A DNA stretch of 42,140 bases from a virus. The stretch lies in IMG/VR virus record IMGVR_UViG_3300039203_000030, positions 1 through 42,140 of that record; one strand, 5' to 3'. The notes beneath the pieces are model-generated. The model worked only from the letters and a program-made list of their open reading frames with translations. It was not told the DNA's origin and did no database searches. Below, piece by piece: positions 1-42,140 of the stretch (position 1 is its first letter; every line of letters starts with the position of its first letter). Made by a program: the position numbers and the translations under genes.

Positions 1-285
1 GACCCGGCGAAGGAAGGCGTGGACGACGACGCCCCGGTGATCGCCCCGGAAGAAAACCCGGAGCAGGACGAGCCGACCCGGGCGGCGGCTGACGATGCAG
101 CCGCTACTGCCGTAGCGCAGGTCCGGCACGAACAGCCCAACTGGGTGGCTCTGGTGAACGGCGCAAAGAACAACCGCGAAATGCTCCTGGACCTCATCGC
201 GAAGGCCAACGGCATGGGCGCCCCCGCTGAAGTCATCGAAACCATCACGGCCGCGGGTAAAGCCCTCGCCGCCCGAACGAACTAA
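1..285 (+). CDS. Small early protein, 5' end beyond window start (probably continues from 42129)
   Basis: The reading frame is open to the left edge. A GTG at 19 exists, but the better start is the TTG at 42129 near the other end of the window: it has GGAGG just upstream, overlaps the preceding stop (TTGA) and reads in frame across the junction, giving 98 residues. The N-terminal half is acidic and Ala-rich, probably disordered. The C-terminal half (from about QPNWVALVNGAKN) is a short predicted helical domain. It weakly recalls the C-terminal tails of phage annealing proteins, but no family can be assigned. It lies in the early operon ending with ssb. Confidence 0.7.
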   Translation, partial: DPAKEGVDDDAPVIAPEENPEQDEPTRAAADDAAATAVAQVRHEQPNWVALVNGAKNNREMLLDLIAKANGMGAPAEVIETITAAGKALAARTN

Positions 286-294
286 GGAGCCATC

Positions 295-861
295 GTGAGC
301 ATCAAAACTGACAACCTCCGCATTGCGCTGATAAAAGCCTATGCGGATGCGCTGGGCGACTTCCTCAAGGAAGCCCGGGACGAACACCTTGAACAGCTCC
401 TCGAACGCTATGAGGAGGAAGGGACCAAGTCGTTCGACATCCGCCTCCCGGACAACACCAAGATCGGCGCGATCACCCTCCCCCAAGGCAAGCCGGCGGA
501 TAAGACCGTGGATGAGGCGGCCCTGTTCGAGTGGGCGGAGGAGAACGGCGGCATCGACATCGAAACCATCCCGGCCGTGGCGGCGCGGGAAGTCAAGAAA
601 GTCCGGGCATCCTGGCTGGCCGCCAAGATCAAAACCGCCATCGAGGGCGACGGCGGGGAACTGACCGACGTGGAGACCGGGGAGATCATCCCGGGCATCC
701 TCCGGGTTCCCGGTAAGGCCCCGTCATCCTTCACCGTCACCTACGCGCCGGGCGGCCGGGAGAAGATCGCCACCGCCTACGTCCGCGGCCTCCTCAACGA
801 CCTCGCGGCCGGCACCGTCCTGCCCCAGATCGAGCCGGCACGGCAGGACAACGCAGCATGA
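295..861 (+). CDS. Conserved phage protein of unknown function, 188 aa
   Basis: GTG start preceded by TAAGGAG at good spacing. The protein is soluble, mixed alpha/beta and acidic. Its first 45 residues are a charged helix (ALGDFLKEARDEHLEQLLERYEEE), followed by a beta-rich section (FDIRLPDNTKIGAITLPQG) and a C-terminal segment ending RGLLNDLAAGT. No catalytic motif is seen. It lies between the junction gene and small Cys-rich genes, upstream of nrdH and ssb, where DNA-metabolism accessory genes are usual. Its function is not recognised. Confidence 0.8.
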   Translation: MSIKTDNLRIALIKAYADALGDFLKEARDEHLEQLLERYEEEGTKSFDIRLPDNTKIGAITLPQGKPADKTVDEAALFEWAEENGGIDIETIPAVAAREVKKVRASWLAAKIKTAIEGDGGELTDVETGEIIPGILRVPGKAPSSFTVTYAPGGREKIATAYVRGLLNDLAAGTVLPQIEPARQDNAA

Positions 862-1139
862 GACTGCCGAGATGCGAGGTTCAGCACCCGGCGTGCGGGG
901 CGTGCTGGTCCGAAACCGACTTCGACGGCGATATCTTCGCCTGCTACTTGTGCGGACTGAACTACGGCGACGGCGAAGACAACACCGAGGCTGAGTTCCT
1001 AGAGGACGTGACGGCCTGCGGCGTCGAGTGCTCGAACGGCTGGCACAAGACGTTAGGCCTTGCCTGCGAGCCGTGCAAGCTCCCCAAGGGCCACGAGTCC
1101 ATGTGCTGGACCGACTGCAAGTACCAGGTGAAGCCATGA
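858..1139 (+). CDS. Cys-rich zinc-ribbon-like small protein, 93 aa
   Basis: ATG overlaps the stop of the upstream gene by four bases (ATGA). It carries paired cysteines: CGAC near residue 13, CYLC near 29, then further Cys in VECSNGWHK, CEPC and CWTDC. This spacing suggests two structural zinc sites. No enzyme motif is visible. It is co-transcribed with the flanking early genes; a role in nucleic-acid or protein binding is only an inference from the cysteines. Confidence 0.75.
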   Translation: MRLPRCEVQHPACGACWSETDFDGDIFACYLCGLNYGDGEDNTEAEFLEDVTACGVECSNGWHKTLGLACEPCKLPKGHESMCWTDCKYQVKP

Positions 1140-1498
1140 GCACCCCCACAGTCAACGATGTGATCCTGACTCTCGCCCAGCTCGGCCGGGACCTGGATAA
1201 CAAGCAGAACGAAATCAGTAGGCTGGACGAGGCAGCGGTCAGGGCCCGGTCCCGGTTCGAGGTCGCCTACGCCCGGGCGTTCATCGCCGCAGCCGGTGCT
1301 GAGGGGTTGCGGAAACAGACGGCGGTGTTGGAGACGGAGACCGCGAAGCTGGATGCGGAGATCGCGGACCAGGTGTTGCGGGCGGCGCGTGAGTCCATCC
1401 GGGTGCTGCGGGACCGGCTGGACATCGGCCGGTCACTGAACTCCGCCATCAAGTCCGAGTGGGCGGCGCAACCGGCAGGTCAGGGGATGACGGCATGA
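1136..1498 (+). CDS. Coiled-coil early protein, 120 aa
   Basis: Start ATG overlaps the previous stop (ATGA); an upstream in-frame start at 1028 would lie inside the previous gene and is rejected. The sequence is almost wholly helical with heptad-like spacing (DLDNKQNEISRLDEAAVRAR, then LRKQTAVLETETAKLDAEIA), so a coiled-coil dimer is likely. No other motif. Function unknown. Confidence 0.7.
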   Translation: MSTPTVNDVILTLAQLGRDLDNKQNEISRLDEAAVRARSRFEVAYARAFIAAAGAEGLRKQTAVLETETAKLDAEIADQVLRAARESIRVLRDRLDIGRSLNSAIKSEWAAQPAGQGMTA

Positions 1499-1719
1499 CG
1501 CGGGAATCCAAGGCGACCAACTACGTGTACCGGGTGACTATCGAGCACCTTTACGCGGATGGCAGCGGGTCCTACATGAAACGCACCTATGGCCCGTACA
1601 CCACCTTGGCAACGGCCAAGGCACAGGAAACGCGGTTGCTGCGCCTAGCGAGGGTGGACTACAAGAAAGCGAGCAGCTACATCGAAGAGGCATGGCTTGA
1701 ATGGGAGATCCACTCATGA
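1495..1719 (+). CDS. Small hypothetical protein, 74 aa
   Basis: ATG overlaps the upstream stop by four bases. The compact alpha/beta sequence includes YVYRVTIEHLYADGSGSY and TYGPYTTLATAKAQETRLLR, a pattern seen in small strand-strand-helix phage proteins in which a beta hairpin precedes an AKAQ helix. No assigned function; translational coupling places it in the ssb operon. Confidence 0.65.
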   Translation: MTRESKATNYVYRVTIEHLYADGSGSYMKRTYGPYTTLATAKAQETRLLRLARVDYKKASSYIEEAWLEWEIHS

Positions 1720-2057
1720 ACGGCCGCCAGTTCTCGCTCTACCTCGCCCGGGATCTCCACTGTCCCTGTGGCTGCGTGGGCCGGGAGGACACGCTTGTCC
1801 CACAGCACCGCATCAACAGGGGCATGGGTGGGTCCAAGATCCTCGATCGCCCGGCAAACGTCCTCGTGATGTGCGCAGAGGTCAACGGGCTTATTGAGTC
1901 AAGCCCTGACATTGCGACGCTGGCCCGGCGCTACGGGTGGAAACTCTCTCGCTGGCAAGAACCCGAGACCACACCGTTCTGGGATATCGCCACCGGCACC
2001 TGGAACTTACTGGACAACCTTTACCACCGAACCATCACAGAGAAAGCAGCAGCATGA
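1716..2057 (+). CDS. HNH-like Cys/His protein, 113 aa
   Basis: ATG at 1716 overlaps the upstream stop. The N-terminal half has CPCGC near residue 16, then QHRINRGMGGSK, RPANVLVMC and EVNGLIES. This order (paired Cys, His-Arg, Gly-rich turn, Asn, Cys) matches small HNH-type zinc nuclease domains of actinophages, though the first HNH His is preceded by Gln and the motif is imperfect. The C-terminal part (YGWKLSRWQEPETTPFWD) is typical of the tail of this family. Nuclease activity is inferred, not certain. Confidence 0.6.
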   Translation: MNGRQFSLYLARDLHCPCGCVGREDTLVPQHRINRGMGGSKILDRPANVLVMCAEVNGLIESSPDIATLARRYGWKLSRWQEPETTPFWDIATGTWNLLDNLYHRTITEKAAA

Positions 2058-2464
2058 GTCCGCAAAAGTACCGCAAAACAGCAGTAGCCGCCGTCACCGC
2101 TTTGGCGGCAGTGGCCCTACTTTCCGCCTGTTCCTCGGACGCCAAAACAGCCTCGGACAACCTATCCAAGGCAGCAGACCAGTTCGAAGTCCAGCGCTCG
2201 ATTACGGGCATCAATGGCATCACCGGCCAGCCTGTCTTCTACGTGGAGGGCCGGTGCTCCATTGACCCCCAGGACCGCAAGCTAGTCGTCACCTGCAGGC
2301 AGGGCGAGAATGACTACCGCAAGCACTACATCGGTCTCAGCGACAACACGTTCTATGTGGCCGAGCAGCTAGCGCCGGTTGACGTCAGCGTCTACCACAC
2401 CCGCATCATTCTCAAGCCAGAGGCCATCCTTCCGGAGATTGACCTGCAGGCGGGCAAGCAGTGA
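2054..2464 (+). CDS. Lipoprotein, beta-sandwich type (early gene), 136 aa
   Basis: Start ATG overlaps the upstream stop. The N-terminus is a lipoprotein signal: basic residues (KYRK), a hydrophobic stretch (AVTALAAVALL) and lipobox LSAC, so lipidation is expected at Cys near residue 25. The mature part is mostly beta strand (VFYVEGRCSIDPQDRKLVV, HYIGLSDNTFYVAEQL, DVSVYHTRIIL), resembling the small beta-sandwich lipoproteins common in actinophage early regions. It would sit on the outer face of the host membrane. Such proteins are often proposed to act in superinfection exclusion; that role is inference here. It overlaps nrdH by four bases. Confidence 0.85.
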   Translation: MSPQKYRKTAVAAVTALAAVALLSACSSDAKTASDNLSKAADQFEVQRSITGINGITGQPVFYVEGRCSIDPQDRKLVVTCRQGENDYRKHYIGLSDNTFYVAEQLAPVDVSVYHTRIILKPEAILPEIDLQAGKQ

Positions 2465-2718
2465 CCGTAACCGTCTACACCAAACCGAACTGCCAACCAT
2501 GCCGGGCCACGAAACGCTGGCTGGACAACCACAGCGTGGACTACCAGGCCGTGGACGTCACGACTTCCCCGGCCGATCTGGCAGCCATCAAGGCGCTCGG
2601 TTATGAGGGCGTCCCCGTCGTTATCGTCTCGGGCCGGACCCCGGAGACAGACCTCCACTGGCACGGCTTCCACCCCGACTACCTCACGAAGTACACCCTC
2701 ACAGAACAGGCAGCATAG
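2461..2718 (+). CDS. nrdH: NrdH-like glutaredoxin/thioredoxin-fold redoxin
   Basis: GTG start overlaps the lipoprotein stop (GTGA). This 85-residue thioredoxin-fold protein begins [10 protein letters not shown] with a redox-active CQPC at residues 11-14, then VDYQAVDVT, the cis-proline region GVPVVIV, and the WHGFHPDYL segment typical of NrdH near the C-terminus. NrdH reduces class Ib ribonucleotide reductase; no reductase is encoded here, so it would serve the host enzyme or act as a general reductant for dNTP supply. It lies just before ssb, consistent with a replication-support role. Confidence 0.9.
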
Positions 2719-2720
2719 AC

Positions 2721-3200
2721 ATGGCAGGCGAAACCATTCTCCACATCATCGGCAACCTCACGGGAGATCCGGAGCTTAGATTCACACCGTCCGGCAGCGC
2801 GGTCGCTAACTTCACGGTCGCCGCGACCCCCCGCACGTTCGACCGGAACAGCAACGAATGGAAGGACGGGGAAACCCTGTTCATGCGCTGCGCTGTGTGG
2901 AAGGAAGCCGCTGAGAACGTCGCCGAGTCCCTTACCAAGGGTATGCGCGTGATCGTGTCCGGGCGGCTGAAGCAGCGCTCCTATGACACGAAGGAAGGCG
3001 AGAAGCGGACCGTCATTGAGTTGGAGGTGGACGAAATCGGCCCCTCCCTCCGCTACGCGAACGCGAAGGTCAACCGCACGCAGCGCTCCGGTAACGGCGG
3101 CGGCTCCAACAGTGGTGGCCAGTACGGGCAGGTTGACCCGGCACAGGCTGCGGCGGCCAATGACCCGTGGGGCGGGAACGACACGGCTCCGCCTTTCTGA
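2721..3200 (+). CDS. ssb: Single-stranded DNA-binding protein
   Basis: 159 residues. An N-terminal OB fold spans residues 1-110: [24 protein letters not shown] at the start, [40 protein letters not shown] and [18 protein letters not shown] Gly/Ser/Asn-rich linker follows, then a C-terminal tip ending NDTAPPF, close to the usual acidic DDxPF tip that recruits partner proteins. It coats ssDNA during phage replication and recombination. It is the last gene before a strong terminator and so closes the first early operon. Confidence 0.95.
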
Positions 3201-3214
3201 GCCAGTCCGTCAAG

Positions 3215-3246
3215 GGGCCGGTGTCTTCGGACGCCGGCCCTTTTTT
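3215..3246 (+). terminator. Rho-independent terminator after ssb
   Basis: An 11-bp stem (GGGCCGGTGTC / GACGCCGGCCC, one G.T pair) with a TTCG tetraloop, followed directly by six T. It lies 15 bases after the ssb stop and ends the operon that begins at the Cro promoter if the map is circular. Confidence 0.93.
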
Positions 3247-3320
3247 GCGTGCCCGGGCAGGTAGGTAGTCAACAGTCGGCAACCTGCGTACCGTCCAAGT
3301 AGTTATTGGGCGCGACGCGC

Positions 3321-3371
3321 CGCAACTACCCGCGTAGGAGTAGGTAAGAGTGCGCAACATTGGGGTACACT
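3321..3371 (+). promoter_or_regulatory. Early promoter with two repressor-operator-like sites
   Basis: A candidate -10 box TACACT lies at 3366-3371. The site TGCGCAAC (3351-3358) lies just upstream of it, within the spacer. A second related site, CGCAACTA (minus strand TAGTTGCG), lies at 3321-3328. The same core recurs at the immunity switch and at 7997, 8039 and 10947. The -35 is poor (GTAAGA at 3344 with a 16-bp spacer), as expected for a promoter identified mainly by its -10 and operator. It would drive the replication operon starting at 3452. Confidence 0.55.
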
Positions 3372-3393
3372 GATTGAACCGACAAACGAAAAA

Positions 3394-3423
3394 GCCCGCC
3401 GGATGCGCAAACATCCAACGGGC
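3394..3423 (+). promoter_or_regulatory. Leader hairpin 1 (recurrent 5'-UTR motif)
   Basis: Stem GCCCG/CGGGC, internal loop CC/AA, upper stem GGATG/CATCC, loop CGCAAA. It is preceded by an A run and ends 28 bases before the chosen TTG start at 3452. The same architecture is found before the HNH genes at 8130, 13070 and 36415. Read on the minus strand it would resemble a terminator with a T run, an alternative explanation. Confidence 0.65.
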
Positions 3424-3451
3424 CAACCATTATCTGAGGGGAAATGGTCTC

Positions 3452-3676
3452 TTGAAACAAGATACACCCGCGCCCAAGACGGACGCAATAACAAATCCAG
3501 ACGTTGTACTAAACATGCTGGCGCAGGTCTCCGCCACCTACGAAGCCCACGGCCGCATCCGTAAGGAGCTCGCCCGCCTCGCCATCGACGCCGGCGCCAC
3601 CTACCAGCAGGCCGGGGACGCCATGGGCCGGGACAGGTCCAGCGCCCACACCCTCATCAACGGCCGTGCAGCATGA
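3452..3676 (+). CDS. Small HTH-like protein, 74 aa
   Basis: The TTG start at 3452 is chosen because GAGGGGAAA lies just upstream and it falls after the leader hairpin; a TTG at 3374 would translate through the hairpin. The C-terminal 30 residues (ARLAIDAGATYQQAGDAMG then RDRSSAHTLINGR) look like a sigma-region-4/HTH fold with a recognition helix around DRSSAHTLI. It is the first gene of the replication operon and overlaps the methyltransferase by four bases. It is probably a DNA-binding accessory protein; the target is unknown. Confidence 0.65.
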   Translation: MKQDTPAPKTDAITNPDVVLNMLAQVSATYEAHGRIRKELARLAIDAGATYQQAGDAMGRDRSSAHTLINGRAA

Positions 3677-4368
3677 GCCTCTACTACCAAGACGACTACG
3701 TGACGCTCTACCACGGCGACTGCCTCACCGAGCATCGCGAGTGGCTGGACGCCGACGTACTGGTTACCGATCCGCCGTATGGGATGGCGTATGTCAGCAG
3801 TGCCAGCAAGCACAAGGGCAAGACGGCAGTCATCGCGGGCGACGGCGACACGATGGCGCGGGATGGCGTACTGGATGCATGGGGATCTCGCCCCGGACTG
3901 GCCTTTGGGACATGGCGGACGAATAAGCCTGCGAGTACTCGTCTCACCTTGACGTGGGATAAGGGCGTTAGTCCCGGCATGGGAGATCTCGCGTTGCCGT
4001 GGGGTATCTCCACCGAGGAGATTTATGTCATCGGCTCATGGCCCGCCATAAAGCCTGGCGGGCGCGTGCGGGAAGGCGGAAAGCCGTCGCGTGCGGCATC
4101 TGTCCTCCGCGTGGACACGCTGAACAGTCAGGCCATCGACCGCCCGGACCACCCGACACCTAAGCCCGTACCACTCATGGAGCGGCTGATCGAGAAGTGC
4201 CCGCCCGGCACTATCGCGGACCCGTTCGCCGGAAGTGGCGCCACGCTGGTTGCCGCTAAGAATTTGGGTCGAAAGGTGATCGGTGTGGAACTCGAGGAGC
4301 GCTACTGCGAGATCATTGCCAAGCGTTGCGCGCAGGAAGTCCTGGACATCTTCGGCGGTGCAGCGTAA
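3673..4368 (+). CDS. DNA methyltransferase, beta-class (N6-adenine or N4-cytosine), copy 1
   Basis: 231 residues. The catalytic DPPYG lies at 33-37 (motif IV) and the AdoMet-binding motif FAGSG lies near 185 (motif I) at the C-terminus. This IV-before-I order defines the beta class. RPDHPTPKP upstream of motif I is motif X-like. The middle (about 41-140) is the target-recognition region. The first 40 residues are identical to those of the methyltransferase at 41156, and the C-terminal 55 are nearly so, while the middles differ. No restriction enzyme is adjacent, so it is probably an orphan methylase for evading host restriction or for regulation. Start ATG overlaps the upstream stop. Confidence 0.92.
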   Translation: MSLYYQDDYVTLYHGDCLTEHREWLDADVLVTDPPYGMAYVSSASKHKGKTAVIAGDGDTMARDGVLDAWGSRPGLAFGTWRTNKPASTRLTLTWDKGVSPGMGDLALPWGISTEEIYVIGSWPAIKPGGRVREGGKPSRAASVLRVDTLNSQAIDRPDHPTPKPVPLMERLIEKCPPGTIADPFAGSGATLVAAKNLGRKVIGVELEERYCEIIAKRCAQEVLDIFGGAA

Positions 4369-4817
4369 TGGCGTACAAATTCAAGGGCCCGAACCGCGCT
4401 GACCCGGAGTACATGTCCGAACCGCTCCCCGTGTCGAAGTGCGGGACCCGGCCGGGGTATCGGCAGCACCAGAACCGCAACGAGGAACCGTGTGACCCGT
4501 GCGCTGAAGCCCACGCCGAATACATGCGGGCGTACATGCGTGAGCACCCGTTGGTGCCACGTCACGGGACCGTCAGCGGTCACCGGGCGCACCTGAAAGC
4601 CACCGAAAAACCCTGCCTGGACTGCGTGACGGCTGCGGCGTCCCACGTGCCGGTGAAGCGTGTACGGCGGAAAGCTCGGAAGGTGTGGACTGCTGACAGG
4701 TGCGGGACAACTGCCGGGTATAGGGCGCACTACTACTACGGCGTCCCGGCGTGCGACGGATGCAAGGAAGCGCAGGCTGTCTACTCGGCCGGCTACCGGG
4801 AACGGCAGGCCGCCTGA
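4368..4817 (+). CDS. Triple Cys/His zinc-repeat protein, 149 aa
   Basis: ATG shares one base with the methyltransferase stop (TAATG). The protein has three copies of a unit CGTxxGYxxH-x7-CxxC-x3-A: ligands C25/H34/C42/C45, then H66 (in place of the first Cys)/H75/C83/C86, then C112/H121/C129/C132. Each unit is followed by a Tyr-rich helix (AEYMRAYM, AVYSAGYRER). The C-H-C-C spacing suggests one zinc per unit and a nucleic-acid-binding role, which is inference. The adjacent gene at 4817 has two more copies of the unit. The linker between repeats 2 and 3 is very basic (KRVRRKARK). Confidence 0.75.
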   Translation: MAYKFKGPNRADPEYMSEPLPVSKCGTRPGYRQHQNRNEEPCDPCAEAHAEYMRAYMREHPLVPRHGTVSGHRAHLKATEKPCLDCVTAAASHVPVKRVRRKARKVWTADRCGTTAGYRAHYYYGVPACDGCKEAQAVYSAGYRERQAA

Positions 4818-5170
4818 TGGCCGGGTATGTTTACCGGGGCACCGACTTCGACGTGTCCGAGCCGTTGAAGCCCCTGGCCATCCGACGTTACGCCGGGGCC
4901 GTGTGCGGGACCAGACCAGGGTATATGCGGCACCGCGCCAACGACGAGGACCCCTGCACGGACTGCCGGGACGCCGTCGCTTCCTATAACCGGGATTACC
5001 GGAAGCGGGTGAAGGCCCGGCAGATCACCAAGGGTTGGTCCCCGGTGAAGTGCGGGACCCGGGCAGGGCATCATGCGCACCACCGCCACGCCGTACCCCT
5101 GTGTGAGCCGTGCCGGAAAGCTAACGCCGACTACTGCCGGGCACGTCGCGACGCAAAGAAGGCCGCCTGA
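4817..5170 (+). CDS. Double Cys/His zinc-repeat protein, 117 aa
   Basis: ATG shares one base with the upstream stop (TGATG). Two copies of the same unit as the upstream gene: C30/H39/C47/C50 and C79/H88/C96/C99, separated by a basic Tyr-rich helix (YNRDYRKRVKARQ). The two neighbours probably arose by duplication of a single module. They sit between a methyltransferase and the replication initiator. Function unknown; zinc-dependent DNA or RNA binding is a reasonable guess. Confidence 0.75.
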   Translation: MAGYVYRGTDFDVSEPLKPLAIRRYAGAVCGTRPGYMRHRANDEDPCTDCRDAVASYNRDYRKRVKARQITKGWSPVKCGTRAGHHAHHRHAVPLCEPCRKANADYCRARRDAKKAA

Positions 5171-5928
5171 TGTCTACAGACAGGCTGTTCTTCAAGCTGC
5201 ACAACGGGTTCCCGGAACACCCTAAATCCATTGAGCTTTCCGACAAAGCGTTCCGGCAACTCATCGAGGCGTGGTGCTACTGCTCGAGGAACCTCAACGA
5301 CGGGAAGCTGTCAAAAGCACAGTTTTTCAAGCTTTTTTCGGCAAAATCCCGAAAAGAACTGCTGACAGTAGGGTTCGTGGTGGAGTCCGAAAATGGCTAT
5401 GAAATGCACGACTATTTGGAGCACCAGCAGTCGGCTGAACAGGTCGAAACCCGCAGGAACAAGCGGGCTGCGGCCGGTTCTATGGGTGGGCGGGCGAAAG
5501 CAAATGGTCTAGCAAGTGCTAACTCACATGCTAAGCAAACGGCTAGCAAATCTGTAGCAGATACAGATACAGATACAGATGAAGAAGCTAAAGCTTCTTC
5601 TATCCCCGCCAAGCGGGGCGCGAGAATCCCCCCCGACTTCGCCGTTGCCCCGGCGATGGTGGCATGGGCCCGGGCTAACTGCCCCAGCGTGGACGGCCAG
5701 CGGGAGACGCTGAAGTTCATCAACTATTGGCAGGCCAAGGCTGGCCGGGACGGCGTGAAGCTCGACTGGCCGGCGACGTGGCGTAACTGGATGCTCACCG
5801 CGGCCGAACGCGCACCCCAAGGCAAGCCCACCGTGAGCGACAAAATGCGGGACACCCTCGCTCGAGGGCAAGCACTCCAAGACCGGATGAACAACCCCAG
5901 CCAGACAACCCTCCAGATAGGCGCATGA
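5170..5928 (+). CDS. Replication initiator / replisome organiser-like protein, 252 aa
   Basis: N-terminal winged-helix-like domain (about 1-90: FFKLHNGFPEHPKSIELSDKAFRQLIEAWCYC ... MHDYLEHQQS), then a low-complexity linker (about 95-145) containing TDTDTDTDEE, then a C-terminal domain (PPDFAVAPAMVAWARANCPSVD ... WPATWRNWMLTAAER) resembling the DnaT/DnaD-like C-terminal domain of phage replication proteins. It is followed directly by a putative loader and a DnaB helicase, the expected order for origin binding and helicase recruitment. The linker-coding DNA holds an origin-like repeat block at 5497-5600. Start ATG shares one base with the previous stop. Confidence 0.8.
   Translation: MSTDRLFFKLHNGFPEHPKSIELSDKAFRQLIEAWCYCSRNLNDGKLSKAQFFKLFSAKSRKELLTVGFVVESENGYEMHDYLEHQQSAEQVETRRNKRAAAGSMGGRAKANGLASANSHAKQTASKSVADTDTDTDEEAKASSIPAKRGARIPPDFAVAPAMVAWARANCPSVDGQRETLKFINYWQAKAGRDGVKLDWPATWRNWMLTAAERAPQGKPTVSDKMRDTLARGQALQDRMNNPSQTTLQIGA
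5497..5600 (+). other. Candidate replication origin inside the initiator gene
   Basis: Within the linker-coding part of the initiator lie iteron-like copies of CTAGCAA/CTAAGCAAA/CTAGCAAA/GTAGCAG (at 5509, 5531, 5543, 5554), four tandem hexamers (GCAGAT then three ACAGAT, 5557-5580), and a perfect inverted repeat GAAGAAGCT-AA-AGCTTCTTC (5581-5600). The block is clearly more AT-rich than its surroundings. The arrangement parallels lambda, where iterons lie within gene O. Function is inferred from architecture and position. Confidence 0.5.
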
Positions 5929-5929
5929 C

Positions 5930-6343
5930 ATGAACATTGCAGAGACTTCCATGGTCCTGGCGAAGATCCAGGCTTTCGACAACCGCAACGTGGACGATGC
6001 CACAACGATTGCATGGCAGGAAGTCCTTGAGCCGCACACGGTTCAGGACGCACTCGAGGCTGTCTCGGACTACTTCCGGGTGTACTCGGCATGGATCATG
6101 CCAGCGCACATTGTGGAGCGGGTCCGTGCTATGGAGGAGGACAGGGTGAACCAGTTCAAGAACGGCTGCCACCTGAACCCCGCCGATGAGGACCGGACGC
6201 TGGCCGGCGCGGGCTGGTCTGAGGGGATGCGGGCGCTGCACCGTGCCGTGCGTACCGGGGCGCTGTCCCCGGCCGCGTACGCGGCATATCAGGATGGCAC
6301 GCAGCCGCTCGAGGCGTTCCTGGGTCGTAAGGCGATCAAGTGA
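5930..6343 (+). CDS. Putative helicase loader, 137 aa
   Basis: ATG one base after the initiator stop. Small helical protein: residues 5-75 (ETSMVLAKIQAFDNRNVDDATTIAWQ ... YSAWIMPAHIVERVRAME) resemble the N-terminal domain of phage helicase loader/inhibitor proteins of the G39P type, with the characteristic Asp-Arg-Arg/Asn, Trp and IMPAHI-like segments. Position between initiator and DnaB supports this. The C-terminus (WSEGMRALHRAVRTG ... EAFLGRKA) is variable. Loader function is inference from synteny and weak similarity. Confidence 0.65.
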   Translation: MNIAETSMVLAKIQAFDNRNVDDATTIAWQEVLEPHTVQDALEAVSDYFRVYSAWIMPAHIVERVRAMEEDRVNQFKNGCHLNPADEDRTLAGAGWSEGMRALHRAVRTGALSPAAYAAYQDGTQPLEAFLGRKAIK

Positions 6344-7605
6344 CCCCGGCGGAGAAGGCGGTCCTCGCCGCGCTGCTCGAGTCCAACGGCGGGTGCCTGC
6401 ATGAGATCAGCCTCGAGCCCCGGGACTTCTCCACCGTCCAGGGCGAGATCCTGTATGGGCTGATTCAGGATGTGGTGGGCTCCGGCCGCCCGGCGGATCC
6501 GCTGACCGTCGAGGATGAGGCCGGCAGGCTGGATGAGGCCGGCCGCCGGGCTGTCCCGTTGGGCTTCGTGTGGACCCTCACGGACGTTTTTGTGCCGGAG
6601 GCGGCAGTGGCGCACCATGCGGCCATTGTGGCGCGTGAGGCGGCCCGCAGGAGGTTCGTCGCGGTGACCGCGAACCTGCATCAGCGGGCGCAGGAAGGCG
6701 CGGACGTTCACGCCTTGGTGGATGAGGGGCTCGAGGCACTCACGAAAGCCACCGCCGGCCTCGGATCCAGCACCCGGCCCGTGTCCGAAACCATCGACGG
6801 GACACTGGACGCACTCGACTCCCCCGTGACCTACACGGAATCGCCGTGGGAGAACGTGAACCACTTCATTCAGGGCTGGCGGCCAGGCGCCCTGTATGTC
6901 ATCGGCGCCCGACCCAGCGTGGGCAAAACGGTCGCGGGGTTCCAGGCCGCACTGTCGTTGTGTAACCGTGGCCCGGTAGCGTTCACGTCCCTCGAGATGG
7001 GCCATGAGGAGCTCGAGCTGCGCATGGTCTCGCAGGAGGCGCGGGTGGACATGGGCCGGATCACCCGCCGGCAACTCACGAACGCGGACTGGGAACGGGT
7101 GGGGAAGGCCCGGGAACGGTGGGAACACCTGCCCTTGTTCATTGACCCCTCGAGGGATGCGTCGATGGCGCAGGTAGCCCGGCACGCATGGAGTGTGAAG
7201 CGCAAGCACGGCCTGGCCGCTGTTGTGGTGGATTATCTGGGACTCATTGAGCACCCGGATTCGAGGAAGTCTGAGTATGAGGTGGTCACGGAGACCACCC
7301 GGAAGCTGAAGCTGTTGGCGCAGGCGCTCGGGGTCCCGGTCATTGCGTTGTCGCAGTTGTCGAGGAAGAACGAGGGCCGGGAAGGGAAAACCCCGCAACT
7401 CTCGGATCTCCGCTCCTCCGGAGCGATTGAGCAGGACGCTGACGTGGTGATCCTGATGCACCGTGACCTGATGGAGTCCCCGCATGAGGCGGACATGATT
7501 GTGGCGAAGAACCGGAACGGGATCACGGGCACGGCGGAGATGGATTTCATTGGCCATAACTCGATGCTCCGGGACCGCGGCAAGCCGTCAGGGTTCTACG
7601 CGTGA
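6340..7605 (+). CDS. dnaB: Replicative DNA helicase, DnaB family
   Basis: GTG start overlaps the upstream stop (GTGA). 421 residues. The N-terminal helical DnaB domain covers about 1-100 and a linker 100-160. The RecA-like ATPase has Walker A GARPSVGKT (about 189-197), catalytic-Glu strand FTSLEMGHEELELR, Walker B VVVDYLGLIEH (about 293-303), and the switch region VIALSQLSRKNEGR with SDLRSSGAIEQDADVVI. These are hallmark DnaB motifs. It unwinds the fork as a hexamer. It follows initiator and putative loader and is coupled to rusA by another four-base overlap. Confidence 0.95.
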   Translation: MTPAEKAVLAALLESNGGCLHEISLEPRDFSTVQGEILYGLIQDVVGSGRPADPLTVEDEAGRLDEAGRRAVPLGFVWTLTDVFVPEAAVAHHAAIVAREAARRRFVAVTANLHQRAQEGADVHALVDEGLEALTKATAGLGSSTRPVSETIDGTLDALDSPVTYTESPWENVNHFIQGWRPGALYVIGARPSVGKTVAGFQAALSLCNRGPVAFTSLEMGHEELELRMVSQEARVDMGRITRRQLTNADWERVGKARERWEHLPLFIDPSRDASMAQVARHAWSVKRKHGLAAVVVDYLGLIEHPDSRKSEYEVVTETTRKLKLLAQALGVPVIALSQLSRKNEGREGKTPQLSDLRSSGAIEQDADVVILMHRDLMESPHEADMIVAKNRNGITGTAEMDFIGHNSMLRDRGKPSGFYA

Positions 7606-8003
7606 GCGCCATCCGGATTGTGGCGAATGGCACCCCGGCGCCGCAGGGCAGTAAGAAGCATGTGGGCGGCGGCAGGATGGTGGAGGTGTCGAAGAACCTG
7701 CCGGCGTGGCGGGCCGCGGTGGAGGCTGCTGCCCGGCTCGCTACCGGCCCTGCGTGGGTTCCGTGGGACGGGCCGGTGTCCGTGTCGGGCACGGTGGGTA
7801 TCCTCCGGCCGGGGTCCACGAAGTTCAAGGACTTCCCGGCGGGCGCCCCGGACCTGGATAAGATCCAGCGGGCCATCGGGGATGCGCTGGAAAAGTCCCG
7901 GCTGATCACCAACGATGCCCGGATCGTGCACTGGGATATCCGGAAGGTGTGGGCTGTGGGTGTGCCGGGGGCTGACCTGACGATCCGTGAGATCGGTGCG
8001 TAA
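7602..8003 (+). CDS. rusA: RusA-family Holliday junction resolvase
   Basis: GTG start overlaps the helicase stop. 133 residues. The N-terminal strand IRIVANGTPAPQGSKKHVG is typical of RusA. The catalytic acidic cluster lies in PDLDKIQRAIGDALEKSRLI (about 83-103), followed by NDARIVHWDIRKVW with another Asp and the Lys/Arg-rich end. It resolves four-way junctions during recombination and before packaging. It is the last gene of the replication operon; its 3' end overlaps an operator-like sequence of the next promoter. Confidence 0.9.
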   Translation: MSAIRIVANGTPAPQGSKKHVGGGRMVEVSKNLPAWRAAVEAAARLATGPAWVPWDGPVSVSGTVGILRPGSTKFKDFPAGAPDLDKIQRAIGDALEKSRLITNDARIVHWDIRKVWAVGVPGADLTIREIGA

Positions 8004-8059
8004 CTTTTAGCCTGACACGCCCACAATGTGTGGAACAGTGCGCAACTTTCTGATAGGCT
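7997..8059 (+). promoter_or_regulatory. Early promoter with two operator-like sites
   Basis: Extended -10 TGATAGGCT (hexamer TAGGCT, 8054-8059). Operator-like TGCGCAACTT lies at 8039-8048 and a related TGCGTAACTT at 7997-8006. The first occupies the same place relative to the -10 (seven bases between GCAAC and the hexamer) as the site at 3351. The -35 is weak. It would transcribe the HNH-AP2 gene and the small-gene ladder downstream. Confidence 0.6.
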
Positions 8060-8079
8060 TTGAGGACAATAAAGAAGCC

Positions 8080-8104
8080 GCCCGAACTGGTTGAAAGTCC
8101 GGGC
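8080..8104 (+). promoter_or_regulatory. Leader hairpin 2 (recurrent 5'-UTR motif)
   Basis: Lower stem GCCCG/CGGGC (extendable by two outer pairs around one mismatch), A/C mismatch, upper stem ACT/AGT, loop GGTTGAA. It starts about 20 bases downstream of the -10 box and ends 25 bases before the HNH ATG at 8130. A-rich AATAAAGAAG precedes it. Same architecture as 3394, 13013 and 36362. Confidence 0.65.
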
Positions 8105-8129
8105 GACGTATCGGAAAGGTAAGTTTCCA

Positions 8130-8606
8130 ATGACAAGCATAACCCTCACCCACGAAGAGGTGGAGCGTTTCTGGGCAAAGGTGGACAAGTCCGGCGAGTG
8201 CTGGCTATGGACCGCCTACAAGGCCCGCAACGGCTACGGCCGGTTCTCAGTGCAGCAGAAGCCAACCCTTGCTCACCGTATCTCGTACAGCCTCGCCACC
8301 GGCGAACTGCCCCAGATTTTGGATCACAAGTGCAGGGTCCGGGCCTGCGTTAATCCTGAACACCTCCGCCCGGCCACGTTCAAAGAGAACCGAGAGAACT
8401 TGTCCGGAGCTCAGCGCGGGAGCAAGAGCGGCGTTCGGGGTGTCTCATGGTCTGCCCACTCAAAGAAGTGGAGGGCCGACGTGACCCACAACAACAAGCA
8501 GACGCTCTTGGGCTACTTCGGCACGATCGAGGAAGCGGAGGCCGCTGCGGTGGCCAGACGAAATGAACTCTTCACTCACAACGACGCAGACAGGACCGTA
8601 GCGTGA
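8130..8606 (+). CDS. HNH endonuclease with C-terminal AP2-like domain (copy 1)
   Basis: 158 residues from ATG 8130; upstream in-frame TTG 8091 lies inside the leader hairpin and is rejected. The N-terminal HNH (about 1-95) contains FWAKVDKSGECWLWTAYK, AHRISYSLATG, LDHKCRVRACVNPEHLR and NRENLSG; D/H of LDH and the Cys pair are the metal and structural residues. The C-terminal AP2-type DNA-binding domain (about 105-155) reads GVRGVSWSAHSKKWRADV ... EAEAAAVARRNELFTHN. Free-standing homing-type nucleases of this class cleave DNA site-specifically and spread into phage genomes. Close paralogue at 13070. Confidence 0.92.
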   Translation: MTSITLTHEEVERFWAKVDKSGECWLWTAYKARNGYGRFSVQQKPTLAHRISYSLATGELPQILDHKCRVRACVNPEHLRPATFKENRENLSGAQRGSKSGVRGVSWSAHSKKWRADVTHNNKQTLLGYFGTIEEAEAAAVARRNELFTHNDADRTVA

Positions 8607-8755
8607 ATACTCAAGCAACACCCCGACGCCGCGCATCATGGCGGCCCACCCGCCGCATCACCGACTACGTGTTCCGCGTAGCCCTCCCCGGCCGGCACCA
8701 CAGCCTGGAATCCGCACTCATCCCCCTGATGACTCTCCGTGAGGTCCGGGCATGA
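8603..8755 (+). CDS. Small basic protein, 50 aa
   Basis: GTG overlaps the HNH stop (GTGA) and the frame ends in a TGA overlapped by the next ATG. The N-terminal half is very basic (RRRASWRPTRR); the C-terminal half is a possible strand and helix (YVFRVALPGRHHSLESALIPLM). No family recognised. Supported by tight coupling and coding-type base use. Confidence 0.6.
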   Translation: MNTQATPRRRASWRPTRRITDYVFRVALPGRHHSLESALIPLMTLREVRA

Positions 8756-8886
8756 GCGCGGAGGAAGCGATGGACCGGATCGGGACCGTTCTCGAAGCCC
8801 TCTACGCCGGGAACCTCACCACCAGCGACGCGCTCAACCAGATCGCCCAGATCCGGGGCGCCTACCTGATGGGGGCGGATCAGTGA
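8752..8886 (+). CDS. Small helical protein, 44 aa
   Basis: ATG overlaps the previous stop by four bases. It is predicted to form two helices (EEAMDRIGTVLEALYAG and TSDALNQIAQIRGAYLMG). Such tiny helical proteins are common fillers of actinophage early operons. Function unknown. Confidence 0.6.
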   Translation: MSAEEAMDRIGTVLEALYAGNLTTSDALNQIAQIRGAYLMGADQ

Positions 8887-9059
8887 GGGCCTGGTTTAGA
8901 CGCCGGCGCCCAGCACTCGCCCCGCCAAGGATCGCTATCGAGGATATCCGGGTCATCGCCCATTGCGGGCTCACCCTTGACGACTGGGATGCGATGTCAT
9001 CACTCGCCAAGGTGGACAAGCGGGAGGGTTACTACCGGGCGCAGGGGTTGGGGGCATGA
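8883..9059 (+). CDS. Small hypothetical protein, 58 aa
   Basis: GTG overlaps the previous stop (GTGA); longer upstream starts would run through the previous gene. Basic N-terminus (RAWFRRRRPALAPP), then IEDIRVIAHCGLTLDDWDAM, a possible helix-turn-helix-like pair. Four-base overlap with the next gene. Function unknown. Confidence 0.6.
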   Translation: MRAWFRRRRPALAPPRIAIEDIRVIAHCGLTLDDWDAMSSLAKVDKREGYYRAQGLGA

Positions 9060-9409
9060 GCGGGCAGTCAGCACTGTTCAACCTTCCGGAAATTCCGGAT
9101 AGTTCAGTAACTGAGCTACTGACAAAGCACGCCAGATCGTACAACACCGAACGATCCGGGGTCGGTTACGTGGCCTGCCGTTGCGGGCTGGACATCCGGC
9201 TAAACGACATCAGCACCGCAGATGATGCAAGGACATTCGCGGCACACCAAGCGCAGGCGCTCGAAGCGGCTGCGCAGCACATGCTGGCGGCGACTTGGGA
9301 TGAGGGGCGCAACGCAGTGTGGACATTCATGAGCAACCAGGATCCCCGCCGTGAACGTCCATCCGCCCTCGAACTACTCGCCGCCATGATCCACCCGGAA
9401 GGCAACTGA
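9056..9409 (+). CDS. CxCG...H small protein, 117 aa
   Basis: ATG overlaps the previous stop. Central segment VACRCGLDIRLNDISTAD followed by ARTFAAHQAQALEAA forms a Cys-x-Cys-Gly ... His motif, possibly a minimal zinc site. The same pattern appears in the proteins at 10122 (CDGCG ... AAHQSAALTAAG) and 40759 (CTCG ... NQHRK). After it comes AATWDEGRNAVW, again echoed at 10122 (KREAWDRGMSDM). These are probably paralogues. Function unknown. Confidence 0.65.
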   Translation: MSGQSALFNLPEIPDSSVTELLTKHARSYNTERSGVGYVACRCGLDIRLNDISTADDARTFAAHQAQALEAAAQHMLAATWDEGRNAVWTFMSNQDPRRERPSALELLAAMIHPEGN

Positions 9410-9411
9410 CC

Positions 9412-9534
9412 ATGAAACTTGACGAGATCCACGCCATCGCGCAGGAGAAGCAGGCGGCCGTGAAGATGATGGTGACCCTTGAATTCCTCGAAGCGATGAT
9501 AACGATCCGGGGAACCGGGAAGGATCACACATGA
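9412..9534 (+). CDS. Tiny helical protein, 40 aa
   Basis: ATG two bases after the preceding stop, ending in an ATGA overlap with the next gene. Sequence KLDEIHAIAQEKQAAVKMMVTLEFLEAM is one or two amphipathic helices. Accepted for its coding-type composition and exact fit in the ladder. Function unknown. Confidence 0.55.
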   Translation: MKLDEIHAIAQEKQAAVKMMVTLEFLEAMITIRGTGKDHT

Positions 9535-9845
9535 GCGACATCAAGCGTGCCAAGGAAGTAGCCGAATCTCTCATTGCTGCCGGATGCGTCGAAGTGCAGG
9601 AGTTCAAGCACCTCACCATCGGGGCGCGTGTCAGGCTCTGGAGCGAGCAATGGCCGGACGCTGACAGGCTGGGCACCGGAAACATAGAGCGGATCTTCCA
9701 TAAGCCGAACTCATCATGGGAGCGGACCTACGGCCGCCCCGATGTGGAGCTTATCGTCAGGCGCGACCGGCCAGGACTGGCGCCCGACGAAACTCACGCA
9801 TTCGTGGCCGACTATCACGTCAAGCTCGTGGACGTGACCCCTTGA
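9531..9845 (+). CDS. Beta-rich hypothetical protein, 104 aa
   Basis: ATG overlaps the previous stop. After an N-terminal helix (KRAKEVAESLIAAGC) come several strands: LTIGARVRLWSEQWPDADRLG, GNIERIFHKP, WERTYGRPDVELIVRRD and HVKLVDVTP. This looks like a small SH3-like barrel found in actinophage accessory proteins. No catalytic residues seen. Function unknown. Confidence 0.65.
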   Translation: MSDIKRAKEVAESLIAAGCVEVQEFKHLTIGARVRLWSEQWPDADRLGTGNIERIFHKPNSSWERTYGRPDVELIVRRDRPGLAPDETHAFVADYHVKLVDVTP

Positions 9846-10024
9846 CCGCGGCCCAGTTTGAGGACCGGGAGGGGCGGGACCTGGTCGAAGCCATCCACGA
9901 ACGGAAGGTGTTCGACTACGACGCGCCCCTCCCTGACCTGCATATCAGGCAGGCGCGCAGTTGGGAACCCGCCGCGAGACACTACCGGGATTTGACTGAA
10001 TCTGAAAAGGAAATGAACGCATGA
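9842..10024 (+). CDS. Small hypothetical protein, 60 aa
   Basis: The TTG start overlaps the previous stop (TTGA), the same geometry as proposed for the gene across the window junction. Acidic/basic mixed sequence (FEDREGRDLVEAIHERKVFDYD, then ARSWEPAARHYRDLTESEKE). No family recognised. Confidence 0.55.
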   Translation: MTAAQFEDREGRDLVEAIHERKVFDYDAPLPDLHIRQARSWEPAARHYRDLTESEKEMNA

Positions 10025-10125
10025 GCGAGAACGAGCACGAAACAAAAGACAGGCCCCGCGAGGTCTGGGAAGCATGCACGGTTCAGTGCTACCTCCAAGG
10101 CCGCAAAGAGCGGGCCATCTCATGA
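10021..10125 (+). CDS. Tiny protein, 34 aa
   Basis: ATG overlaps the previous stop and the TGA overlaps the next ATG, so it fits the translational-coupling ladder exactly. Very hydrophilic start (SENEHETKDRPREVWEA), then CTVQCYLQGRKERA. Too short for any assignment. Confidence 0.45.
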   Translation: MSENEHETKDRPREVWEACTVQCYLQGRKERAIS

Positions 10126-10433
10126 CCGCGAAGACCATGGCCGAACTGCTGGCAGGGCACTGGTCCGCATCGACCCACACAGATCGCAAGCCATTCGTTG
10201 ACAAGTGCGACGGTTGTGGCGCGGTGATCTTCTCTTGGGGAGACCCAGCGGTGGCGGACGGCTCCGCCCGCCTCGCCGCCCACCAGTCCGCCGCTCTCAC
10301 GGCTGCGGGGTTTGGGTTGGTGGCCGACGCGAAAAGGGAAGCTTGGGACCGTGGCATGAGCGACATGGCCGCACTCATGAAAGCTGGCCCCGGCTATGAG
10401 ATAGGCAACCCCTACCGGAAGGCGTCATCATGA
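10122..10433 (+). CDS. CxxCG...H small protein, 103 aa
   Basis: ATG overlaps the previous stop. Contains KCDGCGAVIFSWGDP then ARLAAHQSAALTAAGFG, matching the Cys-Gly-His pattern of the protein at 9056, followed by ADAKREAWDRGMSDMAALM. Possible single zinc site. The shared ADAKREA segment also occurs in the next gene, suggesting local duplication. Function unknown. Confidence 0.65.
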   Translation: MTAKTMAELLAGHWSASTHTDRKPFVDKCDGCGAVIFSWGDPAVADGSARLAAHQSAALTAAGFGLVADAKREAWDRGMSDMAALMKAGPGYEIGNPYRKASS

Positions 10434-10798
10434 CGATCAGTAACGAAGCCGTAGAAGCGGCGGCTGCGGCGCACGCTAACCGTGGCGGCTACACGAACTG
10501 GGAGGACTGGGGGGACTGGAATCCGGAGGTGAAGACGGAAGCGATGGACGACATGCGCGCTGCCCTCGAAGCGGCTGCCCCGTTCATCCGGGCCGACGCA
10601 AAAAGGGAAGCGCTGGAAGAAGCGGCGGACCGGTTCGATACCCGATCCGAGACGCTACTCAAGACCATGCAGAATATGGCGGACAGCTGGGAGTATGGGT
10701 CGGATGACATCACCCGCTACGGTGCGTACTCTGTTGAGGCCAACACCACAGCCGCCTGGCTCCGTGCCCGTGCTGCGGCCGTGAGGGGCGAAGGGTGA
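10430..10798 (+). CDS. Helical hypothetical protein, 122 aa
   Basis: ATG overlaps the previous stop. Acidic helical protein: ISNEAVEAAAAAHANRGGY, a Trp-rich turn (NWEDWGDWNPEV), then MRAALEAAAPFIRADAKREA and LEEAADRFDTRSETLLK. This AALEAAAP ... AKREALEEAAD layout is frequent in actinophage and actinobacterial small early proteins. Function unknown. Confidence 0.65.
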   Translation: MTISNEAVEAAAAAHANRGGYTNWEDWGDWNPEVKTEAMDDMRAALEAAAPFIRADAKREALEEAADRFDTRSETLLKTMQNMADSWEYGSDDITRYGAYSVEANTTAAWLRARAAAVRGEG

Positions 10799-10965
10799 AC
10801 TCCTGTGAAGCTGAGGAACGCTGCCTGCGGATCGCCTACGAGATAGAGCTGATGTGGGGTTCCGGGAAGACCGACCTGGGCCGGCTCAAAGCCATCGCGA
10901 CCGGGGAGAAGTGCGGCGGCCACGACACGCCAACAACGGGTAACAGTGCGCAACTTAGCTGTTAA
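10795..10965 (+). CDS. Small hypothetical protein, 56 aa
   Basis: GTG overlaps the previous stop. Sequence CEAEERCLRIAYEIELMWGS then TDLGRLKAIATGEKCGG suggests one helical hairpin with Cys residues. Its last ten codons coincide with the operator and promoter of the next gene, so the C-terminus may be constrained by regulation instead of function. The weakest member of the ladder. Confidence 0.5.
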   Translation: MNSCEAEERCLRIAYEIELMWGSGKTDLGRLKAIATGEKCGGHDTPTTGNSAQLSC

Positions 10966-10968
10966 ACT
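10940..10968 (+). promoter_or_regulatory. Promoter with operator, leaderless start for 10975
   Basis: -35 GTAACA (10940-10945), 17-bp spacer, -10 TAAACT (10963-10968). The operator-like TGCGCAACTTAGC (10947-10959) fills the spacer and is the exact reverse complement of 13 bases at 38985-38997 in the immunity switch. The ATG of the next gene begins six bases after the -10, so the transcript probably starts at or next to the A of the start codon. Confidence 0.65.
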
Positions 10969-10974
10969 GTAGGT

Positions 10975-11793
10975 ATGACATGTGGCGTGTGTGAGGGTAC
11001 GACCAGCGACAGTATCCACCTATGCCCGGGCTGCCGGGACAAACTCACCGACAACCTCCGCCGGGTCGAATCCACCGTGGAGGCGGTCTGGACGTCAGCG
11101 GCCCGGCAGAACGTCGGCACCGGCTCAGTCGGCACCTCGGGGCACGCAGCCCCCGCAGACCCGTCCAACTCCCGGGCGTATGACACCGGCAGGACCCTGA
11201 ACGTCATCCTCACCGGCTGGGCACGGGCACTCGGCCACACCCAACCCCACGCGGTCAAAGCCGCAAACATACTGCTCCTGCATATCCGGGAAGTACGGGA
11301 ACAGGACTGGGCGCCCGTCCTGTACCAGGAACTCTCTGAGGCCCTGACTGACTGTGACCGGGCAACCGACCGGGCCGCGCCACGGATCTTCGCCGGGATC
11401 TGCCCCACCGAAGAGGACGGGGAGGGATGCGGGACACCTGTCTACACCCCCGAAGGGAGGACCGAAGCACGATGCCAGACGTGCGGGTCAACGTGGGACC
11501 TCACGGACTGGCGGGCACGGGCCATCGAAGCCGCCGGCCACCACACCGGCACAGCGGCCGAACTCTCCCGCATCCTCTCCGACCCCGTCCGGAACATCAT
11601 GTTCCCGCTGAACAAGATCAGCGTGTGGGTGAACCGGGGCAAACTCACCCATGTGAATGAGTGGGACAGGTGGATGGCCGGCATCTTCAATAAGCCCATC
11701 CCGCCCAAGCGATACCAGGTGCGGAAGGTCCGGAACCTGTGGGAACGGGCCATCAAGGAATCACAGGCACGCCGTGAAAGGATAGCCGCATGA
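10975..11793 (+). CDS. Zinc-ribbon / helix-turn-helix regulator-like protein, 272 aa
   Basis: The N-terminus has CGVCEG ... HLCPGCRDKL (residues about 3-22), a four-Cys zinc site. A helical middle follows. A second Cys group (ICPTEEDGEGC ... RCQTCGSTWDL, about 140-175) precedes a C-terminal HTH (TAAELSRILSDP ... FPLNKISVWVNRGKLTHV). The layout matches a DNA-binding family common near the end of actinophage early regions. With its own operator-controlled, apparently leaderless promoter and position before the late genes, it is a candidate for switching to late transcription; that role is inference. Confidence 0.75.
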   Translation: MTCGVCEGTTSDSIHLCPGCRDKLTDNLRRVESTVEAVWTSAARQNVGTGSVGTSGHAAPADPSNSRAYDTGRTLNVILTGWARALGHTQPHAVKAANILLLHIREVREQDWAPVLYQELSEALTDCDRATDRAAPRIFAGICPTEEDGEGCGTPVYTPEGRTEARCQTCGSTWDLTDWRARAIEAAGHHTGTAAELSRILSDPVRNIMFPLNKISVWVNRGKLTHVNEWDRWMAGIFNKPIPPKRYQVRKVRNLWERAIKESQARRERIAA

Positions 11794-12017
11794 GCGACGA
11801 TACCCGAGAGACATTCGCGACCGCAGCCGAAGTGAAGACTGAGGTTGACAGGATACTCGCTGATCCACTGGACACTGAGCGTTCGCACATGGACGAAGAC
11901 TTGGTATGTGAGTCGTTCGTCCGGTCCATTGCAAGGGGCACCGCTCAGGACCCCGTTGGTATGGCGAGGGAGATTGAGCGGATGCTAGCCGCTGACCTGA
12001 ATAGGTGGTACTCATGA
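11790..12017 (+). CDS. Small acidic hypothetical protein, 75 aa
   Basis: ATG overlaps the regulator stop. Sequence contains TAAEVKTEVDRILADPLDTERSH and ARGTAQDPVGMAREIERML, predicted helical and acidic. No family recognised. Coupled to the DUF6221 gene by a four-base overlap. Confidence 0.6.
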   Translation: MSDDTRETFATAAEVKTEVDRILADPLDTERSHMDEDLVCESFVRSIARGTAQDPVGMAREIERMLAADLNRWYS

Positions 12018-12535
12018 CGATCACCGAGTTCCTACTGGCGCGCATCGCTGAGGATGAGGCGGCCGCCCAAGCAGCTTCGACTGGGCCTTGGGTGTGGGTC
12101 GGTGAAGCGGCCGAAGACTCAGCGTTCCTGTATGCGGGTGACAACGAGCCGGTTATCGCGGCCTACGGCAACCACACCGAAGGGTACATCGAGTGCAGCG
12201 ACGCTGACCGCTCCTACATCGCCCGTCACGACCCAGCCCGTGTCCTGGCTGAGTGCAAGGCCAAGCGGGCGATCCTCGCGGAGCACCGCCCAGAGGTCGA
12301 GACTGTTGAATGGTTCGATACCGTCAGCGATACAGGGACGGCGCCCGTCTGCCCCTCATGCCGCCCGAAGGAACCAATAGAGTGGCACCCGCGGCCGGGG
12401 GAAGCTGGCGTTCGGCCCGAAGGGTTTGTTCCGACTTACGTTCTCGCCCCATGCCCGACGCTCCAAGCCCTCGCCGCTGTCTACGCCAATCACCCTGACT
12501 ATGCAAGAGTGAGCGACACGCCGACAAAAGAGTAG
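12014..12535 (+). CDS. DUF6221 family protein, 173 aa
   Basis: ATG 12014 is chosen for its ATGA overlap with the previous stop. The start TEFLLARIAEDEAAAQAAS, the central YIARHDPARVLAECKAKRAIL and the end LQALAAVYANHPDYARV are the signature segments of the actinobacterial DUF6221 family. A CPSCRPKEP insert (about 115) may bind metal. Function of the family is unknown; it is common in actinobacterial prophages and integrative elements. Confidence 0.8.
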   Translation: MTITEFLLARIAEDEAAAQAASTGPWVWVGEAAEDSAFLYAGDNEPVIAAYGNHTEGYIECSDADRSYIARHDPARVLAECKAKRAILAEHRPEVETVEWFDTVSDTGTAPVCPSCRPKEPIEWHPRPGEAGVRPEGFVPTYVLAPCPTLQALAAVYANHPDYARVSDTPTKE

Positions 12536-12570
12536 GCAAGTTGCCCAGAATGCTGTAACGTAGGTATTGG
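12536..12570 (+). promoter_or_regulatory. Possible promoter with operator-like sequence
   Basis: GCAAGTTGCCCA (12536-12547) resembles the phage operator CTAAGTTGCGCA with two changes. It includes TTGCCC, which with an 18-bp spacer faces a weak -10 TATTGG (12565-12570). Transcription from here would reach the hairpin at 12611 within about 40 bases. Both promoter and operator calls are tentative. Confidence 0.35.
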
Positions 12571-12610
12571 ACAAACTGCGATACGTGACTGAGACCCACG
12601 GAGAGCAGCC

Positions 12611-12649
12611 GGAAGCCCCGCAGGCCCCCATAACTGCGGGGCTTCCTTC
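12611..12649 (+). terminator. Hairpin terminator between early genes and tRNA
   Basis: Perfect 13-bp stem GGAAGCCCCGCAG / CTGCGGGGCTTCC with a ten-base loop, followed by TTC only, so the T tract is weak. It probably ends the regulator operon, or acts as an attenuator for the promoter just upstream. Confidence 0.75.
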
Positions 12650-12679
12650 ATGCCCCCGGAACACCCGGCCCGGGTAACA

Positions 12680-12752
12680 GAGCGTATAGCCAAGAGGTTA
12701 GGCACTGGCCAGCAAAGCCAGAGGGACGCGGGTTCGACTCCCGCCACGCTCC
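12680..12752 (+). tRNA. tRNA-like gene, anticodon loop CAGCAAA (GCA, Cys), atypical
   Basis: A full cloverleaf can be drawn: acceptor GAGCGTA/CACGCTC (last pair A-C mismatched), D-stem GCC/GGC with a loop containing GG, anticodon stem CTGGC/GCCAG, seven-base loop, T-stem GCGGG/CCCGC with TTCGACT loop. By position the anticodon is GCA (Cys). Position 33 is A where U is almost invariant, and the discriminator is C, unlike typical tRNA-Cys. CCA is not encoded. The D-arm and acceptor region look like a Gln/Glu-type tRNA. It may be functional, recoded or decaying. Confidence 0.75.
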
Positions 12753-12829
12753 CTGAGTGAACGTATCGCCGACCAACAATAGGAAACGCGGCTTCACAAG
12801 TAGCTCACCCCTTCAATCGGAGGTAACGC

Positions 12830-13006
12830 ATGGACGCCTGCCCGGCCTGTACCGCGTCCATGCGTGACGCCAACCTCCACTGCCAATCCCCCGGCTGCGT
12901 CTGGCTGATCTGCGGCAAATGCCGGTCATGGATCAACAACGAAACAGGGACCTACTACGGCAAAACCATCTGGGGAACGCCAGACGGATACATCAAAGCC
13001 GAATAG
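12830..13006 (+). CDS. Small zinc-ribbon protein, 58 aa
   Basis: ATG with GGAGG seven bases upstream. Starts DACPACTASMRDANLHC and continues GCVWLICGKCRSWINN: paired CPAC and CGKC plus further Cys form a likely zinc ribbon. It ends GTPDGYIKAE. It lies alone between the tRNA and the second HNH gene, whose leader hairpin begins seven bases after this stop. Function unknown. Confidence 0.7.
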   Translation: MDACPACTASMRDANLHCQSPGCVWLICGKCRSWINNETGTYYGKTIWGTPDGYIKAE

Positions 13007-13012
13007 AAAAAA

Positions 13013-13041
13013 CTCCCGCGATGGCTGGAACCATCCGGGAG
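13013..13041 (+). promoter_or_regulatory. Leader hairpin 3 (recurrent 5'-UTR motif)
   Basis: Lower stem CTCCCG/CGGGAG, single bulged C on the 5' side, upper stem GATGG/CCATC, loop CTGGAA. A six-A run precedes it. It ends 28 bases before the HNH ATG at 13070. No promoter is seen between the upstream stop and this hairpin, so here it must act on read-through transcription. Confidence 0.7.
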
Positions 13042-13069
13042 CGTGATCGAACTGATTAAGGAGCTCGAT

Positions 13070-13546
13070 ATGGAAACCATAACATTCACGCCGAAAGACC
13101 TTGCACGATTCTGGGCCAAGGTTGATGAAACTGGCACCTGCTGGACATGGACGGCATCCAAGGATCGCGATGGCTACGGGCAAATCTGGTTTGCAGGGAA
13201 GCTGCGGGTAGCTCACCGAATAGCTTACGAGATAGCAAATGGGCCGATCCCTACAGGGAAGCAGTTGGATCATATCTGCCGAGTGCCAGCATGTGTGCGG
13301 CCCGGCCACCTCCGCGTCGTGACCAATAAGCAGAACCAGGAGAACCTGACCGGGGCGTATTCCAACTCTCGGTCAGGCATTCGTGGCGTGAACTGGAACA
13401 GCGGCCGCCGTAAATGGGCCGTCGGAGTGCAGCACAACGGCAAGGCGTATCATGGCGGGCTCTTCACAAGCCTCCCTGAGGCAGAGCAAGCCGTCATCGC
13501 ATTACGCAACAGACTTTTCACACATAACGAACTAGACCGGGGCTGA
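13070..13546 (+). CDS. HNH endonuclease with C-terminal AP2-like domain (copy 2)
   Basis: 158 residues from ATG 13070 with AAGGAG upstream; GTG 13043 lies next to the leader hairpin and is rejected. HNH region: FWAKVDETGTCWTWTASK, AHRIAYEIANG, LDHICRVPACVRPGHLR, NQENLTGAY. AP2-like region: GIRGVNWNSGRRKWAVGV ... EAEQAVIALRNRLFTHN. It matches copy 1 at 8130 throughout but with many substitutions, so the two are diverged paralogues or separate arrivals. Its place just before the terminase genes is a usual HNH location and some such nucleases help packaging, but the AP2 architecture suggests a homing enzyme. Confidence 0.92.
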   Translation: METITFTPKDLARFWAKVDETGTCWTWTASKDRDGYGQIWFAGKLRVAHRIAYEIANGPIPTGKQLDHICRVPACVRPGHLRVVTNKQNQENLTGAYSNSRSGIRGVNWNSGRRKWAVGVQHNGKAYHGGLFTSLPEAEQAVIALRNRLFTHNELDRG

Positions 13547-13557
13547 GGTGAGAGCGT

Positions 13558-14058
13558 GTGCCAGCCGCCAAGTACACCAAGGCACAACGCGACGAAGCCC
13601 TCGCGCTCTACCACACGCACGGACCCACAGCAGTCCAAACCCAACTAGGGATACCCAAAGCAACCGTCACCGGATGGGCCAAAGCGAACGGCGTCCGAAC
13701 GGTTCGAACCGAACGCACGCGTGAGGCGACGGAAGCCCGTGCGGTTGACCTGAAGGCGTCCCGGCAGGAGTTGGCTGCTTTGCTGCTGGCTGACGCTCAC
13801 CGGTTGCGTGCGCAGATGTGGGAGCCGACTGTGGCGTTCGCGTTCGGAGGTAAGGACAACACATACGCGGAGCAGGAGATCCCGGAGCCGACGTTTGTGG
13901 ACAAGAAGAACATCCTCGGCGCTGTGGGTATCGCTGTTGACCGTGTGGTGAAGCTGAACGCGGTTGATGAGTCCCCGGCTGATTCGGCGGCTGCTGCGGG
14001 TTCTGTGGTGGACAAGCTCATGGAGGGCTTCACGGCGATCTACCAGGCCGGCCAATGA
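13558..14058 (+). CDS. Terminase small subunit-like protein, 166 aa
   Basis: GTG start with GAGGTGAGA upstream. N-terminal HTH (KYTKAQRDEALALYHTHGPTAVQTQLGIPKATVTGWAK) is of the transposase/terminase-small-subunit type that reads the packaging site. A helical middle with LKASRQELAALLLADAHRLRAQ and a C-terminal segment (VDKLMEGFTAIYQ) would oligomerise. It overlaps the large terminase by four bases. Assignment rests on HTH plus position. Confidence 0.8.
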   Translation: MPAAKYTKAQRDEALALYHTHGPTAVQTQLGIPKATVTGWAKANGVRTVRTERTREATEARAVDLKASRQELAALLLADAHRLRAQMWEPTVAFAFGGKDNTYAEQEIPEPTFVDKKNILGAVGIAVDRVVKLNAVDESPADSAAAAGSVVDKLMEGFTAIYQAGQ

Positions 14059-15317
14059 GCGCAATGTCGTTCAAGCAGGTCGCTTCGATTGTGGAGGCCC
14101 GGAACGTCAAGATCAGCCTGTGGGTTGGTGCGGTGTCTGCGGGGAAGACGATCGCGTCCCTGTTCGCTCTCCTCGGTGCGATCCGCGCCACTGAGGGTAC
14201 GGGCCTGATTGTGATCATGGGCAAGACGCTGCAGACGATCGAGCGGAACATTATCGCCCCGTTGCAGGACCCGCGCCTCTTCGGCGACCTCGCGTCCACG
14301 GTCATGCATACCCGTGGTTCGAATGTCGCGGTGATCCTCGGCAAGGAAGTCGAGCTGGTCGGCGCGAACAACGTGACCGCTGAGGAGAAGATCCGCGGCT
14401 CCACCATTGAACTCGGGTACGTCGATGAGGCGACCCTGTTGCCGATCGGGTTCTGGGAAATGCTGGTCTCCCGGCTCCGGACCCCGAACGAACCGCACCT
14501 GCTGGCCACCACCAACCCGGGATCAACCCGGCACTGGTTGCGGCTGGAGTGGATCCTCAAAGCGGCCGAGAAGAACATGCAGGTCTTCCACTTCATCATG
14601 GACGACAACCCGTCACTGACGGCCGAGTATGTGCGGGACATGAAAGCGTCCTTCACGGGCGTGTTTTATGACCGGATGATCAACGGGTTGTGGACGAACG
14701 CTGAGGGCGCCGTCTATGACATGTGGGACCCCACGAAGCATGTGGTCCCATGGGAGCGGCTGCCGCCCATACGCCGCTGCCTGGCGGTGGCCATCGACTT
14801 CGGCACGCAGCACGCGACAGCCGTGGGCATGCTCGGCCTCGGCTACGACCGCCGCCTCTACCTCATGGATGAGCTGCGGATCGATGTGGCCGTCAACGAG
14901 GTCCGCCAGGCGCCCTCGCAGCAGGCGAAGGCGGTCAAGGACTGGCTCCGCGCACCACACCACCCCGAACAGGTCTCGCTCGTCCCGGAGTGGATCATTG
15001 TGGACTCCGCCGCCGCTGACTTCCGTGAGGAGCTGCGGCTGGCCGGGATCTACTCGCAGGGCGCCCGGAAGGACGTCGCCTACGGCATCGGGGTGATCTC
15101 ATCCCTGCTGGTCCAAGGGCACCTGCTGGTCTCTGACCGGTGTCAGGGCGTCATTGACGAGATCACCGACTACGTGTGGGACGCGAAGGCCACGGAGCGT
15201 GGTGAGGACGCCCCCGTGAAGAAGAACGATGACAGTTTGGACATGCTGCGCTACGCCGTTGTCACGACCGAATCACAGTGGAGATCCGAACTAGGACCCG
15301 CCAACCACCTGACCTGA
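14055..15317 (+). CDS. terL: Terminase large subunit
   Basis: 420 residues. ATPase domain: Walker A GAVSAGKT (about 25-32), Walker B with catalytic Glu ELGYVDEATLL (about 119-129) and coupling segment LLATTNPGS. RNase H-like nuclease: AIDFG (about 246-250), VDSAAADF (about 315-322) and DDSLDMLRYAV (about 391-401) supply the metal-binding Asp residues. It is of the PBSX-type terminase family. It pumps DNA into proheads and cuts it. ATG overlaps the small subunit stop. Confidence 0.95.
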   Translation: MSAMSFKQVASIVEARNVKISLWVGAVSAGKTIASLFALLGAIRATEGTGLIVIMGKTLQTIERNIIAPLQDPRLFGDLASTVMHTRGSNVAVILGKEVELVGANNVTAEEKIRGSTIELGYVDEATLLPIGFWEMLVSRLRTPNEPHLLATTNPGSTRHWLRLEWILKAAEKNMQVFHFIMDDNPSLTAEYVRDMKASFTGVFYDRMINGLWTNAEGAVYDMWDPTKHVVPWERLPPIRRCLAVAIDFGTQHATAVGMLGLGYDRRLYLMDELRIDVAVNEVRQAPSQQAKAVKDWLRAPHHPEQVSLVPEWIIVDSAAADFREELRLAGIYSQGARKDVAYGIGVISSLLVQGHLLVSDRCQGVIDEITDYVWDAKATERGEDAPVKKNDDSLDMLRYAVVTTESQWRSELGPANHLT

Positions 15318-15330
15318 GAGGGCGTGCCCG

Positions 15331-16965
15331 ATGGCTTTGCCACAGACCACCCAAGCATGGCCACCAGTACAACTGGAGAAGACCCTGCCGCAAATGGGTG
15401 TCTGGTCAGCATGGTATGCCGGCGACTCTGACCAACTCTCATCCGTGTACGGTGGCGCGACGGGCGCCGACCCGTCCGCGACCGGGTTCTTCGCCTCCGA
15501 CCACGGCGGTTTCCGTGCGACCGTCGGTCGGGCACTGACCCGCTGGTTCTGGGGCGAAGCCTCGAGGGGTCCGGACCGGCGGGTCAAGCTCCACGTCCCC
15601 ATCGCCGCTGAACTCTGCCAGGCCTCAGCTGACCTGCTGTTCGCGGACCAGATCACCCTCAAAGCCGCCGACGAAACCACACAGGCGCGCCTGGACACCC
15701 TGTGTGATGACGGGCTGCATTCCGAGCTCGCCGAAGCCGCTGAGGTGGGTGCCGCACTCGGCGGGGTCTACCTCCGGGTCACGTGGGACGACACCGTGTC
15801 CCCTGACAAGCCGTTCCTCACCCATGTGGATGCTGACCAGGCCATCCCCGAATTCACCTGGGGCCGCCTCACGGCTGTCACGTTCTGGCAGGTTGTGGCC
15901 CGCGACGGCAAGCACGTGTACCGGCACCTCGAACGCCACGAAACACTCGCGGACGGGACGGGGGTTATCCTCCACGGCCTGTACGACGGCGAAGAGGACA
16001 AGCTCGGCCACCCGATTCCGCTGACGGAGCAGCCCGCCACGGCTGGCCTTGCCCAGCATGTGGACGCGTTCGGGATCATCAGCTCCGAATCGGACGGGCT
16101 GTGCATCGAGTACGTCCCGAACCAGACCCCCAACCGGAAATGGCGGACCGACCAGCACGGCCGCAACCTCGGCCGCAGTGACCTTGACGGCGTCGAACAG
16201 CTCATGGACGCGTTGGATGAGGTCTACACGTCGTGGATGCGTGACATCCGGCTGGGCAAGTCCCGGCTGATGATCGCCAAATCCCTCCTCGACAACGTCG
16301 GTACCGGTAACGGGCAGGCGTTCAATGCGGAGCAGGAAGCCTACTCCTCCATGAACCTGTTGGCCGGGGCTGATTCGAAGCTGGCCGACCAGATCGAAAT
16401 GGTCCAGTTCAACATCCGCGTCCAGGAACACAAGGAAACCTCGGCGCAGCTCGTCCAGGACATCCTCCGCCTCGCCGGGTACTCGTCTGAGACGTTCGGG
16501 ATCTACGACGGCGGCGGGCCAGTGAAGACGGCCACCGAGATCGAATCCAAACAGCAGCGCTCGCTCCTGACCCGTGACCGGAAGATCCGGCTGTGGCGGC
16601 CTGCTATTGCCCGGATCATCGAGAAGCTCCTCGCCGTCGACAATGCACTGTTCAACACCCCGTTGACGGTGCAGCAGCCCGACGTCTGGTTCCCGGACGG
16701 GGTGCAGGACTCGCCCCTGTCCATCGCCCAGACCGTTCAGGCCCTCAAGGCTGCCGGGGTCATCTCGGACCAGATCGCGGTCGGCATGGTCCACCCGGAC
16801 TGGGACGAAGACGAAGTGTTGGAGGAGGTCGCACGGATTCAGGCGGAGCAGCAAGCCGCAATGCCTGCCGCCCTGCCGGACCCGATGTTCCTCCACCCTG
16901 ACGATGGGAGCCTGGCCGATGGCACGGCACAGCATGGGCAGGCAAGCAATCGTGACAGCGGATGA
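15331..16965 (+). CDS. Portal protein, SPP1 gp6-like
   Basis: 544 residues, the usual size for this portal family. Recognisable segments: VYGGATGAD near the start, RRVKLHVPIAAELCQASADLLFADQ (about 85-110), GGVYLRVTWDD, WMRDIRLGKSRLMIA, the long-helix region LAGADSKLADQIEMVQFNIRVQEHKETSAQLVQDILRLAG, and TATEIESKQQRSLLTRDRKIRLW. These are characteristic of actinophage gp6-type portals, which form the dodecameric DNA channel and docking site for terminase. The 3' end overlaps the next gene. Confidence 0.93.
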   Translation: MALPQTTQAWPPVQLEKTLPQMGVWSAWYAGDSDQLSSVYGGATGADPSATGFFASDHGGFRATVGRALTRWFWGEASRGPDRRVKLHVPIAAELCQASADLLFADQITLKAADETTQARLDTLCDDGLHSELAEAAEVGAALGGVYLRVTWDDTVSPDKPFLTHVDADQAIPEFTWGRLTAVTFWQVVARDGKHVYRHLERHETLADGTGVILHGLYDGEEDKLGHPIPLTEQPATAGLAQHVDAFGIISSESDGLCIEYVPNQTPNRKWRTDQHGRNLGRSDLDGVEQLMDALDEVYTSWMRDIRLGKSRLMIAKSLLDNVGTGNGQAFNAEQEAYSSMNLLAGADSKLADQIEMVQFNIRVQEHKETSAQLVQDILRLAGYSSETFGIYDGGGPVKTATEIESKQQRSLLTRDRKIRLWRPAIARIIEKLLAVDNALFNTPLTVQQPDVWFPDGVQDSPLSIAQTVQALKAAGVISDQIAVGMVHPDWDEDEVLEEVARIQAEQQAAMPAALPDPMFLHPDDGSLADGTAQHGQASNRDSG

Positions 16966-17101
16966 GCAAGACGCCTACACGGGGTGGCGGAAGATCTACT
17001 GCTACCTCCACCGCGCCGGGGTGGTCAAAGCCATCAAGCGAGACACCCACCGCAGGGTCCGCCGTGAAGCCAGAGCCGAGATACGCAGGGAGATGGCATG
17101 A
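16919..17101 (+). CDS. Small basic virion-region protein, 60 aa
   Basis: ATG 16919 has GGGAG upstream and lies within the last codons of the portal gene in another frame. Strongly basic and helical: DAYTGWRKIYCYLHRAGVVKAIKRDTHRRVRREARAEIR. This short protein is often found between portal and MuF-like genes in actinophages. Function unknown; the charge suggests DNA contact. Overlaps the next ATG by four bases. Confidence 0.75.
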   Translation: MARHSMGRQAIVTADEQDAYTGWRKIYCYLHRAGVVKAIKRDTHRRVRREARAEIRREMA

Positions 17102-17397
17102 CTAAGTTCTGGTGCCCAGGATGCGACGACCTCCACATGGTCAGTGACGCATGGCAGGTGACGGGGGCAGGTGAAACCCTGACCATCTCCCCGTCCGTGC
17201 TCGTCTACGAGCGGAAGAAGTTCATCAATGAGGACTTGGAGTGGGACGCGCTTCTCGCACCGGAGAACGTAACTACGGCCCCACGTTGCCATTCGTTCGT
17301 GCGCAACGGGCACATCGAGTTCCTGAGCGACTCAACGCACGCGCTGGCCGGTCAGACTGTGCAGCTGCCGCCTCTTCCGGAATGGTTACGCTCCTGA
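17098..17397 (+). CDS. DUF6527-like protein, 99 aa
   Basis: ATG overlaps the previous stop. Begins FWCPGCDDLHMV (Cys pair plus His), continues TLTISPSVLVY and ends CHSFVRNGHIEFLSDSTHALAGQTVQLPPLP. The C-GC-H start with the C-HSFV-NG-I-FL-DSTH end is characteristic of DUF6527, a small presumed zinc protein common in phages. It lies in the head operon between portal and MuF-like genes; function unknown. Confidence 0.82.
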   Translation: MTKFWCPGCDDLHMVSDAWQVTGAGETLTISPSVLVYERKKFINEDLEWDALLAPENVTTAPRCHSFVRNGHIEFLSDSTHALAGQTVQLPPLPEWLRS

Positions 17398-17411
17398 CGA
17401 TTGGATGACTG

Positions 17412-18560
17412 ATGGCAGAGACCCAATCCACTGAGTCCCTGCCATCAACGGTTGACCAGCTGGCCGCCGCGGTCCTGGTCGTCTTCGCGGCGGCCGAGGC
17501 CCGGCTGGTCACCGGCTCAGCCGTGCTGGTGCGGGCTGCGATCCTGAATCCGGCCTTGGCCCCATCACTGCGGGGCGGGCTGGACCGGCTCGCCCTCGAA
17601 ACCTCGCACGAGGTCATGGCCAAGGTCCATACCCTGGCCACTGAGGTAGCGGCAACAGCCACCCGGAACGGTGACGCCACGGCGGCGCGGGAAGTGCGGG
17701 CACTCGAACGGTCTGTGAAGACCTTCACCGCAAGCCCGGTTTCGAAGATCCTCCCCCACGACGTGACCGCGTCCGCTGCCATCGCGGAAGACCTGGCCAC
17801 CCGGCTGGGTGCGGCAGCCCAACGCATCACACGGTACTCGGATGACGCCTACCGGGCCGCGGTGGCCTCGGGCGCCCTGGTGCAGATCAACCCGGCCCGC
17901 GACATCGTCCGGAACAGCTTCAGCGCGGCAACCCCGCAGGAGGCACAGGCGCAGGCATGGCGGGAACTCACTAGCCGCGGCGTCACCGGCTTCACCGATG
18001 CCAAGGGCCGTGAGTGGAACTTGGCCACCTATGTGGAGATGGCTACCCGCACCGCCACCCAACGCGCCTACAACGCGAGTCACAGGGAGCGGCTGACCCT
18101 CGCCGGTATCAACTACTTCACCATCTCAACGACAGGCCGTCCCTGCCCGCTCTGCGCCCCGTGGGAGGGCATGGTGCTGGCCGACACCCCCGGCACGGTG
18201 ACGGAGGACGGCCACACGTTCACCGTGACGGCCACCATCGAGGACGCCATGGCCGCCGGGCTGTTCCACCCGAACTGCAAGCACACCCTCACGGCGTACC
18301 TGCCCGGCTTCACGGTCCTGAAGCCGAACCAGTGGACCGCGGCCGACGAAGCCAAGTACCGGGACACGCAGAAGCTCCGCGCCCTTGAACGGACCGTGAG
18401 GCAGGCCCGCCAGGTGCAGGCCGCCGCACTCACACCGCCCGACCGTGCCGCCGCTGGCCGTGACGTCAGGGCTGCGCAGGCCAACGTCCGCGCCTTCGTC
18501 AACCAATCGGGCCTGACCCGGCGCACCCGCCGCGAACAACTGAACCTCGGCAACAAATAA
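17412..18560 (+). CDS. MuF-like minor capsid protein
   Basis: 382 residues. Long helical N-terminal half, then the conserved domain with ATRTATQRAYNASHRERLTLAGINYFTIS, CPLCAPWEGMVLAD (about 243-256), and FHPNCKHTLTAYLPG (about 283-297). The two Cys, WEG, and HPNC-H signature identifies the phage minor-capsid/MuF family, which binds near the portal inside the head and is injected or needed for assembly. The C-terminal 80 residues are helical and basic. Position after the portal is standard. Confidence 0.9.
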   Translation: MAETQSTESLPSTVDQLAAAVLVVFAAAEARLVTGSAVLVRAAILNPALAPSLRGGLDRLALETSHEVMAKVHTLATEVAATATRNGDATAAREVRALERSVKTFTASPVSKILPHDVTASAAIAEDLATRLGAAAQRITRYSDDAYRAAVASGALVQINPARDIVRNSFSAATPQEAQAQAWRELTSRGVTGFTDAKGREWNLATYVEMATRTATQRAYNASHRERLTLAGINYFTISTTGRPCPLCAPWEGMVLADTPGTVTEDGHTFTVTATIEDAMAAGLFHPNCKHTLTAYLPGFTVLKPNQWTAADEAKYRDTQKLRALERTVRQARQVQAAALTPPDRAAAGRDVRAAQANVRAFVNQSGLTRRTRREQLNLGNK

Positions 18561-18578
18561 ACCCTCACAGGAGTCACC

Positions 18579-18749
18579 ATGGCAGAGCTTGCGATCGTCA
18601 TTGGCATCGCGTTGGTACTGGCTACCTACTTCCTCATCTCTGGGGAATGGCAGTCGGCTTGCGTATTTGCCGCAGTTGCCGCATACGGCGTCAAGGTCTG
18701 GGTCAAGGAGAGGCGGCGGCGCCATGCTGACCGGGCAGATCGGGCTTAG
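18579..18749 (+). CDS. Small membrane protein, 56 aa
   Basis: ATG with AGGAG seven bases upstream. One or two hydrophobic segments (LAIVIGIALVLATYFLI and SACVFAAVAAYGVKVWV) followed by a basic tail KERRRRHADRADRA. The frame overlaps the next gene by 26 bases. A membrane protein in the head operon is unusual; together with the enzyme encoded next it could form an accessory unit. Function unknown. Confidence 0.7.
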   Translation: MAELAIVIGIALVLATYFLISGEWQSACVFAAVAAYGVKVWVKERRRRHADRADRA

Positions 18750-19200
18750 GCGGCACTCCACTGGCTGGGTGGGCAAGTGCATCGAGTGGGCCACCAACTC
18801 CCACACACACCACGTGGTGGTGGCCGTCTCGGAAACCGTGTGCATGAGCGCGGAGCCGGGCGGGGCACGGTACCGGCCCATCAGCGACTACCCGGAGCTC
18901 ACGTGGTCACGGTTCGGCCTGACCGACGACCAGCGCACCCTGATTCGTGACGCCGCCGCCGACTACGAAGGCAGCCCGTACAACTACGCGATCTACGGGC
19001 CCCTGCTCTGGCAGCGGATCACCGGCCGGAAGGTCGACGGCTGGGTCGCCCGGTGGCTGTCCCGGCGGCCGAACGAGAACTGTTCCCAACTGTCCGATGA
19101 CATTTACAACGCCGCGGACCTGCACCTGTTCGAGGACATCCCCGAAATTGTTACCCCGGGCGACTTTGAACGCCTGTTTGCCCGCCTCGGCTGGCTCTAA
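18724..19200 (+). CDS. YiiX-like permuted NlpC/P60 (papain-fold) enzyme, 158 aa
   Basis: ATG 18724 lies inside the preceding gene in another frame. The His precedes the Cys, as in circularly permuted NlpC/P60 (YiiX/YebB-like) enzymes: GQIGLRRHSTGWVGKCIEWATNSHTHHVVV holds the catalytic His (about 28-30), and the NENCSQLSDDIYNAA segment near 118 holds the nucleophile Cys on a helix. Family members hydrolyse amide or ester bonds in peptidoglycan or lipids. In this position, between MuF and scaffold, it may be a virion-carried hydrolase acting at entry; that is inference. Confidence 0.78.
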   Translation: MLTGQIGLRRHSTGWVGKCIEWATNSHTHHVVVAVSETVCMSAEPGGARYRPISDYPELTWSRFGLTDDQRTLIRDAAADYEGSPYNYAIYGPLLWQRITGRKVDGWVARWLSRRPNENCSQLSDDIYNAADLHLFEDIPEIVTPGDFERLFARLGWL

Positions 19201-19232
19201 CCAACCCCTCACAACCGTTCCGGGAGGACACC

Positions 19233-19976
19233 ATGACACGCACCATCCACGGCATTGACCCCTACGCCCCCGGCGGCATTGACGCCCTTCTCGCCCACCA
19301 TCGGCTGGCCTTCGGGGATGCCGTCATGGAAGAAGGCGAGGGCGGTGAAGGCGCGGAGGGCGGCCAGCAGGAGCAAGGCGGCACAGATGGAGCCGGTGAC
19401 GGTTCCGGCGCCGGTGAGGGCCAGCAGCAGGGCGAACAGAAAAACATCTGGGATGACCCCGCATCGGCCCGGGCAGAGATCGAGAAGCTCCGGAAGCAGA
19501 ACGGCGACGACCGCATCCTTGCGAAAAAGACGGCCGCCGACGAAGCCCGCAACGAACTCCTCCAGAAGCTCGGCCTCACCAAGGAAGGCGAGACCGCCCC
19601 TGACCCGGCGCAGCTCGCCAAGGATCTCGCAGCCGAACGCACAGCCAAAACCACCACAGCCCGGGAGCTCGCCATCTTCAAGGCCGCCTCCACGGCCGGA
19701 GCGGACCCCACCAAACTGTTGGACTCCAACTCCTTCATGACTTCCGTCCAGGGGCTGGACCCCACGGACGGGGCAGCAGTCGCAGCAGCCATCACGGCAG
19801 CAGTGACCGCTAACGCATCACTCAAGGCGGCCCGGGCGGCTGGCGCGAGCGGCATCGAGCAGACCGGCGGGACCGGCGAGCAAGGCCAAATCACCGAAGC
19901 ACAACTCAAAACCATGACACCCGACCAGATCGTAGCAGCCCAGGAAAAGGGCCTGCTGCGGAACCTGCTCGGATAA
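19233..19976 (+). CDS. Scaffolding protein
   Basis: 247 residues immediately before the coat gene. Low-complexity Gly/Glu/Gln N-terminal region (about 30-72), helical middle (ASARAEIEKLRKQNGDDRILAKK ... AAERTAKTTTARELAIFKAAS) and a C-terminal segment (EAQLKTMTPDQIVAAQEKGLLRNLLG). Acidic, helical and Ala-rich composition with this position is typical of actinophage scaffolds, which template prohead assembly and leave before packaging. No protease motif is seen. Confidence 0.85.
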   Translation: MTRTIHGIDPYAPGGIDALLAHHRLAFGDAVMEEGEGGEGAEGGQQEQGGTDGAGDGSGAGEGQQQGEQKNIWDDPASARAEIEKLRKQNGDDRILAKKTAADEARNELLQKLGLTKEGETAPDPAQLAKDLAAERTAKTTTARELAIFKAASTAGADPTKLLDSNSFMTSVQGLDPTDGAAVAAAITAAVTANASLKAARAAGASGIEQTGGTGEQGQITEAQLKTMTPDQIVAAQEKGLLRNLLG

Positions 19977-19991
19977 CCCGAAAGGCACACC

Positions 19992-20840
19992 ATGTCTCTT
20001 CTGAATTTCCGCCCGGAGATCTGGAGCGCCAACCTCCTGGTTGCGCTCCGCAAAGAACTCGTCTACGGCGCCTTCATCAACCGCGACTACGAAGGTGAGA
20101 TCAGCGAGGCCGGCGACACGGTCCGTATCACCTCCGTTGGCCGCCCCACCATCCAGACCTACGTGCCGGGCATCACCTCCATCAACCCGGAGGACGTCAA
20201 CGACTCGCAGCGGACCCTCGTTGTGGACCAGAGCAAGTTCTACTCCTTCAAGGTCGATGACGTGGACGCCCGCCAGGCCAAGGGCAATGTCATCCCCCAG
20301 ACGATGAACGAAGCCGCCTTCGGTGTCGCTGACGTCATCGACCAGTACATTGCCAGCTTCTACACCGGCATCCAGACCGCGAACCAGCTCGGTTCGATCA
20401 CGGTCAACTCGGCGACGACCCCCACCGATGTGTACGACAAGGTGCTGATCCCGATCCGGACCAAGCTGAAGAAAGCCAACGTACCCTCGAATGGCCGCTC
20501 CATCGCGGTCACCCCGGAAATGTACGGCTGCCTCCTGCGTGACTCCCGCTTCATCAAGGCCAACGAGTCCGGCGGCACTGAGGGTCTGCGTAACGGCATT
20601 GTTGGCCGCGCCGCAGGGTTCGACATTGTGGAGACGAACAACGCCCCGAACACCACGGGCAGCGAGTACGCCATCCTCGCCGGCGTGAACTCTTCGATCA
20701 CGTTCGCTGAGCAGATCAACAAGATCGAGGCATTCCGCCCGCAGTCGTCCTTCTCGGACGCCGTGAAGGGCCTCGTGCTCTACGGCGCGAAGCTTGTCCG
20801 CCCCGACTCCCTGGCAAGCGCGCTTGTCACCGTCTCCTAA
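19992..20840 (+). CDS. Major capsid protein, P22 coat-like
   Basis: 282 residues. Begins LNFRPEIWSANLLVALRKELVYGAFINRDYEGEISEAGDTVRI, the typical start of the P22-coat-like (HK97-fold) family of actinophages. Continues TVVDQSKFYSFKVDDVDARQAKGN, FGVADVIDQYIASFY, DKVLIPIRTKLKKANVP, RSIAVTPEMYGCLLRD and ends AVKGLVLYGAKLVRPDSLA. It forms the icosahedral shell. AAAGG-type RBS upstream; no propeptide is evident. Confidence 0.94.
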   Translation: MSLLNFRPEIWSANLLVALRKELVYGAFINRDYEGEISEAGDTVRITSVGRPTIQTYVPGITSINPEDVNDSQRTLVVDQSKFYSFKVDDVDARQAKGNVIPQTMNEAAFGVADVIDQYIASFYTGIQTANQLGSITVNSATTPTDVYDKVLIPIRTKLKKANVPSNGRSIAVTPEMYGCLLRDSRFIKANESGGTEGLRNGIVGRAAGFDIVETNNAPNTTGSEYAILAGVNSSITFAEQINKIEAFRPQSSFSDAVKGLVLYGAKLVRPDSLASALVTVS

Positions 20841-20861
20841 CCAGAAAGGTAGCTGACTACT

Positions 20862-21224
20862 ATGGCACGCACCGCTGTACCAGTAACTGACCTGACCACC
20901 GCCACATCCGTGGCTGACCCGGCAGGCACCACCGCCGACCCGACCAACGGGCACACCATCACCGGTGTCCGCTCCGAAGTCCTCGCCCTGCGGGTGAAGA
21001 ACACCACCGCCGGCGCCCTGAATGCGATCCTGCGTGCAGGCACCCAGCCGCTCGCCCCGTCATCCGGGCAGGGCGACCTGACCGTGTCCGTGGGCGCAGG
21101 CGCTACCGTGTTCATCTCCCCCGCGGAGTCGGCACGCTACATCCAGTCCGATGGGTCGGTGTCCCTTGACCTGGGCGCCGGGTTCACCGGCACCGTCACC
21201 GCGTTCAAGGTGAACCGCCGCTGA
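20862..21224 (+). CDS. Head decoration / capsid-stabilising-like protein, 120 aa
   Basis: ATG after AGAAAGGTAGC. Beta-rich sequence with many Thr/Gly/Ala: HTITGVRSEVLALRVKNTTAGALNAILRAG, GDLTVSVGAGATVFISPAESARYIQSDGSVSLDLGAGFTGTVTAFKV. A small beta protein just after the coat gene is commonly a capsid-associated protein; decoration is inferred by position. Stop overlaps the next gene by one base. Confidence 0.65.
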   Translation: MARTAVPVTDLTTATSVADPAGTTADPTNGHTITGVRSEVLALRVKNTTAGALNAILRAGTQPLAPSSGQGDLTVSVGAGATVFISPAESARYIQSDGSVSLDLGAGFTGTVTAFKVNRR

Positions 21225-21631
21225 TGGCTGAAGAGCCAGAGGAGCAGGCCGCACAGCCTGCAACGGTCTTCATTCTCGGTGAGGGCGGGGGCGTTTTTGA
21301 ACTGTCCCTGCCCTTGCACGAGACGATCGCGGACAAGCTCGCGAAGGGCCATGTCCGGCGTGTCCAGCCGGACGGCACCCCCTACGTTGAGGGTGACCGT
21401 CCTGACGGCGTGCCGGGGCTGCCTGAGTCGAGGCCTGCCATCAACGCCGTGAAAGCGGAGTGGGTGGGCTGGGCTGTTGTCCAGGGCCTGACTCCGGATG
21501 AGGCTGAGGCGTTGACGAAGACGGACCTGATCGAGCGTTTCGGCGCCGGTCAGGAAACTCCAACCGATCCCCCGGTAGATCCGGAAACCGGGACGGCGGC
21601 TCCTGAGGGAACCGAACCCCCGGCCGAGTAA
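21224..21631 (+). CDS. Head-region protein with acidic Pro-rich tail, 135 aa
   Basis: ATG shares its A with the previous stop (TGATG). A small N-terminal beta domain (ATVFILGEGGGVFELSLPLHETIADKLAKGHVRRV) is followed by a helical motif (NAVKAEWVGWAVVQGLTPDEAEALTKTDLIERFG) resembling Ala-Val-Gly-Leu/DALTKADLI SAP-like folds seen in actinophage head genes, then a disordered Pro/Glu/Thr tail. Probably a virion or assembly protein; exact role unknown. Confidence 0.65.
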   Translation: MAEEPEEQAAQPATVFILGEGGGVFELSLPLHETIADKLAKGHVRRVQPDGTPYVEGDRPDGVPGLPESRPAINAVKAEWVGWAVVQGLTPDEAEALTKTDLIERFGAGQETPTDPPVDPETGTAAPEGTEPPAE

Positions 21632-21636
21632 CACAC

Positions 21637-21666
21637 CGTGGGCCGCGTCTTCGGGCGCGGCCCACG
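21637..21666 (+). terminator. GC-rich TTCG hairpin between head genes
   Basis: A 13-bp stem CGTGGGCCGCGTC / GGCGCGGCCCACG (one T.G pair) with a TTCG tetraloop, no T tract. Lies between the 21224 and 21690 genes. Partial terminator or mRNA-processing/stability element within the late operon. Confidence 0.6.
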
Positions 21667-21689
21667 CCCCACACACTTAGGAGGCCCGC

Positions 21690-22142
21690 ATGGCTGGCTT
21701 GTTCGGTAACTTCGTCGTCCCTGACGCCCTCGCAGCCCCCACGGACCTCGCAGCATGGACCGGCACCACCGCCCCGGCGAACGCCGTCCCGCTGCTGCGC
21801 TCCGCCACCACCCTGGTCCTCGCCGCGACGAAGGGCGCCTACTATGCGGTAGACCCGCTCACCGGGTTGGCAACTGACCCCGTCGTCGCGAAGGTCCTCA
21901 ACGATGCCACCTGTATTCAGGCAGCGGCGTGGGCGGCCCTCGGCGTCAACCCGCTCACGGGCGGCGTGGCCGTCTCCACCGTCGTCTCGCAGAAGTCCAT
22001 CGGCTCCGCACGCCTCACCTACGCCGACGCCGCCCAAGCCGCCACCGCGAAGACCGCCGCAGTTACCGAGCTCGTGCCCGAAGCCGTGGCGAAACTCTCC
22101 CAGAACAACCTCCTGCCCACGAACGTCTGGATCTACGGCTGA
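21690..22142 (+). CDS. Head-to-tail adaptor-like protein, 150 aa
   Basis: ATG with TAGGAGG upstream. Helical protein: ANAVPLLRSATTLVLAATKGAYYAVD, VVAKVLNDATCIQAAAWAALGVNP, AATAKTAAVTELVPEAVAKLSQNNLL. The all-helical layout with 'LLRSAT-LV--AT' and 'DAT-IQAAAW' is characteristic of gp6-type connectors of actinophages. It would sit below the portal. Start/stop overlap with the next gene. Confidence 0.8.
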   Translation: MAGLFGNFVVPDALAAPTDLAAWTGTTAPANAVPLLRSATTLVLAATKGAYYAVDPLTGLATDPVVAKVLNDATCIQAAAWAALGVNPLTGGVAVSTVVSQKSIGSARLTYADAAQAATAKTAAVTELVPEAVAKLSQNNLLPTNVWIYG

Positions 22143-22486
22143 TGGTCGTCTACTCCAACCCGGCAGCGGCGACGGACCTTGGCAGCTTCTGGGTGCACAC
22201 CATCATGGTCGAAACGTTCGAAGGTGTGGGAGCCTCCGGTGACGTGTACGCGGTCCCGCAGTACGTCGCCGGGTTCCTGGAGGGCAAGAACATCACCGTC
22301 CGGGATGCGTCCGGGAACATGGTCACAGCAGGGTCCACGTTCTACACCGACAGCGCCTATGCTGACCTGTTCACCCCGGACACCCGGGTCACGATCGACG
22401 CCCGCGTGTCTTACGTCATCACCCAGAACCGCAACGACTCCGGGGGCCTCAACCTGCCGGATCACACGATGGTGCAGATCAAGTAA
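22142..22486 (+). CDS. Head closure-like protein, 114 aa
   Basis: ATG shares a base with the upstream stop. Beta-rich: FWVHTIMVETFEGVGASGDVYA, KNITVRDASGNMVTAGSTFYTD, TRVTIDARVSYVITQNRND. Size, beta content and place directly after the adaptor fit a head-closure (stopper) protein. The next ATG overlaps its stop. Confidence 0.72.
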   Translation: MVVYSNPAAATDLGSFWVHTIMVETFEGVGASGDVYAVPQYVAGFLEGKNITVRDASGNMVTAGSTFYTDSAYADLFTPDTRVTIDARVSYVITQNRNDSGGLNLPDHTMVQIK

Positions 22487-22818
22487 TGGGTGAGACGTTC
22501 AGCGTCCACCTGGACCAGATCACGGACGCCGTCATAGCCGCGATCCCCGGGGCCAGCTTCAAGGCCATGGAGCACGTCCGTGGTGTGGCGGTCGAACGCA
22601 CCCCACTGGAGTCCGGCGATCTCCGCTCCGGCGCGCACACGGACGCCACCCCTGACGGCGCCACCGTCACCTACGAAGGTCCGTACGCCCGTTACCAGGA
22701 GTACGAGATCCTGCGGCATGAGGTTGGCCAGCGCCTCTACCTGACGTCGTCCGTCCTCTCCGAAACCCCGAAGGTCATTGAGATCCTTACCGAAGAGCTG
22801 TCCAAGGCAATAGAGTAG
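22486..22818 (+). CDS. HK97 gp10-like tail completion protein, 110 aa
   Basis: ATG overlaps the upstream stop (TAATG). The sequence FKAMEHVRGVAVERTPLESGDLRSGAHTDATPDGATVTYEGPYARYQEY is the standard core of HK97 gp10/minor-capsid family proteins (helix, ERTPLESGDLR, then YA-YQE). It joins head and tail. Located between head closure and tail terminator as expected. Confidence 0.85.
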   Translation: MGETFSVHLDQITDAVIAAIPGASFKAMEHVRGVAVERTPLESGDLRSGAHTDATPDGATVTYEGPYARYQEYEILRHEVGQRLYLTSSVLSETPKVIEILTEELSKAIE

Positions 22819-22825
22819 AGGTCCC

Positions 22826-23275
22826 ATGAGTTACGTCAAGGACGTCCTGACCGGGTTGGCGCAGATGCTGTCCGACTCGGCCATTGGCGTGTACAAACCC
22901 GCCGGCACGTATCTGGCCACGGACCGGGCGATCGTGTTCGGGGTGTGGCCGCAATCCCCGGACGCGTGCATTGTCCTGAACTACACACCCATGAACCTCG
23001 GCGTCATGGTCCCGATGGAACGCGGCATCCTTGAGTGTCATATCCGGGGCAGTGCAGGGAATGTGTGGGATGCCTCGGATACGGGCGCCGCCGTCCGCGA
23101 CTTCCTCCAAGGGTTGGCCGGGCAACCGCTGGGTACGGCGAATATCGTCCAGGTGTTGCATCAGAACAGTGTCCCGCTCGTCCAGGACTCGCTGAAGCGG
23201 TTCGAGCATGTGGAGCTGTTCCTCCTCGACCTCGACACCCCCGGCACCACGGCACGGCCCAGCGCAGGCTATTAA
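22826..23275 (+). CDS. Tail terminator protein, 149 aa
   Basis: ATG with GAGGTCCC upstream. Begins YVKDVLTGLAQMLSDSAIGVYKP and has the alternating strand/helix layout RAIVFGVWPQSPDACIVLNYTP, AAVRDFLQGLAG, VEVFLLDLDTPG-type end typical of tail-terminator (minor capsid) proteins. It caps the tail tube. Last gene before the inserted lipoprotein gene. Confidence 0.8.
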   Translation: MSYVKDVLTGLAQMLSDSAIGVYKPAGTYLATDRAIVFGVWPQSPDACIVLNYTPMNLGVMVPMERGILECHIRGSAGNVWDASDTGAAVRDFLQGLAGQPLGTANIVQVLHQNSVPLVQDSLKRFEHVELFLLDLDTPGTTARPSAGY

Positions 23276-23292
23276 ATCCAGTCGCCGCACGG

Positions 23293-23298
23293 TACGAT
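23293..23298 (+). promoter_or_regulatory. -10 box of moron promoter, leaderless start
   Basis: TACGAT seven bases before the ATG of the lipoprotein gene and no Shine-Dalgarno sequence. The -35 is weak (AT-rich TATTAAA at 23270-23276 near the right distance). Together with the terminators at 23642 and 23679 this gives the gene its own transcription unit. Confidence 0.5.
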
Positions 23299-23305
23299 TC
23301 AGCCC

Positions 23306-23617
23306 ATGAAACATCTTTGGGGAATCGCCGCGCTGGTCCTGCTCACCGGATGCGCCGCAACGCCGCCGCCACCGGCCCCCACCCCGGATAACAGCATCTT
23401 CCTCACCCAGTACCGGACACGGTTCCTAGGCGGGACCGACGATGCCGGGGTGCGCATCGGCCATTACATCTGCGACGACTACCGGGCCGGCACCTCATTC
23501 CGGGATGAAGTCACTTACCTGATGTCGAAGAACGCGGCGTTCACCGCCGGGGATGTCGGGTTCCTGATCGGCGCGTCCACCTCCGCGTACTGCCCGGAGT
23601 TCAACAACCGCCACTAA
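23306..23617 (+). CDS. DUF732-like lipoprotein (moron in the structural operon), 103 aa
   Basis: Lipoprotein signal KHLWGIAALVLLTGCAA with lipobox LTGC (Cys at 16). A Pro-rich linker (TPPPPAPTP) precedes a compact domain FLTQYRTRFLGGTDDAGVRIGHYICDDYRAGTSF ... FTAGDVGFLIGASTSAYCPE, which matches the DUF732 pattern of actinobacterial secreted proteins (helical, two Cys likely disulfide-bonded). It has no assembly role obvious from sequence. Separate promoter and terminators indicate lysogenic expression, so it may alter the host envelope or exclude superinfecting phages (inference). Confidence 0.82.
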   Translation: MKHLWGIAALVLLTGCAATPPPPAPTPDNSIFLTQYRTRFLGGTDDAGVRIGHYICDDYRAGTSFRDEVTYLMSKNAAFTAGDVGFLIGASTSAYCPEFNNRH

Positions 23618-23641
23618 GGCGCACAAGACCATAACTGAATA

Positions 23642-23661
23642 GAGGCCCCTCCGGGGGCCTC
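23642..23661 (+). terminator. Hairpin after lipoprotein gene
   Basis: Eight-bp perfect stem GAGGCCCC/GGGGCCTC with TCCG loop, without a clear T tract. First of two hairpins after the moron gene. Confidence 0.6.
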
Positions 23662-23678
23662 ACCTGTTTAACCCTTCT

Positions 23679-23707
23679 AGCCTCACGGACCCGTGGGGCT
23701 TTTTTTA
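23679..23707 (+). terminator. Rho-independent terminator after lipoprotein gene
   Basis: Nine-bp stem AGCCTCACG / CGTGGGGCT (one T.G pair), four-base loop, then seven T. A strong terminator inside the late operon, just before the major tail gene, so the late transcript must read through it or restart. Confidence 0.88.
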
Positions 23708-23733
23708 TGTCCAAAGCCCCATAGGAGGCACCC

Positions 23734-24435
23734 ATGTCCACAGCTCTCGCGAGGCGCTTCAAGGTTCAAGTATCTTCCGATAACGTCACCTGGCTGAACG
23801 TAGCCGGTGTCACCGACTTCAGCCCGAACGAAAACCCAACCATCGTCGCGGCCGACGACTACGACACCAACGGGTTCGCGTCGTACGAGAAGACCATGAC
23901 CGGCGCCAAGGCTGTCGTCAAGGCCAACCGGAAGACCACGGCCGGCGTGTTCGACCCGGGCCAGGAGCTCGTCCGCACGACCCGTTACCAGTTCGGTGAC
24001 GCTGCCCGCCTGTACATCCGCTGGTACGACCGGACCGGCGTCAACGAAGCCTACTCCGGCCGCGCACTGGTCGACTGGCAGCAGTCCAAGACGGGCATCG
24101 CAGACCTTGAAGAGGTCACGATGACATTCACGATTGACGGCGTCCTCGCCGCGATCACCACCCCGTACACGGCCACCGTCGTTCCCGTCGTGGCCTCCGC
24201 TACCCCCTCGGGCGTGGCTGTGGGCGGTCAGGTGCAGATCACCGGCAACGGCTTCACGGGCACCGTCGTGACCTCCGGTGTGAAGTTCAACGCGATCAAC
24301 GCCACCAGCTGGATTGTGGTGTCCGATTCGCTGATCATCGCTGTCATGCCTACCGGCACGGCAGGTTCGGCGCCGATCATCGTGACGAACGCGGCTGGCG
24401 CGTCCGCCGCCTTCGCGTACACCCGCGGCGCCTAG
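23734..24435 (+). CDS. Major tail protein with C-terminal Ig-like (IPT/TIG) domain
   Basis: 233 residues. N-terminal tube domain (about 1-145): RRFKVQVSSDNVTWLNVAGVTDFSPNENPTIVAADDYDTNGFASYEKTMTG ... LEEVTMTFTIDGVLAAI, typical of siphovirus tube proteins. C-terminal IPT/TIG domain (about 150-233): VVASATPSGVAVGGQVQITGNGFTGTVVTSGVKFNAIN ... APIIVTNAAGASAAFAY, a surface Ig-like add-on that may bind host carbohydrate. Strong AGGAGG site upstream. Confidence 0.92.
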   Translation: MSTALARRFKVQVSSDNVTWLNVAGVTDFSPNENPTIVAADDYDTNGFASYEKTMTGAKAVVKANRKTTAGVFDPGQELVRTTRYQFGDAARLYIRWYDRTGVNEAYSGRALVDWQQSKTGIADLEEVTMTFTIDGVLAAITTPYTATVVPVVASATPSGVAVGGQVQITGNGFTGTVVTSGVKFNAINATSWIVVSDSLIIAVMPTGTAGSAPIIVTNAAGASAAFAYTRGA

Positions 24436-24443
24436 TTAGATCC

Positions 24444-24517
24444 CCCCGCACCGCCCTGACCCGGCGGTGCGGGGCCGGTTACCGGTGGCGGGCCCCTGTG
24501 AGGGTGGGCCCGCCACC
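24444..24517 (+). terminator. Two tandem perfect 12-bp hairpins after major tail gene
   Basis: CCCCGCACCGCC/GGCGGTGCGGGG (24444-24455 with 24463-24474) and GGTGGCGGGCCC/GGGCCCGCCACC (24484-24495 with 24506-24517). Neither has a good T tract. Probably attenuates transcription or protects the major tail mRNA so that downstream minor proteins are made less. Confidence 0.7.
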
Positions 24518-24556
24518 TTACTACCCACCCTCACGACTCTCACAAAGGACACCCTC

Positions 24557-25060
24557 ATGGCTTTGCGCCCCCTCGAAGACATTATCGGCCCGCTCATTGT
24601 CCCGGTCCGCGGCAAGGAATACACCCTGCCCGCCGTGACGCTCTCGGACGGGCTGAAGATCCACGCGTCCCGCAACAAGGGCGAGCTCCTACTCTCCAGT
24701 GACCTGTACCGGATCATCCTCGGCGACGTGCACACGGACATGCTCAAGGACAACGTCCCCGGCGACGTCATCGACCGGGTGTTCCTCACCGCCTACACCG
24801 ACTTCACGTCCGGCCGTGACAGTGCGGAAGAGGTGTGGGAGAACGGCCTCCCAAAAGCACTCCGGGACGCAGCGAAGGAGGTCCTGAAGACCCTACCGGG
24901 CGGGGCCTCTACGACGAAGCCACCGGCCTCTGGGAATGGTACGACCGCCCCGAAGGCCAGGGCGACGCGGTCACGTGGGAGCAAATCCTCACCCACTTCC
25001 CCCTCATCATCGCCGACCTCGCCAGTGAGTACGGGGTCAGGGTCCACAAAGAGTCCCTGA
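24557..25060 (+). CDS. Tail assembly chaperone, short form (gpG-like)
   Basis: 167 residues; ATG with AAAGGA upstream. N-terminal domain RPLEDIIGPLIVPVRGKEYTLPAVTLSDGLKIHASRN ... DRVFLTAYTDFTSGRDSAEEVWENG is typical of actinophage gpG-like chaperones; the C-terminal 50 residues are Ser/Thr/Pro/Lys-rich and disordered. It binds the tape measure protein before tail tube assembly. A -1 frameshift at CCCAAAA (24850-24856) yields the longer gpGT-like form. Confidence 0.88.
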   Translation: MALRPLEDIIGPLIVPVRGKEYTLPAVTLSDGLKIHASRNKGELLLSSDLYRIILGDVHTDMLKDNVPGDVIDRVFLTAYTDFTSGRDSAEEVWENGLPKALRDAAKEVLKTLPGGASTTKPPASGNGTTAPKARATRSRGSKSSPTSPSSSPTSPVSTGSGSTKSP

Positions 25061-25155
25061 TGTGGGCGGAGTTCCGCGACCTTGTCCACGGGCTCCTCCA
25101 AACCGAGTCCCGGCTGTGGCACGCCACCCAACCAGTGAAAGAACAGGGAGCGTAA
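24557..25155 (+). CDS. Tail assembly chaperone, frameshifted long form (gpGT-like)
   Basis: Predicted join of 24557-24856 and 24856-25155 through a -1 slip on C CCA AAA; 199 residues. The -1 frame supplies GRGLYDEATGLWEWYDRPEGQ, then WEQILTHFPLIIADLASEYGVRV and FRDLVHGLLQTESRLW, which are the characteristic second-part motifs of the T-like chaperone and lack an obvious independent start with RBS. Stop is three bases before the tape measure ATG. Confidence 0.85.
24850..24856 (+). other. Programmed -1 ribosomal frameshift site
   Basis: Heptamer C CCA AAA fits X XXY YYZ in the zero frame of the short chaperone (codons CCA at 24851, AAA at 24854). Slipping one base back lets both tRNAs re-pair (CCC, AAA). 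The long form would continue with the codon starting at 24856. Confidence 0.8.
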
Positions 25156-25158
25156 ACC

Positions 25159-27885
25159 ATGGCAGACGGGCCCACAACCACCGGCAGCATCGACGCGAAA
25201 CTCACGATCGACAAATCAGCGTGGGACAGGTCCGTCGCCGAGGCTAAGGCTGAGGCCCGGGAACTCGGGGCGCTCTCCCCTGAGGTCAAGATCGGTGTCG
25301 ACGTCGGGCCGGCGCTGGCGAAGATGGCCGAAGTTGAGGCGGTCGAACGGCAACTTGAGGCCACGAACGTCCGCCTCGCCGCGACGGAGAAGATTGTTGA
25401 CCGGGAACAGGTCCAGTCCACCAGTTCAGCCATGCGGCTCGCGACGGTCGAGAAGCTCCTCGGTGAGGCGCACAAGGAAACCGCCGCCAAGGCAGCGGAG
25501 CAGGCCGTAGCGGAGCAGGCCAACACGCAGGCCACCGATAAGGGCGTGGCAGCCTCCGACCGGGCAGGCGCCGCGAACAACCGGCGCGTGTCCGGGCTGC
25601 AGGTCCTCATCGGCCTCGCCCCGGCGATTCTTGCCGCCGCGGCCCCCATCGCGGCCGGCGCTGTCGGCCTGGGTGTTGCGTTCGGCGTCATGGGTGTCTC
25701 CGGCGTCCTTGCCATCAAGGGCATCAAGGATGAGATGGCCGCCGGCAGCACTGCCGGCAACGAATACGCTGCCGGGCTGGGTGTCCTGAAGGGCAGCCTG
25801 GACCAACTCTCCGCGACGTCGGCTAACGCCATGCTCGGCTCGTTCAATGGCGTGGTCGGGGACATCAATTCCCGGATGCCGTTCCTGAACCAGCTTGTGG
25901 GTGAGGGCGCGGGCCTGCTGGGCCAGATGGGTGGCACAGCCCTGTCCGGGGTCCTGAACGGGTTGCAGCAGATGAACCCGCTGATCCAGCAGGGAGGCGT
26001 CGAGCTCGGCAAGTTCGTGACCTGGCTTTTCAGCTTCACCAACACGAACGGCTTCAGCGAGTTCCTGGCCTACGCCGGGGCGAACCTGCCCGCCGTCATG
26101 ACCCTCATCGAGTCCTTGGTGACGACGGCCGGGCATCTCCTCGCCGCGTTCGCCCCTCTGGGACCTGTGGTGATCGGTGTCCTCACGGCCATCTCTGACA
26201 CGCTCTCGGCCCTGCCGCTGCCGGTCTTGGCCGGGCTCGTCACCACCGCAACCCTCATCGGCCCCGCCATGACCATTGCCGGGGCAGGCATGAGAATCGC
26301 CGGGGACGAGGCGGCACTGTTCGGGATGAAAGCCAACCTTGCCGTCCCCGTGGTCGGCATCCTGCTGGCCGCCCTGTCCGGGCTGGGCATTATGGCGATC
26401 ACCGCCGCGCAGGGCACAGACCACGGCAGCGCGTCCATGCAGAACTACACCCAAGCACTCCGGGACGACACGAACGCCATTGGTGAGCATGTCCGTGCCC
26501 AGGCCGCCAAGGCCCTGGCTGATTCTGGGGCTGTCTCCGCCGCCAGAACCCTTGGTGTGTCAATTGATGACGTGACAGCAGCGGCGACAGGAAACGCGGA
26601 CGCGCTCGCCCGCGTTAATTCCGTCACGCATGACGCTATCAATGCCTCCCAAGGGGCCGTGGCCGGTCATCAGATCGCAACGGAAGCCCAGGTCAAGAAT
26701 GGGGCGGCGGCTAAGGTCCTCGCCGCCGCTGTGGATGGCACAAACGGTGCGATCGCGGACGGTATCCAGAAAAACAAGGACTACGCCGAAATACTCGCGG
26801 CGACCAAAGCCTCCACTGAGGCGAACACGGGCGCCGCACAGCTCAACGCCAACACCTACGGCACCAGCGTGTCCATGTACCAGCAGGCCGTTACTGCGCA
26901 GGACAAGGCCAAGCAGTCCACCGACGCGCAGACCCTTGCGATGCAGTTGCAGGGCGACGCCGCGGGCCTGTTGAAGCAGGCATTCGACGCGCTCAACGGC
27001 AAGTCGCTCTCCCTCGAGCAGGCGCAGACCCGGGCAGCCGGCGCGACCAACTCGGTAACGCAGGCATTCCAGCAGAACGGGCTGGCCATCGACGGCGGCA
27101 CGGCCGCAGCCGTAGCGAACCAGACCGCGCTGCAGAACAAAGCCCAAGCTGACCAGGCCGCCGCCGAAGCGGTAGCCAAGGCGACCGGAAAAACCGAAGA
27201 CGGCACCAAAGCATACGGGGAGTCAAAGACCGCACTGGAGAACTCCATGCGGTCCCAGGGTCTCCTGACCGATTCGGTACAGGGCTACATCGACAAGCTG
27301 TACGACGTGAACAACTTCAAGCCGAAGCCGGTCACGCTCGACGTGAACACTGCCGATGCTGAGTTGAAAGTCGCAGGGTTCCAGCGCGCCGTTGATTCCC
27401 TGACGGGTAAAACGGTGCTGATTTACGCGCAGGCGAACATCGACGCGGCCATGGCCGCACTGGATACTCTCCACGCGAACTCCATGGTCGCCGCCAACGC
27501 CTACGCAACCGGCGCCGCTTATTCCACCAAGGCTGCCGGTGGGATGGTTGCGGAGCTTCACGCGGACGGCGGCATGGCGGGTGCCAGTTATCTTGCCCGC
27601 GGCGGCTTCCCCGGCGGACCCGTCGGCACGGACACGGTCCCGACCTGGCTAACACCCGGGGAAGTGGTCATGAAACGGGCGTCGGTCCAGTCCATCGGCG
27701 CCGGGACCCTGTTGGAGGCAAACCGCACCGGCCAGCTACCCACACAAGGGCAGCAGACACAAGGCGGAGGCGCTTCCAACATCACGGTATACATCGGGAA
27801 TGAAGCAATCGATTCACACATGGTGCGCATCGTCCAAGAAGGCATCGACGGCGTGGCCCGCCAGATCGGAGGGATGCGCCGATGA
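25159..27885 (+). CDS. Tape measure protein
   Basis: 908 residues, the largest protein in the window. Helical, Ala/Gln-rich N-terminal coiled coil (about 10-140), hydrophobic segments near 150-195 (LIGLAPAILAAAAPIAAGAVGLGVAFGVMG) and 325-415, a long Ala/Gln/Asn-rich helical part and a C-terminal end with GGFPGGPVGTDTVPTWLTPGEVVMKRAS, the usual close of actinophage tape measures. It sets tail length and forms a membrane channel. Follows the chaperones as expected; ends with an ATGA overlap. Confidence 0.95.
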   Translation: MADGPTTTGSIDAKLTIDKSAWDRSVAEAKAEARELGALSPEVKIGVDVGPALAKMAEVEAVERQLEATNVRLAATEKIVDREQVQSTSSAMRLATVEKLLGEAHKETAAKAAEQAVAEQANTQATDKGVAASDRAGAANNRRVSGLQVLIGLAPAILAAAAPIAAGAVGLGVAFGVMGVSGVLAIKGIKDEMAAGSTAGNEYAAGLGVLKGSLDQLSATSANAMLGSFNGVVGDINSRMPFLNQLVGEGAGLLGQMGGTALSGVLNGLQQMNPLIQQGGVELGKFVTWLFSFTNTNGFSEFLAYAGANLPAVMTLIESLVTTAGHLLAAFAPLGPVVIGVLTAISDTLSALPLPVLAGLVTTATLIGPAMTIAGAGMRIAGDEAALFGMKANLAVPVVGILLAALSGLGIMAITAAQGTDHGSASMQNYTQALRDDTNAIGEHVRAQAAKALADSGAVSAARTLGVSIDDVTAAATGNADALARVNSVTHDAINASQGAVAGHQIATEAQVKNGAAAKVLAAAVDGTNGAIADGIQKNKDYAEILAATKASTEANTGAAQLNANTYGTSVSMYQQAVTAQDKAKQSTDAQTLAMQLQGDAAGLLKQAFDALNGKSLSLEQAQTRAAGATNSVTQAFQQNGLAIDGGTAAAVANQTALQNKAQADQAAAEAVAKATGKTEDGTKAYGESKTALENSMRSQGLLTDSVQGYIDKLYDVNNFKPKPVTLDVNTADAELKVAGFQRAVDSLTGKTVLIYAQANIDAAMAALDTLHANSMVAANAYATGAAYSTKAAGGMVAELHADGGMAGASYLARGGFPGGPVGTDTVPTWLTPGEVVMKRASVQSIGAGTLLEANRTGQLPTQGQQTQGGGASNITVYIGNEAIDSHMVRIVQEGIDGVARQIGGMRR

Positions 27886-28745
27886 CTGTTGTCTACTCCA
27901 CGTCCGGGCCGTACGTCCTGGAACTGGAGACCATCGACGAAACCGCCACCCGCGGCGGGGCCGTCCGGGTCACGGTCTCCGGGGTCACCACGACCACGAC
28001 GTTCAGCCTGACCCGGTTGTGTGAAGGCAAAACGATCACGGTTCCGGGGTGGCGGGCTAAACAGTTCATCGACACGGTCGTGGATACGGACTGGTGCGCC
28101 CCCACCAACCGGCCCACCACGTACACGCTGCTTGTGGGCGGCGTCGTGGTCGCTGCGGCGACGATCACCCTAGCGAGTGTGTACGGGTGGCTGCAGGACC
28201 CGCTGCAGCCGGACAAGTGCCTCAGGTTCGCCCTCACCCGGGACAGCCTCGGCACGGCCGTGCTGGATGCGGGGTCGCTGAAGCAGTTCACCCACCGGGC
28301 GAACTCGGGCACCATCCAGATCCTCGGTTCCCCGGAACCGGTCGCGTTCGGCGGGCAACGGCAAGCCCAGTCCGGGGTCAACCACCGGCTCCGGACGTTC
28401 ACCGACGCCGACTCCGCCACGGTGCTGGCCATCATCAAGGGCACCCCGATCCTCCTGATCCGGTCCCTTCCCAAAATGGTGGGCATCCCGGCTTTGGCGT
28501 ACCTGAACGGCGACGTCGGGCAAACCCCGTTCACCACCCACCTGCCCGGCGGCCACCAGCAGTACTGGACCATCACCGGGGACCTGATCGCCGCCGTCCT
28601 CCAGGCCGCCGTGACCGGGTCCGTCACCTACGACCAGGTCCAGCAGTTGTTGGCCGGGTACACGTACGACCAGGTGCAGACCCGGGCTGCGGCGACCACT
28701 TATCTGGACTGGCAGAAAAACCCGCTCATTTTCAGCACACTCTAG
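27882..28745 (+). CDS. Minor tail / distal-tail-like protein, 287 aa
   Basis: ATG overlaps the tape measure stop. Beta-rich N-terminal part (YVLELETIDETATRGGAVRVTVSG ... TYTLLVGGVVVAAATITL), then QPDKCLRFALTRDSL and a region GTIQILGSPEPVAFGGQRQAQSGVNHRLRTFTD resembling beta-galectin-like domains of distal tail proteins. The place right after the tape measure is that of Dit-type proteins. Contains a direct repeat TYDQVQQLLAG / TYDQVQTRAAA. Confidence 0.8.
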   Translation: MTVVYSTSGPYVLELETIDETATRGGAVRVTVSGVTTTTTFSLTRLCEGKTITVPGWRAKQFIDTVVDTDWCAPTNRPTTYTLLVGGVVVAAATITLASVYGWLQDPLQPDKCLRFALTRDSLGTAVLDAGSLKQFTHRANSGTIQILGSPEPVAFGGQRQAQSGVNHRLRTFTDADSATVLAIIKGTPILLIRSLPKMVGIPALAYLNGDVGQTPFTTHLPGGHQQYWTITGDLIAAVLQAAVTGSVTYDQVQQLLAGYTYDQVQTRAAATTYLDWQKNPLIFSTL

Positions 28746-28754
28746 GAGCCCTTT

Positions 28755-29915
28755 GTGAGAGCACTATCTGCGGGGATGCTTGACGCCATCGGGGGGTCTG
28801 TTCCGGACGCACGGCTGACCGTGGCCGCATGGTATGACGGGACGCTGCGGGAGCCTTCCTTGCCCGTCTCGAACTGGTCCATCGTCTGGGACGGCGCGGA
28901 GTCCACCCTCGTGCAGGGCAAAGCCTCCATCACCGTCACGGACCCTACCGGCAGGCTCGCCCCGTGGGGGTTTGACGAGCCGCTGTCCGCTGCCGGTTCG
29001 AGGTTGCTGCTGACGTTCCGCTGCGGGGTTGAAGCCGTGGACCTGGCCTGGTTGACCGTCTCGCAGAACCAGCCGACAGAGCAGTGGCGGATCGTCGGGC
29101 CGGCGTTGCAGTGGGTGTCCGGGGGTGCGTCGATCCCCGTCCAAGCCGATGACCTGACCTTACTGGTCCAGGACGCCCCGTTCATCGCCCCCGAAGCGCC
29201 ACCCGCGGGGGCTACCGTCATCTCGGAGATCCGGCGCCTCATGGTCGGGCTCTGCCCCGTCACCATCAACACGGCCGTGGTGGACACCCCCGTCCCCGCA
29301 TCGATTGTGTACAAGGATGACCGGCTAGCCGCCATCCAGGACCTTGCCCGCGTGGTGGGTGCCCGCTACCGGATGACCGGGAACGGCTCCGTCGAGATCT
29401 ACCCGCTGACCAAAACGGCGCCGGTCTGGACGATACAGGGCGGTGACGGCGGAGCGCTGGTGTCCCTGAACCGGGAGCAGGCCCGGACCGACCTCATCAA
29501 CGGCGTCGTCTCCACCTCCAACGACCCTTCCCTGGAGATCCGGGCGCTCGCCACGGTCCCGACCGGGCCGTTGCGGTGGGACGGTCCGTTCGGACGGAAG
29601 ATCACCCGGCATAACGCCATCGCGACCACCCAGGCAGGGGTGCAGGCCGACGCTGACACGTACCTGGCGAACACGGCGACACTCAAAACCGTGTCCCTGA
29701 CGGTGCTGTGCAAACCTCACCCGGGGATCCAGATCGGGGACTGGGTCCGTGTGGCTCAGCCGACGATCAACGGCAAGGCGTTCCCGCTGGACGGGATCGT
29801 CACGAACGTCCAGTTGAAGGGTTCCGCGTCCGGTGTTGAGCCGATGCAGATCACTGTGCAGTGTGCACTGGCTGATGTGCAGGCGGTTGGCCTGTCAGTC
29901 AGGGGCGTGGCGTGA
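28755..29915 (+). CDS. Minor tail protein, DUF5047-like (baseplate hub)
   Basis: 386 residues from GTG 28755 with TAGGAG upstream. N-terminal MRALSAGMLDAIGGSVPDARLTVAAWYDG and WSIVWDGAESTLVQGKASITVTDPTGRLAPWG are typical of actinophage DUF5047 proteins; the middle has hub-like domains (IVYKDDRLAAIQDLARVVGARYRMTGNGSVEIYP), and the end carries PGIQIGDWVRVAQPTINGKAFPLDGIVTNVQL. It probably forms the tail tip hub with the Dit-like protein. Four-base overlap with the next gene. Confidence 0.85.
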   Translation: MRALSAGMLDAIGGSVPDARLTVAAWYDGTLREPSLPVSNWSIVWDGAESTLVQGKASITVTDPTGRLAPWGFDEPLSAAGSRLLLTFRCGVEAVDLAWLTVSQNQPTEQWRIVGPALQWVSGGASIPVQADDLTLLVQDAPFIAPEAPPAGATVISEIRRLMVGLCPVTINTAVVDTPVPASIVYKDDRLAAIQDLARVVGARYRMTGNGSVEIYPLTKTAPVWTIQGGDGGALVSLNREQARTDLINGVVSTSNDPSLEIRALATVPTGPLRWDGPFGRKITRHNAIATTQAGVQADADTYLANTATLKTVSLTVLCKPHPGIQIGDWVRVAQPTINGKAFPLDGIVTNVQLKGSASGVEPMQITVQCALADVQAVGLSVRGVA

Positions 29916-30886
29916 GTCTCGCGGATCAGGTAGCGGCGCCCTCTGATGGGGTGCAGATTATTGGCGGGTTCGCGGACGTTTACCCGGCCGTGAAGATCGG
30001 CGGACTCTCCCAGCCGGCATCATGGCCGTCCGGTGTGTATGCCGCGCCGGGCGAGTCGCTGCTTATCGCGCAGCTCGTGAAGGGCGACGCTCCTGCCCAG
30101 AACGTTGTGTTGGGCAGGGTTGGTGTTGACGGTCCTCGGGAAGCCACTGTTACGACGGTTCCTGGTGGGTCTGACACGATCACTGTCACTGCTAACACTG
30201 TGAACTACACGGCAACATTCCTGGCCTCCTACACACCCACAGTGGGAGACCGTGTCCGGCTGATGTGGCAGGGCCGGGACGTGACCGTCGTCGGGAAAGT
30301 CGGCGTCACCCCCGCCCCTGCAGGACCCACCGGCACCACGTCGGCAGGGACCACCGCGCCACCGTCGCCCAAAGCCACAGGGACGTTCAGTGCGCCCGCC
30401 ATCGACTCGGCCACGTACTGGTCCGGTGGTGGCTGGGATTCCATCCGCCCTTACGGCGGGATCGTCGGCCAAGGCACCATCTACGGGACCACGAACGTGA
30501 TCACCGGGGCGTGGTTCTACGGCACCACCATGGCCGAACTCGCCGGAGCAACTATCAACCGGATCCGGTTCCGTGTCCCGCAACGCCGTTCGGTCGGCTC
30601 GTTCAACAGTGCACTCACCCTGCACCTGTACGCCCACAACTCCCCCGGGCGTCCGGGCGGGGACGTGTCCCGCGTATCGGGGCCCACGGATATTTCCATT
30701 CCGGCCGGTTGGAACCCCGGCCCCGGCGACGGGTTCATTGACCTGCCCACCACGATCGCCCCCACCCTCATTGCCGGTGGGGGCGTCTCCATTTCCGGGG
30801 ACCCGTACCTGAGTTTCGTCGGCAAACCATCAGACCCGGCCTCGGGCCAACTACTTATTGATTGGAGCCGGACATGGCTGGTATAA
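29912..30886 (+). CDS. Minor tail protein, 324 aa
   Basis: GTG overlaps the upstream stop. The N-terminal 130 residues form an OB-like beta domain (VQIIGGFADVYPAVKIGGLSQPASWPSGVYAAPGESLLIAQLVKG ... DRVRLMWQGRDVTVVGKVG). A Pro/Thr/Gly linker (GPTGTTSAGTTAPPSPKA) leads to a C-terminal beta domain (INRIRFRVPQRRSVGSFNSALTLHLYAHN) with jelly-roll-like character. Likely a tail-tip or receptor-contact protein. Confidence 0.78.
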   Translation: MSLADQVAAPSDGVQIIGGFADVYPAVKIGGLSQPASWPSGVYAAPGESLLIAQLVKGDAPAQNVVLGRVGVDGPREATVTTVPGGSDTITVTANTVNYTATFLASYTPTVGDRVRLMWQGRDVTVVGKVGVTPAPAGPTGTTSAGTTAPPSPKATGTFSAPAIDSATYWSGGGWDSIRPYGGIVGQGTIYGTTNVITGAWFYGTTMAELAGATINRIRFRVPQRRSVGSFNSALTLHLYAHNSPGRPGGDVSRVSGPTDISIPAGWNPGPGDGFIDLPTTIAPTLIAGGGVSISGDPYLSFVGKPSDPASGQLLIDWSRTWLV

Positions 30887-31503
30887 CCCGCTGGAACAAG
30901 ACCATCACCCCCGCAGGCGCGGACGGGTGGTCCTTGACTCCCGACATTGGGAAGGCCCTCGACTCGGCCCGGGTCGCGATCCCGGTAGCGAACCAGGCGG
31001 AGCGGGACGGGCTCACTTCACCCTTGGGTGCCCTGCCGATCCCAACACTGGTGTGGCGGCTCGATAAGAACCGCTATGAGACGTGGGACGGGACGATCTG
31101 GCGTGCCGGGTTCGGCACCGCCTACACCCCAATCTGGACCGGCGTCACCGACTTCGGCACGGGCGGCTCCCTGACCGGAACGTACTGGCAGGACGGGGAC
31201 CGGGTCACCGTCCGCTCCCGCGCTAAGTTCGGGTCTGCGGCGACCATCGGCACGGCCGCGATCTACTGCCCGCTGCCGTCCGGGCTGCCCATCGGCGGGA
31301 CCGAGTCCGGCCACCTCGGCACCGGTTTCCACGTCAACAGTGCAGGTGTCCTCCGCCCCCTCGTGGTGTTCGCCGGCTCATCCACCACCGCCTCTGTCTG
31401 GTCTTCACAGTTCCCCGTCCAAACCCTCGGCACGGCCGGGTGCACGGCCGCTGCCACCGAGTACATCGAGATCGTCTTCAGCTACCAGACGAGCGGGATC
31501 TGA
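30874..31503 (+). CDS. Minor tail / fibre-like protein, 209 aa
   Basis: ATG 30874 lies within the end of the preceding gene with GGAGCC upstream. N-terminal coiled-coil-free region with VAIPVANQAERDGLTSPLGALPIPTLVWRLDKNRYETWDG (a common fibre adaptor motif), then a beta domain YTPIWTGVTDFGTGGSLTGTYWQDGDRVTVRSRAKFGSAATIG ending VQTLGTAGCTAAATEYIEIVFSYQTSG. This C-terminal domain resembles receptor-binding beta sandwiches of actinophage fibres. Confidence 0.75.
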   Translation: MAGITRWNKTITPAGADGWSLTPDIGKALDSARVAIPVANQAERDGLTSPLGALPIPTLVWRLDKNRYETWDGTIWRAGFGTAYTPIWTGVTDFGTGGSLTGTYWQDGDRVTVRSRAKFGSAATIGTAAIYCPLPSGLPIGGTESGHLGTGFHVNSAGVLRPLVVFAGSSTTASVWSSQFPVQTLGTAGCTAAATEYIEIVFSYQTSGI

Positions 31504-31862
31504 TGGCCATGGACGCCGAGACACCACCCCGCGCCGCTGAGGCCGTGGAAGTCGTCCTGGCCCGCATGGACGGCAAGCTTGACCGCATATGGGACAGGTT
31601 CTCGGATCTTGACCCGCGCGTCGGCAAGCTTGAGGACCGGATGAAAATCCAGGAAGACCTAACCCTAACCCTGTCAAAGGATGCGGAGGCGGAAAAGGCC
31701 AAGGCCGAAGCCCTCGCGTTCGCACTCAAGGAACAGGACGAGACGCGCCGCAACCAGTCCGAACAGTCGTGGACTCCCGTGCAACGATTCTTCGCAGTCG
31801 TCGGTGGTATCGGCGTCGTGGCGGCCCTGATTATCCAGTTCTACTCAACCGTCAAGGGATAG
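31503..31862 (+). CDS. Coiled-coil membrane protein with XhlA-like layout, 119 aa
   Basis: ATG shares a base with the previous stop; a second ATG lies two codons later. A charged helix (EVVLARMDGKLDRIWDRFSDLDPRVGKLEDRMKIQEDL) forms a coiled coil, followed by a Lys/Glu helix and a single C-terminal membrane segment (FFAVVGGIGVVAALIIQFYSTV). This is the XhlA-type topology seen in lysis modules. It precedes endolysin and holin, so it is probably a lysis accessory or second holin; inference by layout. Confidence 0.75.
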   Translation: MAMDAETPPRAAEAVEVVLARMDGKLDRIWDRFSDLDPRVGKLEDRMKIQEDLTLTLSKDAEAEKAKAEALAFALKEQDETRRNQSEQSWTPVQRFFAVVGGIGVVAALIIQFYSTVKG

Positions 31863-31871
31863 GAGGACGGC

Positions 31872-32732
31872 GTGAGCTTCATCCAAGTCATTACGCCTAA
31901 CCCGGACATCCCATGCACACCCGGTTGGTGCCTCCAGTACGTCCGTCAAACCTACGGACTCCCGGCAAGGTATAGCTCCGCAACTGAGGCGTGGAACAAC
32001 TCCACCAGTCAGCACCAGGATTGGGACTTCCCCGCAGATTGCTGGGTGCCCGTCTGGTTCTCGCTCGCTACCGAACCTGCCGGGCATGTTGCCCTGCGCA
32101 CACCGGACGGCAGTGTCTACTCATCCAGCGACGCCAACACCAGCACCCCGCACCATCACCCGTCACTGGATGACCTCATCAGCTACTACGCCGCCGGGAA
32201 TCCGCTGACCTATCTTGGCTGGACTGAAGACGTGGCCAGCTACCCCGTCATAGCAGACTCATCCATCGGCTACGAATCCGCCACCATCACACCCTTGGAG
32301 GACACCTTGTCAGCAGCAGAAGTGGACGCCATTGTCCTGGAATCAAACAAGCAACACATCGAGACGCGCCGGATCTTCCTTGAGGCACTAGCCGCGGTCC
32401 CGGGAAACGTCCTAAAGCAGCCCGTCCCCTACAAGGACCCGGTCACAGGCGCGGACACCGGCCAGCCCACCAACCTTGCCACGGTCGTCGGCTTCACCGA
32501 CTTCCAGCACAACGCCACACGAACCAGTATCCCCGCTGCTGTCCTGAACCAGAATCTCGGGGACGGCACGAACGCGAACCTCGCCGGAATCCTGGTTGCC
32601 ATCAATGCAAAACCCGCAGCCGCGACCAACGTGTCGGGCGCCAGCATTGACGTGGACGTGCTCGTGGCCCGGCTCAAGGCCGAACTGCCGGCTGCGCAGT
32701 TCGAATACTTCAAGACCCAGATCACCAAGTAA
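31872..32732 (+). CDS. Endolysin, CHAP/NlpC-type cysteine amidase
   Basis: 286 residues, GTG with AGGAGG upstream. Catalytic N-terminal domain (about 1-125): CTPGWCLQYVRQTYG (Cys 15/20, catalytic Cys probably 20), FSLATEPAGHVALRTPDGSVYSSSD (His 72) and YLGWTEDVASYPVI. This Cys-His layout is that of actinophage NlpC/P60-CHAP-like lysins, cutting peptidoglycan peptide bonds. The C-terminal half (from about 140) is helical and repeats elements common in actinophage lysins (LSAAEVDAIVLESNKQHIETRR ... NVSGASIDVDVLVARLKAELPAAQ), probably oligomerisation or cell-wall targeting. Confidence 0.9.
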   Translation: MSFIQVITPNPDIPCTPGWCLQYVRQTYGLPARYSSATEAWNNSTSQHQDWDFPADCWVPVWFSLATEPAGHVALRTPDGSVYSSSDANTSTPHHHPSLDDLISYYAAGNPLTYLGWTEDVASYPVIADSSIGYESATITPLEDTLSAAEVDAIVLESNKQHIETRRIFLEALAAVPGNVLKQPVPYKDPVTGADTGQPTNLATVVGFTDFQHNATRTSIPAAVLNQNLGDGTNANLAGILVAINAKPAAATNVSGASIDVDVLVARLKAELPAAQFEYFKTQITK

Positions 32733-32742
32733 GGAAAACATC

Positions 32743-33156
32743 ATGAAGACCAACACTCCCATCTCCCCGAAGATCTGGGCCGGTGCCAACGCCGCCGCGC
32801 TCGTCGCCCTTTTCATTACCCTGCTTGGCGCTCTCGGCCCTGGCTCCCTTGACTTCCTGGGACATTGGGCACCACTGGCATACAGCATCGTTGCAATCGC
32901 CACATTCGCCGGCGCCGCGTATCTGAAGACTGACTCGCTCCGCGAAGCCGGCCTAGCTGCCATGCAGAAGGCCGCCGAAGAAGCTGCCGCCGCTGTTGAG
33001 GCATCCAAGCAGACCTCCCTCGCCGCAACTGCCGTCAATGATCCGGCCCCCGCCACCGTGTTCCCCGCCGCGAAGGTTGACGCCGCACTCGTCGCACCGG
33101 AACCGATCGTAGAGCCGGTCACCGTCACGCCCGTCTTCACCCCACCCGCCGCCTAA
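32743..33156 (+). CDS. Holin, two membrane segments
   Basis: ATG 32743 with AAGGAAAA upstream. Two membrane segments, AGANAAALVALFITLLGALG (about 12-31) and APLAYSIVAIATFAGAAYL (about 42-60), separated by a short loop, then an Ala-rich helical tail and a Pro/Val-rich C-terminus. Size, topology and position immediately after the endolysin fit a holin that opens the membrane at lysis. The long tail (about 75 residues) is larger than in most holins. Confidence 0.85.
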   Translation: MKTNTPISPKIWAGANAAALVALFITLLGALGPGSLDFLGHWAPLAYSIVAIATFAGAAYLKTDSLREAGLAAMQKAAEEAAAAVEASKQTSLAATAVNDPAPATVFPAAKVDAALVAPEPIVEPVTVTPVFTPPAA

Positions 33157-33174
33157 CCACCCAGGAGCCGAACC

Positions 33175-34626
33175 GTGACCGTCTACGCCTTCTCGCGCCT
33201 GCCCGCGTTCAACCCCAACACGAACCCCGCGTCCGTGGCGAAGTCCGCGACCGGCTCCGTCTACGACATCGGTGACACCGGGTTCCTCACCCCGCTGAAC
33301 CTGACCCTCGTCGCGACGAACACGGTCACAACCACGCTGATCTCGGACGCCAACGGCATGTTCCCCGACTTCACGCTGGACAGCCGCACCCAGTGTGCGT
33401 TCAAGTCCGGGACCCAGGTGTTCATCCTGACCACCACCACTCCCATCGCGGGGCCCACCGGGCCGACCTCCACCGTGCCTGGACCTCCGGGGCCGGCAAC
33501 CACTGATGCGTCCCTGCTGGCGGCCGGGACGGTGGCCGATGCGCGGCTCCCAACGCGGCTCCAAGATACGGCACTAAATGCCACTTATGGCCCTGCCGAA
33601 CCCGGCGTGACCGCCTGGGCCGCGTCAACGGTTTACGCGGCGGGAAACATCGTCCGCAACCCGCAGGGGCATGTTGTCACGGTCCTCACCGCGCACACGT
33701 CTACGAGCACGTACGACTCTTCCAAGTTCACTACACCGCTGGGCTACATGCCATTTGGCGGGACGCCGGTCACCACTGTCGTAAAGCAGAACGGTGACAC
33801 GCGACCCGGCGTGTGGGAGATGATCCACGACTCCGGAACCGGCTACCTGTTCCACCTCATGACCGGCACCAACGCCGCCACGGCTTCCGCACTCATCGGG
33901 CTGGGTATAGACAACGGCGGCCAAGGCATCTTCATCAATAACAAGAAGACCGGCCAAGGCATCAACATCCAGCAGAACGACACCATCACGTCGGCAACGG
34001 CATACGCGATCTACGCCAGCCAACTCTCCACCGTCGCGCCGCTGATCCATATTGACCAGGCAAGCGGCACACAAGCCTCACTGCGCATTGTCACATCGGA
34101 AACAACCGACGACCTCAAAGAGGGCTTTAAGTTCATTGCCCCAGGATCAAATAAGGGGGGTGCGATCCTCGCCAAAACCGGCAACATCTTCTGGTTCTCA
34201 GACATTGTTACCCATGACGGCGGCAAAATGCGCGTCCGCGCACTCCAGACCGACCAAAACAATAATCAGGCCATGATCGAATCCAGCGCCCTGCGATTGG
34301 CGACGTACACAGGGTCCACTGACCAGTTCTGGCATAAACGCGTGACAGGCTCGGGCCAGTCGATGCTGTTCCAGAGCTCCGACACGTTAGCAGGGGGACC
34401 GGACGCATCGGTGACGTGGGTGACCGGGCTTGAAATCAAACAGGTCTCCGGCATCTCAGCCGGAACGCAGATCGGCTTCTACGGGGCAACGCCCATTGCC
34501 CGGCAGGCTGCCATTACCGCGCCCACCGCCCCCTCAGCAGCCTACGTACAGGCCGAAGCGACCGCCATGAAAACTGCCGTCGATGCAATCCGCACCGCAC
34601 TCACCGGAATAGGAATCACTTTCTAA
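33175..34626 (+). CDS. Tail fibre with collagen-like segment and trimer tail
   Basis: 483 residues, GTG with AGGAG upstream. N-terminal domain TVYAFSRLPAFNPNTNPASVAKSATGSVYDIGD is a common fibre head of actinophages. Collagen-like triplets GPTGPTSTVPGPPGPATT follow (about 93-110). The middle (about 180-440) is beta-rich. The C-terminal IGFYGATPIARQAAITAPTAPSAAYVQAEATAMKTAVDAIRTAL is the usual trimerisation tail. It is likely a receptor-binding fibre, placed after the lysis genes. Confidence 0.85.
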   Translation: MTVYAFSRLPAFNPNTNPASVAKSATGSVYDIGDTGFLTPLNLTLVATNTVTTTLISDANGMFPDFTLDSRTQCAFKSGTQVFILTTTTPIAGPTGPTSTVPGPPGPATTDASLLAAGTVADARLPTRLQDTALNATYGPAEPGVTAWAASTVYAAGNIVRNPQGHVVTVLTAHTSTSTYDSSKFTTPLGYMPFGGTPVTTVVKQNGDTRPGVWEMIHDSGTGYLFHLMTGTNAATASALIGLGIDNGGQGIFINNKKTGQGINIQQNDTITSATAYAIYASQLSTVAPLIHIDQASGTQASLRIVTSETTDDLKEGFKFIAPGSNKGGAILAKTGNIFWFSDIVTHDGGKMRVRALQTDQNNNQAMIESSALRLATYTGSTDQFWHKRVTGSGQSMLFQSSDTLAGGPDASVTWVTGLEIKQVSGISAGTQIGFYGATPIARQAAITAPTAPSAAYVQAEATAMKTAVDAIRTALTGIGITF

Positions 34627-34883
34627 TGCATATCGACCCCTCAGCCGTCCTCGCGCTGCTCTCCGACCTGACCCAGCGACTCGCCGCCTCCGAAGCTGAA
34701 AATGCACAGCTAAGGGCAAAGATGGAAACTGCCCCAACTCTGGAGCGGGAAGGATTCAAGGCCTACGCGACACCAGATGGAACATATGCAGTTTCATGGG
34801 GCGGGCAGTGGCTCTCTGGCATCTATGGGAAGACCGCGGAAGAAGCCATTGAACTCGGCCGCGCCGAAGTGGCCAAGGGATGA
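34626..34883 (+). CDS. Small coiled-coil protein after the fibre, 85 aa
   Basis: ATG shares a base with the fibre stop. N-terminal leucine-rich coiled coil (SAVLALLSDLTQRLAASEAENAQLRAKME), then KAYATPDGTYAVSWGGQWLSGIYGKTAEEAIELGRAE, a small domain. Could be a fibre chaperone or a fibre-tip partner; unproven. Its last 90 bases overlap the end of the leftward SGNH gene. Confidence 0.65.
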   Translation: MHIDPSAVLALLSDLTQRLAASEAENAQLRAKMETAPTLEREGFKAYATPDGTYAVSWGGQWLSGIYGKTAEEAIELGRAEVAKG

Positions 34884-35642
34884 TAAGGAAAGTTGGGCAA
34901 CCTTGATTCGGGCGAGCAGGGCATCGGCAATGGCCCGGTGCCCTGTGTCGTTCGGGTGAAAATCATCAGACTTGCCCGTGAAGGCAGGCAGCCCAGCCGG
35001 GCCAATCGTTGCAGGGTCGCGGTAGAGCTCCCGCAGGGACACGAATACCCCGCCATGCCGTTCGCATTGGTCGGTAATCACGGCATCATATGTCGGACCC
35101 TCAGGACCGCCACCGTTGCCCTCCCATACGCCCGCGCAGACCAGCGCAACACCTGGTGAGCCTTGCGTGATCCGGTCCAGCAGCGAGCCGTATGCGGCCC
35201 CGAACTGATCCAGCGGGGTCACCTTACCCAAGTCGTTGGTTCCCAGCTCGACCACTGCAAGGTCCAACCCCTTGGGGACCTCGTACTTGGCGGAAACGTC
35301 CAGTGTTGTCCCGCCCGTGATGGCGCTGTTGAACTCCTGCACCGGGCCACTCTTTTGAAGCTGGTCCAGCATTAGCCACTTGAACCCATTCTTCTGCTGG
35401 GACGCATACAGCGCACCAGTCAACGAATCCCCGGCGAACAGGGTACGCAACGCGGCACCGTTCTTCCGAGTAGGCGCCACGGTAGGCGGGGGTAGTGGGG
35501 CCGGGAGGGGCACGTACTGTGTGACAACACCCCCCGACTTGCTCGAAGCAGACTGCCCCAAGGCAACGCCCGAGATGCTTAGGGCCGCCACGGCCAGAAT
35601 GGCGATGCCGCCAAACTTAAGTACCTGCTTCTTATCGGGCAT
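34794..35642 (-). CDS. SGNH/GDSL hydrolase, membrane-anchored or secreted, 282 aa
   Basis: Start ATG 35642 is chosen for GGGGGAG five bases upstream; in-frame GTG/ATG further up (35669, 35666) are possible. The hydrophobic segment FGGIAILAVAALSISGVAL (about 9-27) is an anchor or signal. A Pro-rich linker (PLPAPLPPPTVAP) precedes the catalytic domain: AGDSLTG (Ser nucleophile), VELGTNDLG (Asn/Gly oxyanion motif) and KSDDFHPNDTGH (Asp/His). Such enzymes deacylate sugars or lipids at the cell surface. Leftward in a late rightward region, so likely a prophage-expressed gene that alters host surface or receptors (inference). Confidence 0.85.
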   Translation of the reverse strand: MPDKKQVLKFGGIAILAVAALSISGVALGQSASSKSGGVVTQYVPLPAPLPPPTVAPTRKNGAALRTLFAGDSLTGALYASQQKNGFKWLMLDQLQKSGPVQEFNSAITGGTTLDVSAKYEVPKGLDLAVVELGTNDLGKVTPLDQFGAAYGSLLDRITQGSPGVALVCAGVWEGNGGGPEGPTYDAVITDQCERHGGVFVSLRELYRDPATIGPAGLPAFTGKSDDFHPNDTGHRAIADALLARIKVAQLSLSSLGHFGAAEFNGFFRGLPIDAREPLPAP

Positions 35643-35725
35643 ACGAACTCCCCCACGCTTCTTCATCACCCGCAAATCATACCGGCACTCCTACGTCCAG
35701 TCGGGCGGCACCGAAACCGCAAGCC

Positions 35726-35968
35726 CTAAACACATTCCCGGCGCAAAAAGCCGGCCCAATGAGTAAAGGCCCAGCACACGCTAGTAATAGTGAGGGCCAG
35801 CCAACTGAGCGTGTGGTCGAGCGGCCAACCTGCCACAGTCCACCTGAGGAACCCGACGAGTCCGAAAGCCGCGACGATCAGCGGAGCTAGGAAGATCACC
35901 CTAAGGATGAAGGTTGGGCGCGTCGGCCCCGTTTCTGATCGAGTCTCAGCGGATACGTCATTTTCCAT
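35726..35968 (-). CDS. Small membrane protein, two segments, 80 aa
   Basis: ATG 35968 is chosen since a TACACT -10 box lies six bases upstream; the longer reading from 36034 would start before the promoter. Hydrophilic start (ENDVSAETRSETGPTRP), then membrane segments ILRVIFLAPLIVAAFGLVGFLRW and TLSWLALTITSVCWAFTHWAGFL. Upstream of the SGNH gene in the same orientation. Candidate superinfection-immunity membrane protein; function unproven. Confidence 0.68.
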   Translation of the reverse strand: MENDVSAETRSETGPTRPTFILRVIFLAPLIVAAFGLVGFLRWTVAGWPLDHTLSWLALTITSVCWAFTHWAGFLRRECV

Positions 35969-35974
35969 GGCCCA

Positions 35975-35980
35975 AGTGTA
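35975..35980 (-). promoter_or_regulatory. -10 box for leaderless membrane protein gene
   Basis: On the minus strand TACACT, then six bases, then ATG, with no Shine-Dalgarno match. A weak -35 (CTTAACC) lies about 15 bases upstream. Probably expresses the leftward accessory genes in the lysogen. Confidence 0.5.
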
Positions 35981-36361
35981 GGGGCCAATAAGACCGGTTA
36001 AGTGCACTAACTGAAATACGACTTCCCGCCTCATCCTCTCCGGAGGGTGGGGCGGTTTCGTGCGTCCAGGGAGAACTCAGGGAGGAATGGTCACCGCAGG
36101 CGTCTTGAGTGGGCTGTAACTTACTCATTGTTGCTTACCCACTATCGCTCACTGTTACCCAAGTAGGCACGCCGGACAGGACGCAGAAAACCCCGCCAAT
36201 CCGTGGATTTCACCGGACTGACGGGGTGTGTAACTGCTAGACTAGAGTGAGTAACAATTGATCAGACTCCATGTCGATCAGGTGTAACTATTCCCCGCAA
36301 ACAAAGGGAACTTCCCTACCCTAGGGAGGTTTCCGGGAGATCGGGAAATGGACTTGAAGAT
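35981..36361. other. Non-coding interval with repeats, hairpins and possible attP
   Basis: No convincing gene. It contains two imperfect direct repeats CTCATTGTTGCTTACCCA and CTCACTGTTACCCA near 36124-36161, with a related inverted copy GTGAGTAACA near 36247. It also has a -10-like TGCTAGACT (36235-36243) pointing right, and a palindromic TTCCCTA-CCC-TAGGGAG near 36312. Repeated short arms near a leftward integrase gene suggest integrase arm sites, so attP may lie here; this cannot be settled from one sequence. Confidence 0.4.
36191..36226 (-). terminator. Hairpin, probably leftward terminator
   Basis: CCCCG/CGGGG outer stem with TCCG/CGGA inner pairing. On the minus strand it is followed by TTTTC, so it may end leftward (integrase) transcripts that run under the HNH gene. 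On the plus strand it resembles the leader hairpins only loosely and has no start codon at the matching distance. Confidence 0.5.
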
Positions 36362-36389
36362 GCCCCGCGAAGCTGTGAACTTCCGGGGC
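36362..36389 (+). promoter_or_regulatory. Leader hairpin 4 (recurrent 5'-UTR motif)
   Basis: Lower stem GCCCCG/CGGGGC, one bulged C on the 5' side, upper stem GAAG/CTTC, loop CTGTGAA. It ends 25 bases before the HNH ATG at 36415; GGAGGG lies between. Same bulge and loop type as hairpin 3. Confidence 0.7.
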
Positions 36390-36414
36390 CCGAACGAATC
36401 TGGAGGGATTCGCT

Positions 36415-36885
36415 ATGAACAGTGTACGGGAACGCATCATGAGCCGCGTGGAAATCAACGCAGGCGGGTGCTGGATATTCCAAGGCGCAATCACTTCCCG
36501 CGGGTACGGATCGATCAGTGTGGACGGTGTCATCCACAGCACCCACACCAGAATGTACCTCGCGTCAGGCCGGGAGATCCCGGAAGCTATGGAGATCGAC
36601 CACCTATGTCACGGGCAGAGCGATTGCAAGGGCGGGACCGAATGCCCGCACCGCGCCTGCTGCAACCCCGCCCACCTTGAAGCCGTGCCGAAGGAAGTCA
36701 ACTGGGAACGCGGCGAGTCGCCCAGCCGGATCAACTCCCTCCGCACGGAATGCAAGCATGGCCACCCACTGGCAGGGGATAACCTCCGCATTGCGATCCG
36801 AAAAGGGCGCAACCCTTCCCGGCAATGCAAGGCCTGCCACCACAACCTCATCCAGGCGCGCCGGGCCGCGGGGCTCGCAGCCTAG
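36415..36885 (+). CDS. HNH endonuclease with C-terminal Cys/His finger, 156 aa
   Basis: ATG with GGAGGG upstream. N-terminal GGCWIFQGAITSRGYGSISVDG and THTRMYLASG, then EIDHLCHG, a Cys-rich insert (DCKGGTECPHRACCNPAHLEAV) holding the HNH metal site, and a C-terminal segment ECKHGHPLAGDNLRIAIRKG then RQCKACHHNLIQARRA with paired Cys. This is the homing-type HNH common in actinophages, different in domain layout from the two AP2-bearing copies. It faces the integrase tail to tail with a four-base overlap. Confidence 0.9.
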   Translation: MNSVRERIMSRVEINAGGCWIFQGAITSRGYGSISVDGVIHSTHTRMYLASGREIPEAMEIDHLCHGQSDCKGGTECPHRACCNPAHLEAVPKEVNWERGESPSRINSLRTECKHGHPLAGDNLRIAIRKGRNPSRQCKACHHNLIQARRAAGLAA

Positions 36886-37970
36886 GAGAACATCCCGTCG
36901 AGCCTGTCCGCTACGTCGTTGAGGTCGCTGTCAAACAGGCCCGCATACGTCGATAGGGTCATCTCGGCTTTGGCGTGGCCCAGCATCCGCTGGAGGGCCT
37001 TGATGTTCGCCCCGGCACTGACGGCCAACGACGCGGCCGTGTGCCGGAGGTCGTGCGGGTACAGCCCCGGAGGGAATGACGGGTCGGCTGCGCAGGCGGC
37101 CCTAACGGCGGATTTCATGTGGATCCACCGGAAGTTCGTGGGCCGGATCCGCTGGCCCCTGGCGGAGGTGAAGATCAGGTCCCCGGGCGCACCCTCCCCC
37201 ATGACGGACAGGACCTTGGACGTCAACGGAACATCCCGGGGCTTACCCGACTTCGGGGTCCCCACGATAGCGGTCCCCTTCACCCACACGACGGCCCGGG
37301 AGATGTTCGCCCGTTTCCGTTCCTGGTCGATGTCCCCGAATCGGAGTTCGGTGAGCTCCCCCATTCGCATCCCCGTGAGTGTGAGGCCCCAGATGAACCC
37401 GGAGTAGTGCGGCTGGATACTGTCCGCGAGGAGGGCCACCTGTGCGGGCTTGAGGTAGGTGTGGGGGCGCTGGGTCTTCGGTGGCAGCTTCACGCCCACC
37501 GCCGGCGACACGACGATCCGCCCTTCCTGCACACACCAGTTCAGGAAGGTTTTGAACCGGCCGTGCAGGGTTGCCACTGTTGTGGGCGCGAGGTCCAGGC
37601 CGGCCACCCACGTTTGGATGTCGGCGCGGCGGATGTCCGCGATGATCCGATCCCCCCAGTAGGGGCGGAGGTGCCGCTCCATGTCCCCGGCCGTTTCGTT
37701 CCGCGTGGACGGTTTGAGGTGGAGTTGGCCATCGAACCATTCAGTGAGGAGGTCTTTGACGAACACCCGGCCCCGGTCCTGGCTGATGTAGGTCCCGGCC
37801 CGCTGGTTGTGTTCGATCCATGCGAGGTGGGCTTTGGCTGCGTCCTTACTCGCGAAGGACTTCTTTTTGGGTGAGGCGCCTTCACTCCAGACGGCACGCC
37901 AGCGCAGGCCCTTGCCGTACTCGGCGGTGCGGGTCCTGTCCTTCCGGTGCCAGCGGTCTTCCAAAGCCAT
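36882..37970 (-). CDS. int: Tyrosine integrase
   Basis: 362 residues from ATG 37970 with AAGGAG upstream. N-terminal arm-binding part (about 1-55: RWHRKDRTRTAEYGKGLRWRAVW ... SFASKDAAKAHLAWIE), core-binding domain (about 60-160: FVKDLLTEWFDGQLHLKPSTRNETAGDMERHLRPYWG) and catalytic domain with TGMRMGELTELRFGDID (Arg), YPHDLRHTAASLAVSAG (His-x-x-Arg), GHAKAEMTLSTYAGL (His and nucleophile Tyr). It recombines attP with a host attB. Two bases separate its start from the ImmA-like gene stop, so both are one leftward unit. Confidence 0.96.
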   Translation of the reverse strand: MALEDRWHRKDRTRTAEYGKGLRWRAVWSEGASPKKKSFASKDAAKAHLAWIEHNQRAGTYISQDRGRVFVKDLLTEWFDGQLHLKPSTRNETAGDMERHLRPYWGDRIIADIRRADIQTWVAGLDLAPTTVATLHGRFKTFLNWCVQEGRIVVSPAVGVKLPPKTQRPHTYLKPAQVALLADSIQPHYSGFIWGLTLTGMRMGELTELRFGDIDQERKRANISRAVVWVKGTAIVGTPKSGKPRDVPLTSKVLSVMGEGAPGDLIFTSARGQRIRPTNFRWIHMKSAVRAACAADPSFPPGLYPHDLRHTAASLAVSAGANIKALQRMLGHAKAEMTLSTYAGLFDSDLNDVADRLDGMFS

Positions 37971-37972
37971 GG

Positions 37973-38281
37973 TTACTCCTTGCAGATGCCGGGGTGGCCG
38001 GTGAGCCGGGTCATGATGAGCCATTCGTCGGGGTCGAGGCCGGCCAGGTAGTTGCAGACGTCGGCGGGTTCGACGGCGAGGACGTCGGCCATGTCTTCGA
38101 GACCGTGGGCGGTGCGGGCTGCGTTGAGGAAGTCGCGGGGTGTGATGAGTCTTCGGGCCGCCCACTTCCCTGCCATCTCACATCCGGTGGGGCAGTCAGT
38201 GTGATAGAAGGCGTGCCCGCGTGCGTGCATCTCTAGTGAGTGGGTGGTGATCGTGCCCCCAGCGGGCGTTTCCTTCAACAT
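37973..38281 (-). CDS. ImmA/IrrE-like protein with degenerate HExxH, 102 aa
   Basis: ATG with AGGGGA upstream. The block MHARGHAFYHTD (His19, Ala20, His23), then GCEMAGKWAARRLITPRDFL and MADVLAVEPADVCNYLAGLDPDEW follows the short actinobacterial ImmA/IrrE pattern, in which HELGHAFYGH and ERQADQWAARRLI are usual. Here the catalytic Glu of HExxH is Ala, though both His and a later Glu (35) remain. It lies between integrase and repressor, the place where an ImmA-type antirepressor would act. Protease activity is doubtful. Confidence 0.75.
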   Translation of the reverse strand: MLKETPAGGTITTHSLEMHARGHAFYHTDCPTGCEMAGKWAARRLITPRDFLNAARTAHGLEDMADVLAVEPADVCNYLAGLDPDEWLIMTRLTGHPGICKE

Positions 38282-38393
38282 GCGTGCGTTCCCCTAGCCC
38301 CTATATATCCTCCGTTTGGATGGATATGGTGACCATACAACAGTTGCTCAGCGTTCCCTACCCATATCCGGGAGGCTACTTTCCGGTAAGGGG

Positions 38394-38828
38394 CTATCCG
38401 TGGCTGATGTTCGGGGAGTTTGGGAGCGTTTTGTTACGCAAACGATATGCAAGTTCCCCAATAAGCTCCTCGTTGGAGAGCTCCCCGGCACGGGTGACGG
38501 GCTTGATCTCTTCGACGTCCTCGGCGTCCAGATCTTTCCATGTTTCCTGGCCGGCGCCCTGCCGCATGAAGTCCATTGTGACGGACTCCGGTGGAATGTC
38601 GGTGGCGTTGTTTAGGATCTCCTGGATGGCGCCGATGCGCCAGTTCAGGGCGTCTTCTACCTTGCGCTGGTTGGTTTCCCATGCGACACGGTCCCCTTCT
38701 TCCATGCTCGCGAGGGTCCTGGGGTTGATGCCTGCGTATTGGGAGAATGGCCTTTTGTCGAAACCCGCTGTTACGCGTGCTTCGCGGATGAGTTCCCCGA
38801 TGATTTTGAGTGCCTGTTTTTCGTTCAC
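38394..38828 (-). CDS. Immunity repressor, XRE-family HTH, 144 aa
   Basis: GTG 38828 is chosen because MNEKQALKIIGELIREARVTAG starts the HTH domain cleanly; a GTG at 38879 would add 17 residues but begins inside an operator-like repeat. HTH about residues 8-60 (LIREARVTAGFDKRPFSQYAGINPRTLASMEEGDRVAWETNQRKVEDALNWRIGAIQEILNN), the actinophage repressor type with the R-VEDAL-W--G motif. The C-terminal half is acidic (DLDAEDVEEIKPVTRAGELSNEELIGEL). It is divergent from the Cro-like gene and flanked by operator repeats, so it should hold lysogeny. Confidence 0.8.
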   Translation of the reverse strand: MNEKQALKIIGELIREARVTAGFDKRPFSQYAGINPRTLASMEEGDRVAWETNQRKVEDALNWRIGAIQEILNNATDIPPESVTMDFMRQGAGQETWKDLDAEDVEEIKPVTRAGELSNEELIGELAYRLRNKTLPNSPNISHG

Positions 38829-38874
38829 AAGCCCATGGTCAACCGTTTTCCCTGCGTAAACAAGTGGGGAAAAC

Positions 38875-39017
38875 TGCACAACAAGTCACAACATTCTGCA
38901 ACTAAGCCACCTCTCGAAAGTATGTTCGAAAATTACACGAGGGTAGTTTGAACCTTAGTTGCACACTCTTGTCGTGTCTTACTTGCTAAGTTGCGCAGAG
39001 TTACCTAAAGTTGCTTA
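38875..39017. promoter_or_regulatory. Immunity switch: divergent promoters and operator cluster
   Basis: Operator-like repeats: 38875-38885 TGCACAACAAG, 38897-38906 TGCAACTAAG (minus strand CTTAGTTGCA), 38954-38965 CTTAGTTGCACA, 38985-38997 GCTAAGTTGCGCA, 39004-39017 CCTAAAGTTGCTTA. The consensus is CTTAGTTGCGCA with core TTGCGCA. The 38985 copy overlaps the right promoter. A leftward -10-like CATACT (minus strand, 38919-38924) may serve the repressor. The same 13 bases as 38985-38997 occur inverted at 10947-10959. Confidence 0.72.
38983..39011 (+). promoter_or_regulatory. Right (Cro) promoter, leaderless
   Basis: -35 TTGCTA (38983-38988), 17-bp spacer, -10 TAAAGT (39006-39011), then seven bases to the ATG at 39019, with no Shine-Dalgarno match. 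The operator GCTAAGTTGCGCA covers the spacer, so repressor binding would block RNA polymerase directly. Confidence 0.7.
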
Positions 39018-39018
39018 C

Positions 39019-39291
39019 ATGACTACTCCACAGAAACGGGCCTACAAACCCCGAACACACAATGACCTCGACCCCGCCAAAACCGGCCGGATCATTCGCC
39101 AACTACGCCTCAACAAGGAAATCACCCAGGCCGAGCTCGCGACCGCGGCCGGCTACTCGCGTGCCTCCTGCATCTCGAATGTGGAGACCGGCTATCGGGC
39201 GATCCCGGACGGGAAGCTGTTGAAGGTCGCCCGCTACTTGGGCGTGGATGCTGACAAAATCCGCAAGCCAGCCGTGAAGGCGCCCCGATGA
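39019..39291 (+). CDS. Cro-like XRE HTH regulator, 90 aa
   Basis: ATG 39019, seven bases after the -10, apparently leaderless; a TTG further up lies inside the promoter and is rejected. HTH in LDPAKTGRIIRQLRLNKEITQAELATAAGYSRASCISNVETGYRAIPDGKLLKVARYLGV (about 17-75), with basic tails on both sides. It opens the first early operon opposite the repressor, the position of Cro, or of an activator. Overlaps the next gene by four bases. Confidence 0.85.
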   Translation: MTTPQKRAYKPRTHNDLDPAKTGRIIRQLRLNKEITQAELATAAGYSRASCISNVETGYRAIPDGKLLKVARYLGVDADKIRKPAVKAPR

Positions 39292-39776
39292 ACGCCCGCG
39301 ACGAACTGATGCTGGACAGCATGGGCCCATCGGCAAAAGGTGGCTTCGAGATCAAGACGCACGCTGGTGGCCCGGAAACGGCAGAGACACTGCTGTTCAT
39401 CGCAGATTCCATGCGAGCCACGCTGGACGCTCACGACGCTCCGAACTACTTGGAGATGGAGGTCAAGGCCAGCGACGGCAAGCGCTACATCATGACCTTG
39501 CAGCGCGCCGGGAAGATCACCCCGCACGAGGCGCGGGTAGTGGCAGAGGAAGCACTGGCAGCCGTCAAGCCCCGCTCCATTACGACGGCGGCACAGTTGG
39601 AGGACTTGCCATTTGGGAGTGCCGTCCAGACTTCTGATCCTTCTAGCGTCGTAGTCCTCAGGTGTGAGGGCAACGATTTCCGGAACCAGTCCGGCGCTGA
39701 ACTCTCAGCAACGGACTTGTGGCGCTACGGCACACATCCATTCATGGTCATTTACGAACCGGCGGTGACGTCATGA
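39288..39776 (+). CDS. Hypothetical early protein, 162 aa
   Basis: ATG overlaps the Cro stop. Helical N-terminal part (GGPETAETLLFIADSMRATLDAHDAPNYLEMEVKA), a beta hairpin (KRYIMTLQRAGKITPHEARVVAEEALA), and a C-terminal part GSAVQTSDPSSVVVLRCEGNDFRNQSGAELSATDLWRYG resembling small barrel domains found in actinobacterial hypotheticals. No assigned function. Confidence 0.68.
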   Translation: MNARDELMLDSMGPSAKGGFEIKTHAGGPETAETLLFIADSMRATLDAHDAPNYLEMEVKASDGKRYIMTLQRAGKITPHEARVVAEEALAAVKPRSITTAAQLEDLPFGSAVQTSDPSSVVVLRCEGNDFRNQSGAELSATDLWRYGTHPFMVIYEPAVTS

Positions 39777-40036
39777 CGCAGGCAATGGTCCTGACGGATC
39801 TTGAGTGGGAGGCTGACGCCCGCGAAGCGCTGGAGCGCGTGGCCGGTGAGGGCAAGCCGTTCACCGCCTACGACCTGACCGTCAAGGCGGAGCTCCGGAA
39901 CCCTCCAGCATCGGGACAATGGGGTGCGCTGTTCCGGCACGCCGCTGAGGACGGGGTCATCCGCCGGGTTGGCTTTGTTGAGTCGAAGCGTCCCGGCCGC
40001 CGCGGTGGCGTCTGCCGGGTCTGGAGGAAGTCATGA
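39773..40036 (+). CDS. Small winged-helix-like protein, 87 aa
   Basis: ATG overlaps the previous stop. The sequence DAREALERVAGEGKPFTAYDLTVKAELRNPPASGQWGALFRHAAEDGVIRRVGFVESKRPGRRGGVCRVW has the layout of a small winged helix, with a wing made of V-GFVES-RPGRRGGV-RVW. Such proteins are frequent in actinophage early regions. DNA binding is inferred. Confidence 0.7.
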   Translation: MTQAMVLTDLEWEADAREALERVAGEGKPFTAYDLTVKAELRNPPASGQWGALFRHAAEDGVIRRVGFVESKRPGRRGGVCRVWRKS

Positions 40037-40296
40037 CTGCGAACTTCCTCCCGAATATTTGGGCGCCAGCACTTCTGGAGCAACTCAAGAGCAACCTGAT
40101 CTTAGGGACCAGAGAACCGTTCATCGGTCCCCAGCCTAAGCCGGTCCTTTACCGGCCCGTGGAGGACTCCGCCCTCGCTGAAGTCATCGATTCGGAGCTG
40201 TACTGGAATGTTGTCCCGGACCATGAACGTGCTGAGGCCATCCAAGTCATGATCGACGCTCTCAACGAGTGGATTGAAAGGAAGTTGGCCGCGTGA
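40033..40296 (+). CDS. Hypothetical early protein, 87 aa
   Basis: ATG overlaps the previous stop. N-terminal NFLPNIWAPALLEQLKSNLILG, a Pro-rich linker (GPQPKPVLYRP), and a helical end HERAEAIQVMIDALNEWIERKL. No motif assigned. Four-base overlap with the DUF4406 gene. Confidence 0.62.
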   Translation: MTANFLPNIWAPALLEQLKSNLILGTREPFIGPQPKPVLYRPVEDSALAEVIDSELYWNVVPDHERAEAIQVMIDALNEWIERKLAA

Positions 40297-40589
40297 GGCT
40301 CTACATCGCCGGTCCCATGTCCGGGCTCCCCGAGTACAACTACCCAGCGTTCCACGCCGCGGAATCCGACCTCCGGGCCGCCGGCCACCAAGTCCTGAAC
40401 CCTGCCAAGAATCCCGAGTGCGACTCATGGGAGGGCTATATGCGGGCAGCGATTCGTCAGGTCATCCAGGCCGACGCTGTGGCGTTTCTGCCCGGGTCGC
40501 ACAACAGCCGGGGCGCCCGCCTTGAGCTGACCATCGCCGACGCGCTGGGGATGGAAGCCAAACCACTTCACGAATGGACCACCGCATGA
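40293..40589 (+). CDS. DUF4406 family protein (nucleoside deoxyribosyltransferase-like), 98 aa
   Basis: GTG overlaps the previous stop. Begins RLYIAGPMSGLPEYNYPAFHAAESDLRAAGHQVLNPA and has YMRAAIRQVIQADAVAFLPG, SRGARLELTIADALGMEA. IAGPM(S/T)G and D-ValAF-LPG-SRGA are the diagnostic motifs of DUF4406, related to nucleoside 2-deoxyribosyltransferases. It may alter or salvage nucleotides during replication; substrate unknown. Confidence 0.9.
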   Translation: MRLYIAGPMSGLPEYNYPAFHAAESDLRAAGHQVLNPAKNPECDSWEGYMRAAIRQVIQADAVAFLPGSHNSRGARLELTIADALGMEAKPLHEWTTA

Positions 40590-40762
40590 AACCGATCCAC
40601 GTATACCAGTGCAAGGATGACTGCTGCCTGGTCCAGGTCCATGGCCGCCGGTTCTGGTACATCGAGGACGCGCACGCGAGGACCTCGCACACGTCGTTCT
40701 GTGAGGCCATCGCGTTGGCGCAGCAGCTCGCCTTGAAGCTCCCGCAGGAGGTGACGGCGTGA
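40586..40762 (+). CDS. Small Cys-containing protein, 58 aa
   Basis: ATG 40586 overlaps the DUF4406 stop. Sequence KPIHVYQCKDDCCLVQVHGRRFWYIEDAHARTSHTSFCEAIALAQQLALKL has a strand-strand-helix layout with Cys cluster; no family recognised. Overlaps the next GTG by four bases. Confidence 0.6.
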   Translation: MKPIHVYQCKDDCCLVQVHGRRFWYIEDAHARTSHTSFCEAIALAQQLALKLPQEVTA

Positions 40763-40974
40763 CCGCAACAACAGAACGGCTGCCACGATTTGACGTTGGC
40801 CACACAGAACTACTGCTGACGATCAAGTGCGGGCCCCATGCCGGGAAGACGCACATCTACTGCACATGCGGCTGGGAACCCGCGTACAAGACCAGGACCG
40901 GGGCGATCCGCGCACTGAACCAGCACCGGAAGCTGAATGGCCTCCCGAAGACCAGCCACTGGAGTAAGCCATGA
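40759..40974 (+). CDS. CxCG...H small protein, 71 aa
   Basis: GTG overlaps the previous stop. The segment HTELLLTIKCGPHAGKTHIYCTCGWEPAYKTRTGAIRALNQHRK has Cys-Thr-Cys-Gly followed 16 residues later by a helix with Gln-His, similar to the proteins at 9056 and 10122. Possibly a minimal zinc site. Function unknown. Confidence 0.62.
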   Translation: MTATTERLPRFDVGHTELLLTIKCGPHAGKTHIYCTCGWEPAYKTRTGAIRALNQHRKLNGLPKTSHWSKP

Positions 40975-41159
40975 CCGGGGACGCACGCGTGAAGGACGTG
41001 GCCGAGTTCCTGTCCATGCACCCGGAGACGGTCCGGACGATGGCACGCTCCGGGGACTTCCCGAACGCGTACAAGACGAACGGGCGTACCTCCCCTATCC
41101 GTATCCCGTGGGCTGATGTTGAGGCGTACCGGAAGAAGCAGCTGAGGGTGAACCGATGA
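40971..41159 (+). CDS. Excise-like MerR/HTH protein, 62 aa
   Basis: ATG overlaps the previous stop. The sequence RVKDVAEFLSMHPETVRTMARSGDFPNAYKTNGRTSPIRIPWADVEAYRKKQ is a compact MerR-type winged helix (helix_turn_helix_17-like), the fold of phage excisionases. With a tyrosine integrase encoded in the same genome it is the best Xis candidate, though it could also be a transcription factor. Confidence 0.75.
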   Translation: MTGDARVKDVAEFLSMHPETVRTMARSGDFPNAYKTNGRTSPIRIPWADVEAYRKKQLRVNR

Positions 41160-41827
41160 GCCTCTACTACCAGGATGACTACGTGACGCTCTACCACGGC
41201 GACTGCCTCACCGAACACCGGGAATGGCTGGACGCTGACGTGCTGGTGACTGATCCGCCCTACGGCATGGCATACACCGGGTTCGGAGGCCGCAAGGGTG
41301 AACCGCGTCGCACGACTGGCAAGCTGTATGTTAGCGGTGACAGCGATACGAAGATCCGAGATAGTGCGCTGGTCCAGTGGGGTAACAAGCCAGCAATTAC
41401 GTTCGGCAAGTGGACGATTCCAAGGCCGGCCGGAGTGAAAGCCCGACTGATATGGGACAAGACGCCGTGTGGATTCATGGGCGACTTGTCCATGCCGTGG
41501 GGGTCCGCGGAGGAAGAAATCTACATCCACGGCTCCGGGTTCATCGGCAAGCGTGAGGCAAATATCTTGCGCTCACCAGCACTCATGTCTGGTGACGCAA
41601 ACCGCCCGGACCACCCAACACCGAAGCCGACCGGCCTCATGGAACTACTAATCGCCAAGTGCCCGCCAGGAACCATTGCGGACCCGTTCGCCGGTTCCGG
41701 ATCAACACTCGTCGCCGCTAAGAACCTGGGACGCCATGTCATCGGCGTGGAACTTGAGGAACGCTACTGCGAGATCATCGCCAAACGCTGCGCGCAAGAC
41801 GTGCTGGATATCTTCGGGGTGGCGTGA
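41156..41827 (+). CDS. DNA methyltransferase, beta-class, copy 2
   Basis: 223 residues. The first 40 residues, through catalytic DPPYGMAY, equal those of the copy at 3673, and the C-terminal part with ADPFAGSGSTLVAAKNLGR, VIGVELEERYCEIIAKR is nearly the same. The middle (about 41-150: TGFGGRKGEPRRTTGKLYVSGD ... KARLIWDKTPCGFMGDLSMPWG) differs in sequence and length apart from fold residues, so the two enzymes should recognise different sites. Motif order IV then I gives beta class. ATG overlaps the excise-like stop. Confidence 0.92.
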   Translation: MSLYYQDDYVTLYHGDCLTEHREWLDADVLVTDPPYGMAYTGFGGRKGEPRRTTGKLYVSGDSDTKIRDSALVQWGNKPAITFGKWTIPRPAGVKARLIWDKTPCGFMGDLSMPWGSAEEEIYIHGSGFIGKREANILRSPALMSGDANRPDHPTPKPTGLMELLIAKCPPGTIADPFAGSGSTLVAAKNLGRHVIGVELEERYCEIIAKRCAQDVLDIFGVA

Positions 41828-42132
41828 TGGACCTGTTCCCGGCTGTCCGTGAGGCGATCAACGACTCTGAGGGTGCCGCCCACTCCCCTGACCAACTGCT
41901 GGACGTGCAGGCCGCCGCTGCCGTGGAGGCCATGGTGCGGTCCGGGTGGGTGGAGCAGGCGGGCTGGGAGTACGCGGCCCGTGACGGTGACACGACGCTC
42001 TCGTGCGGGTTCCACACGTTCGATGGGGCGTATGGGGATGCGTTGGAGAACTTCCCGGGGTTGGTGTGGACGATTGGGCGCCGGCCGATTGGTTTGTGGG
42101 AGGAAGTTGCGCACGAACCGGAGGAAAGTTGA
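41827..42132 (+). CDS. Hypothetical early protein, 101 aa
   Basis: ATG 41827 shares a base with the methyltransferase stop; GTG 41824 is an alternative. Sequence LFPAVREAINDSEGAAHSPDQLLDVQAAAAVEAMVRSGWVEQAGWEYAARDGD then FHTFDGAYGDALENFPGLVWTIGRRPIGLWEEV. Mixed alpha/beta, no motif recognised. The stop overlaps a TTG that probably starts the gene crossing the window end. Confidence 0.65.
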   Translation: MDLFPAVREAINDSEGAAHSPDQLLDVQAAAAVEAMVRSGWVEQAGWEYAARDGDTTLSCGFHTFDGAYGDALENFPGLVWTIGRRPIGLWEEVAHEPEES

Positions 42133-42140
42133 CGACACGC
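42129..42140 (+). CDS. Start of the gene that continues at position 1
   Basis: TTG ACG ACA CGC with GGAGG four bases upstream, overlapping the previous stop (TTGA). The frame reaches the last base of the window as a whole codon and joins the open frame at base 1 (GAC CCG GCG). This gives MTTRDPAKEG... if the ends are contiguous. Confidence 0.6.

Follow-up and report, generated by a model that had tools for sequence, protein, structure and literature searches.

The locus and its genes

The window, meaning the whole stretch of DNA that was analysed (42,140 nucleotides, one strand), is part of a 45,086-base IMG/VR virus record, IMGVR_UViG_3300039203_000030, which is of the actinophage type. Its replication region encodes the following proteins, all on the strand shown.

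2721–3200, plus strand: single-strand DNA-binding protein, in the same replication region and upstream of the initiator (PF00436, 1.1e-31)
5170–5928, plus strand: replication initiator gene, 252 amino acids (PHROG replication-initiation families, 4.8e-22 and weaker)
5930–6343, plus strand: small open reading frame (ORF) between initiator and helicase (phrog_6055, a family of unknown function, 4.5e-16)
6340–7605, plus strand: DnaB-like replicative helicase, two genes downstream of the initiator and proposed to be loaded at the block described below (PF03796, 1.6e-69; phrog_19, 1.4e-79)

The initiator was assigned by its matches to the replication-initiation profiles phrog_3926 (4.8e-22) and phrog_2447 (2.5e-16); searches of Pfam (E 0.1) and NCBIfam returned no family match. 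The named relatives of the protein, 250 records, come mostly from phages of Mycobacterium, Gordonia, Arthrobacter, and Microbacterium, and all are less than 60% identical to it. A RusA gene is also found downstream of the initiator. Two overlapping ORFs directly upstream (4326–4817 and 4751–5170) carry repeated CGT..GY motifs, and the product of the second, which matches WhiB-like PHROGs (4.3e-15), has the appearance of zinc-ribbon repeats. Within the initiator gene, the stretch encoding the N-terminal part contains a second AT-rich dip at 5290–5410, in which a terminator-like match is located (5302–5328).

An AlphaFold2 model of the initiator, calculated from 25 sequences (alignment A4), has a mean pLDDT of 77.4 and consists of a winged-helix-like N-terminal domain (residues ~1–105), a disordered linker (~119–146), and a C-terminal domain (~150–215), with both terminal domains modelled confidently. 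When the N-terminal domain was compared with solved structures, the closest chains included 6l0o, another winged helix (Z 6.6), 4pql_A (Z 6.3, 3.0 Å over 81 residues), and 5kbj_C (Z 6.2, 3.1 Å over 81 residues); RepA_N-type chains (4pql, 5kbj, 4pt7, and 4pta) scored between 5.7 and 6.3, which is below 8 and not decisive, and DnaD scored 5.1. The 4pql and 5kbj chains are presumably RepA_N proteins, an assignment for which PMC7145576 is a partial source. A sequence search of solved structures with the initiator gave only a chance match (E 0.41), and Foldseek found no match to the model at E 0.001. With Z below 8, the resemblance of the N-terminal domain to winged helices, initiator chains included, is suggestive only.

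Elements of the block at 5497–5600

5497–5600, plus strand: proposed origin block within the initiator gene, with its lowest silent-site divergence, atypical codons, and a GC content of 0.40
5498–5559, plus strand: iteron array, five [TA]AGCA sites in the 12-12-11-11-11 register common to coding and noncoding relatives
5557–5580, plus strand: tandem hexamer tract, proposed site of unwinding and single-strand loading; a short-period tract is present here in 26 of 31 linker clusters
5581–5600, plus strand: perfect inverted repeat with an 8-bp stem and a TAAA loop; paired changes in relatives L003–L007, loop mostly TAAA or TAAC among relatives

The block starts approximately 330 bp into the gene and encodes residues 110–144 of the initiator ORF. 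A preliminary description of this DNA had proposed that iteron-like repeats, four tandem hexamers, and a perfect 20-base inverted repeat are packed here into AT-rich sequence encoding a low-complexity linker, and all of these elements were recovered. Five [TA]AGCA sites begin at 5498, 5510, 5533, 5544, and 5555, a spacing of 12, 23, 11, and 11 that uses five of six slots; the slot near 5521, empty in the window, is occupied in L337, L338, L344–L346, and L348. Counting both strands, AGCAA is found four times within 5497–5560, where its density across the window predicts 0.06 occurrences. When the codons of the block's peptide were resampled synonymously 20,000 times, five [TA]AGCA[AG] sites, again on either strand, came up once. 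The hexamers are GCAGAT at 5557–5562 followed by ACAGAT at 5563, 5569, and 5575; outside the block, 11 ORFs of the window use ACA for 9% of Thr and GAT for 21% of Asp. The tract is part of a block whose GC content of 0.40, at a locus of 64% GC, is below both the mean (0.625) and the minimum (0.524) of the synonymous resamplings, and the codon log-likelihood of the block is 10 sd below that of resampled codons. In the AlphaFold2 model, pLDDT is below 50 for residues 119–146, which connect the two confident domains, as expected for a low-complexity linker.

The inverted repeat reads GAAGAAGC-TAAA-GCTTCTTC and, folded as single-stranded DNA, has a free energy of −6.9 kcal/mol (z −3.7; four sequences were counted in the folding and L397 was left out). 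Because an arm of at least 8 appears in 1322 of 20,000 synonymous resamplings and is thus not improbable given the peptide alone, the case for the hairpin rests on the relatives.

Constraint on DNA rather than protein

Conserved DNA where the protein varies had been named beforehand as a check on the proposed origin, and this pattern was found. The window was aligned by codon with L003, L004, and L005 (L002, identical to the window, was left out), and fourfold silent sites were compared pairwise. In the block, 2 of 78 comparisons show a difference; the corresponding counts are 94 of 249 for the N-terminal part and 98 of 258 for the C-terminal part. Of 217 sliding 105-nt segments of the gene, those starting at 5494–5500 have the lowest silent-site divergence. 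When L006 and L007 were added, the counts were 3 of 176 in the block and 226 of 572 in the N-terminal part. Residues differ in 42 of 210 pairwise comparisons in the block (20%), in 47 of 642 in the N-terminal part, and in 164 of 638 in the C-terminal part. L006 and L007 have a different C-terminal domain that begins directly after the hairpin, and they keep iterons, tract, and hairpin. The block is constrained at the DNA level.

Layout in relatives chosen by the N-terminal domain

Viral contigs were searched with a profile built from an N-terminal domain alignment (A3, 11 rows), and the best 80 of 200 relatives were examined, a set that includes some near relatives of the window also used elsewhere in the analysis. 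Most of the 80 contain iterons phased at 11–12 bp followed by a tract with a period of 6 or 7 bp, and sometimes a hairpin; in near relatives of the window, phased array, short-period tract, and hairpin follow each other in fixed order. The tandem tract score in the 300 bases past the domain has a median of 16 across the 80 loci compared with 6 in upstream and downstream controls. One upstream control, that of L384, scores 28, and it probably overlaps the tract because the contig leaves no room upstream. After merging into linker clusters, the score is at least 9 in 26 of 31 and below 9 in five, and the shuffle P is below 0.05 in 27 of 31. The tracts of the 26 clusters have a period of 6 (19 clusters) or 7 (7 clusters), T makes up 7.4% of their bases on the gene's strand, and their units include CAGATA, CAGAGA, CAGAATA, GCAGAG, and ACCATTA. 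Read by eye, named relatives lacking the ACAGAT form (Schmidt, Bauer, Zucker, and Huphlepuff) carry other short-period repeats, and a search of named phages with the DNA of the block gave only short matches to the tract. Five relatives were found for the A7 family.

Seventeen of these 26 tracts are coding, three of them with a period of 7, and nine are noncoding. A stop codon closes the frame 69–99 bases past the domain in 20 of the 80 loci, ahead of the array or early in it, which leaves the tract noncoding. In TripleJ and BIM BV-113, two named phages, the array lies in an intergenic gap past the annotated end of the gene. For these two (L319 and L318, respectively), L349–L351, and similar loci, the initiator consists of the N-terminal domain alone, with the array in or beside the intergenic gap. 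Asapag and Nadezda are further isolates with the layout. Array and tract persist where the DNA is noncoding, and the tracts beyond a stop codon, together with the coding tracts of period 7, show that selection acts on the DNA and argue against a cause at the protein level. The iteron spacing 12-12-11-11-11 is shared by coding loci (L344–L346 and L348) and by L349, in which the stop codon falls at the second site; L366 and L387 have 11-12-12-11-11, and L382, L396, and L399 have 10-11-12-11-11. Because 11 is not divisible by three, neighboring iterons encode different residues.

The hairpin in relatives

Within the family of the window, a hairpin lies past the tract with the stems GAAGAAGC, GAAGTACC, ATAGAAGC, or ACAGAAGC and their complements around a TAAA or TAAC loop, and the stem is kept by paired changes in L003–L007. 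Wider relatives have further stems, such as ACACCACC, TTAGCTAC, and ACTACTTC. Three loci (L008–L010) have other N-terminal domains and other iterons, with the hairpin placed before a C-terminal domain shared with the window; in two of them (L008 and L010), GAAGAAGC-TAAA-GCTTCTTC and ACTTCTTC-TAAC-GAAGAAGT were read by eye after C-rich repeats of 5 bp. Parts of the initiator locus seem to swap as modules in L008–L010. These loci, which share only the C-terminal domain, show repeats of the GTGGGAC or GTGACG type, with the 5-bp C-rich repeats preceding the hairpin.

A stem of at least 7 follows the tract in 23 of 125 distinct segments, compared with a mean of 0.5 in shuffles and with 58 of 4999 random 50-mers from the same loci. 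Loops of the form C(TRAV)G close 11 of the 23 stems and were seen in none of 50 shuffles and in four random 50-mers. Stem pairing is 98%, a value that is partly a selection effect because the rows were required to have a stem of at least 7. The hairpin is an accessory part of the layout and not universal.

Reach of the ACAGAT tract

Viral contigs contain at least 120 stretches with four exact ACAGAT repeats, and Thr-Asp is the longest open frame of the repeat in 116 of the 120 matches listed. From these 120, 113 proteins were kept (two without a start and five longer than 700 amino acids were dropped), and their overlapping PHROG matches were mainly to DnaD-like helicase loaders (53), primosomal proteins (44), and replication initiation (42). 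A search for the Thr-Asp dipeptide repeat in any codons gave 120 stretches, of which 70 were new and 50 had been seen in the exact-repeat search; 37 of the shared stretches were listed and the remaining 13 were inferred from scan order. In this any-codon sample, with those 13 included as inferred, pure ACAGAT encodes the repeat in 43 of 48 initiators versus 7 of 72 other proteins; outside initiators, TD repeats use mostly other or mixed codons. When masked proteins were clustered, with 12 loci lacking a Thr-Asp frame left out, 110 initiators fell into a single group; the repeat is pure ACAGAT in 105 of them and of the ACTGAT type in five. At loci of at least 55% GC, the tract uses ACA in 168 of 168 and GAT in 168 of 168 codons, whereas the rest of these genes uses them at 14% and 38%; the tract count is biased because most loci were fetched by the exact repeat. 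Of 80 DUF1376-type loci, chosen by N-terminal domain with seeds from the ACAGAT set, 53 pass the tract score, as do 4 of their 10 clusters.

Across many diverse phages, ACAGAT tracts are a mark of initiator genes. In bacterial genomes, 16 of 117 repeat stretches are initiator-like, with hosts from Sphingobium and Delftia to Brevibacillus, Bifidobacterium, and Nocardia, and the bare repeat is for this reason not diagnostic outside viruses. Among bacterial and archaeal genomes (L201–L317), ACAGAT is often a plain microsatellite or part of a low-complexity protein.

Comparison with known origins

The preliminary description had likened the block to lambda gene O. The parallel is apt for the layout: in the lambda record the O gene carries four annotated iterons, and the stretch after them is rich in A (0.60) and poor in T (0.16). 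It does not extend to the protein, which is not a sequence relative of O; the window initiator has no Pfam family and no match among PHROGs labelled O-like. PMC7466680 places lambda-type origins in the middle of O. The window shares with lambda, P22 gene 18, and 80alpha gp20 iterons within the initiator gene and an A-rich stretch on the same side. The annotated origin in P22 gene 18 has iterons and T-poor repeats followed by CCCCC-TAAA-GGGGG, and the annotated putative origin in 80alpha gp20 has AT-rich repeats followed by GTCGGG-CAA-CCCGAC; in lambda our script detected no inverted repeat, and an imperfect one is visible by eye. The lambda boxes are 18 bp long, whereas the iterons of the window are 11–12 bp apart, and the window tract is a regular 6-bp repeat unlike those of lambda, P22, and 80alpha, with array and tract sometimes noncoding in its relatives. 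A tract with a period of 5 to 8 has a shuffle P of 0.03 in lambda O, and none was significant in TP901-1 rep (0.78), 80alpha gp20 (0.78), or P22 gene 18 (0.08).

Plasmid replicons offer further parallels. PMC5703833 describes RepA_N initiators (pSK41 and pTZ2162) whose N-terminal winged helix binds boxes central in the rep gene and, for pSK41 Rep, an ori within the gene that encodes a dispensable linker. The boxes of these plasmids lie within the rep gene as in the window, and N-terminal domains of RepA_N proteins rank among the closest structural matches, but the window initiator has no Pfam RepA_N match. TrfA and RepE bind one strand of a repeat-containing unwinding element according to PMC4081077, and iterons adjoin a repeat-containing element in the RK2 and F origins as in the window; RK2 has four 13-mers, whereas the window and its relatives have repeats of 5 to 7 bp. 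For Miko, an origin within repA or upstream of it is suggested in PMC7157519, and no such tract was found in the gene of Miko RepA, which belongs to another family of phage replicons and is functional on a plasmid. In the open-access PMC literature, nothing was recognised on the tract, TD linkers, or actinophage arrays, which is weak evidence of novelty.

Interpretation of the block as a replication origin

Conservation at the DNA level and the common layout of relatives together make it very probable that DNA copying starts at this block, a phage replication origin inside the gene of its own initiator and lambda-type in layout. The origin-like block proposed by the preliminary description is thus supported by comparison, which indicates that relatives keep array and tract even outside the gene. 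Cumulative GC skew, one of the suggested checks, passes 5.5 kb without an extremum and lends no support to an origin there. Also counting against an origin are the frequency with which the peptide alone yields such a hairpin, the rarity of stems after the tract, the five low-scoring linker clusters, the six DUF1376 clusters below the tract score, and the gene of Miko RepA, which lacks a tract. Judged from sequence, the layout would be a widespread variant of the known lambda-type internal origin.

Three other explanations were weighed against this origin. Selection of a low-complexity acidic linker as protein, with the hexamers arising by codon-repeat slippage and the iterons by chance, would fit the near-constant Thr-Asp frame of ACAGAT (116 of the 120 viral matches listed) and the presence of TD repeats in unrelated proteins. 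We regard it as extremely unlikely, as silent sites are frozen while residues change, tracts of period 7 are unable to encode a dipeptide repeat, some tracts are noncoding, and TD repeats outside initiators are mostly written in other or mixed codons. A regulatory site, with the array as an autoregulatory operator or the hairpin acting in mRNA, would account for phased sites and a hairpin within a transcribed gene, and initiators can bind their own operators. This reading is highly improbable: the block lies ~330 bp inside the gene, neither a promoter-like nor a terminator-like sequence was matched there, an Rfam search gave no match at the block, and in most relatives a tract closely follows the array, as in annotated phage origins.

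The block might also be a recombination joint for the shuffling of initiator domains, its likeness among phages being due to homologous exchange without any origin function. Both the switch of L006 and L007 to another C-terminal domain just past the hairpin and the retention of the hairpin before the shared C-terminal domain in L008–L010, which have other N-terminal domains and iterons, speak for such a joint, which leaves unexplained the 11–12 bp phasing, the paired changes in the hairpin, and the conservation of noncoding arrays and tracts; without an origin it is very unlikely. The two roles may coexist in the same block.

If the block is an origin, the N-terminal winged-helix domain would bind the iterons, and one site per 11–12 bp would align the bound proteins on one face of the DNA. 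The initiator complex could then melt the adjacent T-poor tract, which is AT-rich for a GC-rich genome, and the opened strand would be held by the initiator or taken over by the helicase. The C-terminal domain would recruit the DnaB-like helicase encoded two genes downstream, and the hairpin, in loci that have one, would delimit the block on its far side and might offer helicase or primase a folded single-stranded site. Since the origin DNA encodes a disordered linker, the protein presumably tolerates it.

More tentatively, and as an idea that we rate somewhat less likely than not, the short-period T-poor tract might be a dedicated origin element that tailed phages use in general, with repeats that serve for single-strand loading and are read in register by the initiator or helicase machinery. 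Such an element would be common to different DNA-binding domains and hosts, would in some lineages go together with a stem-loop whose TAAA or TAAC loop is conserved, and could move in and out of frame, with TDTDTD linkers as by-products. For most tailed phages, to our knowledge, no origin has been mapped. Should the layout hold, the place where replication begins could be located in the sequence of a great many phages and prophages, from initiator to phased array to short-period tract, and the puzzling TD, TE, and KD repeat linkers would be explained as DNA signals. Noncoding versions such as that of TripleJ would permit mutation of the proposed origin without altering the protein.

Other features of the window

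Two related DNA methylase genes lie near the ends of the window (3673–4368, which matches PF01555, and 41156–41827); their first 119 bases are 88% identical and ~220 bases near the end are 79% identical, with different middle parts. Two HNH endonuclease genes (8091–8606 and 13043–13546), whose proteins are 50.6% identical over 160 columns, are probably homing-type elements, and a third, weaker HNH match at 36415–36885 scores 26.6 bits with a cutoff of 24.8. A tRNA gene is located at 12680–12752 (Rfam RF00005, 49.6 bits). An integrase is encoded at 36882–38165 (PF00589), and near it, on the minus strand, is a GDSL-lipase-like ORF at 34794–35675 (PF13472, 1.5e-20).
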